Origin: Hyphomonadaceae bacterium
Lineage (GTDB): Bacteria > Pseudomonadota > Alphaproteobacteria > Caulobacterales > Maricaulaceae
Length of the DNA: 44,972 bases
Assembly: GCA_013001295.1 (NCBI GenBank)
Contig: JABDMW010000016.1
Span: forward strand, 1 to 44,972
Direction: 5' to 3'
The notes beneath the pieces were generated by a model. That model worked only from the letters and a program-made list of their open reading frames with translations, made no database searches and was not told where the DNA came from. A program made the translations under genes and the position numbers. This document shows positions 1-44,972 of the stretch, in pieces (position 1 is the first letter of the stretch; each line of letters opens with the position of its first letter).

Positions 1-1
1 G

Positions 2-277
2 TACCGGATTGAGCAATTGTATATCTCAAGAGAAATTGACGATATGGTCTTCTGGCCAAAAGAATGGTGCGTCAGCTTCAAGCACAGCCTACTGCCGAAA
101 TGGCCATTGAACTTCTTTGTCACGCCAAAACTGCCCAAAGAGACACGGGTCGTGGCCTTTACCGGTAAACCGGACCAGGACGAGGCCCTCGCGGGCAATT
201 GGCCCGTTAAGCGCTGGTATAAACGTGTTTACAAACACGTGAAACCGACGCCCTGGATCGCACAGCATTGGCAATGA
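2..277 (+). CDS. Glycosyltransferase-like protein, C-terminal part (cut by window start)
   Basis: An open frame enters from the window edge and ends at TGA 275-277, giving 91 residues without a start. The tail is rich in Trp and basic residues and carries VVAFTGKPDQDEAL, resembling the V-F-H/T-G-x-P-x-P/D motif near the end of nucleotide-sugar transferase-like proteins in alphaproteobacteria. The gene overlaps the next one by ATGA (274-277), so the two are probably co-translated, and the neighbour is also glycosyltransferase-like. That points to surface glycan or envelope sugar work. The catalytic part lies outside the window, so the family call rests on tail resemblance and context. Confidence 0.5.
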   Translation, partial: YRIEQLYISREIDDMVFWPKEWCVSFKHSLLPKWPLNFFVTPKLPKETRVVAFTGKPDQDEALAGNWPVKRWYKRVYKHVKPTPWIAQHWQ

Positions 278-1089
278 AGTACAAACACGGCACCGTCGGT
301 CTCGGCATTCTCAGTTGGCGGGGCCATAAATCCCTGCGTCTGGCCCTCGACAGTTATTTGGACCGGGATTTTTTCGCTCTTTTCGATGAAGGCATGATTT
401 TTCTGCCCGATCCGGACAAATATGTGCGCGCCGTCGCGGACGAATACCCTTTGCGGATTGAAACCAGTCCTGAAAACAAGGGCATAATGGCCGGAATGGA
501 GGAAATCGCCAATCGGCTCGAAACCGACTATATTTTCTTTACGGAAAACGACAATCCATTACTGGAAAACCGGGTCGAATCCAAACGCCAGATCGAGAAA
601 GCCCTCGACCTTTTGCATGATGACACTGCCTGTATGGCGCGGATGAGACATATCAAACACCCGGGTGATAAATTCACAACCCTCCATAAATACAAATGGA
701 TGCACCCAACACCTGACAATTTTGTTGGCAAACTACGGCGGGCATTTAGACCGGCGAAAGCCCGTCGGGTGTCCGGTACGGCCATTTATGCAGAAGACTA
801 TCCGGATCAACGCTTTCCGGACTCCATCCAAAATGTCGGCGACGGGTTTTATTTGGTTGATGCGGACACCCTGCCCTGGACCAATCAATCCATCCTGATC
901 AAACGGTCGTTTTTCATCGAGACAATCCTTCCTTATTGCAAAGAAAATCCATCAAATCGCACGGCAAATGGGTTCCCGACCCTCGAGATCGAACTCAATC
1001 GCTCCAAATTTTGGTTAAGATCAGGATGGAAAATCGCCTGCGGGCCGGGCCTTCTGACCCATGAAAGGGTTAATGACCGCGGGTATTAG
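274..1089 (+). CDS. Probable glycosyltransferase (GT-A type)
   Basis: 271 residues from ATG 274, chosen because it makes an ATGA overlap with the upstream stop; an in-frame TTG at 268 is less likely. The N-terminus (GTVGLGILSWRGHKSLRLAL) is the opening beta strand and helix of a family-2-like GT-A fold. ETSPENKGIMAGMEE resembles the N-x-G-x-x-x-G/A segment that follows the second strand. YIFFTENDNPLLE sits where GT-A enzymes carry the metal-binding DxD, here as E-N-D-N. No signal peptide or membrane segment is seen, so it is cytoplasmic. Donor and acceptor cannot be told. It pairs with the partial gene before it. Confidence 0.65.
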   Translation: MKYKHGTVGLGILSWRGHKSLRLALDSYLDRDFFALFDEGMIFLPDPDKYVRAVADEYPLRIETSPENKGIMAGMEEIANRLETDYIFFTENDNPLLENRVESKRQIEKALDLLHDDTACMARMRHIKHPGDKFTTLHKYKWMHPTPDNFVGKLRRAFRPAKARRVSGTAIYAEDYPDQRFPDSIQNVGDGFYLVDADTLPWTNQSILIKRSFFIETILPYCKENPSNRTANGFPTLEIELNRSKFWLRSGWKIACGPGLLTHERVNDRGY

Positions 1090-1198
1090 TGAAAAATTCC
1101 CCTGATTGGAGAAACTGCTCAACTGTCTCCTCACATTAGAATATCACGATACAACGCGAACAATAATCGCCGACGCACATATAAAAATGGAATAAGAA

Positions 1199-1300
1199 AT
1201 GCGTACACTATTTAAAGCCCTACGATTTGGCACATTTTCAACGATTACGGCTGGCCTGTTCCTGTATCTTGGCAGCGTCGCTGTTGCGGCTGTCCTTTAG
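1199..1300 (+). CDS. Small hydrophobic protein (33 aa), tentative
   Basis: ATG CGT ACA at 1199 opens a 33-codon frame ending TAG at 1300. A short basic start (MRTLFKALRF) precedes one hydrophobic stretch (ITAGLFLYLGSVAVAAVL), so it could be a single-pass inner-membrane miniprotein. The ribosome site is weak (GGAATAAG just upstream). It lies alone between the glycosyltransferase and the first DUF6090 gene. No homolog is recognised. The rest of 1090-1375 shows only the AACAGGGGG ribosome-site region for the next gene. Confidence 0.35.
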   Translation: MRTLFKALRFGTFSTITAGLFLYLGSVAVAAVL

Positions 1301-1375
1301 GCCCTCTTCCCTTCGATCTCATTAGACACACCAAAGTCTTGGTGATAGGCTCGCCTCAATAACAGGGGGCGTCCA

Positions 1376-2188
1376 TTGTTACTTCGCAGTATGACTAAGC
1401 ACGTGCGTGACCAGAACTGGTTTGCGGTTTTCCTCGATTTCTTGATCGTGGTGGTCGGCATTTTGATCGCGTTCCAGATTACCAACTGGAATGAAGCGCG
1501 CAGTGATGCCCGTCGCGGCCACGCCTATGTGGATCGGCTGATCATTGAGATAGAGAAGGACTTAACGAATCTCCAAGGCCTCCTCGCTTATTATGATGCG
1601 GTCAATGCAAGTGCTGAACGCACGGTTGAACTATTGTCTCAACCTGCACCGAAACCGGAAAAACTGATTATCCACGCATACCGTGCAACCGAATATTCAA
1701 ATTTTAAAGCCAGGCGAGCAACATGGGATGAGATCGTATCTTCGGGCAATATGGAGTTATTGCCACCAGTTATCACAGAAAACTCTCTCTCGGGCTATTA
1801 TGATTATGGAGACACGGGCCTTAAACTCCAGGGACGAATGCTCGATTCTGATTATCGAAAACGTGTCCGCCGCATAATACCTCACAAAATTCAACATTCT
1901 ATTCGTCGTTGCGGAGACAAGGTCCCACATGACCAAGACGCGCCCGCGCTTTCAATTGATTGCGATATGGATGCCACAGAGTCAGAGTTGGTGGATATCG
2001 CGGCACTACTCAAAAATGATCCGGAGCTCCTTCGAGACCTGCGATATCAGTTTTCAATCTTAGGAGTGATACGCGGGGACCTTCAGAGTCTCATAGACGG
2101 TAATCTTTATGGAAAAAACCTTTCGCTGGAAGAGCTCATTCAAGCCCTCAAAGAAAGTCGATCCGATTCAGGTAGAGAGGCTCGCTAA
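1376..2188 (+). CDS. DUF6090 family membrane protein, copy A
   Basis: 270 residues, starting at TTG 1376, which aligns exactly with the ATG of the other copies; AGGGGG at 1364-1369 is the ribosome site. Residues 1-16 (MLLRSMTKHVRDQNWF) are the conserved family leader, followed by one membrane helix (about 17-38, FLIVVVGILIAFQITNW) and N-W-N-E-A. The remainder is a helical, largely soluble domain with a few Cys. The family has no known function and is typically present as tandem paralogs in marine alphaproteobacteria. The stop overlaps the next leader's ATG as TAATG. It is the first member of the first array block. Confidence 0.85.
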   Translation: MLLRSMTKHVRDQNWFAVFLDFLIVVVGILIAFQITNWNEARSDARRGHAYVDRLIIEIEKDLTNLQGLLAYYDAVNASAERTVELLSQPAPKPEKLIIHAYRATEYSNFKARRATWDEIVSSGNMELLPPVITENSLSGYYDYGDTGLKLQGRMLDSDYRKRVRRIIPHKIQHSIRRCGDKVPHDQDAPALSIDCDMDATESELVDIAALLKNDPELLRDLRYQFSILGVIRGDLQSLIDGNLYGKNLSLEELIQALKESRSDSGREAR

Positions 2189-2421
2189 TGCTCGTCTGCT
2201 CTCTAACGAAACATGTCAAAGACCAAAACTGGTTCACCGTCGCGACACCACCCACCTTCCGCTCACCCCCGCGGCGGCGGGGGTCCATTTGGAATGCTGC
2301 GACTAGCAGAGTGTTCAGGCCACCAAACCTCGGTGATATTTTAATATCTAAAATCGATCCCGTCCCGAGCGTTTCTCTCGAAACGCATCGACGGGACAAT
2401 CGGATTGGGGGAATGTCCTAA
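2188..2421 (+). CDS. DUF6090 leader fused to palindromic element (unit B)
   Basis: The frame starts in TAATG after copy A and encodes 77 residues. Residues 1-16 (MLVCSLTKHVKDQNWF) match the DUF6090 leader. The membrane helix and body are missing; instead the frame runs through a palindromic repeat (left hairpin 2266-2283, right hairpin near 2360-2395). It stays open to a TAA that overlaps the next leader ATG, again as TAATG. GGGGGAA before that ATG can serve as ribosome site. The unit is 233 bp, the same as units F and I. It may be a translated 77-aa peptide or simply a coupling relic; the peptide part from the repeat looks non-globular. Confidence 0.55.
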   Translation: MLVCSLTKHVKDQNWFTVATPPTFRSPPRRRGSIWNAATSRVFRPPNLGDILISKIDPVPSVSLETHRRDNRIGGMS

Positions 2422-2486
2422 TGCTCATCCGCTCCCTGACAAAACACGTGAAAGGCCAGGAACCAATCATAAGGAAATACCCATGA
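2421..2486 (+). CDS. DUF6090-type leader peptide before hydrolase (unit C, 21 aa)
   Basis: MLIRSLTKHVKGQ, the first 13 codons of a DUF6090 gene, starts in TAATG at the end of unit B. It then diverges and stops after 21 residues. Its TGA (2484-2486) overlaps the hydrolase ATG (2483) as ATGA, so ribosomes finishing this peptide can restart on the hydrolase. AAGGAAA at 2471-2477 also gives the hydrolase its own ribosome site. The peptide therefore acts as a coupled upstream ORF made from a recycled gene start. Confidence 0.5.
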   Translation: MLIRSLTKHVKGQEPIIRKYP

Positions 2487-3394
2487 AAATGAAATTGATT
2501 TTAGCCCTGCTTTTAACGTCGTTTGTACTGACCGGGTGCGCCACGCCGGCGGCCAACTCATCATCTGTCGCCGACCGGGATCCTTTGCAAATCGATACGG
2601 CCCACCCGCCTGCCTTGGCCGCGCTTAATTTTGACAGCTATGGGGATCGGATCAACGGGATTTTGTATCAGGCGAATGGCGCCGGCCCGCACCCGACAGT
2701 GATTTTGCTGCATGGCTATCCGGGCAATGAGAAAAACCTCGATTTGGCCCAGTCCCTGCGGCGGGCAGGCTACAATGTATTATTCTTTCACTATCGTGGG
2801 GCATGGGGTAGCAGTGGCGAATTTTCCCTTACCCATGTTATCGAAGATGTTGGCAGCGCAGCGGATTTCCTGCGCAAAAATGCGAATGAATATCGCGTTG
2901 ACCAAGACCGCCTTTTGATTATCGGACATTCCATGGGCGGGTTTGCCGCCTTGCAAGGCGCCGCTCGCGATGAGGCCATAACGTGTGTGGCCGCTATTGC
3001 ACCGGCTGATGTCGGACTTATCGCCGCACGTTTTTTGGAAGCGGACGCCGAATTAGCACAGCGCTCCGCGGCCAGAGCGGACACACTGACCATGTTAAAC
3101 GGGTGGTCGGGGGAAAAAATGATCGCTGAGCGACAGGCCAATCGCGATGCCTTCAGCCTCATTGATCTGGCGCCAAATTTGGCGGGTAAATCTGTGCTGT
3201 TGATCGCGGGCGATAGAGATTCTGTGCTTGCACCGGACATATTCCACACGCCTCTGGTCGCGGCCTATGCCAACCAACCCAACATCACTTTGGCCCACGC
3301 TGTAATCCCCGGCGATCACGCATTCTCGTGGTCACGGTTTGAACTCACGGACACAGTTCTGGACTGGGCACAATCGTGCAAGCCAACCCCATGA
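2483..3394 (+). CDS. Alpha/beta hydrolase, predicted lipoprotein
   Basis: 303 residues. ATG 2483 was chosen because it follows AAGGAAA and opens a lipoprotein signal with lipobox LTGC (Cys19); the frame is open upstream but that part is array sequence. Oxyanion-type HGYPG lies at 77-81, nucleophile elbow GHSMGG at 148-153 (Ser150), acid Asp in GDRDSV (Asp244 or Asp246) and His279 in GDHAF. The family resembles dienelactone hydrolase or dipeptidyl-peptidase-like esterases; the substrate is unknown. Expected place: anchored to the outer or inner membrane, facing the periplasm. It sits between DUF6090 leader C upstream and leader D downstream, each joined by an ATGA overlap, as if inserted into the leader array. 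Confidence 0.8.
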   Translation: MKMKLILALLLTSFVLTGCATPAANSSSVADRDPLQIDTAHPPALAALNFDSYGDRINGILYQANGAGPHPTVILLHGYPGNEKNLDLAQSLRRAGYNVLFFHYRGAWGSSGEFSLTHVIEDVGSAADFLRKNANEYRVDQDRLLIIGHSMGGFAALQGAARDEAITCVAAIAPADVGLIAARFLEADAELAQRSAARADTLTMLNGWSGEKMIAERQANRDAFSLIDLAPNLAGKSVLLIAGDRDSVLAPDIFHTPLVAAYANQPNITLAHAVIPGDHAFSWSRFELTDTVLDWAQSCKPTP

Positions 3395-3498
3395 TACTGC
3401 GTTCCATTACAAAAAACGCGCGTGACCAAAATTGGTTCGCCGTTTTTTCCACCTCTACCATGGAGAGAGGTCGCGCTCCCGTAGGGAGTTGCGGGTGA
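3391..3498 (+). CDS. DUF6090 leader remnant after hydrolase (unit D)
   Basis: ATG 3391 overlaps the hydrolase TGA as ATGA. The first 19 codons (MILRSITKNARDQNWFAVF) are a DUF6090 leader. The frame then enters a different palindromic repeat and stops after 35 residues. The membrane helix and body are absent, so this cannot be a functional family member. It is the fourth leader of the first array block. Confidence 0.5.
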   Translation: MILRSITKNARDQNWFAVFSTSTMERGRAPVGSCG

Positions 3499-3588
3499 GG
3501 GGCAATTTTTGCAATGAAGTTGGTTAGAATGCGTTATTGCGAGTAATATCCCCTCACCTCAATCCTCTCCCCAGAGGAGAGGAAGCGT
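3449..3588 (+). repeat. Palindromic repeat, CCTCTCC/CCCTCACC type
   Basis: The left part has the hairpin-like CCTCTACCATGGAGAGAGG, then GGGTGAGGGG. The right part carries CCCCTCACC and CCTCTCCCCAGAGGAGAGG in inverted order. The two halves are inverted repeats about 50 bp apart, as in bipartite interspersed palindromes of proteobacteria. It starts inside leader unit D, at the position where other units carry a different repeat family. From 3589 to 3686 there is AT-rich sequence that probably holds the promoter of the glutathione transferase gene. Confidence 0.65.
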
Positions 3589-3686
3589 TGTTTCAAGTTC
3601 AGCTCTTCAATAAGCTAAAATTTATGTGACAACACAAATAAAAGAATTTGCTTGCCTAACCGCAAACACAGGCAGATATTCAGCAC

Positions 3687-4328
3687 ATGTTAACTGTACA
3701 TCATTTGAACAATTCGAGGTCGCAACGGGTACTTTGGCTCTTGGAAGAGCTCGATCTCGACTATGATATCAAACACTATGAGCGCGATCCGAAAACAAGA
3801 CGCGCACCCCCGTCCCTGAAAGCGGTTCACCCGTTGGGCCGCGCACCCGTCATAACTTATGGCGATAAAACCATTGCAGAAACCGGTGCCATTATCGAAT
3901 ATGTCATTCGCGAGCACGGCAATGGAAAATTGATCCCGAAAGCCGGTACAGAAGCCTTTGAAGAATATGTACAATTTCTGCATTATGCCGAAGGCTCTGT
4001 GATGTTTCCGATGCTATTGGCTCTATATACCGGCTTGTTGGGAGATGCCGCCGCACCGATCCAGCCGATCATTGCCAAAGAAATGAAAGTGCATTTCGAC
4101 TTTATTGAATATCACCTGACGCGCAAAAATTATTTTGCCGGAGAGGAGCTATCCGGCGCGGACATTCAGATGGTGTTCCCGCTCGAATCCGCCAAAAAGC
4201 ATGGACGTCTTAAGGGCTATGACGCCTGTATCGATTTCGTTAACCGGATGCAGGCCCGTCCTGCCTATCTGCGGGCGTTAAAACGGGGCGGCCATTACGA
4301 TTACGGCCCGGCAATCGACAATGGCTGA
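3687..4328 (+). CDS. Glutathione S-transferase family protein
   Basis: 213 residues. The thioredoxin-like N-domain (1-80) has the glutathione-site residues NNSRSQR (Ser10/Ser12 are candidates for the catalytic Ser), the cis-Pro at APV (Pro54) and ETG (65-67), which binds the gamma-glutamyl group. The all-helical C-domain has the N-capping motif [11 protein letters not shown]. It is a cytosolic enzyme expected to conjugate or isomerise electrophiles using glutathione. It overlaps the next gene by 8 bases (4321-4328), so the pair is an operon, and a VOC partner fits a detoxification role. Confidence 0.88.
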
Positions 4329-4743
4329 CTTACCGCCTTTTCACCTCGCGGCCCCCATCAAAGATAAAGAACAAACGCGGTCGTTTTACGCCGATCTCTT
4401 AAACTGTACGACCGGTCGCGAAGCCGATACCTGGATCGATTTCGATTTCTTCGGGCATCAACTCTCCTTCCACGTCAAACCGGAAGCCTTTGCCACCGAA
4501 GCCACCAACAAAGTCGATGGAAAAGACGTCCCTGTCCGGCATTTCGGGGCTATATTACCCTGGGACGAATGGCATCAGCTGGCAGACAGATTGAGAAATC
4601 ACAATATCGACTTTATCATTGATCCTTATATCCGCTTTGAAGGGGAAATAGGCGAACAAGCAACCATGTTTTTCACGGATCCCAGCGGAAACGCACTCGA
4701 ATTTAAGTCCTTTAAAAATCCGGATTCGATCTTTCAGTCTTGA
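4321..4743 (+). CDS. VOC (glyoxalase/bleomycin-resistance) family protein
   Basis: 140 residues with two beta-alpha-beta-beta-beta modules. Candidate metal ligands are His8 (PFHLA), His74 (PVRHFG) and Glu127 (GNALEFKSF), the last in the typical D-P-x-G-N-x-x-E-F ending. This resembles VOC dioxygenases or lyases rather than true GloA, and the substrate is unknown. It starts inside the glutathione transferase gene and is thus translationally coupled to it; a glutathione adduct as substrate is possible but not shown. The following 124 bases up to pckA are AT-rich and probably carry its promoter. Confidence 0.8.
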
Positions 4744-4867
4744 TTTTAAACAATTTAACAGAATTTTCTGTCAATTGAGCCTTTAAACTTTTCCAAAAAT
4801 TGGTATGACAGATTTATTCCAGACCGAATCTACAATTAATCACATGTGAAACTGAAAAGGACGCCCT

Positions 4868-6463
4868 ATGAGCACTCCAGATAACACACGCGAATTGAAT
4901 ATCCCCGGCTTTGAGGGTTTAAGCAATTTTCACTGGAACTGGAGCCCAGCCCGTCTTTATGAATGCGCAATCGAACGCGGCGAAGGTAAAGTCGCCAAAG
5001 GCGGCCCGCTTGTTGTCAAAACAGGTAAACATACGGGACGCTCAGCCACGGATAAATTCGTTGTCCGGGATGAAGAAACAGAAAACACCGTCTGGTGGGA
5101 AGGCAATGCGTCGATGACTTCGGCGCATTTTGGCGCTTTAAGAGAAGATTTCGCCAAGCATATGAAAGATATGGAACTTTTTGCAGCCGACACATTTGGC
5201 GGAGCTGATCTTGATCACCGCCTGCCCGTGCAAATTGTCACCGAATTTGCCTGGCACGGCCTGTTTGTGCACCATCTCCTCCGCATTCCCAAAGGCGACG
5301 ACCTGACAAACTTCGCACCGGAATTCACAATCATCAACCTGCCGAGCTTCCGCGCCGACCCGGCCCGTCACGGCACCAAATCGGAAACCGTGATCGCGGT
5401 CAATATGAGCGAACGCCTGGTCCTGATCGGCGGCACATCATACGCCGGCGAAACCAAGAAGTCGGTGTTCAGCATTCTCAACTATTTACTGCCGGAAAAG
5501 CGCGTCATGCCGATGCATTGTTCGGTCAATGTTGACAATAATGACAATGCCGCCGTGTTCTTCGGCCTGTCCGGCACCGGCAAAACCACCCTGTCCGCCA
5601 ACCCCGACCGCACATTGATCGGTGATGATGAGCACGGCTGGTCTGAAAACGGCCTGTTTAACTTCGAAGGCGGCTGTTACGCCAAAATGATCAATCTGTC
5701 GGAAAAGGCAGAGCCCGAGATCTTCGCCACTACCAAGATGTGGGGAACCGTTCTTGAAAACGTTGTTATGGACGAAGAATCCCGCGAGCTCGATTTCAAC
5801 GACAACAGCCTGGCCGAAAACAGCCGCGGCGCCTATGGCCTGTCCGCCATTCCAAACGCCAGCCTGACCGGCAAATGCGGCCAGCCCAACAATATCATCA
5901 TGCTGACGGCCGATGCGTTTGGTGTCCTGCCGCCGATTGCACGCCTGACCCCGTCACAGGCCATGTACCACTTCCTGTCCGGCTATACGGCAAAGGTCGC
6001 CGGCACAGAAAAAGGCGTCACAGAGCCGACAGCGACCTTCTCAGCCTGTTTTGGCGCACCTTTCATGCCTAGACACCCGGTTGTCTACGGCGAGCTTCTG
6101 CGCGATCTGATCGCCGAGCACAAAGTCGGCTGCTGGCTGGTCAATACCGGCTGGACTGGCGGCACTTATGGTGTCGGGTCGCGCATGCCGATCAAGGCTA
6201 CGCGCGCCATGCTCAATGCGGCGCTCGACGGCAGTCTCAATCAGGCCCAGTTCCGCATGGATAAAAACTTCGGCTTTGAAGTGCCAGTGTCAATTCCGGG
6301 CATTGACGACGCTTTGTTCGATCCGCGCTCGACCTGGGCAGATGGCAATGCCTATGACGCCCAGGCCCAGAAACTGGTCTCGATGTTCATCGACAACTTC
6401 GCCAAGTTCGAAAGCCACGTCACGGACGACGTCAAACAAGCCGCCCCGGTTAAGGCTGCGTAA
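4868..6463 (+). CDS. pckA: Phosphoenolpyruvate carboxykinase (ATP)
   Basis: 531 residues, the usual length of ATP-dependent PEP carboxykinase. It converts oxaloacetate and ATP to PEP, CO2 and ADP, the entry step of gluconeogenesis, in the cytosol. Visible motifs are [13 protein letters not shown] (51-64), [10 protein letters not shown] (192-201, with the catalytic Lys), the P-loop GLSGTGKT (233-240) and the metal-binding DDEHGW (253-258). AAAAGGA lies just before the ATG. It stands alone, with an AT-rich upstream region. No clear terminator follows: 6464-6611 has no strong hairpin and no gene, and leads into the leader array. Confidence 0.97.
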
Positions 6464-6611
6464 GGCCAGTAGAAGCTCATTATTTCAAGTGGTTCCCGCT
6501 CGAAGTTCAAGCTTCACGGCGCCTACACCCCTGCCCGATTGCCAGTTTTGAATCCACTGGACACATATGCGAAAAGCCTTATGTTGAAAAACAGGGGGAT
6601 ACGGGCGCACA

Positions 6612-6776
6612 ATGTTACTTCGGAGCATTACCAAACACACAAAAAATCCCGTCATTGTCGGGCCTGTCCCGGCAATCCAACTCGGATGTTTTCCGTCGCA
6701 ATTCAGGAAGTTGGTAAGACCAGAGTTGGATTACCCACATAAAGTGGGTAATGACGGTTTTGGAGGAATGACCTAA
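6612..6776 (+). CDS. DUF6090 leader fused to second-type palindrome (unit E)
   Basis: This is the first unit of the second array block, with an ACAGGGGG ribosome site (6591-6598) like the one before copy A. MLLRSITKHTK matches the leader but breaks off after codon 11. It continues through a palindrome of another family (CGTCATTG...CGGCAATCC / GGATTACC...GTAATGACGG). The frame stays open for 54 residues to TAATG at 6774-6778, with GGAGGAATG before the next start. A near-identical palindrome follows leader M at 11.25 kb. Confidence 0.5.
   Translation: MLLRSITKHTKNPVIVGPVPAIQLGCFPSQFRKLVRPELDYPHKVGNDGFGGMT
6649..6763 (+). repeat. Palindromic repeat, CGTCATTG/CGGCAATCC type (copy 1)
   Basis: The left arm is CGTCATTGTCGGGCCTGTCC followed by CGGCAATCCAACTC. 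The right arm is GAGTTGGATTACCC then GTGGGTAATGACGG, the inverted counterpart. About 40 bases lie between the arms. The copy at 11257-11365 differs at only a few positions. It lies inside leader unit E. Confidence 0.7.
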
Positions 6777-7009
6777 TGCTCCTCCGTTCCCTCACAAAAC
6801 ACGTGAAAGACCAGAACTGGTTTGCGATGGCAACACGCCCCTCCTCCCGATCACCCGAGCGTTTCACTGAAACGCGTGGTTGGCGAACGGGGCCCATCTG
6901 GAATGTCTCGGCTTGCAGGGTGTTATGTCCATCAAACCTCGGTAAAACATTAATATCTAAGACGAATCCCGTCCTCCGACGGGACGAGCGGATTGGGGAA
7001 ATGTCCTAA
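6776..7009 (+). CDS. DUF6090 leader fused to palindromic element (unit F)
   Basis: 77 codons, 233-bp unit. MLLRSLTKHVKDQNWF matches the leader; codons 18 onward run through the GATCACCC-type palindrome. The left arm carries a nested hairpin, GCGTTTC-ACT-GAAACGC. The right hairpin is CCCGTC-CTCC-GACGGG at 6968-6983. The frame ends in TAATG shared with full gene G. It lies between unit E and the intact copy G, so it is an upstream coupled frame for a real gene. Confidence 0.55.
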   Translation: MLLRSLTKHVKDQNWFAMATRPSSRSPERFTETRGWRTGPIWNVSACRVLCPSNLGKTLISKTNPVLRRDERIGEMS

Positions 7010-7779
7010 TGCTCCTCCGTTCCATCACAAAACACGTGCGTGATCAAAACTGGTTCGCGGTGTTTCTCGACTTTTTCATCGTCGTGGCCGGTATCCTCAT
7101 CGCGTTTCAGATCACCAATTGGAATGATGCGCGAAAAGAGGAACAAGCCGCGAGAGTTTATGTCGAGCGCATTCGCGATGATCTGATGGCCAATAGAGAG
7201 GATTTGCAACAGCGGGCTATATATTTTTCACAAACCAGAGATCACGCACTGTCAGCGTTAGCTGCGCTTGATCGACCTCCGGAAACATTGGGCAAAGATT
7301 TTCTCATTGATGTTTATCAGGCAACCCAAGCTCTGCCGAGAACATTTGGGCGCGATACCTATGACGAGATTATCTCAGCGGGCGAAACAAATACAATTAC
7401 CGATACATCGATCAGAAAAATGTTCGCTAATTTCTATCGGGGCATCGAAGCGCCTCTGGCAATCCTCTCACAAACGGTTCATTATCGGGAGATTATTCGT
7501 TCCAAGATGCCATATAAAACTCAAGCAGCGATCCGTGCGGATTGTGCGGAAAGTTCGACTATTAATGCAGCTGGTGAACCCATAATCTCATTTCCGGATA
7601 AGTGCGAAATTGATCTGGATATGAAGGAGACACTGAAATCGGTCTCAGCGATCATTGATGCTGATATTCGAGACGCTCTTGTTCGGCGCATCTCCGACTT
7701 GGACAACAAAATCGTCATGTCGCGACGTATCATAGAGCGTGCAGAAGCGCTCGACGCTCACCTCGAGGAGAGACTCTAA
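7009..7779 (+). CDS. DUF6090 family membrane protein, copy G
   Basis: 256 residues. Leader MLLRSITKHVRDQNWF, membrane helix about 18-38 (FFIVVAGILIAFQITNWN), then a helical domain containing NANREDLQQ-like coiled stretches and a few Cys (CAES, KCEID). It is the only intact gene in the second array block, with body-less leader units E and F before it and H to K after it. Start and stop are both in TAATG overlaps, so its translation should depend on the flow of ribosomes from the preceding units. Function is unknown, as for copy A, with which it shares the leader strongly and the body weakly. Confidence 0.85.
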   Translation: MLLRSITKHVRDQNWFAVFLDFFIVVAGILIAFQITNWNDARKEEQAARVYVERIRDDLMANREDLQQRAIYFSQTRDHALSALAALDRPPETLGKDFLIDVYQATQALPRTFGRDTYDEIISAGETNTITDTSIRKMFANFYRGIEAPLAILSQTVHYREIIRSKMPYKTQAAIRADCAESSTINAAGEPIISFPDKCEIDLDMKETLKSVSAIIDADIRDALVRRISDLDNKIVMSRRIIERAEALDAHLEERL

Positions 7780-7991
7780 TGCTGCTGCGCTCCATAACAA
7801 AACATGTTAAAGACCAGAACTGGTTTGCGGTGGCGACACCACCCACTTTCCGATCACCCCGTCGAAGGACGGGGCCCACCTGGAATGTCTCGGCTTGCGT
7901 GATGTTACGTCCATCAAAGCTCAGTAAACTTTTAACATCTAAATGGATCCCGGCCGTCGCCGGGACGATCGGAATTACGGGGTTTCAATAA
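7779..7991 (+). CDS. DUF6090 leader fused to palindromic element (unit H)
   Basis: 70 codons, 212-bp unit, starting in TAATG after copy G. MLLRSITKHVKDQNWFAV is followed by the GATCACCC-type element with two simple tetraloop hairpins: CCCCGTC-GAAG-GACGGGG at 7857-7874 and CCCGGC-CGTC-GCCGGG at 7949-7964. The nested GCGTTTC hairpin is absent, which accounts for the 20-bp shorter length. It ends in TAATG. Its internal sequence is nearly identical to unit L at 11 kb. Confidence 0.5.
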   Translation: MLLRSITKHVKDQNWFAVATPPTFRSPRRRTGPTWNVSACVMLRPSKLSKLLTSKWIPAVAGTIGITGFQ

Positions 7992-8224
7992 TGCTTCTCC
8001 GCTCCCTGACAAAACACGACAAAGACCAAAACTGCTTCGCGGTGCCAGCGCCACCCACTTTCCGATCACTCGAGCGTTTCACTGAAACGCGTGGTCGCAG
8101 GACGGGGCCCATCTGGAATGTCTCGGCTAGCGAAGTGATTTGCCTTTCAAACCTCGGTGAAACTTTAACATCTAAGATGGATCCCCGTCTTCACGGGGAT
8201 CAGCGGATTGGGGGAATGCCCTAA
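7991..8224 (+). CDS. DUF6090 leader fused to palindromic element (unit I)
   Basis: 77 codons, 233-bp unit. The leader MLLRSLTKHDKDQNCF has two unusual changes (V to D, W to C), as expected if the peptide is not under strong protein-level selection. The left arm carries the nested GCGTTTC/GAAACGC hairpin. The right hairpin is CCCCGT-CTTC-ACGGGG at 8183-8198. It ends in TAATG at unit J. Confidence 0.5.
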   Translation: MLLRSLTKHDKDQNCFAVPAPPTFRSLERFTETRGRRTGPIWNVSASEVICLSNLGETLTSKMDPRLHGDQRIGGMP

Positions 8225-8358
8225 TGCTGCTCCGCTCCATAACAAAACACGTGCGTGACCAGAACTGGTTTGCGGTGACGACACTACCAACCTTCCGTTC
8301 ACCCCCGCGGAGGCGGGGCCCAACTGGAATGTCTCGGCCAGCGAAGCGTAAGGCCTAA
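8224..8358 (+). CDS. DUF6090 leader with frame-broken element (unit J)
   Basis: MLLRSITKHVRDQNWFAV is intact. A one-base change in the element shifts the frame, so translation ends at 8358 after 44 codons instead of reaching the end of the unit. The whole 232-bp unit still continues to TAATG at 8454-8458. The left hairpin is CCCCGC-GGAG-GCGGGG at 8303-8318; the right arm carries the nested hairpin. The frame loss argues that the peptide part after the leader is not essential. Confidence 0.4.
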   Translation: MLLRSITKHVRDQNWFAVTTLPTFRSPPRRRGPTGMSRPAKRKA

Positions 8359-8455
8359 CAAACTTCGGTGATACTTTAACATCTAAGATGGATCCCGGCC
8401 CGAGCGTTTCTTTCGAAACGCATGGCCGGGACATTCGGATGGGAGGGATAACCTA

Positions 8456-8515
8456 ATGTTCCTGCTCTCCATTACAAAAATACGTGAAAGCCGCATCGAT
8501 TGGCGGTGGAGCTAA
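8456..8515 (+). pseudogene. Decayed DUF6090 leader (unit K)
   Basis: MFLLSITKIRES still resembles the leader, but a one-base insertion (AAAAATACGTG) shifts the frame and it ends after 19 codons. It is the last unit of the second block and abuts the minus-strand protease fragment. Confidence 0.45.
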
Positions 8516-8519
8516 CATT

Positions 8520-8701
8520 TTACTGGCTCGCCCTTAGGGCCGCGATGCGGTCGTCCAGGGAGGGATGGGTTGCGAATAAGCCACCGAGCTTTGATTTAAA
8601 GTTCGGCGAAATCCCCATGGCCGCCATGCCGTCCGGCAGTGCATTGTGCTGACTGATCGGGTTTTTAAGCCGCTCTAGCGACGCCGCCATGGCCTCATGT
8701 G
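8520..8701 (-). pseudogene. C-terminal fragment of an M48 (HtpX-like) protease
   Basis: The minus-strand frame ending at TAA 8520-8522 encodes about 60 residues, including LERLKNPISQHNALPDGMAA and GGLFATHPSLDDRIAALR. The L-F-A/S-T-H-P-x-x-D/E-x-R-I motif is the typical C-terminus of HtpX and related membrane M48 peptidases. The HEXXH active site and membrane helices are missing. Upstream the frame runs straight into the 3' end of the propeller sensor gene (junction near 8701-8705). This is therefore a rearrangement scar, not a gene. Confidence 0.6.
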
Positions 8702-8704
8702 AAA

Positions 8705-10849
8705 TCAGTCGCGAACGAGAATATCCACCAAGGCCCGGGGCTCTCCCAAACCTGCGACAGAAGAATATAAACAAACTTCGAGTCTGTATCCCCCGCGTGG
8801 CAGCGAGGTGTAAGAAATTGGACCAATCGGTTTTAAGGTAGACCATTCTTTGTCAAAGCCAATTAACCTATAGCGCATTTTGCAATTATCTTCGTTTAAA
8901 TACCAACAATTCCTGATTTCAACGTCGAACCGCCATTTTCCGGTACCTACAACATATAGATTTTCCTTCTTTCTCGGTTCTACCTGATGCCATTTTATTC
9001 GAGCCAATTCCGCGACGGGCCTCTTGTTGAAGTTCATTAACTTGTTAACGTTGATTGTCTTTAATCCAGTTGAAACACCACAAAAAGCATTACCCTGATT
9101 GTCGATATGCAGAGACCGGCTACAGGTGAATTCCCAATTGCTGGTATCCGAATTTATTGACACACGTTTCAGACGTTCGCGCGTTTGGCAATCATAGATC
9201 ACAAACCCATCCGATGTGCCGAGTGCCAGTTTATCGTCGTTTAAAATTTTAAGTGACCACCCGGATACGGATTCGCGGGTATTGATAAAAAGGGTCGGCA
9301 GCCCGTCATCTCCGATCCTGGAAATATATCCGTCATGACAAAAATATAAGGATCCCGATGATGTATGAGCGAGCGCATAGACATTGCTTTTACGGTTGAT
9401 CGAACCGCCTAAAACACTTTTAATCAGATGGTTTTTTTCGAGATGCCAAAGCCCCGCGCCCAATGTTGCTACCCATAGGTTCCCATCTGGACCCGTATGA
9501 AGAGAGTAGACGTAACCAAGGCTTTTTCCACTGGGCCGAAAGATCTCTTGCGGGCCATCGGGTCCAAATTTTACAAGTCCTTTCGTCGTGCCGACATATA
9601 AATAGCCATGACACAGTTCGATTGCCCGACACGGGGCTGCGAGGGCCTCTATTTGATAATCGGCGGCAAGAGCAGTTCCTTGATCCAATCGAGACGACGG
9701 GATTTGGAAAAATCCCTGCTGAGTTGCAGCCCAAATTGTTCCGCGCGCGTCTTCGAATGCATCCCAAATTGTTTTACCTTTTAAAACCGTGCGCTGGTTA
9801 GGTAAAAGCAATCCGTTTGCGCCACCGATGAGTTTACCTGATCGACATTGCCGTATACAGAAAACAGCACCTAAATTTTCGGTGTGATGCGATTTAAGGA
9901 AATGACGCATACCACTTACACGAACAATGCCAATATTGTCAGTGGATACCCATATATTTTTATATTCATCAGAAATCACATTTCTGACCAACGTGTCCTT
10001 TAAGACCCTCTCCTTAAATTGCAATGCGTTGCCTGCGATTTGAATCGTGACAAGATCGTCGCCGACACCCAACCAAATAAGCTCATCGCACCAATGTATC
10101 GCCGTTACCGGTTTACGCGTCTCTAAAGTGTATGAGATTTCTCCAGCAGCCGTCAAGACGGCCACGCCATAATCGCAACCCACCAGAATGTTATTGTGCG
10201 GACCTCGGGCTAAATAGATCGGATTTCCGATCTTCTGAATTGCTTTTACGTTTATGACATCCCAGTTGTTTTGCTTTAATCGCGCCACGCCGAATTTCGA
10301 ACCCGCTACCCAGATATCGCCCGCCTCGTCAACCAATGTTGAGGTGATTCTTGTGTTGCGAAAAAAAGGTGTTTGGTCTTGTTCGATCGTGACATCATCA
10401 ATTATTCTATAAATGCCATTGGGCGTGCCGATTATCCCCCCATCTTTGAAAACCGCAATACTGTCAACAATGCCAATACGAAAAAATCGTTTCGATATCG
10501 GTGCGGTTCCGCTTATATCAAGGATCTCAACACCTGCATCCGAACCAAGCCACAAGGTCTGATTTGCGCCAAGTACAAGGGCTCTCAGCCCATGGCAATT
10601 AAGTCCGTTTTTGAGCCCAAACAAGCGGATGCTAACGCCATCATAACACAGCAATCCAACCGGAGACGCGCTCCAAACCCGTCCATCTTCAGAAATAATG
10701 GATTGGTGGATTTGGGACGAACGGACACCCTTTTTTCGTCCAAAGTAATCAATCGGAAAGGGCGTTACCGGGACATCGGAAAAGTCTAACGCCGACCTCT
10801 GAATCTCGTCTGAAATTAAAGATAAGTTCTGCATGTGTCCCATCCGCAC
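8705..10849 (-). CDS. Beta-propeller sensor (Reg_prop repeats plus Y_Y_Y), output domain missing
   Basis: 714 residues from GTG 10849; ATG 10843 or 10834 are equally possible. Repeats of the two-component propeller type recur along the protein: GRVWSASPVGLLCYDG, LWLGSDAGVEIL, IWVAGSKFGVARL, IWVSTDNIGIVRV, IWAATQQGFFQI, LYVGTTKGLVKFG and LWVATLGAGLWHL. They are followed by a Y_Y_Y-type beta-sandwich (about 640-714, MRYRLIGFDKEWS). Relatives are periplasmic sensors that go on to a membrane helix and a kinase or GGDEF domain. Here the frame stops after the sandwich, next to a protease fragment, and no signal peptide is visible. Both ends thus look trimmed, so it may be a non-functional relic or a soluble ligand-binding remnant. 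Confidence 0.7.
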   Translation of the reverse strand: MRMGHMQNLSLISDEIQRSALDFSDVPVTPFPIDYFGRKKGVRSSQIHQSIISEDGRVWSASPVGLLCYDGVSIRLFGLKNGLNCHGLRALVLGANQTLWLGSDAGVEILDISGTAPISKRFFRIGIVDSIAVFKDGGIIGTPNGIYRIIDDVTIEQDQTPFFRNTRITSTLVDEAGDIWVAGSKFGVARLKQNNWDVINVKAIQKIGNPIYLARGPHNNILVGCDYGVAVLTAAGEISYTLETRKPVTAIHWCDELIWLGVGDDLVTIQIAGNALQFKERVLKDTLVRNVISDEYKNIWVSTDNIGIVRVSGMRHFLKSHHTENLGAVFCIRQCRSGKLIGGANGLLLPNQRTVLKGKTIWDAFEDARGTIWAATQQGFFQIPSSRLDQGTALAADYQIEALAAPCRAIELCHGYLYVGTTKGLVKFGPDGPQEIFRPSGKSLGYVYSLHTGPDGNLWVATLGAGLWHLEKNHLIKSVLGGSINRKSNVYALAHTSSGSLYFCHDGYISRIGDDGLPTLFINTRESVSGWSLKILNDDKLALGTSDGFVIYDCQTRERLKRVSINSDTSNWEFTCSRSLHIDNQGNAFCGVSTGLKTINVNKLMNFNKRPVAELARIKWHQVEPRKKENLYVVGTGKWRFDVEIRNCWYLNEDNCKMRYRLIGFDKEWSTLKPIGPISYTSLPRGGYRLEVCLYSSVAGLGEPRALVDILVRD

Positions 10850-10936
10850 ACAGCTTTTGTGCGTTTTTTGTGTTTATCGCACGCAACCTATAATATTTTG
10901 TTAGTTGACAGTGATAATGCAGGACTTTCGGGCGCC

Positions 10937-11002
10937 ATGCGCATCGAGCTGGAGGAAATTCTCGAGACCATAGTACCGCTGACGAAAGCTTCGGCCGAAT
11001 GA
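10937..11002 (+). pseudogene. Possible 3' gene fragment before leader L
   Basis: A frame with MRIELEEILETIVPLTKASA ends in TGA 11000-11002, overlapping leader L (ATG 10999) as ATGA. The short amphipathic helix looks protein-like and the overlap copies the array's coupling pattern, so it may be the tail of a lost upstream gene. Upstream of it the frame reads into unconvincing sequence. The parent gene is not recognised. Confidence 0.25.
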
Positions 11003-11199
11003 TCATTCAAAAGATCTTAGATACATTGCGTGACCAGAACTGGTTCGCGGTCGCACCACACCCCACCGGCCGATTGCCCCGTTGGCGAACGGGGTCTATC
11101 TGGAATGTCTCGGTTTGCGCGATGTTACGTCCATCAAAGCTCAGTAAACTTTTAACATCTAAAATGGATCCCGGCCGTCGCCGGGACGATCGGAATTAG
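10999..11199 (+). CDS. DUF6090 leader fused to palindromic element (unit L)
   Basis: 66 codons. The first half of the leader has diverged (MIIQKILDTL), but RDQNWFAVAPHP matches. The element is the 212-213-bp form: left hairpin CCCCGTT-GGCG-AACGGGG (11077-11094) and right CCCGGC-CGTC-GCCGGG. From about 11105 to 11197 it is almost identical to unit H, 3.2 kb away. The frame stops at TAG 11197-11199, just before the next leader at 11212. Confidence 0.45.
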   Translation: MIIQKILDTLRDQNWFAVAPHPTGRLPRWRTGSIWNVSVCAMLRPSKLSKLLTSKMDPGRRRDDRN

Positions 11200-11211
11200 G
11201 GGAATATACTT

Positions 11212-11365
11212 ATGCTCCTGCGCTTGCTCACAAAAACACTTCCCTCTATTCGTCATTGCCGGGTTTAGCCCGGCAATCCAACTCGGATGTTTTCCGTCGC
11301 AATTCATGAAGTTGGTTTGACCAGAGTTGGATTACCTTCATAAAGTGGGTAATGATGGTTTTAGT
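11212..11365 (+). repeat. DUF6090 leader start plus second-type palindrome (unit M)
   Basis: MLLRLLTKT (ATG 11212) is the start of a leader. After nine codons it changes into the CGTCATTG...CGGCAATCC palindrome and stops at a TAG within the first arm. The palindrome (about 11257-11362) is near-identical to that of unit E at 6.65 kb. No body follows; the minus-strand kinase gene ends 38 bases beyond. Confidence 0.6.
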
Positions 11366-11402
11366 CTGATCTTACAGCCCATTCATAAACGGAAATAAGC
11401 CG

Positions 11403-12743
11403 TCAAATACCGATCAAATGCTTCTCTGGCAGGGTCAAGCTCCAGGCCAAACCGTTAGGGTTATAATCTGCATGAACTTTGCCCCTGATCGTTCGTTCAA
11501 GTAACTGACCCGTAAGCCGTGATCCAAAACCATTTCTCGTGGGAGCGCTCACACCCTCGACACCAGACTCCGTCCACCGAATCAAGACCTGTCCGTCCTG
11601 ACTTTCCCAGTTAATTAACACTCGGCCTGATTTCGTAAATTTTTCACTGAGCGCCCCATATTTGACGGCATTGGTCGACAGTTCGAAGATCGCCAGTCCG
11701 ACAGCTTCAGCAGTTTTACCCGCGATATTGAGCGGAGCGCCGGAAATTTGGATACGTGAGGTATGATCCGGTCCAAGATGGGATGTTTGCAACGCGACAA
11801 GATCGCGCAAATCCGTCGCGTTATTTGTTCTCTCGTTCAGAAGCTTGAGGCTGCGCCCAAGGGCATAGAGTCTCTGCGTAAAGACATCAATAAATTCTTG
11901 TGGTTCCGAATATCGCGCCGTGCTTCGCGCTATCGCCTGTATCACAGCGAACTGATTATTCGACCGGTGAATAATTTCAGAGTTGAGCATTCGGATCATT
12001 TCTTCTGACTGTCTGCGTTCGCGGATATCCCGAACGACCATAACAACGCCGGCAAAAACGCCGAATTCGTTTTTCACGACCGATGCATTGATTTCGACCG
12101 GTAATTTCTCGCCATTGACATCGAGGAATTCGGTTTCCCCGCGCCAAGCCGAAGTCTGTTTAAGAGCTTCGAGCGCTTGCATTAACTCAGCACGCTTAGA
12201 AGTTGATTCAAATACGGAGTCAAAAGACCTGTCCACACCTGCCTGTTCTTTCGGACCGAACAGCGTTATCGCAGCTGCATTCCACCCGATAATTTTGAGA
12301 TCGGCATCGAGATTGATGATGGCATCCGGGCTGGCATCAACGAGAGCCGCATGACGCTCCGCTGCCCGTCGCCTTTCTCGAAGTTCCAACTCGTAAAGAT
12401 AGCGTTGCTGTCCGTTAAACAACGCGAAATGCAAGGCAATCGGCTCACCAGTTTCGGATGATTCAACTTGTCCATTGAGATAGACGCCTATCCTTTGAGA
12501 CGCGGGCGCCATGATTTCAATGGAAATCTCCTGCACACTTTTTTCGACCATCAACATTGGCCGGATATGTGTTTCAAAATATATTTTTGCGGCCGGGGCT
12601 AAAATACTGTGAAACGGTCGTCCTATAAACTCTCGTTTGTCCGATGAGTCGAGCCAGGATAACATCGTGGCATTCAACTGTGTAATGACTCCCGTTGGGT
12701 CACAAATGGCTATGCCGGCGGGTATGAAATCAAAATCGCTCAT
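11403..12743 (-). CDS. PAS-PAS sensor histidine kinase, HWE/HisKA_2 type
   Basis: 446 residues, no membrane segment, so cytoplasmic. PAS domain 1 is about 1-110 and PAS domain 2 about 130-245, ending in the usual V-V-R-D-I-x-E-R linker. The phospho-acceptor is His259 in IIHRSNNQF (H-R-x-x-N type). The ATP domain has the N-box ELSTNAVKYGAL (Asn358) and the W-x-E motif IRWTES (Trp390, Glu392). The N-box His of classical HWE kinases is Phe353 here. Kinases of this class often feed the PhyR/NepR/EcfG general stress pathway. The gene follows an RsbQ-like hydrolase with 19 bases between them, so the two form an operon; PAS1 is a candidate for receiving the hydrolase product. Confidence 0.85.
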   Translation of the reverse strand: MSDFDFIPAGIAICDPTGVITQLNATMLSWLDSSDKREFIGRPFHSILAPAAKIYFETHIRPMLMVEKSVQEISIEIMAPASQRIGVYLNGQVESSETGEPIALHFALFNGQQRYLYELELRERRRAAERHAALVDASPDAIINLDADLKIIGWNAAAITLFGPKEQAGVDRSFDSVFESTSKRAELMQALEALKQTSAWRGETEFLDVNGEKLPVEINASVVKNEFGVFAGVVMVVRDIRERRQSEEMIRMLNSEIIHRSNNQFAVIQAIARSTARYSEPQEFIDVFTQRLYALGRSLKLLNERTNNATDLRDLVALQTSHLGPDHTSRIQISGAPLNIAGKTAEAVGLAIFELSTNAVKYGALSEKFTKSGRVLINWESQDGQVLIRWTESGVEGVSAPTRNGFGSRLTGQLLERTIRGKVHADYNPNGLAWSLTLPEKHLIGI

Positions 12744-12762
12744 TTAAATGAAATGACCGCGC

Positions 12763-13560
12763 TCAGGCGACGTCCAAAAACTGCCGGATAGCGGCAGCCG
12801 TTTCTTTGGGAAAGCTGATATGGGGACAGTGACCCGTAGCGTCCAACATCACCAGTTCACCATTTTTAACCGTATCATCAAGCCAAGTGCCGACGGCTGG
12901 CGGTACGATAACGTCGTCGCGACACTGGAGCATAAGCGTGTTGTGCGTCAATTTTTTCATGTCGCCGCGGTGGTCGGAAAGGAATGTCACGCGGGCAAAG
13001 TGCTGGGCAATTTCTGGATCCGCTTGACAGAAACTGTTGGTCAATGTTTCACCATGCTCAGGCCTATCCGGCGTTCCCATGATCGCCGGGGCCATCTCGC
13101 TGGACCAACCAAGATAATTCGCATCCAATGTCTCAAGTAATGCCAGAATATCAGAACGGTCGAACCCGCCAATATAATCACCGTCATTGATAAAACTTGG
13201 AGAGGGACAAATCATGATAACGTCGCCAATTTTATCCCCCAGCATATTCGCAACCAGCGCAACTGTCATGGCACTCACCGAGTGTCCAACAAGGACAGGC
13301 TTTTCAATCTCGAGTTCGGATAAAATATCAACAAGATCCTGCGCATGACCATCCAAGCGACTATAGCGTTCTTTGTCGTAACGCGAAAAATCCGATTGGC
13401 CCCATCCCATCAAATCGTACACGACAATCCGAAAATCGGATTGCAACAGCGGAATTAAGGGACCCCACATGTTTTTATCACATCCATACCCGTGTAACAG
13501 CACAAGCGTCTGACCACCGCTTCCTTTGACCTCAACGGCATGAATTTTCGATTTTGACAT
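12763..13560 (-). CDS. rsbQ-like: RsbQ-like alpha/beta hydrolase (partner of PAS sensor)
   Basis: 265 residues, cytosolic. The match to Bacillus RsbQ is strong over the whole chain: HGYGCDKNMW, nucleophile elbow VGHSVSAM (Ser94), PSPSFINDGDYIGGF, NYLGW, PDRPE, FCQADPEIAQHFA, LQCRDD (Asp216) and GHCPHIS (His244). The triad spacing agrees with RsbQ and the related plant KAI2/D14 receptors. In Bacillus, RsbQ makes or delivers a small hydrophobic molecule to the PAS domain of the phosphatase RsbP to switch on SigB. Here the downstream gene is a PAS-containing kinase, so the same input logic is probably linked to a kinase output. GGAG sits 5 bases before the ATG. Upstream, 13561-13924 contains no convincing gene. 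Confidence 0.88.
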   Translation of the reverse strand: MSKSKIHAVEVKGSGGQTLVLLHGYGCDKNMWGPLIPLLQSDFRIVVYDLMGWGQSDFSRYDKERYSRLDGHAQDLVDILSELEIEKPVLVGHSVSAMTVALVANMLGDKIGDVIMICPSPSFINDGDYIGGFDRSDILALLETLDANYLGWSSEMAPAIMGTPDRPEHGETLTNSFCQADPEIAQHFARVTFLSDHRGDMKKLTHNTLMLQCRDDVIVPPAVGTWLDDTVKNGELVMLDATGHCPHISFPKETAAAIRQFLDVA

Positions 13561-13924
13561 GATTTCTCCATAGCCGCGCCGGTCGCTACCATTGGTTGAT
13601 TATTTTTATATTTTCTTAGTAGACGCGAAAGCACAGATATCCAAGCACCAAAATGATTTGGAACTCTCAGCTTCATATGTTCTGTTTGTCGCCTGGCTTA
13701 AAAATACTTTTTACATGTCAACGAAAGAGTTTGAGCATTGGAGGCCTCAAACCGTGATGGCTAAGTCAGGTTTTTGCGGATTTCTCAATTAAAAATCGCA
13801 CTGGTTTGGTTCGGGCTACTCTTGTCGCGGCATACACAGACACAATCGCGTATGGACGCCTGCCGTTCAATTGATTGGATCCGTCGCGGACATCGAATTG
13901 TCTTGCGACGACGCAGAATCACTT

Positions 13925-13985
13925 GGCCGGCGCCGTAAATTACGGCACCGGCCTAAACAGAAAAAACGCACTCATTTGAATGCGC
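13925..13985 (-). terminator. Terminator after the csbD-like gene, plus GC hairpin
   Basis: Read on the minus strand, CGCATTCAAATGAGTGCG (13967-13984) folds into a stem and is followed by six T (13961-13966): a classic Rho-independent terminator 13 bases after the csbD-like stop. Beyond it, 13925-13953 is a strong palindrome, GGCCGGCGCCGTAA / TTACGGCACCGGCC, that may back it up or stop transcription from the other side. Confidence 0.75.
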
Positions 13986-13997
13986 TTTCATGAAATT

Positions 13998-14165
13998 CTA
14001 GTCGAGAGCGTCTTTGACGTCAGCGACAACTTTCTTGGCTTTACCTTTGAGCTGCTGAAGTCGGCCTTCCGCTTCAAGCGACTTGTCGTCTGTAGCTTCG
14101 CCAACTTCTTCTTTAACTTTACCGGCGGCCTTGTCGCCGGCTGATTCAAAATGTTCTTTTTTCAT
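13998..14165 (-). CDS. CsbD-like general stress protein (55 aa)
   Basis: A short acidic/basic helical protein, MKKEHFESAGDKAAGKVKEE followed by VGEATDDKSLEAEGRLQQLK and a Lys-rich tail. The A-G-K-x-K-E-x-x-G-x-x-T/A-D-D-x-x-L-E-A-E-G pattern defines the CsbD family, small proteins of unknown mechanism induced in general stress. AGGAGT lies 8 bases before the ATG. An exact EcfG-type promoter (14197-14221) stands about 31 bases upstream and a terminator follows, so it is a single-gene transcript. Confidence 0.9.
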   Translation of the reverse strand: MKKEHFESAGDKAAGKVKEEVGEATDDKSLEAEGRLQQLKGKAKKVVADVKDALD

Positions 14166-14196
14166 GATTTCATACTCCTGTGTGTTGAGGTATTAA

Positions 14197-14221
14197 AACG
14201 CCTTTGAAAGCATTTTGTTCC
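14197..14221 (-). promoter_or_regulatory. EcfG-type (general stress) promoter of the csbD-like gene
   Basis: On the minus strand, GGAAC (14221-14217), 16 bases, then CGTT (14200-14197). This equals the alphaproteobacterial general-stress consensus GGAAC-N16/17-CGTT. The -10 element is 31 bases from the csbD-like ATG. Confidence 0.82.
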
Positions 14222-14239
14222 AAAATTTGTCGATTGCCG

Positions 14240-14680
14240 TTAGCCGGAAACTGCTTCTTTCTTGCGCTCGTTAAACCGTTCGGTCATCTCATTGGCCGTC
14301 TCAGAAGCGATAACGTCGCGTGCAACCGGGAAAATGTCCGCCTCCTCTTCGTCGACATGGTGGATGACGCGATCCGACAATTTACCAAATTTCTTTGTCC
14401 AAATGTCGGCGTTCTGGTCCATTGCATCCAGCTCGTTGATCATTTCCGTCATCTGCTGATGCTCGTGTACACTGTGACGCGCGTGCTCGGTTCCATCGGT
14501 TTTTTTCATCATATTGGAATAAAAGACCTGTTCCTCAGCCAGAGCATGGGCTTCCAGCTCTTCTTTTAAACTGTCCCAAAGTTCTGCGCGTTCCGAAGAT
14601 CCTTCTTCGGTTTCCGCCAATTTGGCGCACAGATCTCTCTGTGTCTCATGGTCTTTTTTCAATCGTTCATAAATATTCAT
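14240..14680 (-). CDS. Hemerythrin HHE domain protein
   Basis: 146 residues from ATG 14680, preceded by GGAG; the longer frame upstream contains the promoter and is rejected. The four-helix HHE pattern shows likely di-iron ligands His11 (KKDHETQ), His45 and Glu49 (LEAHALAEEQ), His72 or His74 (VHEHQQM) and His107/His108 with Glu111-113 (VIHHVDEEE). Such proteins bind oxygen or protect iron and redox balance in the cytosol. Its own EcfG-type promoter (14711-14735) places it in the general stress regulon with the csbD-like gene just downstream, which has a separate promoter. Confidence 0.88.
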   Translation of the reverse strand: MNIYERLKKDHETQRDLCAKLAETEEGSSERAELWDSLKEELEAHALAEEQVFYSNMMKKTDGTEHARHSVHEHQQMTEMINELDAMDQNADIWTKKFGKLSDRVIHHVDEEEADIFPVARDVIASETANEMTERFNERKKEAVSG

Positions 14681-14710
14681 CGGGGCTCCATTTCTTTCAT
14701 TCCCCCAATC

Positions 14711-14735
14711 AACGTTGATCCTGATCTTTTGTTCC
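14711..14735 (-). promoter_or_regulatory. EcfG-type (general stress) promoter of the hemerythrin gene
   Basis: On the minus strand, GGAAC (14735-14731, with an extra 5' G), 16 bases, then CGTT (14714-14711). It has the same elements and spacing as the promoter at 14197. The -10 element is 30 bases from the ATG at 14680. Confidence 0.82.
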
Positions 14736-14944
14736 CGAAAAGGGACGATTTTCAAGTTTCTGGCGCATCGTCTACGTCGAGATTATGTCTGATGCAGCGG
14801 TCAAACCAACCCTATGCTGCCAATAGTTTTATCCAGTTTTCAAGCTTAACAAAATTTAATCCAATACAATCTGGAATTTTTTTTCGGCAAAACTATCTGA
14901 TTTTTGCGGGTCGCCGACGCTGGGGCCTGCGACAAAAGATCGAT

Positions 14945-14978
14945 GGACGTGCCGAGGGTTTGTTTGTCGAGCACGTCC
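14945..14978. promoter_or_regulatory. Inverted repeat in the hemerythrin/Hsp20 intergenic region
   Basis: GGACGTGC and GCACGTCC form a perfect 8-base inverted repeat with an 18-base spacer, about 175 bases before the first Hsp20 gene. It could be an operator or a hairpin. The remainder of 14736-15152 shows no convincing gene, and no clear heat-shock sigma promoter could be picked out by eye. Confidence 0.3.
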
Positions 14979-15152
14979 GGACATCCATGTCGCTCAAACG
15001 TGAGGGCATGCCACGGGCACCATATATGACGTGTTCGTCCGCCTCACCTGAAACCCGGCACAAGTGATTTTCCGCACATTAGATACCAAACCATGATTGC
15101 CGCTGCGCAATCGGGAATGGGTGCAACTTGGAAAAACAAAGGAGGTCTAAAT

Positions 15153-15587
15153 ATGTATACGACTTACCCCGGCGAATTCAGCTGGAACCCCCTGTCTGAG
15201 CTACGCCATATGCAGGAAACAATGAACCGCATGTTTGACAGCAATCAATCCGTAGGCCGTGCAAATTATCCGCCAGTCAATATGTATAGCCGTGATGACG
15301 GCTTGCTCGTCACTGCCGAGCTTCCCGGTTTTGATAATGACAAGCTGGATATCACTGTCCATGGCGACACATTGCGTGTTGAAGGCAATATTGCCGAAAA
15401 TGACAGTGAGAAAGCAGACGGGTGGCATCGCCGCGAACGTGGCCGTGGGCAGTTCGCCCGCACGATTGATCTGCCTTATCGCGCTGATCCGGACACGGTT
15501 GAAGCCCGGTTCAAAGACGGCGTTCTCGAGATTGAAATGCGCCGTCCGGAAGAAGACAAGCCGCGCCGCATTACGGTCAACGCTTAA
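15153..15587 (+). CDS. Hsp20 family small heat-shock protein 1
   Basis: 144 residues; ATG 15153 was chosen for the perfect AAAGGAGGT 7 bases upstream, in place of a longer open frame. The alpha-crystallin domain covers about 45-144: PPVNMYSRDDGLLVTAELPG, then GDTLRVEGN, ARTIDLPYRADPDTVEA and the closing FKDGVLEIEMRR. The N-terminal arm (SWNPLSELRHMQETMNRMF) is of the usual oligomerising kind. It is an ATP-independent cytosolic chaperone that holds unfolding proteins. It is the first of three Hsp20 genes in tandem, each with its own strong ribosome site. Confidence 0.93.
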   Translation: MYTTYPGEFSWNPLSELRHMQETMNRMFDSNQSVGRANYPPVNMYSRDDGLLVTAELPGFDNDKLDITVHGDTLRVEGNIAENDSEKADGWHRRERGRGQFARTIDLPYRADPDTVEARFKDGVLEIEMRRPEEDKPRRITVNA

Positions 15588-15610
15588 GGAAAACACCAGG
15601 AAAGGAGAAT

Positions 15611-16009
15611 ATGATGAAAAACGAACTTACAAAACGGTCTGACAACAATGTCAGCCATCTTGACGATCACCGGCCCAATACCGTGTACCGGCCACCGACC
15701 GATATTTACGATCTCGGTGACAAGCTGGTCATAGAATTGGACATGCCGGGCGTCGCCAAGGACGGCATTGATATCTCGCTGGAAAAGCATGTTCTGACCA
15801 TTCGCGGCAAGACTGAATCCCGTCGCCGCGATGACTGGCGCATGATCTATGCCGAATATGGTGAGGGCGATTATGAACGCGCCTTTACTCTGTCCGAGCA
15901 TATTGACGAAGACAAAATTGATGCTGCGCTGAAAAACGGTTTGCTGCGGCTTGAACTGCCAAAAGCGGAAACCGCCAAGGCCCGAAAAATCAGCGTGAAA
16001 GCCGCATAA
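15611..16009 (+). CDS. Hsp20 family small heat-shock protein 2
   Basis: 132 residues (the second ATG at 15614 is also usable), with AAAGGAG upstream. The alpha-crystallin domain is about 30-130: PPTDIYDLGDKLVIELDMPG, KHVLTIRGKTE, YERAFTLSEHIDEDKIDA, LKNGLLRLELPK. The N-terminal arm is short and polar, unlike copies 1 and 3, so it may be a smaller hetero-oligomer partner. It lies 23 bases after copy 1. Confidence 0.93.
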   Translation: MMKNELTKRSDNNVSHLDDHRPNTVYRPPTDIYDLGDKLVIELDMPGVAKDGIDISLEKHVLTIRGKTESRRRDDWRMIYAEYGEGDYERAFTLSEHIDEDKIDAALKNGLLRLELPKAETAKARKISVKAA

Positions 16010-16035
16010 TATAAACCAACGGAAAGGAGAAAATC

Positions 16036-16578
16036 ATGAAAGTTCGCGATCTCGTACCTTGGGGTCGTAATAAATCCGACGGCGCACGGGGTCTCCGGCG
16101 TCCGGAAAATCTCGCGACTCGCAAGGATAATAATGGCGGGGCCATGCAAACCCTCCGCCATGATATAAACACGGTTTTCGACCGGTTCTTCGACCGGTTT
16201 GAGACCGCATTCATGCCAACAGAATTTCAGGGCCTTGGCAGTTTCAACCAGCCGAGCCTTGATATTTCCGAAGGCCGAAAAAAAGTGATGGTCAGAGTTG
16301 ATCTCCCCGGAATGGAAGACAAGGATATTGATGTCTCCCTGACCGGTGATGTCCTGACCATTCGCGGTGAACGCAAGGAAGAGCATGATTCCAACGAAGA
16401 TGGTCACCTTGTGCAGGAACGTCGCTATGGCGCGTTCTACCGCACTGTTCAGTTGCCGTCCGGCGTCGACGTTGAAGGCGCAAAAGCCAAATTTAAAAAT
16501 GGCGTTTTGACGGTCACTGTCCCTAAGAATGCCGGCGTACAGTCAACGACCAGGAGAATTGATGTCCGCGCGGCATAA
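16036..16578 (+). CDS. Hsp20 family small heat-shock protein 3
   Basis: 180 residues, with AAAGGAG before the ATG. A basic, likely flexible N-terminal extension (MKVRDLVPWGRNKSDGARGL) precedes DINTVFDRFFDRFE and the alpha-crystallin domain (about 75-180: PSLDISEGRKKVMVRVDLPG, DVLTIRGERKEEH, FYRTVQLPSGVDVEGAKAKF, NGVLTVTVPK). It is the longest of the three paralogs. It is followed by a short GGAGG...CCTCC inverted repeat (16590-16615) and then the YfdX gene, probably in the same transcript. Confidence 0.92.
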   Translation: MKVRDLVPWGRNKSDGARGLRRPENLATRKDNNGGAMQTLRHDINTVFDRFFDRFETAFMPTEFQGLGSFNQPSLDISEGRKKVMVRVDLPGMEDKDIDVSLTGDVLTIRGERKEEHDSNEDGHLVQERRYGAFYRTVQLPSGVDVEGAKAKFKNGVLTVTVPKNAGVQSTTRRIDVRAA

Positions 16579-16642
16579 ATTTCAACAATCGGAGGTGCCG
16601 CTCATCGGCCCTCCGGGCTTAACACATGAAAGGAGCTAACAA

Positions 16643-17614
16643 ATGACGTTACAGAAACAAACCAAATTTTTAAAACATCTGACTGCGGGCCTCCTTGGGT
16701 CGACGATCTTGATTGCATCGCCTGCAGTCGCGGGATCCGCCGCGTCGATAAGCGAGGCGGGTGCGACGACCAATGTTGAAACAATGGTCAATGATGAAAC
16801 CAAAAAACAAACCGATGAGAAACGCCAAAAGCTTCTCAAACGTGCGATTGAAGCTGTCAGCGAGACCGACAAGGCAATAGCGGCACTGGATGAAGACAAT
16901 GCAGAATCAGCGCTGGAAGCCCTGGCGCGGGCCACGGGCGAACTGGATATTATCCTTGCCCGCGAACCAAGCCTGGCCCTCGCGCCGATCGATGTCAACA
17001 CGACCCGGCTGGACACAATGGCCACGGTGACCGACGTGAGAAGTCTGCGCAAAGATATCCGCAAGCTTGTTAAGGAAGGCGATCTCCAGGATGCCCGTCG
17101 CATTTTGCGGGATTTCGGTAGCGAGATCCGCATTCAGACAACCAACTTGCCGCTGGCGACATATCCGGAGGCTCTGAAAACAGCTGCCGCGTTGATTGAC
17201 GATGGTGATCTTGAAGCAGCCAAATTGGTTCTGGATACAGCGCTTGGCACATTCGTCATTCAGGATGTGATTGTGCCCATTCCATTAATCCGGGCTCAGT
17301 CCATGCTGGATTTGGCCGAAAGATACGTCACAGGTGAACTTGATCCGAATAGTGAGGACAAGGCTGAATTGACGGAAGAAGAGCGCATCGAAGCAGCTCA
17401 AGTGTTGCGCACCAATGCAGCCAGACAGATCGAACTCGCAAAAGCGTTTGGCTATGGTGATAAGCGGTTATACCGCGAGTTGGAAGATGATCTTGATAAG
17501 ATGAAAAAGCTGATCCGAGACAAAGGCGAGTCAGCCGGATTGTTCAGCTCCCTATCCCGTCAGATCGACGCATTGAGCGAGAGTGGCCTGGCGCCGTATC
17601 CAACGGCTTACTAA
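16643..17614 (+). CDS. YfdX family periplasmic protein
   Basis: 323 residues, with AAAGGAG before the ATG. A signal peptide (1-30) ends at SPAVAG. The YfdX domain follows (about 60-250), seen in LLKRAIEAVSETDKAIAAL, ATGELDIILAREPSLALAPI and the later I-D-D-G-D-L-E-A-A-K segment with a helical-hairpin pattern. In enterobacteria YfdX is a periplasmic stress-related protein under EvgA control; its mechanism is not known. The gene sits 64 bases after the third Hsp20 gene, so a joint envelope/cytosol stress operon is likely. Confidence 0.85.
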   Translation: MTLQKQTKFLKHLTAGLLGSTILIASPAVAGSAASISEAGATTNVETMVNDETKKQTDEKRQKLLKRAIEAVSETDKAIAALDEDNAESALEALARATGELDIILAREPSLALAPIDVNTTRLDTMATVTDVRSLRKDIRKLVKEGDLQDARRILRDFGSEIRIQTTNLPLATYPEALKTAAALIDDGDLEAAKLVLDTALGTFVIQDVIVPIPLIRAQSMLDLAERYVTGELDPNSEDKAELTEEERIEAAQVLRTNAARQIELAKAFGYGDKRLYRELEDDLDKMKKLIRDKGESAGLFSSLSRQIDALSESGLAPYPTAY

Positions 17615-17644
17615 CCCACTCAAATCGAAAAAAGGAGTATGATC

Positions 17645-17986
17645 ATGGTAAAATTATTAACCGCGGCCGCTTTGACCTTAACAGGAATTCTCCTGTTTCC
17701 CGGCACTGCCCATGCCGACAAGCTGACACAGGTTGACGAAACCGTGCCGGAAGCAAAAATCAATATTGTTGAGAAAGACAACACGAAAGTACTGGCTTCG
17801 ACGGCACATTTCAATGCCACCGGTGTCATGCCTGTGGTAGATGAGAACGGACGCTTGTTCTATAATAAAATTGTCAGTCCAGACGTCCTGCCGAAAGTCG
17901 TTCACGATGTGGATGTGGTCGACACTTACACATTCGAGCACGATGGCAAGATCTATACGAACAAAGTCGTGGCCGAAAAGTCGTAA
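17645..17986 (+). CDS. Small secreted protein of unknown function
   Basis: 113 residues. ATG 17645 was chosen because AAAGGAG lies at proper distance; the in-frame ATG 17639 is too close to it. A signal peptide ends at TAHA before DKLTQVDETV. The mature part of about 90 residues is acidic, with repeated short beta-like stretches (FNATGVMPVVDENGRLFYNK, DTYTFEHDGKIYTNKVV). No family recognised. It follows the YfdX gene by 30 bases and is ended by a hairpin, so it is the last gene of the Hsp20-YfdX operon. Confidence 0.65.
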   Translation: MVKLLTAAALTLTGILLFPGTAHADKLTQVDETVPEAKINIVEKDNTKVLASTAHFNATGVMPVVDENGRLFYNKIVSPDVLPKVVHDVDVVDTYTFEHDGKIYTNKVVAEKS

Positions 17987-18012
17987 AGTCAGGGCTCTTT
18001 CGTCTCCCGATA

Positions 18013-18036
18013 GCGCGCACGGGTTTCCGTGCGCGC
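18013..18036 (+). terminator. Hairpin ending the Hsp20-YfdX operon
   Basis: GCGCGCACGG-GTTT-CCGTGCGCGC is a perfect 10-base stem with a 4-base loop, 26 bases after the stop of the small secreted protein. The tail (TCTCCTAATTCC) is only weakly T-rich, so it may be a pause or a stability hairpin as much as a terminator. Confidence 0.6.
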
Positions 18037-18073
18037 TCTCCTAATTCCGTGACACTCTAAATACGAGGTGTTT

Positions 18074-18131
18074 ATGACCGACCCCCACCCCAATCTGGCT
18101 GGGCCGGCTCGGTTCAACCGGGCCCGATCAA
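18074..18131 (+). pseudogene. 5' fragment copy of the NTF2-like gene at 19547
   Basis: ATGACCGACCCCCACCCCAA followed by TCTGGC matches the start of the gene at 19547 (MTDPHPNLA) almost base for base, and GAGGTGTTT before the ATG parallels GAGGTACAC there. Resemblance fades after about 55 bases (CGGTTCAACCGGGCC against CGGCTCAACCCGGCC). The frame then continues into unrelated sequence antisense to the exchanger gene. It is a duplicated gene start left 1.47 kb from its parent. Confidence 0.6.
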
Positions 18132-18164
18132 AAAATCAAATCAGACAAATAAAAATCTCACCAT

Positions 18165-19112
18165 CTATGCGGCGACGCGCAATGTCAGGCTCAATGCATA
18201 AGCCAAATATGCAATTAGCATGATGCTCCCCTCCGCGCGGCTAATTCTCCTATTGGTAAAGGCGGCAATCAACAAAAACACGGTCGTTGCACCTAAAACC
18301 CAAATATCAATATCTCTAATTTGAGGCGGCACTTCAATGGGCTTAATCAATGCTGTTACGCCCAATATACCAAAAATATTATATATATTGCTGCCAATAA
18401 CATTTCCAAAAGCAAGCGCGCTTTGTCCCCGCAAAGCCGCGACAACCGAGATAACAAGTTCCGGTAAAGATGTACCAACCGCAACAATGGTCAAGCCGAT
18501 AACCGTTTTTGAGACGCCAAGTGCCGTCGCCAGTATTATGGAGCTTTGGACCAGGAATTTAGCGCCAGCAATCGTCAAAACAAATCCGGCTATCACCATG
18601 ATAATAGCCGGAAATATGGTGTGAACAGCCGGACTGACCTTTGGTTGCATATCGTCATTGACGGAAACCTGATTTCGTTCCTGTTGAAATGCGATAAATA
18701 TATAAGCTGCAAGACACGCCAGAAAAATCATTCCAATCCAATTGGTCAGATGACCAAATCGAACGGCAATTAAACACATGATAGTTGCTATCGCCAAAGC
18801 TATACCATCTCGTTTTAAGCTGTTTTTTTGAATAGTGACAGGCATAATCATTGCCGCGAGCCCCATGATGAGCAAGGCATTGGCTATATTGCTGCCAATC
18901 ACATTGCCCACCGCGATGCCGGGAGCATTGGCAAAAGCGGCTTCTACACTGGTAACAAGTTCCGGCATTGAGGTTCCAAAACCAACCAATGTCAAACCGA
19001 TCAATAGCGGCGAAACCTTGAATTTTATGGCCACAGCAGTCGCGCCGCGCACAAGCAACTCACCACCACAAATCAGAAACAACAGGCCGCACAGCAGCAA
19101 AAAATATGTCAT
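18165..19112 (-). CDS. Calcium/sodium antiporter (YrbG type)
   Basis: 315 residues with about ten membrane helices in two inverted halves. Each half carries the ion-binding alpha repeat: GFGTSMPELVTSVEAA (about 45-60) with GNVIGSNIANALLI, and AVGTSLPELVISVVAA with GNVIGSNIYNIFGI. The two Glu residues in the S-M/L-P-E-L motifs and the N-x-x-G-S-N-I repeats mark the CaCA family of K+-independent Na+/Ca2+ exchangers in the inner membrane. Expected role: export of Ca2+ in exchange for Na+ or H+. Transcribed towards the stress operon, alone. Confidence 0.92.
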   Translation of the reverse strand: MTYFLLLCGLLFLICGGELLVRGATAVAIKFKVSPLLIGLTLVGFGTSMPELVTSVEAAFANAPGIAVGNVIGSNIANALLIMGLAAMIMPVTIQKNSLKRDGIALAIATIMCLIAVRFGHLTNWIGMIFLACLAAYIFIAFQQERNQVSVNDDMQPKVSPAVHTIFPAIIMVIAGFVLTIAGAKFLVQSSIILATALGVSKTVIGLTIVAVGTSLPELVISVVAALRGQSALAFGNVIGSNIYNIFGILGVTALIKPIEVPPQIRDIDIWVLGATTVFLLIAAFTNRRISRAEGSIMLIAYLAYALSLTLRVAA

Positions 19113-19330
19113 AGGCCGAACCCGATGAAGGTGATAAGTCAGGAATATCTATACCATGTCCGCTTGGCTATGAAGCGATATTAGCGAACGTTTGACAATG
19201 ATAACAAACCCGGCAATTGATCTTTCTTTACGCGGGTCATTCAAGACACTGTGCGACAACGCACTGAAACTGATTTTGAATTTATCAATAAAGAGCACCG
19301 TGCCTTTAAGTGCACATGACGCCTATCTAA

Positions 19331-19437
19331 CCCCCTCATCCTGAGGCGGCGCGAAATCGCCGGGACTCGAAGGATGTTCATTGGCCTGCCCCGATCCTTC
19401 GAGACGTTCGCCGACGTTCACTCCGTTAGTTGAGGTG
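19331..19437. repeat. Palindromic repeat, CCTCATCCTGAGG type (full copy)
   Basis: The left arm has CCTCATCCTGAGG and GGGACTCGAAGGAT. The right arm has ATCCTTCGAGACGTTCG and AGTTGAGGTG, the inverted counterpart, separated by TGTTCATTGGCCTGCCCCG. A half copy occurs at 26388-26448. The rest of 19113-19546 shows no gene. Confidence 0.65.
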
Positions 19438-19546
19438 TTGGTTTATATTCGACTGCACGATCGGTTTCACCCAATATTGACCGTCGTCAAGCAGGCCCAC
19501 GCCTCGCTGCATACAGTGCCCGCGCTGATAAATTTGCGAGGTACAC

Positions 19547-19921
19547 ATGACTGACCCCCACCCCAATCTGGCCGTGCTGGCGCGGCTCAACCCGGCCGAT
19601 ATGGCCGGATCAGCGGACGCATTCGCACCTGACGTGGTGTTTCACTATTTCAACCCGCACCTGCCGGACCTGACCGGGGATTATATTGGCCGCGAGGGTG
19701 TCGTCGCGTTTTTTGCAAAAATCGGCGCCAAATCAAAGGGCACTTTCACCGTCACGCCGCAGTCCATTCACCCCTTTGGCGATGAACTCGTCGTCACCCA
19801 TACAATCAATACGATGACCCTGAACGACGATCTGGACATCAGCACCCAGGTCGTCGTGGTGTGGCGCATCGTCGACGGCCTGATCCGAGAGGTTTGGGAC
19901 ATCCCATCCGTGTTTACGTGA
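19547..19921 (+). CDS. NTF2-like (SnoaL/ketosteroid isomerase-like) protein
   Basis: 124 residues; GCGAGGTAC upstream gives the ribosome site. The cone-shaped alpha+beta fold is suggested by the N-terminal helix, FAPDVVFHYFNPHLPDLTGD, GREGVVAFFAKIG, the beta strands DELVVTHTINTMTLND, and the closing VVVVWRIVDGLIREVWDIP. Cytosolic, no signal peptide. Such proteins bind small ligands or act as isomerases, and the substrate cannot be inferred. A fragment of its start is duplicated at 18074. Confidence 0.75.
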   Translation: MTDPHPNLAVLARLNPADMAGSADAFAPDVVFHYFNPHLPDLTGDYIGREGVVAFFAKIGAKSKGTFTVTPQSIHPFGDELVVTHTINTMTLNDDLDISTQVVVVWRIVDGLIREVWDIPSVFT

Positions 19922-19963
19922 GACGGGCAGGATGAGCTAACGTATCAATTAGGCCCAAAACCG

Positions 19964-20530
19964 TTAAGCGAAATCGCCCTCACCTTCATGTATCGGTGTC
20001 AACGTCCACGCGATATACAGGGTCGGCAATAATAAGATCAGGTAGGTGAGCGCGACGGTCATGGCGGCAATCGCCTCGATATTTAAGTAAATCGAGCGGC
20101 CAAAGTTAAAACCGATCCATCCCATCAAATTCGCCGCCTGTATAGCCCCCATAATGGATATGCCGATGAAGGCCACGAGTATGCCTTTGGCAATCACCCG
20201 GTAGGAAAAGGCGAAGGCATCGCTTTGGGTTTTCGATTCCCATTCCCCAAGACCACGATTGGCACCGGAGAAGCGCAGGAACACCCGGTTGGTCACCGCA
20301 TACAGACCGCATAAAACCACGATCAGAGCGGCGGCCCCGAAGAGCCCCAGCGCCGGTGCGGACATCAAGACCGGATATTGGCTCGCATATAACATCATCG
20401 CCCCTAAGATCTGGACCAGGACCGGCAGGCCGATAATGGCGATGGTCGTGCACCATTTGAGCTTGCCGAGATTGGCCTTGGACAGCGTATCGGCACGTAA
20501 TTCTATATTTGGTTTGGTCGGGCTCATCAT
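19964..20530 (-). CDS. Four-helix membrane protein paired with HTH regulator
   Basis: 188 residues with four hydrophobic segments (about 28-50, 55-80, 118-138, 150-178). There is a polar loop with RGLGEWESKTQSDAFA between helices 2 and 3. The two neighbouring ATGs at 20530 and 20527 are both usable, with GGAGAAT upstream. It begins just 6 bases after the HTH gene stop. Small Cro-like HTH genes followed by a four-helix DUF2975-like membrane protein are a common bacterial pair, but this protein could not be firmly assigned to that family. Function unknown. Confidence 0.65.
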   Translation of the reverse strand: MMSPTKPNIELRADTLSKANLGKLKWCTTIAIIGLPVLVQILGAMMLYASQYPVLMSAPALGLFGAAALIVVLCGLYAVTNRVFLRFSGANRGLGEWESKTQSDAFAFSYRVIAKGILVAFIGISIMGAIQAANLMGWIGFNFGRSIYLNIEAIAAMTVALTYLILLLPTLYIAWTLTPIHEGEGDFA

Positions 20531-20536
20531 ATTCTC

Positions 20537-20776
20537 CTATTCAGCAATGCGCGATGCGATCAATTGTTTGGCCAACGGCTCGAACGGTTTTCGGCTGAAA
20601 ACCATGTCGACGGGCAATTCAAAAAACTCGGCCAGCTTGAACGCCAATTCCAGGGAGGCGTTGTAATCGCCCCGCTCCAGATAGCCGATGGTCTGGAAGT
20701 TGACATCAACGGCGTCCGCCAGCTCTTTCCTCGAAAGACCTTTTTCTGTCCGCAGTATTTTCACTCTGTTATACAT
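20537..20776 (-). CDS. Small XRE/Cro-type HTH regulator
   Basis: 79 residues from ATG 20776 (or 20779). The helix-turn-helix lies at residues about 3-60: YNRVKILRTEKGLSRKELAD, then VNFQTIGYLERGDYNASLEL. The C-terminal LPVDMVFSRKPFEP is typical of YozG-like minimal regulators. The longer upstream frame is rejected because it would run through the near-palindrome at 20783-20798, which looks like its operator. It is transcribed together with the membrane protein behind it and probably represses its own promoter. Confidence 0.85.
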   Translation of the reverse strand: MYNRVKILRTEKGLSRKELADAVDVNFQTIGYLERGDYNASLELAFKLAEFFELPVDMVFSRKPFEPLAKQLIASRIAE

Positions 20777-20782
20777 CATATT

Positions 20783-20798
20783 GTTGTATATATGCAAC
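20783..20798 (-). promoter_or_regulatory. Candidate operator of the XRE regulator
   Basis: GTTGTATATATGCAAC is a 16-base near-perfect palindrome (one mismatched pair) ending 7 bases before the regulator's start codon. Its AT core could double as the -10 region, with TTGATT upstream as a possible -35. This is the expected place for autorepression. Confidence 0.5.
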
Positions 20799-20919
20799 AT
20801 TACGTTATAAATCAATAGCAGAGTGAAAAAAGTTTTAAATGTTACAAAAGGCATTGCCCTGAAACCGCACCGTCAGGGACGCAGGGCCCGGTTATAATGA
20901 TACTGTCTGCACATGAATC

Positions 20920-20988
20920 GGGCGCGCCCTGAGACGCGCCCCTCAATGCAATGGTTGACCCGCGAGTTCGCTACGCCCCGCGGGTCAA
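20920..20988. terminator. Two hairpins between the HTH pair and the secreted NTF2-like gene
   Basis: GGGCGCG...CGCGCCC (20920-20941) and TTGACCCGCG...CGCGGGTCAA (20955-20988) are two strong stems. The second ends 17 bases after the stop of the minus-strand gene at 21006. There is no clear T run on the minus strand, so the terminator role is likely but not certain. Confidence 0.5.
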
Positions 20989-21005
20989 TTCAGGTCGTTT
21001 CAGGA

Positions 21006-21482
21006 TTATTTAGGCGAAGTGTCGAAACCCGTAAGACTGATAAATTTCCACCCATCATCTGTGCGGACCAGAGTTTCTGTGGTTGAGCTCATGTCGCGCG
21101 ACGGCTTGTCTTTGCCCCGTTGACTGACGCTGACATGGGTATACATGACGACAGCTGTATCGCCATGGATGGCAATCCCCACCGGTGTGTTTTCATACAT
21201 CAGGGTTTTTGACTGGCTATCGCCAAAGCGCGACCATTTGATCAAGCTGTCCTTGTTTCGCGGTGACGGATAAGCCCCGTTCCAGGACAATACATTGTCG
21301 ACGACATATTCAGCCGGCCATTTTTTGTTTTGTGCCGTATCGTCAACCCAGGATTGGACAACAACCCCCCAGACCTCGGTTTGTTCGGCGGACCAGGTCG
21401 GCGACTGAGCCAAGGCCAAACTCGATGTCAGGCTCAATACCGTCGTGGCCAAAACCAATTTCACTGTGGATGATTTTTTCAT
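21006..21482 (-). CDS. Secreted NTF2-like protein
   Basis: 158 residues from ATG 21482, which has AGAGGGA upstream and opens directly into a signal peptide (KKSSTVKLVLATTVLSL...LALAQS). The longer frame adds 12 residues before a good start and is rejected. The mature domain has NTF2-like features: WSAEQTEVWGVVVQSWVD, the strands GDTAVVMYTHVSV and TETLVRTDDGWKFISLTGF. It is expected in the periplasm; ligand unknown. From 21483 to 21894 no gene, repeat or clear regulatory element was seen. Confidence 0.72.
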   Translation of the reverse strand: MKKSSTVKLVLATTVLSLTSSLALAQSPTWSAEQTEVWGVVVQSWVDDTAQNKKWPAEYVVDNVLSWNGAYPSPRNKDSLIKWSRFGDSQSKTLMYENTPVGIAIHGDTAVVMYTHVSVSQRGKDKPSRDMSSTTETLVRTDDGWKFISLTGFDTSPK

Positions 21483-21894
21483 TTTTATTCCCTCTGTATA
21501 TGGTGGCAAAATCGCCAAGCCCCGACCGCTCCTTTAAGAGGAGAAATCAAAAGCCATACTGCGCACGAATTGCGCGCTGGAAACGTTTTATGTGTAGCAA
21601 TTATTGCAGTATTCAGAGCAGGTATGGAATTACCTGCCGTTTGAATTTTGCATGACATAGTGTCTACGCGCCCACCTTCAACTTATGGTCACAGCCAAGT
21701 GAAGTCCACCAATTTAAAATGGTAAATATAACAGTTTTTTCTAATTTACGTATTGGTTAATTCAAATAGCGCATGACCCCGAATTCAACTCAGCCCACAC
21801 GCGCCGGATTTCTGCGATCGATGATAGAAATATCACTAGCCAGACCGGCACGTTCGCGAACAGGGCTAAGAACCCCTGTCCCGCACCTCCCGCA

Positions 21895-22245
21895 TCACCT
21901 CGGGTATTTCAAACCCCATTGTTCCAGGGCCGTGATGATCTGACGTAAATCCCGACCTTTTTCCGTGAGGCTGTATTCGACCTTGGGCGGGACGACGGGA
22001 TAGACCTTGCGGTTGATGATTTTTTCGGCTTCCAATTCGCGCAATTGTTTGGTCAGGCTCCGCTGGGTGACCTTCCCGACCCGGCGGGCCAACTCATTAA
22101 ACCGGAGCGTCTCCTCCATCAAATGGAATATGATCAGCCCTTTCCATTTTCCGGCGATTTGTTCCAGGGCCATTTCTATGGGGCATCCATCGCTGCAATC
22201 ATATCGATCAAATCGACTGGACGGTGTTTCCTTTACAGTATCCAT
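21895..22245 (-). CDS. HxlR family transcriptional regulator
   Basis: 116 residues, winged helix. Signature segments are IAGKWKGLIIFHLMEETLRF, RVGKVTQRSLTKQLRELEAE and the wing PPKVEYSLTEKG. Cys17 and Cys21 (YDCSDGCPIE) lie at the N-terminal position where redox- or quinone-sensing members such as YodB and HypR carry their sensor Cys. It is divergent from an SDR/quinone reductase pair with 100 bases between the starts, the usual setting for a repressor of quinone- or aldehyde-detoxifying genes. Confidence 0.9.
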   Translation of the reverse strand: MDTVKETPSSRFDRYDCSDGCPIEMALEQIAGKWKGLIIFHLMEETLRFNELARRVGKVTQRSLTKQLRELEAEKIINRKVYPVVPPKVEYSLTEKGRDLRQIITALEQWGLKYPR

Positions 22246-22274
22246 TTTGTACCTATATACATTAATTGTGCGTA

Positions 22275-22290
22275 CTTGCTTTAATGCAAG
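22275..22290. promoter_or_regulatory. Candidate HxlR operator
   Basis: CTTGC-TTTAAT-GCAAG is an inverted repeat in the middle of the divergent intergenic region. It extends imperfectly to GCGTAC...GTATGC on the outside. Its position fits control of both the HxlR gene and the SDR operon. Confidence 0.45.
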
Positions 22291-22345
22291 CGTATGCTAT
22301 TTGCCAGTTAAACGCAAACCCATTTCAATTCAGGGACATTTCAAT

Positions 22346-23149
22346 ATGCCAAAGAAAATACTGATCACAGGGTCCACAGACGGGATTGGGCTTGAGGCCG
22401 CTAAAATATTGGCGGGCGCGGGCCACAGTATTTTATTGCATGGGCGAAACGCCGAAAAACTTGCTGCCGTCAAAGCATCCGACCCGGTTTTTTCAAATGC
22501 CGACACCTATCGTGCCGATCTCTCTGATCTGGCTGAGGTCGCGGACATGGCCGCAAGCATTTCCAATGACCATTCCCATTTGGACGTTGTGATCAATAAT
22601 GCCGGCGTGTTCAAAACCAGCACAACCACAACCGGCTATGGCTTAGACATCAGATATATCGTTAACACGGTTGCACCTTATTTACTAACGCAGCGCCTGC
22701 TCCCTTTGATGGACAGGACGGGCCGCGTCATCAACCTGTCTTCTGCAGCGCAAGCGCCCGTCGAGACCGGGTTCACGCACGGTACAACGGCTATGGATCA
22801 CGGCAATGCATATGCGCAAAGCAAGCTCGCCATCACCATGTGGACGCGGCATTTGTCCGAAGTGAACAGCGAAGGCCCGGCATTTATCTCGGTCAATCCC
22901 GGCTCTTTACTGGGGACAAAAATGGTAAAGGAAAGCTACGGCATGGCCGGCAAGGATATCGGGATTGGTGCCGATATACTGGTCAAGCTCGCCACCGACA
23001 GCGCATTTGATGATGCCAATGGATTGTATTTTGACAATGACAGGGGCGCGTTCGGCTCGCCCCATCCCGATGCGCTTAAAGCGCAAAAATCAAGCGAGCT
23101 TGTTGCGCTTATTGAAACCCAAATCACAGAATTATTGAAAGAGGAATAA
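22346..23149 (+). CDS. Short-chain dehydrogenase/reductase (SDR)
   Basis: 267 residues from ATG 22346; the long open frame upstream overlaps the divergent regulator and is rejected. The cofactor motif TGSTDGIGL is at 8-16, NNAG at about 89-92, and the catalytic Ser is in INLSSAAQ. YAQSKLA provides the Y-x-x-x-K pair. The R in LHGRNAEK after strand 2 suggests NADP(H). It resembles the retinol dehydrogenase/light-dependent protochlorophyllide reductase-like class. A quinone oxidoreductase gene follows after 4 bases, and a divergent HxlR regulator precedes it, so it is likely a reductase of reactive carbonyls or quinones. Confidence 0.88.
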   Translation: MPKKILITGSTDGIGLEAAKILAGAGHSILLHGRNAEKLAAVKASDPVFSNADTYRADLSDLAEVADMAASISNDHSHLDVVINNAGVFKTSTTTTGYGLDIRYIVNTVAPYLLTQRLLPLMDRTGRVINLSSAAQAPVETGFTHGTTAMDHGNAYAQSKLAITMWTRHLSEVNSEGPAFISVNPGSLLGTKMVKESYGMAGKDIGIGADILVKLATDSAFDDANGLYFDNDRGAFGSPHPDALKAQKSSELVALIETQITELLKEE

Positions 23150-23153
23150 CACC

Positions 23154-24143
23154 ATGAAAGCCATGATCTTAAATGCATATGGGGCAGATGCCTCTTTCGA
23201 AGTCACCGATATACCTGTCCCGTCCGTAAAGGCCGGGCACGTCCTTGTGCGCGTTGCGGCGACAAGCGTGAATACGGTCGACACCATGATCCGTAACATG
23301 GGCAGTGACTTACCCCTCTCTCCGGCTCTGCCGGCCCTGCTCGGCATGGATTTCGCGGGAACGGTCGAGGCCGTTGGTGACGGCGTGACCGATTTCGCAC
23401 CCGGCGATGAGGTCTATGGCTGTGCCGGTGGCCTCGCCGACCTCCCCGGCGCCCTGGCCGACTATATGCTCGCAGATGCCAAACTGATCGCCCACAAACC
23501 CAAAACCATTTCCATGCGCGAGGCCGCGGCCCTGCCGCTAGTCGGCATTACGGCCTATGAAGGCCTGAAACGCGCCGGCATTGCGCCCGGACAAAAAGTA
23601 CTGGTCCACGGCGGTACCGGCGGTGTCGGGCATGTGGCCGTTCAATTGGCCAGGCATTTTGGCACGGACGTGTATGCGACCTGCTCCGGCGGCGCGCAAA
23701 CGGCCGTGATCGAAAGCTATGGGGCGACGGCCATCAACTACAAGACCGATGCTGTCGCGGACTATGTCGAACAATATACCGACGGCGCCGGCTTTGACAT
23801 TGTCTATGACTCCGTGGGCGGTGCCAATATGACAAACTCATTTGAGGCCGCCGCGCTTAACGGACATGTGGCGACGACTGTGGCCATGGTGGAAATTGAC
23901 CTCACCCCTGCCCATTTCAAAGGCTTGTCTTTTCATGTGGTCTTCATGTTGATCCCCATGCTGCACGACCATAAGCGACAGCAGCACGGCGACATTTTAA
24001 AAAACATGGCAAGCATCGTCGACAGCGGCGCGCTCAAACCCCTTCTCGATGAAACAAACTTCTCTCTGGAGCAGATTGGGGATGCCCACGCCCGCCTTTC
24101 AAGCGGCAATGCCATGGGCAAGATCGTCGTTGTCGGGGGTTAG
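23154..24143 (+). CDS. NADPH:quinone oxidoreductase-like (zinc-free MDR)
   Basis: 329 residues. The GroES-like domain (1-120) has GMDFAGTVEAVGDGVTDFAP and GDEVYG. The nucleotide-binding domain follows, with ALPLVGITAYEGL and LVHGGTGGVGHVAVQLA. No structural zinc Cys cluster and no catalytic-zinc ligands are present, which places it with quinone oxidoreductase-like medium-chain reductases that use NADPH. GAGGAATAACACC precedes the ATG. It is co-transcribed with the SDR gene and probably controlled by HxlR. Confidence 0.9.
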   Translation: MKAMILNAYGADASFEVTDIPVPSVKAGHVLVRVAATSVNTVDTMIRNMGSDLPLSPALPALLGMDFAGTVEAVGDGVTDFAPGDEVYGCAGGLADLPGALADYMLADAKLIAHKPKTISMREAAALPLVGITAYEGLKRAGIAPGQKVLVHGGTGGVGHVAVQLARHFGTDVYATCSGGAQTAVIESYGATAINYKTDAVADYVEQYTDGAGFDIVYDSVGGANMTNSFEAAALNGHVATTVAMVEIDLTPAHFKGLSFHVVFMLIPMLHDHKRQQHGDILKNMASIVDSGALKPLLDETNFSLEQIGDAHARLSSGNAMGKIVVVGG

Positions 24144-24290
24144 TGTATGGGTGATCAGGGCTTGTGGTTTGGGCGCGATTGGATCGGGCTTTTGATACGC
24201 TAAACGCGGGGACTGTCACCGTAATTCAATTTTTAAGTGAATGAATTTTTGTACCAGATCGGGGTATTTGTTTGGCTATTGCTTGATGGC

Positions 24291-24653
24291 TTACAAGACT
24301 TGGCTTTGCGCAAGTTTGCCAACAGCTCGATCCTTCAAACTTTGAAGTGACACCCAACTTCCGTCATCTAAATATCTCCAGTTTTTCAACTTCATTTCTG
24401 AAAATTGAATCTGCCAGGCTAAGTCAGTCGATTCTTTATTTCGGCTCTTACGTTTTTTGAGCGCGCGAAGAGTCTCCTGCATATTCTTTAGATGTGTTTG
24501 CGTTGCCTCAATAGAGTTTTTCATTTCCGCTATGTCATTATTTTGAACGATCTCGGCCTGCAAAGCCTCTTCATATTTATTGACTAACCGTGTGTTGGCA
24601 ATTTCCAAATTCGTGCGTTTGCCAAAAACTAATTGTGTAGATTCCAGATACAT
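24291..24653 (-). CDS. Hypothetical coiled-coil protein
   Basis: 120 residues from ATG 24653, with GGGGGAATAAG upstream; an 18-residue longer frame lacks a ribosome site. The middle (about 15-80) is a long helix with heptad-like spacing (EEALQAEIVQNNDIAEMKNS, THLKNMQETLRALKKRK). The C-terminus contains WRYLDDGSWVSLQSLKDRAV. No family recognised. It is a free-standing gene; 24654-24915 is AT-rich with no gene. Confidence 0.5.
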   Translation of the reverse strand: MYLESTQLVFGKRTNLEIANTRLVNKYEEALQAEIVQNNDIAEMKNSIEATQTHLKNMQETLRALKKRKSRNKESTDLAWQIQFSEMKLKNWRYLDDGSWVSLQSLKDRAVGKLAQSQVL

Positions 24654-24915
24654 TCTTATTCCCCCATTCAATACAATCAACAGTACATACCGCCGACTTT
24701 CCGCCACCGGTTAATAAGCTGTTAATGAACCAATGATGAACGATAAACCATGGCTTATGCTTGGAAACATCCGTGAAGGACTTATGCTATTTTAGCGCCC
24801 TTTAACGGTGAATTTGCCAGTTCATAAGAAATATTTCGCTATGTTTTTGTCTGTTTAAGTGGAAATTAAAACCGCAACCGCGTCGAACACCCGATCTACA
24901 ACAGCAATCCCGCCC

Positions 24916-25560
24916 CTACATCGTGCGTTTAAGCTCGCTGTAATCGCCTTTGACGCGGAGTGTGACGGTGACGTCTTTGTCGCTGCGGTTTCGCCAAAAC
25001 CAACCATGCGCCCCTTCGGATATGGCGGTAAATTCACCGGCGTTCACCGTTTCGGCTCTGCCTTGTTTATAGCTATGGGTTTTGCCATCGCCGCCGTCGG
25101 TGTGCAGGTCTGAGTTTAAATGTCCTTGATCGGTCGCCCACTCATAGTGGGCCACATTACCCTTTACCATCACCAGCTTGACCTCGGCCGCAGCGCCCGG
25201 TTTGAGCGTAATTGAGGTCTCATCCCGCCACATAATTTCCAAGGGCTCGACTGGAGCGGTGTCCGCCACAGGGTCAGGCACCTCAATGACCGGTGTAATT
25301 TCTTCGGCCACTTCCACCTCTTCCACTGCTTCCACCGCTTCCGCGCTCGCTGCTTCTTGGGCCAGCTGTTCTTTGATCTGGCCCATTTCCGTCAGACCGA
25401 GCACGCGGCCAACCCCGGTTGGGTCGACGCCGTATTCGGCCGGCAAGATCACGGTCACCAGCAGGGCCGCGGCTGATACCGCAGCCAATATGGTGGAGCG
25501 CAGCAGCTTGCGTTTTGAGGGCAAATCCGCGCGATTGGGCATGTCTGAATTATACATCAA
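24916..25560 (-). CDS. Transmembrane anchor protein next to HupE/UreJ
   Basis: 214 residues. The cytoplasmic start (PNRADLPSKRKLLRS) is followed by one membrane helix (about 22-42) and an acidic Glu/Val/Pro linker (about 70-105, AVEAVEEVEVAEEITPV). A periplasmic beta domain completes the chain, with ITLKPGAAAEVKLVMVKGNV, HTDGGDGKTHSYKQGR, and HGWFWRNRSDKDVTVTLRV. Proteins of this build are found directly behind HupE/UreJ-like genes in proteobacteria and are annotated only as membrane anchors. The gene begins 6 bases after the HupE stop, so it is one operon. Confidence 0.7.
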   Translation of the reverse strand: MMYNSDMPNRADLPSKRKLLRSTILAAVSAAALLVTVILPAEYGVDPTGVGRVLGLTEMGQIKEQLAQEAASAEAVEAVEEVEVAEEITPVIEVPDPVADTAPVEPLEIMWRDETSITLKPGAAAEVKLVMVKGNVAHYEWATDQGHLNSDLHTDGGDGKTHSYKQGRAETVNAGEFTAISEGAHGWFWRNRSDKDVTVTLRVKGDYSELKRTM

Positions 25561-25566
25561 TTTCTC

Positions 25567-26274
25567 CTAGGCGGTGACCATATAGCCGGTGAGTTGAAAA
25601 CCGATCAGGACAAAGCCCGCCGCCATCAACACAACATTGGCCGTGTAGGCATGTTTAAGAAAGCTGGCGGTGCGCCGCCAATACCCCATGACGATCAAGA
25701 TCAGCGCCAGGGCCAATAACTGCCCGATTTCAACCCCGACATTAAACGCCAGCAAATTCGGCAATAACCCGTCCGGCGACACTTCATAATCGATGACCTT
25801 GGAGGCCAATCCGAACCCGTGAAAAAACCCGAAAATCAGGGTCGCGGCTTTGGTATTGGGTTGAACCCCAAACCAGCTTTGATAGGCCCCGATATTATCC
25901 AAAGCCTTGTAAACGATCGACAGCCCGATAATCGCATCAATGATATAGCTGTTCATGCCAAAATCAAAAAACACGCCGGCCAGCATGGTCACCGAGTGCC
26001 CGATCGCAAACAGGCTGACATAAATGCCGATATGTTTCATCTTGTAGAGAAAGAACACAATGCCCAGCAAGAACAGGATATGGTCATACCCGGTCACCAT
26101 ATGTTTAGCGCCGAGATACAAAAACGACATCAGGTGAACACCGGTAATTTCCTGGATATATCCCTTATCCCCTTCGGCGACGCCGTGGGCAAATGCGTCT
26201 GCCGCGACACCGGCAATGGCCAGGGCCAGGATGGATAGAATGATCAATATCCGTGGATGGCCAAATAACCGCAT
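25567..26274 (-). CDS. HupE/UreJ family membrane protein
   Basis: 235 residues, an N-terminal signal-like helix plus about six membrane helices. Family signatures are GAKHMVTGYDHILFLLGIVFF, with conserved H and D residues, AIGHSVTMLAG and FGFFHGFGLAS. The His/Asp residues are thought to bind Ni2+ or Co2+ in members of this permease family, but many relatives away from hydrogenase or urease genes have unclear substrates. No hydrogenase, urease or cobalamin gene is in this window. Operon with the anchor protein behind it. Confidence 0.85.
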   Translation of the reverse strand: MRLFGHPRILIILSILALAIAGVAADAFAHGVAEGDKGYIQEITGVHLMSFLYLGAKHMVTGYDHILFLLGIVFFLYKMKHIGIYVSLFAIGHSVTMLAGVFFDFGMNSYIIDAIIGLSIVYKALDNIGAYQSWFGVQPNTKAATLIFGFFHGFGLASKVIDYEVSPDGLLPNLLAFNVGVEIGQLLALALILIVMGYWRRTASFLKHAYTANVVLMAAGFVLIGFQLTGYMVTA

Positions 26275-26387
26275 ATCTAATGTCCTGGATCAAAACTGAT
26301 GCCGAATCGGCCCGCCAATCCTATCGAAATGAAATACAAACCGATAGTGACGACACAGGCCGCAAAAAGGGAAATCACAACATCACG

Positions 26388-26448
26388 CCTCATCCTGAGG
26401 CGGCGCGGCAGCGCAGGGACTCGAAGGATATTCTTTAGCCTGCCCCGA
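26388..26448. repeat. Palindromic repeat, CCTCATCCTGAGG type (half copy)
   Basis: CCTCATCCTGAGGCGGCGCG and GGGACTCGAAGGATATTC match the left half of the copy at 19331, up to GCCTGCCCCGATC, where that copy turns back. Here the sequence instead meets the stop codon of the minus-strand membrane protein (26449-26451), so the right half is missing or was replaced at the gene edge. Confidence 0.6.
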
Positions 26449-26823
26449 TCAATCTACATATTTTCCGAATACCGGCTCGGATAAATAGGTGAGCAAGGCC
26501 AGCGTCAGTGTCACATATACGACCATAATCAGGCCATCCCGCCCTAAATCTATGATCTGAAACCCGACAAGCAGGACCGCTATGGCCCCGAGAATAAATA
26601 TCGGACCGGAGTAATAACAATGCCGTCTCCGACAGCGTCTGGCGTTAAGAACGCAGGCCAAGCCCATCCACAGGAAGGCACCGCTCATGAGTCCGATAAT
26701 GACGGGCAACGGAACTAATCCCGGCATAAAGTTTGTTGAGATCAGGAGAAGTATCGGTAAGCCCCACGCGAGTAGAAAAGGAAGTGGACGTGCGGCTTGA
26801 TCATGTTTCTGGTTATCAGTCAC
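26449..26823 (-). CDS. Membrane protein paired with GDCCVxC protein
   Basis: 124 residues, about four hydrophobic segments (18-33, 38-60, 75-92, 98-115). A Cys/Arg/His loop between helices 2 and 3, NARRCRRRHCYYSGP, could hold a metal. The start overlaps the GDCCVxC gene by 8 bases (26816-26823). This pairing of a C-R-x-x-H-C-Y membrane protein with a GDCCVxC protein recurs in other proteobacteria, often near metal-handling genes; function is unproven. Confidence 0.65.
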   Translation of the reverse strand: MTDNQKHDQAARPLPFLLAWGLPILLLISTNFMPGLVPLPVIIGLMSGAFLWMGLACVLNARRCRRRHCYYSGPIFILGAIAVLLVGFQIIDLGRDGLIMVVYVTLTLALLTYLSEPVFGKYVD

Positions 26824-27043
26824 AACACGAGTCTCCGAGCTGAATGGGCGGACACTTTACATCGCCGTAGGAACAATAAACACAACAATCCCCTTTGAGC
26901 GGCTTCAAAACGGCGCCACACCCTTTGCAATCATAGAAGTACTGACACGCATCTGTGGGCATGGTGTCCTTCGAAGCATGACCGCATTCAGGACAAGTCA
27001 GTGTCGAGGTCGGAATGACTATCGGCTCGTGAGATTTAGCCAT
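26816..27043 (-). CDS. GDCCVxC domain metal-binding protein
   Basis: 75 residues, very Cys-rich: TCPECGH, QYFYDCKGCGAVL, then the signature GDCCVYCSYGDVKCPP and a terminal SCCD. The two C-x-x-C pairs look like a zinc ribbon. Some family members use selenocysteine in the GDCC motif, but here all positions are Cys codons. Mercury or other soft-metal binding is often proposed but not shown here. AAGGAGACC precedes the ATG by 8 bases. Between 27044 and 27241 only weak short frames were found. Confidence 0.82.
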   Translation of the reverse strand: MAKSHEPIVIPTSTLTCPECGHASKDTMPTDACQYFYDCKGCGAVLKPLKGDCCVYCSYGDVKCPPIQLGDSCCD

Positions 27044-27241
27044 CGTTGCAGGTCTCCTTCATAAGAGGGCAAAATGACCGCGCATAAAGTCAACGGCGCG
27101 GCAATTATCAAAATCGTCAAAGTCCTTCGGTTTGGCCAGTGTGAATGCGCGCGCGGTCGTCGTAATTCTGACAAAAGCCATGAAATGTTTCGCGTGCATA
27201 CGGTTGCGGCCCGTTGACGTTACTTGCCTTAATGTTTTACA

Positions 27242-27733
27242 CTATTGCGCGATTTCATGGGAATCCCGAACGCTACTGAACGTAAGGTTTATCAACATCC
27301 ATTTTCCAGATTTGTTCTGATAAACTTCTGTGACGGCGAATTCATTGGAGACGGTGTTGCCACCCACAACCGCTTCGAGCGTTATTCGATTCCATATGAT
27401 CGCTGTATCATCAAATATTTCAACAACGGATGCATGAACATCCGCATGTTTATACCAAATACTTCCTGATTTTATAATTTACAATTCTTCCGGCTGATTC
27501 CATGTGCCACTCATATGAACAAATTTGGCCTTGGCATCGAACAGTTTGCCAAGTTCGGAAACATTTTTTTCAGACATCCATTTCCATTTGTTTTTAGAAA
27601 TATCAAGCAAGGTCTGTTCCGCATTATCGGTATAATTTTGGGAAGATTGATGGTTTGTCGAAGACTCAACCGCCGGACTGGAACAAGCGCAAAGGAACGG
27701 GATTAAAATTAGACAAAGTAAAGTCCGTTGCAT
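27242..27733 (-). pseudogene. NTF2-like (DUF4440) lipoprotein gene broken by one in-frame stop
   Basis: The first part (27733 down to 27479) encodes a lipoprotein signal (LCLILIPFLCACSS) and LLDISKNKWKWMSEKNVSEL, then GTWNQPEEL, and stops at TAA. The same frame continues without shift: IIKSGSIWYKHADVHASVVE, TAIIWNRITLEAVVGGN, FAVTEVYQNKSGKWMLINLT, to TAG 27242. Together they give the complete DUF4440 fold, where relatives have E-L-x-x-I-K-S-G at the interrupted point. Thus a single nonsense change (or sequencing error) splits an otherwise intact gene. Confidence 0.8.
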
Positions 27734-27965
27734 ATTTATCTCTCTCGAACATTCGAAGTTAACATCGACTCAGTTCGGCACTCTGATAACTCATCTTAGA
27801 AGTATAAGTTTTTACCTTGGGTTGTCGAGTTCTACTTCGGGGAAATTTAAAACCGCGACCTCTTCAAATTTCCTGCCCGCGCCCATATCATCCTGAGTTC
27901 GGACGTGTCATAAACATTTCACATAAAACTTATACACCGCTCTGCGAAACCTGAGGGGGATGGGG

Positions 27966-28634
27966 ATGAGACGCGCAGAATTTAGATCTTTACTGGCCGA
28001 GTTTGTCGGATCGGCACTGCTCTCGGGTGTGGTGATTGGCTCGGGCATTCTCGCTGTCACCCTCAGCAATGGAAATGACGGCGTCGCCCTGCTCGGCAAT
28101 ACCATTGCGACCGGGGCCATCCTGTGGGTGCTTGTGGCTACACTCGCCCCTGTTTCGGGCGCGCACTTTAACCCGGCCGTCACCTTGGCCTTTCTTTTGA
28201 AAAAGGCGGTCACGCCCCGCACAGCCGTGCTTTATGTGATCATTCAAATATTGGGGTGTATCGTCGGGGCCTGGCTGGCCCATGCCATGTTTGAGCTCCC
28301 GATCCTGCAAACCGCCACAACCGACCGCTCCGGTGTGTCGAAAATACTGGCCGAGGGGCTCGCGACATTCACCCTCGTCTTCGCGATATTCGGCGCCATC
28401 CGCCACGCCCCGAAAGCCGTGCCCATGGCCGTCGCCTTAGCGATCGTGGCCGGGTATTGGTGGACCTCCTCCACAAGCTTCGCCAACCCGGCCATCACAA
28501 TTGCCCGCTCTCTTTCCGACAGCTTTGCCGGGGTCAGCCCCGCCAATGTGCCCGGGTTTATCGTCGGACAATTCCTCGGCGCCATCGCCGCCACGGTGAT
28601 ATCGAGTGTTCTGTTTGCAGAAGACACTGATTGA
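27966..28634 (+). CDS. MIP family channel (aquaporin)
   Basis: 222 residues with six membrane helices and both pore half-helices: SGAHFNPAVTLAF and SFANPAITIARS. The Arg after the second NPA motif is present. ATG 27966 is preferred, since GAGGGGG lies 6 to 12 bases before it; ATG 27960 is also in frame. The second NPA region is of the type found in AqpS-like channels of arsenic-resistance operons, but no ars gene is nearby, so water, glycerol or metalloid transport cannot be separated. No gene lies in 27734-27959 or 28635-28920. Confidence 0.9.
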   Translation: MRRAEFRSLLAEFVGSALLSGVVIGSGILAVTLSNGNDGVALLGNTIATGAILWVLVATLAPVSGAHFNPAVTLAFLLKKAVTPRTAVLYVIIQILGCIVGAWLAHAMFELPILQTATTDRSGVSKILAEGLATFTLVFAIFGAIRHAPKAVPMAVALAIVAGYWWTSSTSFANPAITIARSLSDSFAGVSPANVPGFIVGQFLGAIAATVISSVLFAEDTD

Positions 28635-28920
28635 GCAGGATAAGGCCTTTTCATCGATTGTTTTTCTGAGTTAACCTTATGTCCGCTGTGCTCCCTTAAT
28701 TGAGGTCACGATGGTCCTCAAACCAGCCATCAGTTCAGAGGCCGTTTCTGTCCGGAAAACGCCGCGCGATAACTATCGCTAATCCCTGTTTTATGACATT
28801 AGCGCAGCGGTTTACTTTAGGCGACGTTTAGACGTCAATTTGGGTGCGACGCTTTCGATCAGGCTTGCATCTACGTCCGTGCGTGTTACAAATCGAGCAA
28901 CGGCAGAGGGGGTTTGCGCT

Positions 28921-29358
28921 ATGGAAACAATTATTGGAATGCGCCTAATCCGGCTTGGTCTGGCGCTATTTCTTTTGGGACTCGCCTCGGGGCTTGTCAC
29001 CGGAATGATGGCCAATCCAAGAATGGGTCTTTCCGCGCACATGCAGGGCATCACCAACGGCGTATTCCTTCTTGCTCTGGGGGCGATTTGGCCCAAAGTT
29101 CATCTTCCGGCGTGGGGGCATCGCGCTGCATTCTGGTTGTTGGCCTATGGGACAGTGATCAACTGGCTTTCAACATCACTCGCTGCGTTTTGGGGAACGG
29201 GAAAAATGACGCCGATAGTATCACCTAACCCGACGGCCAAGCCTTGGCAGGAAACAATGGTTTCGATTGGTCTGCTGTCCCTAACGCTGGCCATGCTTGC
29301 TGGCACCATTATTGTGTTGGCCGGACTGTTCCGGAACGGCGACGGCAAGAGCAACTAG
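28921..29358 (+). CDS. HabB/StyC-like membrane isomerase
   Basis: 145 residues from ATG 28921 (GAGGGGG upstream) with four membrane helices. NPRMGLSAHMQGITNGVFL and ALGAIWPKVHLP, then WLLAYGTVINWLSTSLAAFWG, match the hydroxylaminobenzene mutase / styrene oxide isomerase family. These small heme-binding or membrane enzymes rearrange epoxides or hydroxylamino-aromatics. The His in SAHMQG is the conserved candidate catalytic/heme residue. No styrene or nitrobenzene genes are nearby, so the substrate is open. Confidence 0.78.
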   Translation: METIIGMRLIRLGLALFLLGLASGLVTGMMANPRMGLSAHMQGITNGVFLLALGAIWPKVHLPAWGHRAAFWLLAYGTVINWLSTSLAAFWGTGKMTPIVSPNPTAKPWQETMVSIGLLSLTLAMLAGTIIVLAGLFRNGDGKSN

Positions 29359-29523
29359 CTGAAATCACGCGATGAGAGATTGTAAGCCCGACAATTCCTG
29401 ACGTCCGCTTCGCCCCGATTGCCCTGATCGTGAAAATCCCAATACTGGACGTTAGCTCAGAGGCTTAAAACACCCAAAATAGGCCGCTCAACCACCTCTT
29501 TAACTCGCCTATCTCAGTGTGTA

Positions 29524-30036
29524 CTAATTAGAGGTCTTTTTGCAGATGCCCTTATTCCCAACCGAATTTATGCTCTCCGGCTTGCAGGCTTTTATCGTTG
29601 TTGTGCTGTTAATGGGTCTAGATATTGAACTATCATTATCGCGCTGTTTCATCGTTGGCTGCATTTTGAACATTTTGCGGTTTTGCCCTGTCTTTTTATC
29701 CACACAGGCCTGAAGGTCAGCCTCCGAACGGCAGATGTCTATCGCATCCTGAAAAGAGAGATATTGTGTTTTATGCTCTCCGCTATCTTTGGCAATTTCC
29801 GAAATGACCTCCCCTTTGTTCATCGCCGCCGGCTTGGGCGCAACTCCGATATCCTCTGTTTCAAAAGGGGTTAATCTCTGTTTCACAGGTGTCTTCTTTT
29901 GCTGGATTGTATGTGACAACTCATGGCCTTTACGAAGTTTTTCGGTGTCATTTGCTTGCGCCCAGCTTTGCGAACCTGCCACGGACGAGAATGCCGTAAA
30001 AACCACAACTCCGATACCAATTTGCCAAAAACGCAT
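29524..30036 (-). CDS. Secreted hypothetical protein
   Basis: 170 residues with a signal peptide (MRFWQIGIGVVVFTAFSSVA, ending near SWAQA). The mature protein is polar and low in hydrophobics, with two Cys pairs (ICRSEADLQACVDKK; IKACKPE...KGICKK) that may form disulfides. No recognised domain. It stands alone: 29359-29523 and 30037-30233 hold no other gene. Confidence 0.5.
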   Translation of the reverse strand: MRFWQIGIGVVVFTAFSSVAGSQSWAQANDTEKLRKGHELSHTIQQKKTPVKQRLTPFETEDIGVAPKPAAMNKGEVISEIAKDSGEHKTQYLSFQDAIDICRSEADLQACVDKKTGQNRKMFKMQPTMKQRDNDSSISRPINSTTTIKACKPESINSVGNKGICKKTSN

Positions 30037-30233
30037 ACTATCCTCCGCCAGATTGACAAGAGCATAACAGAGATTTCCGTTAATTTAAAGCCTTTCACAG
30101 GATAGGCATAAATCCGCATGGCGGACATTAGGCCTTTCGCTTATTATGTCTGCTTTGGCAGCAAAAGTGGGCGTAAGCGGTATGGTCATTGACGGCTAAG
30201 CCCCGAAAGCAGAAATTTAGATCGGAATAGCCC

Positions 30234-30860
30234 TTAAACCCCAACCTCCGCAAATTCCCCATCCTCATCCGCAAACAACAATTTCCCGTGTTCGATGCTG
30301 AAATAGGCGCCCATGAGGTCGAGATCGCCGGCGTCCAGCGCGGTTTTGATGAACGGGAAGGTTTTGAGGTTTTCGATGGAATTGAGCACGCCGTTAAGCT
30401 CCATATCGAACTGGGCGGTGCCGCCATGGCATTTGTCGGTATTGGCCGTAGCGAGTATATCGACCCATTTGCCAATGAAACTTGACGGTTCTTGTTGGGC
30501 ATAGCCGCCAAGATGGGCTTTGATGCCGCCGCAATCCGCATGGCCCATGACCACAATCGCTTTAACTTTCAGATGGTTGACGGCAAATTCTATTGCGGCA
30601 CTGCTGCCATGATAGCTGTCGTCGGCCTCATAGGGGGGCACAATATTGGCGACATTGCGCAGGACAAAGATCTCGCCCGGATAGGTATCGAAAATATCGG
30701 ATGGATCCGCGCGGCTGTCTGAGCAGGCAATGATCATGACATTGGGCTGTTGGCCTTTCGAGCCCAGTTCCGAGTATATTTTCTTCTGGGTTTTATACAG
30801 CCCGTTTCGAAAAGTCTGATAGCCGTGTATCAGCTCCCGCTTCCATTTCGGTTCGCTCAT
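30234..30860 (-). CDS. Beta-class carbonic anhydrase
   Basis: 208 residues, cytosolic. Zinc ligands Cys46, His107 and Cys110 are visible in IIACSDSRADPSDIF and VVMGHADCGGIKAH, and the Asp48-Arg50 dyad that controls opening of the active site is intact. It interconverts CO2 and bicarbonate. It starts within the stop of the sugar dehydrogenase gene (ATGA, 30857-30860), so it is translated from that operon. Confidence 0.95.
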   Translation of the reverse strand: MSEPKWKRELIHGYQTFRNGLYKTQKKIYSELGSKGQQPNVMIIACSDSRADPSDIFDTYPGEIFVLRNVANIVPPYEADDSYHGSSAAIEFAVNHLKVKAIVVMGHADCGGIKAHLGGYAQQEPSSFIGKWVDILATANTDKCHGGTAQFDMELNGVLNSIENLKTFPFIKTALDAGDLDLMGAYFSIEHGKLLFADEDGEFAEVGV

Positions 30861-32290
30861 TCCTGTGTGTCTCCGCCCTTTGTTTTCGGTGTGATGCGTA
30901 ATATCTCACCCGGGCTGTTCATGACAACATAAATCGCACCGTCCGGGCCCATGCTGACATCGCGCACCCGGCCGCGGTCTTTGAGGAGGATGGTTTCGTC
31001 CACATAGGCGCCGTCGTCGCGCTTGATCAGGCGCAGTTCTTCATAGCGCAGAGCGCCGGCCAGGAGCGAGCCTTCCCAGTCCTTGAACAGATCGCCGCGC
31101 ACCACATCGAGGCCACAAGCGGCAATGGACGGGGTCCATTGGCTGACCGGCTGCTCCATGTCGGGCTTATGGGTATAGGGCGTCAGTTCGGTGCCACTAT
31201 AGTTGCGGCCATAACTGATCACCGGCCAGCCATAATTCTTGCCGGACTCGATCAGGTTCAGCTCATCGCCGCCTTTCGGCCCGTGTTCGGTGGCCCAGAT
31301 ACGACCGTCCGCATAGGCCAGACCTTGCGGGTTGCGGTTGCCATAGGAGAAGATCGAGGCGTAAGCCTTTGGATTATCAACGAAAGGATTGTCGGCCGGG
31401 ATGCTGCCATCGCGCATGATGCGGTGGATTTTCCCATTGGGACGGGTGATGTCCTGAGCCTGCTTCATCTGGCCCCGGTCGCCAATCGAGAAGTACAAAT
31501 GCCCGTCCTCATCAAAGATGATGCGGTTGCCGAAATGCGTGCGGGCTTTGACATAGTGTTCGGGCTTGGCTTCAAACAGCACCTGCTCATTTTGCCAAGC
31601 ATCATCGATGATCTTGCCGCGAATGATCTTGGTCATGGCTTTGTCGGAGCCGGATTTCACCGGGTGGGAGAACCCAAGATAGATCCAGCCATTATCGGCA
31701 AAGTCCGGATCAATGGCGACATCGAGCAGGCCGCCCTGCCCGCTGGCCCAGACTTCCGGTGTGTTTTCAACGGGGTTGTCGAGTTTCTTGCCGTCCTTGA
31801 TTTGATAGAGGTCACCTTTGACTTCGGTGACCAGAGCCAGATCCGGCCCGAGAAATTCCACAGACCACGGCGTATCAAGACCGCTCACCCAGGTTTCGAA
31901 ATTCAAGGCATCATCAGCAATCCTCGGCGCATCGGTGGCCGGCGTCACCTTGTTCATGGTGGGGGTGGATTTCGCGTATTCAACAATGTCGAGGATTTGC
32001 GCGTCGGTCAGGGTCGCGGCAAACCCGGGCATGCCCATTTCCACATTGCCGTCTTTGACCAATTGGATGATCTCGGTGTTGGTTTTGGCAAATTCATAGT
32101 CACTGCTCGCCAGGCTTTTCGCCGATCCGCCGTCTATGCTGGTTCCGTGGCAGGACGCACATTTATCCGCATACAGGGTCGCAGCTGGAGACGCTGATTC
32201 ACCGCCCGTTTTGTTCTGGGCTTTCGACACCAAGGCAAAACCGACAATAAGAGCGAATATTGCCAAGGGAATTAGAAGTAATTTGCGCAT
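30857..32290 (-). CDS. PQQ-type sugar dehydrogenase with N-terminal cytochrome c
   Basis: 477 residues from ATG 32290 (GGAG upstream); a 9-residue longer frame lacks a ribosome site. Signal peptide 1-24. The cytochrome c domain (about 38-110) has CASCH (Cys44, Cys47, His48) and the Met ligand in MGMPGF. A six-bladed propeller of the soluble glucose/aldose dehydrogenase type follows: GLDTPWSVEFL, GGLLDVAIDPDF, GNRNPQGLAY, TEHGPKGGDELN. It should oxidise aldoses in the periplasm and pass electrons to its own heme. Whether PQQ is made here is not visible. The carbonic anhydrase gene overlaps its stop. Confidence 0.88.
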   Translation of the reverse strand: MRKLLLIPLAIFALIVGFALVSKAQNKTGGESASPAATLYADKCASCHGTSIDGGSAKSLASSDYEFAKTNTEIIQLVKDGNVEMGMPGFAATLTDAQILDIVEYAKSTPTMNKVTPATDAPRIADDALNFETWVSGLDTPWSVEFLGPDLALVTEVKGDLYQIKDGKKLDNPVENTPEVWASGQGGLLDVAIDPDFADNGWIYLGFSHPVKSGSDKAMTKIIRGKIIDDAWQNEQVLFEAKPEHYVKARTHFGNRIIFDEDGHLYFSIGDRGQMKQAQDITRPNGKIHRIMRDGSIPADNPFVDNPKAYASIFSYGNRNPQGLAYADGRIWATEHGPKGGDELNLIESGKNYGWPVISYGRNYSGTELTPYTHKPDMEQPVSQWTPSIAACGLDVVRGDLFKDWEGSLLAGALRYEELRLIKRDDGAYVDETILLKDRGRVRDVSMGPDGAIYVVMNSPGEILRITPKTKGGDTQE

Positions 32291-32356
32291 TTTATGGCTC
32301 CAACAGCATAATATCACATAATTTGACAGGTCTGAATCATTGTATACGTTAATCTT

Positions 32357-33277
32357 ATGGCGCAGAACACATATATTCCAAAATCGGAGATAAAACGCTT
32401 GAGCCGGCGTTCAGACGTGATGGGGTTTTGGCTGATTTTCCATGTCTGGGGCGTCATATTCGCGAGCATCTGCATGTTCGTGATCTGGCCAAACCCGCTC
32501 ACCTTTATTGCCGCGGTTTTGATCATTGGTGGACGGCAATTGGGGCTGGCCATATTGATGCATGACGGCGCCCATGGCCTGCTGTTCAAAAACCAGAAGC
32601 TCAACGCCTTTTTCGGCCAGTATTTCTTGGCCTATCCGGTCGGGGCCAATATGCCGTCCTACCGCAAATATCATCTGGTACACCACCTCAATACCCAGCA
32701 GGACAATGACCCGGATTTACAGCTGTCCGCGCCCTTCCCGGTGACGCGCCAGAGCTTGTATCGCAAGATCATTCGCGACCTCACCGGTCAAACCGGATTC
32801 AAGCTGCGCATTGGCCAATTGATCATGACGTTTAAGCAGCGCAAGGCGGCGACGGTCAATGGTGACCAGGCGTTCTCGGTCAATAATATTATCGGTCCGT
32901 ATCTGGTTAATCTGGTGCTGTTCCTGATCTGCTTGCTGTCCGGCTATTGGTGGGTGTATTTCGCCTTCTGGCTCCTGCCCCTGTTCACCACATTCCAGCT
33001 GTTCCTGCGCATTCGCAATATTGCCGAGCATGCCCTGACCAGCCGCGATGACAATCCGCTGCAACATGCCCGTACCACCAAGGCCAACCTATTGGCCCGC
33101 ATGTTCGTTGCCCCCTATTGGGTCAATTACCATGTCGAGCATCACGCTTACATGTATGTGCCGTGCTGGCAGCTGAAAGCCCTGCACAAAGCCATGCTGC
33201 GTGAAGGCCATGGTCCGGACATGGAAATCCAAAACTCATATCTGGACGTATTGCGTCTGGCCGCCCCAACCACCTAG
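32357..33277 (+). CDS. Membrane fatty acid desaturase
   Basis: 306 residues with about four membrane helices. The three His boxes of diiron desaturases are present: HDGAH (69-73), HLVHH (106-110) and HVEHH (259-263). The protein introduces a double bond or hydroxyl into a lipid acyl chain or related hydrophobic substrate at the inner membrane; which one cannot be told. It is divergent from the sugar dehydrogenase, with 66 bases between the starts. It is followed after 7 bases by the M28 peptidase gene. Confidence 0.9.
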   Translation: MAQNTYIPKSEIKRLSRRSDVMGFWLIFHVWGVIFASICMFVIWPNPLTFIAAVLIIGGRQLGLAILMHDGAHGLLFKNQKLNAFFGQYFLAYPVGANMPSYRKYHLVHHLNTQQDNDPDLQLSAPFPVTRQSLYRKIIRDLTGQTGFKLRIGQLIMTFKQRKAATVNGDQAFSVNNIIGPYLVNLVLFLICLLSGYWWVYFAFWLLPLFTTFQLFLRIRNIAEHALTSRDDNPLQHARTTKANLLARMFVAPYWVNYHVEHHAYMYVPCWQLKALHKAMLREGHGPDMEIQNSYLDVLRLAAPTT

Positions 33278-33284
33278 GAAATAT

Positions 33285-34667
33285 ATGATCAAAACTGCCC
33301 GCCTGCTTGGCACCGCCGCATTTCTTTCTGTCTCAATGGTCGCACAGGCCGCTGACAGCCCCAAGAAGGCGCCTCCGTCGGAAGTTATGGCGCTGTATGA
33401 CATTGGCACCGCCCCGTCCGCAGAGCGCATTCAGAGAGACATACAGACGCTTGTCGATTTCGGAACCCGCCACACCTTGTCGGAAACCGAAAGCGAGACG
33501 CGCGGCATTGGCGCGGCCCGCCGGTGGATCTTCGCCGAGTTTGAGAAAATTTCCAAAGACTGCGGCGGCTGTCTCGAGGTCATGTATATTTCAGATACAA
33601 TCTCGGGCAAGCGACGCATCCCCGACCCGACCGATGTCGTCAGCGTCATCGCCATTCAGCGTGGCCGGCTTGACCCGAACCGCTATGTGATGATGAGCGG
33701 CGATATTGACAGCCGGGTCACCGATCCGCTTAACGGCACCGCTGACAGCCCCGGCGCCAATGACAATGCATCCGGCATGGCAGGCGTCATCGAGGCCGCC
33801 CGCGTTCTGTCCAAGAACAAATATGCCGGCTCGATCATGTACGGCGCGCTGGCTGGCGAAGAACAGGGCTTGTTCGGGGGGGAGATCGTTGCCGCCCATG
33901 CCCTCAAGGAAGGCTGGCAGATCAAGGGCGTGCTCAACAATGACATGATCTCCAACATATCCGGCATTGACGGTGTCATTGACAACACGACCGCCCGGGT
34001 ATTCTCGGAAGGCACCCGCGCCAATGAAACGCCGGAAGAAGCCCGCGAACGGCGGTTCCGCGGCGGTGAAGTCGACAGCCCGTCACGCAATCTGGCCCGC
34101 TATGTCAAATCCATGGGCGATCAATATCTGACCAATCTCAATGTGATGATGGTGTACCGGCTCGACCGGTTTGCCCGCGGCGGCCATCACCGCCCGTTTA
34201 ACAAGGTCGGCATTCCGGGTGTGCGCATTATGGAAACCCATGAGCATTATGACCGCCAGCATCAGGATTTGCGTACCGAGGACGGCATCACATACGGCGA
34301 TACGATGGACGGAGTGAACGCCGACTATGCGGCCAAGCTGACCGCGCTCAATGCCGTCACCATGGCGGGTATGGCTGGCGCACCGCCCTTCCCCAAAAAC
34401 GTCGAAGCCAGCGGCGCTGTGACCGCATCTGCCACGCTGAAATGGGAACAGGAAAAGGGGCGCGCCGATTCCAACCTCTTGGGCTACCGGGTGCATTGGC
34501 GTCTGACCACCGAACCGGAATGGACGCATTCGCGCTATGTCGGCAATGTCAGCGAATATACATTCACAAATCTGGTGATTGATAATTACTATTTCGGCGT
34601 CTCGGCCGTGGCCAAGGACGGCAGCGAAACGCCGGTCGTCTTCCCGGGCAGTGCCGGACGGTTTTAA
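33285..34667 (+). CDS. Secreted M28 family metallopeptidase with C-terminal Fn3-like domain
   Basis: 460 residues. ATG 33285 opens a signal peptide (LLGTAAFLSVSMVAQAA), while the upstream frame overlaps the desaturase. The M28 zinc-site segments are SPGANDNASG (bridging Asp), AGEEQGLFGG (catalytic Glu-Glu), NNDMI and ETHEHYD (His). The first ligand, normally His in G-x-H-x-D, is replaced by Asp140 in SGDIDSR. A fibronectin-type-III-like module of about 85 residues follows (ATLKWEQEKG...YRVHWRLTTEPEW...NYYFGVSAV). It probably hydrolyses peptides in the periplasm or outside. It follows the desaturase gene by 7 bases. Confidence 0.88.
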   Translation: MIKTARLLGTAAFLSVSMVAQAADSPKKAPPSEVMALYDIGTAPSAERIQRDIQTLVDFGTRHTLSETESETRGIGAARRWIFAEFEKISKDCGGCLEVMYISDTISGKRRIPDPTDVVSVIAIQRGRLDPNRYVMMSGDIDSRVTDPLNGTADSPGANDNASGMAGVIEAARVLSKNKYAGSIMYGALAGEEQGLFGGEIVAAHALKEGWQIKGVLNNDMISNISGIDGVIDNTTARVFSEGTRANETPEEARERRFRGGEVDSPSRNLARYVKSMGDQYLTNLNVMMVYRLDRFARGGHHRPFNKVGIPGVRIMETHEHYDRQHQDLRTEDGITYGDTMDGVNADYAAKLTALNAVTMAGMAGAPPFPKNVEASGAVTASATLKWEQEKGRADSNLLGYRVHWRLTTEPEWTHSRYVGNVSEYTFTNLVIDNYYFGVSAVAKDGSETPVVFPGSAGRF

Positions 34668-34753
34668 ACCGCCTGCTCGCCTGATAGGCGAGTTCGAGTG
34701 ACAAATTTCCGCTCATATCTACAAACAGACCAAACTCTATTCGGGGATAACTG

Positions 34754-37700
34754 ATGAACTCTAAAATACTCACAACTTTGCTGGCAACAACCGCACTCGT
34801 AATCGCGTCGACCCTATCGATTGCGGCCACTGATCATGGCAAAGCCAAAGCGCATGATGCGAAGAAACCAAAGGCCGAAAAAACCGCGAAAGCAGACGCT
34901 AAAACGGATAAAGGCGAAGACGCGAAGGACGAAGAAAAATGGGATATCTCCAACCCGCCCGGTGACAAGCGCGACATCACAATCGACACTGAAAGCGGCA
35001 CCTGGATGAGCCTCGATGTCAGCCCGGACGGCGAAACCATAGCCTTTGATCTTTTGGGCGATATCTACACCATGCCGATCGAGGGCGGCAAAGCCACCTC
35101 CATTGCCACAGGCATGGCCTGGGAAATCCAGCCGCGCTTTTCACCGGATGGCGCGCGGATTGTCTTTACGTCGGACCGGGGCGGCGGCGACAATATCTGG
35201 ACCATGGAAACCGATGGGTCTGATATGCAGCAAGTGACGGATGAAAGCTTTCGACTGCTCAACAACCCGACATGGTCTCCGGATGGGCGTTTTATTGCGG
35301 CCCGCAAGCATTTCACAACAAGCCGATCTTTGGGTACCGGCGAAATCTGGCTGTATCACGCCACCGGCGGCAGTGGCGTCAAATTGGTCAAACGCCCCGA
35401 TGAAAGCCATCAGAAAGAGCTGGGCGAGCCGATGTTCGCGCCGGACGGCAAATCGATCTATTTCTCCCAAAACACCACACCCGGCGGCACCTTCATCTAT
35501 GCGCAGGATTCCAACACCACCATCTTTGAAATCCTCGAATACGATATGGAAACCGGCGAAACCAGCACGGCCGTCAGCGGATTTGGCGGCTCGGTCCGGC
35601 CCACCCCGTCCCCGGACGGCACAATGATGGCGTTCGTGCGCCGCGAACGTGCCAAGAGCAAATTATATCTCAAGGACATGCAATCCGGCAAGGAATGGAA
35701 GATCTTTGACGATCTTGATCAGGACATGCAGGAAACCTGGGCCGTGCATGGGGTCTACCCGAATATGGACTGGTTGCCGGACGGCTCCGGTCTCATCTTT
35801 TGGGCCGGTGGGGAAATCCATAAATACGATCTGGAATCCGACTCGGTCGATCATATTCCGTTTAAAATCAAGGACACACGTATGGTTCTTGATCCTCCCC
35901 GCCCGAAAATCGAGGTCTCCCCGGATACGGTTGAGGCGAAAATGATCAAATTTACCCAGGTTTCACCCGATGGTGACACGGTGGTGTTCGAAGCCTTTGG
36001 CAAACTCTACAAAAAATCTTTGCCGGGCGGTGACCCGGTCCGCTTGACCGATTGGGATGACAATGTCCGCGAACTGCATCCGGCCTGGTCCCGGGATGGT
36101 GAAAAGCTCGCCTTTGTCAAATGGACCGATGCGGGTCTTGGCTCGATCCATGTTGTCGATATGGATTCCGGTGACATCGACAAGGTTTCGAAAAATCCCG
36201 GTCATTACAGCAGCTTAGCCTTTTCTCCTGATGGAGATACGCTGGTGTTTGATAAATCATCCGGCGGCTATCTCACCTCACCGCTTTGGTCCGGCGAGAC
36301 CGGCCTGTTCCGCATGCCAAGCACCGGCGGCAAGCCGGTACGGATGTCAAAATCCGGCTCCAGCCCGCACTTCGGCCCGTCCAATGACCGGGTCTATTTC
36401 ACCAAGAGCCGGGAAAAGACCCGCTCCCTGGTCAGTACTGATCTGAACGGTCATGACGAGCGTGTGCATGCCTCGTCAAAACTGGCGCAAATGTTCATGG
36501 TCTCACCCACAGGCGAAAACGCCCTGTTTAGGCAAAACTATAACCTGTTCATGATGCCGATCCTGCCCGGGCCGCAAAGCATCGAGACCGGTCCAAAGGC
36601 CAAAGCCCTGCCCGTGACCAAAGTCAGTCAGGGCGGCTCGCTGTATCCCAGCTGGTCCGGTGACGGCGAAACCGTGTCCTGGAGCCTTGGCCCGACCCTG
36701 TATTCAGTCGATACGGACGATGTGATTGCGGCGGAGGACTTCACCCCACCTGACAGTGGTATTGAACTCACCATTACCCGCGACGCCGATCGGCCGGACG
36801 TTACGGTCGCCATTGCCGGCGCCCGCATCATCACCATGGCGGATGAGGACGGCGGCATCATCAAAGACGGCACCATCATTATCGAAAACGGCAAAATCAT
36901 AGCCGTCGGCGAGGCTGACGATATTGATATCCCGGAGGATGCGGAAACCGTCAATGCGTCGGGCAAGACCATTATGCCCGGCTTCATCGATGCCCATGCC
37001 CACGGGGCCCAAGGCACAAATGGTCTGATCCCCGAGCAAAACTGGTCAGCAATTGCTCATCTGGCTCTCGGGGTGACCACAATCTTCGACCCGTCCAGCC
37101 GCGCCGACTTGATCTTTGCCGCCGCTGAGATGCAACAGGCGGGTATGATCCTGGCCCCGCGCACCTTCTCGACCGGTGAAGTGATATACGGGGCAAAAGC
37201 CCCCGGCTTCTTCGCCTCCATCAACAGTGAAGAGGACGCACAAGAACATATCTCGCGGCTGAAAGCCCAGGGCGCCTATAGCGTCAAAAACTATAACCAG
37301 CCCCGTCGTGAGCAACGGCAACAAGTGGTGACAGCCGCGCGCGAGGCCAACATCGCTGTGGTCGCCGAGGGTGGCTCCCTGTTTCACATGGACATGTCCA
37401 TGGTCGCGGACGGCAATACCGGGATTGAGCATAACCTCCCCCAATCTGATCTATATGATGACGTTATCCAGATGTATAGCCAGACCAAGGTTGGATACAC
37501 ACCCACCATTAATGTGACCTATGGCGGCGTGCGCGGCGAAGATTACTGGTATCAAATGAGCGATGTCTGGAAACATCCGATCCTGTCCAAACATGTCCCC
37601 GACCATGTACTGCAACCGCGCGCCGTGCGCCGTCAAATGGCGCCTGAGTCTGATTATACGGACAGTGTGAGTGCTGCCACCGCTAAGAAACTGCTCGAGG

Positions 37701-38044
37701 CCGGCGTGCCTGTGAGCATTGGTGCGCATGGTCAACGTGAAGGCCTGGGCGCCCATTGGGAAATCTGGAGCTTTGAGCGCGGCGGCATGTCGCCCCTGCA
37801 GGCCTTGCAAACCGCCACCATCATCCCGGCCAAACATCTGGGCTATGATGATGATATCGGCAGCCTCGAGCCCGGCAAACTCGCCGACCTGATCATCCTG
37901 TCCGAAAACCCGCTCAAAAACATCCGCAACACCGATCAAATCGAACACGTCATGCTCGGCGGAAGGTTATACGAAGCCGACACCATGAATGAGGTCGTCA
38001 CAGGTGATAAGCAACGCGCCCCATATTATTGGGAGACGGAATAA
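34754..38044 (+). CDS. Secreted TolB-propeller amidohydrolase
   Basis: 1096 residues. Signal peptide 1-25, then a Lys/Ala-rich low-complexity segment (about 30-60). Two TolB-like WD40 propeller parts (about 75-360 and 385-650) repeat S-P-D-G-x-x-I/L-x-F (VSPDGETIAFDLLGD, FSPDGARIVFTSDRGG). The C-terminal amidohydrolase (about 690-1095) has the metal motif GFIDAHAHG (His748, His750), ELTITRDADRPDVTVAIAGA before it, and the ending LGYDDDIGSLEPGKLADLII. Such fusions are taken to act on peptides or amides after secretion. It follows the M28 gene by 86 bases. The 3' end is duplicated behind it. Confidence 0.88.
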   Translation: MNSKILTTLLATTALVIASTLSIAATDHGKAKAHDAKKPKAEKTAKADAKTDKGEDAKDEEKWDISNPPGDKRDITIDTESGTWMSLDVSPDGETIAFDLLGDIYTMPIEGGKATSIATGMAWEIQPRFSPDGARIVFTSDRGGGDNIWTMETDGSDMQQVTDESFRLLNNPTWSPDGRFIAARKHFTTSRSLGTGEIWLYHATGGSGVKLVKRPDESHQKELGEPMFAPDGKSIYFSQNTTPGGTFIYAQDSNTTIFEILEYDMETGETSTAVSGFGGSVRPTPSPDGTMMAFVRRERAKSKLYLKDMQSGKEWKIFDDLDQDMQETWAVHGVYPNMDWLPDGSGLIFWAGGEIHKYDLESDSVDHIPFKIKDTRMVLDPPRPKIEVSPDTVEAKMIKFTQVSPDGDTVVFEAFGKLYKKSLPGGDPVRLTDWDDNVRELHPAWSRDGEKLAFVKWTDAGLGSIHVVDMDSGDIDKVSKNPGHYSSLAFSPDGDTLVFDKSSGGYLTSPLWSGETGLFRMPSTGGKPVRMSKSGSSPHFGPSNDRVYFTKSREKTRSLVSTDLNGHDERVHASSKLAQMFMVSPTGENALFRQNYNLFMMPILPGPQSIETGPKAKALPVTKVSQGGSLYPSWSGDGETVSWSLGPTLYSVDTDDVIAAEDFTPPDSGIELTITRDADRPDVTVAIAGARIITMADEDGGIIKDGTIIIENGKIIAVGEADDIDIPEDAETVNASGKTIMPGFIDAHAHGAQGTNGLIPEQNWSAIAHLALGVTTIFDPSSRADLIFAAAEMQQAGMILAPRTFSTGEVIYGAKAPGFFASINSEEDAQEHISRLKAQGAYSVKNYNQPRREQRQQVVTAAREANIAVVAEGGSLFHMDMSMVADGNTGIEHNLPQSDLYDDVIQMYSQTKVGYTPTINVTYGGVRGEDYWYQMSDVWKHPILSKHVPDHVLQPRAVRRQMAPESDYTDSVSAATAKKLLEAGVPVSIGAHGQREGLGAHWEIWSFERGGMSPLQALQTATIIPAKHLGYDDDIGSLEPGKLADLIILSENPLKNIRNTDQIEHVMLGGRLYEADTMNEVVTGDKQRAPYYWETE

Positions 38045-38393
38045 GTCCCAGGTTAAAATCAGGACTCCCCTCTCTCCGCTCATCCCCGCGGCGGCGGGGA
38101 TCCATCTTAATGCCTCAGCACAACTGTATTATATTCAGCTAGGTACCGTCGCCTGAGAGATTCCAGATGGGCCCCGGCCGCCGCCGGGGTGATCGGAGGG
38201 GAGGAGGAATTGCGCCCCGTATTATTGGGAGACAGAATAGGTCCTCAGGTTGAGATCAGGACTCCCCTCATTCCGCTCATCCCCGCGGCGGCGGGGATCC
38301 ATCTTAATCTCGATATAAGTCGGTTTATCAATTGTAAGGCATTAATTTGGCGGAGACACCAAGATGAACCCCGTCCTCCGACGGGGTGATCGG
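38016..38393 (+). repeat. Tandem duplication of amidohydrolase 3' end plus palindromic element
   Basis: The last ~29 bases of the gene and the following ~65 bases (38016-38110) recur at 38212-38308 with about 90% identity (gcgcccc-tattattgggaga, then actcccctc...ccgctcatcc). Each is followed by the GATCACCC-type palindrome found in the DUF6090 units: element 1 at 38075-38197, element 2 at 38272-38393. Left arms are identical (CCCCGCGGCGGCGGGG). The right arms differ (CCCCGGCCGCCGCCGGGG; CCCCGTCCTCCGACGGGG), and the cores between the arms are unrelated. A third partial arm is at 38981-39000. Confidence 0.8.
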
Positions 38394-38440
38394 GAGGGGA
38401 AAAACAACTGCGTACACGTTTTGCAAAGTATCGGTTTTGA

Positions 38441-38860
38441 TCAACCCGCTCGTTCGGCCAAATGCAAAAAGCCAGCAATTATATACCAGAAAAAGAAAAA
38501 CAGCCCGAGCAATGCATATACTTTGATCGGATATTCTTTGGAAGTAGAATTATCTTCGCCCCAAACGAGCACTAAATTATCAACTAAATCACCTTGCCCA
38601 AAAGTCGAAAAGAAGAAATATGCTACCGCGCCAGCGCCAGCTGCAACGCCTATACGGATTATTGCAACTCTAAGGTTTGAAGCTTCCGCTCGGTCGATCA
38701 TTGCGTTGAAGAATAAACCACCAAAAAACAAAGCCATCATTACATTCGCTGTGATTAAAATATAAAACAATGAATAGGGTGAACCTATTGAGGCCAGCAG
38801 TCCCAAGAATGTCCCAAAAATCAAAACAAACGAAAGGTAAGCTCTTACTTCTTGTAACAT
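38441..38860 (-). CDS. Four-helix membrane protein, unknown
   Basis: 139 residues with hydrophobic segments at about 10-28, 32-52, 66-84 and 112-132, and an acidic loop between helices 3 and 4 (FGQGDLVDNLVLVWGEDNS). No family recognised. The region 38861-39129 after it shows only a remnant palindrome arm. Confidence 0.55.
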   Translation of the reverse strand: MLQEVRAYLSFVLIFGTFLGLLASIGSPYSLFYILITANVMMALFFGGLFFNAMIDRAEASNLRVAIIRIGVAAGAGAVAYFFFSTFGQGDLVDNLVLVWGEDNSTSKEYPIKVYALLGLFFFFWYIIAGFLHLAERAG

Positions 38861-39129
38861 CTGCCTCTCAATCAGCGAATTCGAGTACCCATTAAATACC
38901 TAATGCCTTTTATCGAGAAGTGTAGGAACAACGAATCGAAAGTGCAATAACATCTAGGATACAACATCATGAATAAAGTTGCCGGGGATGATCGGGAGGG
39001 AGAGATTGCCACTGTCCTTTACAATAAGGCCCGTAAATACCTTCTCTAAAGTAACCGATCTCGACAAATAGCGCCCCTGAGCCTATAAAGATGGAGCGCG
39101 AAAAATGGCGTATTACAGTGGGTAAGAAT

Positions 39130-39474
39130 ATGAAAATCCGATATCTCGAAATCATAACACCGGACGTTGACAGTACGGTCACCAATTTTGAATTCGCAAA
39201 TGGAGCGGAGTTCTCCGGGCCCGTTGCTGAACTCGGCAATGCCCGAGTGGCGGACATGCCGGGCGGGGGGAAGATCGGTGTCAGGGCGCCCATGCACGAT
39301 GCCGAAGACCCGGTGACACGTACCTATTTCTTAACCGATGACATCGAGGCTGCAACCAAGCAAGCTCTTGAGGCCGGTGCGGAACTGGCCCATCCGGTTA
39401 TGGAAATTCCGGGACAAGGAAAATTCTCTATCGTCTTTCACGGCGGCAACCAGTTCGGATACTGGCAGGATTAG
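39130..39474 (+). CDS. VOC family protein, degenerate metal site
   Basis: 114 residues from ATG 39130; the longer frame from 39091 has no better ribosome site. Two beta-alpha-beta modules are visible: YLEIITPDVDSTVTNFEFAN and RTYFLTDDIEAATKQALEAG. The usual first metal ligand His is replaced by Glu7 (YLEI), and the rest of the site is not conserved, so it is probably a ligand binder rather than an enzyme. It lies 62 bases before another VOC gene of different type. Confidence 0.7.
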   Translation: MKIRYLEIITPDVDSTVTNFEFANGAEFSGPVAELGNARVADMPGGGKIGVRAPMHDAEDPVTRTYFLTDDIEAATKQALEAGAELAHPVMEIPGQGKFSIVFHGGNQFGYWQD

Positions 39475-39536
39475 GGTTTCTCCGGAACGCCTTTTCCGGC
39501 GACTATGAATCCGTTTCCAGAATTCAGTATTGGACA

Positions 39537-39920
39537 ATGACCATGCAGATTAAAAAACTAGACCATGTCAATATCCGGACCAATCAACTGGGCGCGATGG
39601 TCGAGTGGTATTGTGACATACTTGGTCTACGAAAAGGCAAACGGCCGGATTTTTCGTTCGGGGGCGCCTGGTTATATGCGGGTGATCAGGCTGTGGTTCA
39701 TTTAATCGAGGTTGAAGACGCAGGTGCGGGTTCGGAAACGGATTTAAAACTCGAGCATTTCGCTTTTTTCGCCCATGGCTTGAGCGATTTTATCGCGAAA
39801 CTGGATCGTTTGGATGCCCCCTATCGGCGCAGCGATCTTCCGGATGGCAGCCGCGTGCAAGTCAATATCTGGGACGTTGATGGCAACCACATTCACGTGG
39901 ACTTTGAATCCAATGCATAG
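39537..39920 (+). CDS. VOC family (glyoxalase-like) protein
   Basis: 127 residues (125 if ATG 39543 is used). KKLDHVNIRT supplies His8 and KLEHFAFFA His72. WDVDGNHIHVDFES occupies the place of the final Glu ligand, with Asp110 instead. The sequence resembles 2,3-dihydroxybiphenyl dioxygenase-like and fosfomycin-resistance-like VOC proteins but is not specific. It follows the smaller VOC gene in the same direction. Confidence 0.78.
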   Translation: MTMQIKKLDHVNIRTNQLGAMVEWYCDILGLRKGKRPDFSFGGAWLYAGDQAVVHLIEVEDAGAGSETDLKLEHFAFFAHGLSDFIAKLDRLDAPYRRSDLPDGSRVQVNIWDVDGNHIHVDFESNA

Positions 39921-39997
39921 CGATATCGCTTTGATCAACCTACTTTCACGAAACCTATGTGGGCACGAAATTTACAATACGGGAAGGTATTGATTTT

Positions 39998-40534
39998 ATG
40001 GCGCTTCTCACAACTGCAATTTCAACAGCAATTGCGATTGCCGCAGTGGCCGCATTTCCAGCACTTTACCGACGCCAGACGAAATTCGCCCGGGCAAAAA
40101 CAACAAATGACGGAAACAATTATATTGATTACTCAAATTTTGTATTTTGGATGATTTACGCGATCAGTGGTATTTTTATAGCTTTAGGTGTTGGCGTATA
40201 CATGTTTTCAGATGAACCTTATGCCGGAATATTCTTTATTGTTCTTGGGCTGACCTTTTTACTTCCGACCTTGCTATTGAAACGTGCAGACACATCAGTA
40301 TCCTGGACTTCAAAATATATAACCGGCGCAAAATCAGGTTACAGTTTGAAAAAGAACCGGATCTTATGGAGCGACATAGTAAGCGCCAAATATCACGCCA
40401 ACCACACCATCCAGATAATCGATATATTGGGGAAAAGCGTGTTTTGGTCGATATATTATCAAGGTTGGCATGAGATCATTTCAGAATTGCAACGTAGGAG
40501 ACCTGATATTCAAATCGAGAATTTCGGAGACTAG
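39998..40534 (+). CDS. Membrane protein with C-terminal soluble domain, unknown
   Basis: 178 residues from ATG 39998 (GGGAAGG about 10 bases upstream); GTG 39959 would add 13 residues. Three hydrophobic segments lie at about 3-20, 45-68 and 75-95. A cytosolic beta-rich domain follows (TSWTSKYITG-type start, ILWSDIVSAKYHANHTIQII), reminiscent of bacterial PH-like domains, but this is only pattern similarity. No clear function. 40535-40700 has no gene. Confidence 0.5.
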   Translation: MALLTTAISTAIAIAAVAAFPALYRRQTKFARAKTTNDGNNYIDYSNFVFWMIYAISGIFIALGVGVYMFSDEPYAGIFFIVLGLTFLLPTLLLKRADTSVSWTSKYITGAKSGYSLKKNRILWSDIVSAKYHANHTIQIIDILGKSVFWSIYYQGWHEIISELQRRRPDIQIENFGD

Positions 40535-40700
40535 GTTACTTTTAACATTGGGAATTAGTATTAAACCGTCCGTAGGGTCTTTTTCAATTTACAGTCGGGC
40601 GGCGATTCCGCGACAATCTTGTATATAGACCTACATCTGTTTGACCTAAACTTTGTTTTGAAAGGCAATTGGGTTATTACCTTGCCCCCGTTCACCACAC

Positions 40701-42620
40701 CTATTCCCAGTCGTCCGCCAGTTTTTTATAATGCTCAGACAGGGTATGGAAGGCCGGTTTGCGCTCGCCTGTTTCCGTGATGACGCCTTTGCGGTTCCAG
40801 CCGTTTTGATAAATGGAATGCTGGCGACGCGGGGATCTGAAGTCTTTGAGGATCCACGGTGATATGCCGCGCAAAGACGGGATTTCCGCGCTCATTTCCA
40901 ACGTTTCGCGGTACATTTCATCCTGATATTCGACGGAAAATTTACGCGGCACATCCTCGCCCGACAGGCCGATATAGGCGCCCGCGCCGAACTCCGAGAA
41001 AATCAGCGGTTTGTCAAAATCAAGATCCCAGCGGATCTCGCTGACATCGCCCACGGCCACCGGCCCGTACCAGCCGTCATAGGTATTGACCGATAAGACA
41101 TCGAGTTGATCGGCCAGCGGGTCGGTAATGCGCGCGGTGAGAACACCACCCTCTTCCTGCTTGCTCGTCATCAGAGCCGCTGTCACCAGGCGTGAGCTGT
41201 CCAGCTCTCGGGTTTTGGCCACAAGCGCATTCATAAAATCATTGCGTCGGTCAGAAATCGGAGTCTCATTGCCAACACTCCAGAACAGGATGGACGCCCG
41301 GTTGCGGTCGCGCAATATGTTCTCCTCGATCATGGATTTCGACAAGGCCAAAGTCTCGTCATTCTCCCAGTCAATGCGCCAATAGACCGGGATCTCGCTC
41401 CAAACAATCAGGCCGAGCTCGTCGGCCATACGGGTCATGACATCTGAGTGGGGATAATGGGCCAGGCGCACGAAATTGCCATTGAGACCGTCTTTAACCT
41501 CCGAGAGTAAAGCCCGCGCATTCGTGGCGCTGATGTCGCGGACCGGGTTTGATCCGATTTCCTCTTCATGGATACTGATACCGCGCAGGAATATGGGCTT
41601 ACCATTGAGGAGAATATCCTCACCGTTCAATGCGATCGTGCGAAACCCGATCCGGTCGGTCCACCGATCATCAGCGCTCTCAACCTCGACCGTATAAAGC
41701 TGCGGCGTCTTCGGAGACCACAGCGCCAGGTCGGCAGGCAGCGGCATGTCGGTTGTCCAATTTCCTTCAGCGTCGCTTTGACCGTCGAGCGTAATGTCGA
41801 GTTCCGGGATGCGGAGCGACATCGCCTGCCCGGCCTTGGTTGAACCGTCGAGACGGGCGTCAATACGAATGCGGCCATCGTCGTCCAGTCGCACCCAGCT
41901 CTCGGCAATATAGGTTTCGGGACGGCGCACAAAATGAACCGGTCGGGTGATGCCGCCATAGGTTTCCCAGTCGGTGACGGGCGGCGGTACGCTTTGCCAA
42001 TCGCGGCGGGAATCCACGCCAACGGTCAGTTGATTGACACCGTCAATGGCAATGTCCGTAACTTCAAAGGAGAAAGGGGTGAACCCGCCTTCATGCTGCC
42101 CCAGACGCTCGCCGTTCAGATACACATCCGCTTTATAATTGACCGCGCCAAATTCCAGAAACAGGCGCTCATCAGAACGCGGCGTGACTTCAAATTCGCG
42201 CTGATACCATACGACGCCCTGATAGTGCCGCATCTCCGGCTCGTGCCCGATCCATGCGCCCGGAATCTTCGCCGTCTTGGCATGATCCATGTCATATTCG
42301 AACAGGGCCGTCGGGTTTTTGCGCATCTCGGCTTCGACATCGATGAAATTATACCGGCGACTGCCATAACCGGCCTGCCCGCCGTGAAAACCCGCATAGC
42401 CATCTGCGTACGGATCAACGGACCAATGCCACATACCGGAGAGATCGGTTGCCCCCTGTGCGGCGACTTTGACCGGGCTGACAGATGCTTTTTTTGAGCT
42501 TACTTCAAATGTTGACGTTTTTAGAGTGCTCTCCGTATCTTCCGATACCGGTCCACAGGCTGCCAGGCAAAGCACGGCCAGCGATAAAACCGCCGCTAAA
42601 AACAGATTGACCCTCACCAT
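40701..42620 (-). CDS. GH2 family glycosidase, predicted lipoprotein
   Basis: 639 residues from ATG 42620 (AAGGGGTG upstream), which opens a lipoprotein signal with LAAC (Cys22); a 15-residue longer frame is possible. The sugar-binding jelly roll (about 60-240, HYQGVVWYQREFEV, VNYKADVYLNGERLGQHEGG), an Ig-like domain (about 245-340) and the TIM barrel follow. Acid/base Glu452 is in SVGNETP and the nucleophile Glu543 in IFSEFGAG. It is a beta-glucuronidase/beta-galactosidase-like enzyme; the sugar cannot be fixed. Expected place: the outside or periplasmic face of a membrane, in line with marine polysaccharide use and the alginate lyase nearby. Confidence 0.88.
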   Translation of the reverse strand: MVRVNLFLAAVLSLAVLCLAACGPVSEDTESTLKTSTFEVSSKKASVSPVKVAAQGATDLSGMWHWSVDPYADGYAGFHGGQAGYGSRRYNFIDVEAEMRKNPTALFEYDMDHAKTAKIPGAWIGHEPEMRHYQGVVWYQREFEVTPRSDERLFLEFGAVNYKADVYLNGERLGQHEGGFTPFSFEVTDIAIDGVNQLTVGVDSRRDWQSVPPPVTDWETYGGITRPVHFVRRPETYIAESWVRLDDDGRIRIDARLDGSTKAGQAMSLRIPELDITLDGQSDAEGNWTTDMPLPADLALWSPKTPQLYTVEVESADDRWTDRIGFRTIALNGEDILLNGKPIFLRGISIHEEEIGSNPVRDISATNARALLSEVKDGLNGNFVRLAHYPHSDVMTRMADELGLIVWSEIPVYWRIDWENDETLALSKSMIEENILRDRNRASILFWSVGNETPISDRRNDFMNALVAKTRELDSSRLVTAALMTSKQEEGGVLTARITDPLADQLDVLSVNTYDGWYGPVAVGDVSEIRWDLDFDKPLIFSEFGAGAYIGLSGEDVPRKFSVEYQDEMYRETLEMSAEIPSLRGISPWILKDFRSPRRQHSIYQNGWNRKGVITETGERKPAFHTLSEHYKKLADDWE

Positions 42621-42761
42621 CCCAAGCACCCCTTTGTATCCTTGTAATAAAGGCACTTTAGACATAACTCGCTATCGAAGAAAGAAATATGGCAACAGGG
42701 ACAATGTATTACTTGTTGTAAATTTTGCTTGAACGGCAAATTGGTTGTGAACCTGCCCCGC

Positions 42762-43409
42762 TTACTGGGCACTTAATTTGGCAACTTCCATTTTGATAAA
42801 TTCGGGTAAATAATTTGGCGTGCACCCGCGTGCGACCACTTCATCCTTATAAAGCCCTGTCTGCTCACCAATACCCATGCAGCGCGAACGCAGCCTGGGC
42901 TGAAACTTACCAATCTGGCCCGCCGTATAATTCATTGCCCATTGCACCTCCGGCGGTTCATCAAGTATTTTCGCCTCAATGGCATCCAGCAATTCGTTGG
43001 TATTGGACTGATCCGTCTTGCCCATCCATCTTAACCGGGCCTGATAATACCAGAACACCCGCCGTTGTAAGGCGGACGGGCTGTCCGCCCAGGATTCCAT
43101 CATCGCGACAGTTTTTTTATCTTTGGACAATTGGTTCGCCATCAACCAATCGATCAACTGGTTTCGTTCCTCATCATCATGGGCCTGCATATCCGCATCC
43201 AATTGATCGATCACATTCTGCGTGAGTAGTTTTTTGTCCATAATCAGGATGGCCAATTGTCTCGAGAAAAACGCGCCTGTCGACCACAGCTCCATCGCCA
43301 GTTGGTGATCTTTTTTGATCTCTTTGGCAATTTTGCGCAAATCTCCGAGCTTGGTATCCTGGCCGGATATCTGTGCATGGACTTTGTTTGCTTTTTGACC
43401 GAGCTTCAT
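42762..43409 (-). CDS. DNA alkylation repair-like HEAT protein (AlkD family)
   Basis: 215 residues from ATG 43409; TTG 43448 would extend it. Helical repeats include LRKIAKEIKKDHQLAMELWS, FFSRQLAILIMDKK and WADSPSALQRRVFWYYQARL, matching the DNA_alkylation/AlkD superfamily of HEAT-like proteins. In AlkD the fold cradles DNA and removes alkylated bases. Several relatives are non-enzymatic, and the catalytic Asp was not located by eye. The gene stands alone. Confidence 0.68.
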   Translation of the reverse strand: MKLGQKANKVHAQISGQDTKLGDLRKIAKEIKKDHQLAMELWSTGAFFSRQLAILIMDKKLLTQNVIDQLDADMQAHDDEERNQLIDWLMANQLSKDKKTVAMMESWADSPSALQRRVFWYYQARLRWMGKTDQSNTNELLDAIEAKILDEPPEVQWAMNYTAGQIGKFQPRLRSRCMGIGEQTGLYKDEVVARGCTPNYLPEFIKMEVAKLSAQ

Positions 43410-43497
43410 AGTGCCAATAATCTTACGGACGAAACCGGTTAAGGTCAAACCGGCGCAGCCAACCGCTCACATCTCCCCTACCGATCAGGCCACCACC

Positions 43498-43761
43498 TCA
43501 CCCATACCGGGCGGCGGGTTGATCGAACAGATCACCAAAGCCTTTGGTCGATGGGGGTGGTGACATGGGTTTAGCGGATTGCGGATCATTGCCGGTGATC
43601 GACGTGCCGGTGTCGGCAGCAGCCGCGCGCCAGCCAAACACTTTCGCCAGCGGACTGTTCTTGGGATAGTACCAGCGCTTCAGCGCCGGATCCCAGCGTG
43701 CACCGAGACGCTTGGCAAGGTTGCGGTCTTCGTAAGCGACGTTTATAAATCGTTTTGTCAT
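43498..43761 (-). CDS. DUF5710 domain protein
   Basis: 87 residues from ATG 43761, with GGAG 9 bases upstream. The N-terminal 45 residues (KRFINVAYEDRNLAKRLGAR, WDPALKRWYYP) are the DUF5710 module, often found at the ends of plasmid primases and DNA-processing proteins (G-A-R-W-D-x-x-x-K-x-W-Y). The rest is Pro/Ser-rich and unstructured. It lies next to a region with DnaA boxes. Confidence 0.75.
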   Translation of the reverse strand: MTKRFINVAYEDRNLAKRLGARWDPALKRWYYPKNSPLAKVFGWRAAAADTGTSITGNDPQSAKPMSPPPSTKGFGDLFDQPAARYG

Positions 43762-43889
43762 GGCCCGGGTCTCCACTCATTTGTTCTCAAGGGAAAGAGA
43801 ACATAACAAGAACATTATCTTGACGCAAGTAAAAATTTCAGCGATACGGCAGTCGCATACGGTCAGGAATTGCGAGATCGCCCGGCTCG

Positions 43890-44110
43890 CGCCCTCTTGA
43901 TCATTTTTTTGTTTATTTTTTTATGGAGTCTGGAGTCTGGAGTCTTGGTGCCTCTTAACCCATTGAAAACAAACAATTCCCGAAAAATTAAAAAGAGATA
44001 ATGTCGAGATAATGTTGAGATAAATTCAAGATTAAGTCGGGATAAAAACCAAAAAACCTAATGATTAGAACTTATCCACAGACTTATCCACAGGGCAGAT
44101 TGCACAAATT
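43890..44110. other. AT-rich region with two DnaA boxes and iterated repeats
   Basis: TTATCCACA occurs twice in the same direction (44072-44080 and 44084-44092), the exact DnaA-box consensus with 3 bases between. Before it are AT-rich stretches (tttttttgtttatttttttat), the 7-base TGGAGTC repeated three times (43924-43945) and GAGATAATGT/TGAGATAA-type repeats (43993-44030). This combination is origin-like. No replication gene is adjacent except the DUF5710 gene, so it is a candidate only. The remainder of 43762-44209 holds no gene. Confidence 0.4.
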
Positions 44111-44209
44111 TTGTCGGGTAATAGCCCAGAAAAACAAACGAACGCGCCCCTACCCGCCTTGACCTTGTAGCAATCCCGATACAAATTACCGATCGTGCAG
44201 GAGCTTCAC

Positions 44210-44972
44210 ATGACAACACTATCAAAATTTCGATATCTAAAACTGAGCCCTGTTGGCGCGATTATCGCTTTGGGTTTATCCGCAATTCCTTTTAACGCGC
44301 TCGCTGGAGAACGGCCCCAAGTGCCGGCCGATGTTTTCGATCTAAGTCATTGGAATATAACGGTGCCGATTGATAAAGACCGCGACGGCAAGTCGGATAC
44401 GATCAGCGTCAAGAAACTGAAAAAATATTCTCATCCCGACTTTTTCTACCTCGATGAGCAAAACCGCATGGTTTTCGCCACGCCCAACAAAGCGGCAACC
44501 ACCAAAAATTCGAGCAATACGCGCAGCGAGTTGCGCCATATGTTGCGCGGGAAAAATACCCGGATCAAAACCCATGGCGCCGGCAATAATTTCGCCGTTC
44601 GCGCGCGCAAGGATTCAGATAAATTCGGGTCTGTCGGCGGTCGGTTGGATGCAACACTACAGGTGGATCATGTTGCCCGGCGTGCCGAAAACCCGGATGT
44701 AAAAGCGGCTTTCTCCGCTGTCGTCGGACAGATTCACGCCGTCAAATATGACAATACGGCGTCGGGTTTCGGGTATGGCAACGAACCGCTGAAAATCTTT
44801 TACAAGAAATTTCCGGGTCACGAGACCGGTTCGGTGTTTTGGACCTATGAGCGCAACTTGCCTAAAGATGATCCCAACCGCACCGACATTGCTTATCCGG
44901 TTTGGGGAAATCTCTGGACCAATAAAACTGATCCCAAAGAAGCCGGGATCGCCCTGGGCGAGCCTTTCAGCT
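44210..44972 (+). CDS. PL7 family alginate lyase, 5' part (cut by window end)
   Basis: 254 codons from ATG 44210 (AGGAG 8 bases upstream), open at the window end. The signal peptide ends near NALAG (residue 32). The lyase domain begins at FDLSHWNITVPIDKDRDGKS. The two substrate-binding signatures visible are RSELR (105-109) and QIH (174-176) of PL7; the third (Y-x-K-x-G-x-Y-x-Q) would lie beyond the edge. It cleaves alginate by beta-elimination in the periplasm or outside. Together with the GH2 enzyme it suggests use of brown-algal polysaccharide. Confidence 0.9.
   Translation, partial: MTTLSKFRYLKLSPVGAIIALGLSAIPFNALAGERPQVPADVFDLSHWNITVPIDKDRDGKSDTISVKKLKKYSHPDFFYLDEQNRMVFATPNKAATTKNSSNTRSELRHMLRGKNTRIKTHGAGNNFAVRARKDSDKFGSVGGRLDATLQVDHVARRAENPDVKAAFSAVVGQIHAVKYDNTASGFGYGNEPLKIFYKKFPGHETGSVFWTYERNLPKDDPNRTDIAYPVWGNLWTNKTDPKEAGIALGEPFS

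Follow-up and report, generated by a model that had tools for sequence, protein, structure and literature searches.

Palindrome-bodied gene stubs as probable ribosome relays across lost genes in tandem DUF6090 arrays

Introduction

Why should a tandem gene family keep thirteen gene starts when only two of them lead into a complete gene? This question is raised by a 44,972-nucleotide stretch of DNA (called the window here) from the genome of a marine bacterium of the Hyphomonadaceae. The initial annotation had proposed that the bodies of these genes were replaced again and again behind a constant start, with body swapping, coupled translation and plain decay as possible roles. Our analysis suggests that the resulting stubs, each a leader joined to a palindrome, are probably ribosome relays that keep termination-reinitiation coupling intact across lost genes, and that they were spread by leader-to-leader recombination. 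In earlier work, such coupling is described as nearly lost at a distance of ~20 nt, with 15 nt of the upstream gene sufficient in the pairs tested (PMC10666635), and as abolished by premature stops in the upstream gene (PMC6728339).

Layout of the array

All thirteen leaders were recovered where they had been annotated, from 1376 to 11212, and a degenerate leader pattern matched 26 times in the genome versus 0 times for its reversed control, which excludes a chance origin of the recurrence. Ten leaders were scored as MLLRSxTKHVxDQNWF-like starts; the other three, at 6612, 8456 and 11212, retain only their first ~8–10 codons and are members of DNA repeat family D4. Among the window ORFs tested, Pfam DUF6090 (PF19578) exceeds its gathering cut-off of 23.5 bits only in A (1376..2188; 270 aa, 30.9 bits) and G (7009..7779; 256 aa, 27.0 bits), which bears out the claim that full genes follow at these two leaders alone. 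The stub bodies are without this domain and have palindrome sequence in its place; the ORF of stub H matched no Pfam family, and PHROGs gave 0 matches for G, H and E.

Two palindrome families, each with one junction, dominate the bodies and together make up nearly all units: P1, a pair of twin inverted hairpins with a spacer that is dispersed in the genome, follows the leader after ~codon 18, and P2, the second family, after ~codon 10. The earlier view of many independent events of different kinds finds no support in this regularity.

On the forward strand, the array head A has a TTG start and overlaps B (2188..2421; leader plus P1, open for 77 aa) by a TAATG stop/start, and B, an internal relay candidate, is joined in the same way to C (2421..2486), a leader remnant open for 21 aa. 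An ATGA overlap couples C to an alpha/beta-hydrolase with a lipoprotein-like signal peptide (2483..3394; 303 aa), the endpoint of the putative B–C relay chain, and D (3391..3498; 35 aa) is a terminal leader with another palindrome (CCTCTCCCC type) and no further leader. The second group, also forward, begins with E (6612..6776), an array-head leader with P2 that is open for 54 aa and ends in TAATG, continues through F (6776..7009; P1, open for 77 aa, TAATG to G), both internal relay candidates, to the full gene G, and is followed by H (7779..7991; P1, open for 70 aa, with a 1-nt deletion compensated downstream) and I (7991..8224; P1, open for 77 aa), neither of which precedes a full gene. In J (8224..8456; P1, terminal) the frame is broken by a stop after 44 aa, 97 nt short of 8456, so that the TAATG there is no longer reached in frame, and the decayed leader K (8456..8515) ends the array. 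Further along the same strand, L (10999..11199) combines P1 with a leader whose 5' part has been replaced and stops 12 nt before M (11212..11362), a leader remnant with P2 (90% to that of E) whose frame closes after 18 aa. The array from 10999 on is an orphan without a full gene. The joints were found as annotated, eight of them TAATG (at 2188, 2421, 6776, 7009, 7779, 7991, 8224 and 8456) and two ATGA (one between leader C and the hydrolase, which starts at 2483, the other between the end of the hydrolase and 3391). Outside the DUF6090 arrays, the window holds two free-standing P1-type twin-hairpin elements (38075..38400, strand not assigned); read in either orientation, both have stops in the relay frame.

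Stubs in this genome and its relatives

The arrangement is genome-wide: units of these kinds also lie on contigs C3, C12, C16, C24 and C40, and in the genome as a whole we counted 13 DUF6090 matches (6/13 over the Pfam cut-off), seven or eight arrays of DUF6090 genes plus one single gene, and ~26 leader-plus-palindrome stubs. Relatives carry the same stop-start-coupled arrays with bodies that are nearly always intact, and the stubs of this genome are therefore derived. A DNA search of 41 genomes for the palindrome-plus-leader unit gave matches in 20 (own genome included), and outside the own genome these were only leaders or hairpin halves of <=63 nt. Across 398 genomes of the order, a gapped leader-to-leader pattern matched in two, the own genome (6 places: 5 stubs and one chance match on C6) and G245; as no more than 5 stubs of the own genome were caught by it, absence from other genomes is weak evidence. 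A shorter-gap pattern matched nowhere, not even at the P2 stubs already known from the own genome, and is therefore uninformative.

The G245 unit (L129), in which a leader with a fourth palindrome comes behind a full DUF6090 gene, was considered as a relay and rejected as a composite, since its frame continues through another leader and its end does not coincide with the start of the next gene. In a MAG contig labelled Gammaproteobacteria (L096), the arrangement recurs with a third palindrome, which is placed after codon 14.

Openness of internal and terminal stubs

We called a stub internal if it lies upstream of a working full gene and terminal if nothing working lies downstream, and open if its frame runs from the leader up to the following start, leaving <=4 nt between stop and start. 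Internal stubs were open in 13/13 cases (gaps of -4 to +4 nt; 15/15 with two contig-edge stubs added) and terminal stubs in 3/9 (H, I and L027_4291), a difference with a Fisher p of 0.0011 (0.0006 with the contig-edge stubs) in counts that are not fully independent, as internal stubs share ancestry and arrays. If the borderline L (gap of 12 nt) is counted as open, the terminal value becomes 4/9 and p is about 0.005 by hand; D, K, M, L024_3920, L027_4467 and the L028 remnant at 9827 have no following leader and were left out of the terminal count. The start-to-start distance leaves a remainder of 2 in 12/13 internal stubs and the thirteenth ends 4 nt short, while frameshifts in H and L028_7055 are compensated. 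L028_10480 is a P1 body without a leader.

The same pattern is found for P2, which is stop-free in the relay frame in 3/3 internal stubs and stop-bearing in 8/8 dispersed copies (Fisher p 0.006). Standalone hairpin-like elements outside arrays (9 places, 11 views) were stop-free in 4/11 views over the element or stretch printed. The only standalone copy with the P1 spacer (L031, about 3958–4100) is also open across the element, so P1 is by nature friendly to the relay frame.

Openness could also be the chance residue of a dead repeat relic, in which palindromes invaded a redundant tandem family and the units now show stages of decay. We regard this as unlikely, although it survives best among the alternatives and describes part of the array well: terminal and orphan units (J, K, L, M, the C16 tail and C40 10268/10037) are decaying at the neutral expectation, and arrays of sister genomes also end in short leader stubs. 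Internal and terminal stubs are of equal age, however, as their P1 divergence is equal (on average 34.1 and 32.8 differences from the 160-nt consensus, respectively), and all 13 internal ones are still open. Under neutral substitution, ~3 of 9 internal P1 bodies would be stop-free and all 9 are, with a product of chances of 4e-5 to 8e-5 (1e-4 to 2e-4 if the two L029 stubs are counted once), whereas for 9 terminal bodies 3.1–3.3 are expected and 4 were found. In a tree-based simulation with 4000 runs, between 0 and 3 runs left all 10 internal stubs open. The suggestion of plain decay thus matches the terminal units and not the internal ones.

A comparison of synonymous with nonsynonymous change, proposed with the initial annotation as a check on neutral divergence, finds the leaders constrained in internal stubs (dN/dS 0.11; 0.13 in full genes) and more weakly so in terminal units (0.21). 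Body dN/dS is 0.60 in internal and 0.68 in terminal stubs, with no peptide selection setting the two apart, and that of the spacer is near 1. In the stubs, constraint falls on openness and little of it on the peptide sequence.

Probable recombination between leaders

The claim that start and joint persisted through the replacement of bodies is strengthened by the separate assortment of leaders and bodies. Over 17 stubs, leader and body distances show no significant correlation (Spearman 0.17, Mantel p 0.12), and P1 bodies occur behind head-type, internal-type and MIFRR-type leaders. On L029, two adjacent stubs have bodies that are 94% identical and different leaders, the second of which matches that of the full gene that follows at 90% identity, with a 30-nt insertion excluded; unequal crossover at the end of the leader would leave just such a pattern.

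REPINs consist of two REP hairpins and depend on a RAYT (Y1) transposase for their mobility. P1 resembles REP/BIME/REPIN elements and MITEs in its two inverted hairpins with a spacer and its dispersal in the genome, though it is not classed as a REPIN here. Each stub could be the product of its own mobile-palindrome insertion at a preferred leader site. The dispersal of the palindrome families, a single Y1-type transposase gene (Y1_Tnp, C19:13584) and the palindrome after codon 14 in the MAG contig would fit; nevertheless we think this improbable, since the junction and linker (GCGACACCACCCAC) common to most P1 stubs are missing from the dispersed copies viewed, full-length spacer-matched P1 copies are almost confined to arrays, and the L029 pair requires no more than a crossover.

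Proposed relay across lost genes

The preferred reading, relays spread by leader recombination, can be set out as follows. In DUF6090 tandem arrays the stop of one gene shares bases with the start of the following one (TAATG or ATGA), and, judging from this joint type, downstream genes would be fed by reinitiation of the ribosome that finishes the previous gene. P1 and P2 palindromes would once have replaced the gene body behind a start of 16–18 or 8–10 codons, respectively, and leader recombination would then have moved these short cassettes between places and leaders, as seen for one pair and, we infer, elsewhere; because leaders are alike and hold the same frame relative to the joint, the cassettes could spread without damage to either. 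Upstream of a working gene, selection would act on openness and not on the peptide, because the ribosome must cross the stub to reach the next start, and a stub with nothing working behind it would drift to stops and frameshifts. The stubs would in effect be natural leader cistrons over the gap of a lost gene, presumably translated and presumably required if the following gene is to be expressed. Among the suggested roles, control of the two real genes through coupled translation comes close to this reading, which has the internal openness of 13/13 in its favour.

Selection on openness alone does not separate reinitiation from avoidance of Rho-dependent polarity, and hairpins and leaders might instead be RNA devices that tune transcription or initiation, with reinitiation secondary. 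Both P1 hairpins do covary (44 cells changed on both sides versus 14.3 in shuffles, with 0/500 shuffles reaching 44; 90.8% of cells paired), and array heads avoid structure by synonymous codon choice. Nevertheless dispersed copies outside arrays share the same kind of hairpin, so that the pairing belongs to the element; a further measure of covariation, by pair types, was not above shuffles (272/500), only 2/7 joint regions folded with z <= -2, and Rfam at its gathering threshold gave no match in the whole window. Polarity avoidance or an RNA device is thus hardly probable as the main role. That the stubs encode small functional proteins, like domesticated Rickettsia palindromic elements, is very improbable: the amino-acid conservation of internal-stub leaders (dN/dS 0.11) could stem from exchange with full genes, and against it stand the similar body dN/dS of internal and terminal stubs and the spacer value near 1, the unrelated peptides of P1, P2 and the MAG palindrome, the reading of P1 in another frame in L028_7055, and the lack of matches for H (Pfam, PHROGs) and E (PHROGs).

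Comparison with known systems

The description of MIRUs reportedly goes back to Supply et al. 1997. As described, MIRUs are mobile mycobacterial repeats that insert at start codons and carry a short ORF coupled to the next gene via overlapping stop and start, delivering the ribosome (PMC12548453); compared by description only, this ribosome-delivering mini-ORF makes them the closest known kind, although sequence kinship with mycobacterial MIRUs would not be expected in this lineage. In the arrays studied here the mini-ORF ends near the next start in 13/13 internal stubs, and the frame is held where a gene follows (13/13 versus 3/9). In contrast to MIRUs as described there, the mini-ORF here joins the host family's own leader to a palindrome that stands where a gene body was lost. 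Most joints are TAATG, leader homology probably guides the spread, and palindromes of unrelated sequence take the same role. Rickettsia palindromic elements (RPEs), as described, are ~150 bp palindromic repeats read in frame in protein genes, where they extend a protein whose body is kept (PMC10969869); here the body is gone while frame and joint are kept, and the stubs examined hold no palindrome within an otherwise complete gene. Bicistronic designs of synthetic biology, again as described, also use a short leader cistron to deliver the ribosome to a gene start (PMC12548453), but these are engineered, whereas the stubs are natural, repeated and derived from gene loss. A literature search for DUF6090 by name returned no papers, nor were such stubs or arrays found described; the initial statement that no such array is known is in line with this for DUF6090, and needs qualification in that MIRUs are described as mobile repeats with a coupling mini-ORF (PMC12548453).

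More tentatively, coupled paralog arrays may be a constant-leader recombination platform, in which any short stop-free filler could replace a body and be kept by selection purely as a relay, selfish palindromes would persist thanks to their readable frame, and the same outcome would have been reached independently in unrelated bacteria with unrelated palindromes. This would define a class of protein-coding sequence selected only for openness and register.

The relay finding, if true, would provide a natural test bed for termination-reinitiation, with >12 open mini-ORFs of divergent peptides beside decaying controls in one genome. It would show how a coupled operon can put up with the loss of one of its genes, caution against taking a small ORF that stays open for a functional small protein, and offer a niche where palindromic repeats spread harmlessly.

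Predicted folding around start sites

In predicted folds, the leader codons CTCCTCC seemed to base-pair with the SD belonging to the same start. Relative to synonymous shuffles, the 24 internal starts of the own genome are only slightly more closed (mean z -0.49, p 0.023), and the 112 of other genomes lean the opposite way (mean z +0.36). This mixed picture counts against the relay reading, and an anti-Shine-Dalgarno mechanism was set aside and is mentioned as a side note only. Array heads use structure-avoiding synonymous codons in the own genome (8/8 positive z, mean z +1.50, p 0.008), and 27/36 array heads of other genomes also have positive z (mean z +0.74).

Leaders and stubs across the genome

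The 13 leaders (recurrent MLLRSxTKHVxDQNWF-like gene starts, units A to M), the two full DUF6090 genes (A and G) and the joints described in the initial annotation were confirmed in position and type. A degenerate leader pattern gave 26 matches in the genome versus 0 for its reversed control, and units of the same kind were found on contigs C3, C12, C16, C24 and C40 of this genome, with one more full gene, single, on C19. The genome total is 13 full DUF6090 genes (13 family matches, 6 above the cut-off), grouped in eight arrays (seven if C12 and C3 form one) plus the C19 gene. About 26 stubs, in which a palindrome follows the leader in place of the gene body, accompany them: 19 carry the twin-hairpin family P1, 6 a second family, P2, and D a palindrome of another kind. 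The contig ends of C12 and C3 have the same 85 nt in common, all within one P1 body, and so probably adjoin. The leader and stub feature is real and genome-wide. The repeat-borne coupling mini-ORF is an already known kind, of which the stubs are a new variant; RPEs are treated in a review (PMC10969869).

The array heads (window 1346-1376 and 6582-6612, and other arrays) have a common 5' region, ..GGGG..GGGCGCACAATGTTACTTCG.., also present in the heads of named relatives, which is a conserved operon head; its codons avoid start-site structure. At window 2421-2486, ATGA joins a leader stub directly to a lipoprotein hydrolase gene downstream, unrelated to it, and at 997-881 of L071, a locus of the relative G008, a leader stub is ATGA-coupled to an unrelated permease-like gene, as judged by eye. 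Between two array remnants, the minus strand at window 8705-10849 encodes a propeller-type sensor (Reg_prop, Y_Y_Y) that lacks a kinase part.

Arrays in other genomes

Among 176 leaders from other genomes after deduplication, 154 start ORFs of full length (180 aa or more), of which 133 terminate in an overlapping stop/start (98 ATGA, 19 TAATG, 8 TGATG and 8 GTGA). Relatives with named records include MAGs labelled Robiginitomaculum, Hellea and Henriciella. Because leaders elsewhere mostly head full-length ORFs with overlapping joints, sequence comparison indicates that constant-leader coupled tandem arrays are the ordinary state of the family and palindrome-filled stubs a derived one. Most of the 22 short units close an array or are broken genes. 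The exception is L096 (QIKQ01000242.1, a contig of 3,090 bases from a MAG labelled Gammaproteobacteria), in which an ORF end is followed by a 52-aa stub, 4 nt, a full gene (256 aa, a putative DUF6090 member by its leader) and, at the end, a second such stub. Both stubs consist of a leader and a TCATTGCGAGG palindrome; L096 is an independent case, though a single one whose contig binning could be wrong.

Stubs upstream of working genes are open

Stubs were classed as internal where a full-length ORF (DUF6090; the hydrolase for B and C) lies downstream in the array, regardless of the stub's own state, and otherwise as terminal, the latter counted only with a leader following. All 13 internal stubs (B, C, E, F, L024_5239, L026_8013, L027_3309, L028_7055, L028_6819, L028_5846, L028_5638, L029_5449 and L029_5237) are open, with stop-to-start gaps of -4 to +4 nt, versus three of nine terminal stubs (H, I and L027_4291 open; J, L, L024_4332, L024_4153, L028_10268 and L028_10037 not; Fisher p 0.0011). 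L025_387 and L025_175, both open, count as internal if C12 joins C3 (p 0.0006 with this contig-edge pair), and scoring L, which stops 12 nt short, as open gives 4/9 and p about 0.005 (by hand). No stop interrupts the relay frame of P2 in the three alignable internal stubs, versus stops in 8/8 dispersed copies.

We infer that the stubs are translated, that they are coupled to the next gene and that selection keeps them open to hand ribosomes on by termination-reinitiation. Such coupling is described as strongly distance-dependent, with little of it left at about 20 nt, and in both E. coli pairs tested an upstream gene stretch of 15 nt was enough (PMC10666635); in H. volcanii gene pairs, premature upstream stops prevented downstream translation (PMC6728339). 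Rho polarity could impose the same openness constraint. The contrast between internal and terminal stubs within one genome makes the ribosome relay testable.

Neutral persistence fits the terminal stubs and not the internal ones. With each copy's own number of substitutions placed randomly on the consensus (indels left out), an internal P1 body stays stop-free with a chance of 0.22 to 0.50 per copy, and all nine with a product of 4e-5 to 8e-5 (1e-4 to 2e-4 if the L029 pair is taken as a single copy); stop-free terminal P1 bodies number 4/9 versus 3.1 to 3.3 of 9 expected. Simulation along the tree, likewise without indels, rarely left every one of the ten internal bodies open: 0, 3 and 3 times in 4000 runs under three transition weights. 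Youth of the stubs does not explain internal openness: mean differences from the 160-nt P1 consensus are 34.1 bases internally and 32.8 terminally (n=9 each), and the 19 P1 bodies diverge pairwise by 32% on average.

What is held is frame, not peptide. Start-to-start distances leave remainder 2, as TAATG and ATGA joints require, in 12/13 internal stubs, and the 13th stops 4 nt short of the following start. Indels in stubs measure 21, 3, 9 and 30 nt; single-base shifts are compensated in H and in L028_7055, which reads P1 in another frame. Body dN/dS is 0.60 internally and 0.68 terminally, with the spacer near 1. The same comparison for leaders gives 0.13 in full genes, 0.11 in internal stubs and 0.21 in terminal units; leader conservation may be kept by exchange with full genes.

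Palindromes and the spread of stubs

P1 forms two hairpins with covarying arms: 90.8% of cells are paired, and 44 are changed on both sides versus 14.3 in shuffles (0 of 500 reach 44), while further pair types are no more numerous than in shuffles (272 of 500). An Rfam search of the window matched no family, and the genome holds one Y1 transposase gene. P1-like twin hairpins also stand alone, as at window 38075-38400. In L030 and L031 (C40:12000-43000), intergenic P1-like and P2 elements are dense; the genes of this stretch apparently include prophage-like ones. P1 bodies (window 6857-6877 and 2371-2391, for example) carry an extra hairpin tip, GAGCGTTTC..GAAACGC, on the left or right hairpin depending on the copy, 21 nt every time and hence in frame.

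The dispersed copies viewed lack the linker between leader and P1 hairpin, which speaks for one founding P1 junction. In the L029 pair, the second stub matches the first in its body (94% identity) but the next full gene in its leader (90% identity). Unequal crossing-over at the leader's shared end would give this arrangement, and would preserve frame and joint by construction. L027_3309 has a P1 body behind a head-type leader nearest to the heads of other arrays, and L025_387 one behind a MIFRR-type leader nearest to full MIFRR genes. Across 17 stubs, leader and body distances were uncorrelated at this sample size (Mantel p 0.12; leaders of only 52 nt).
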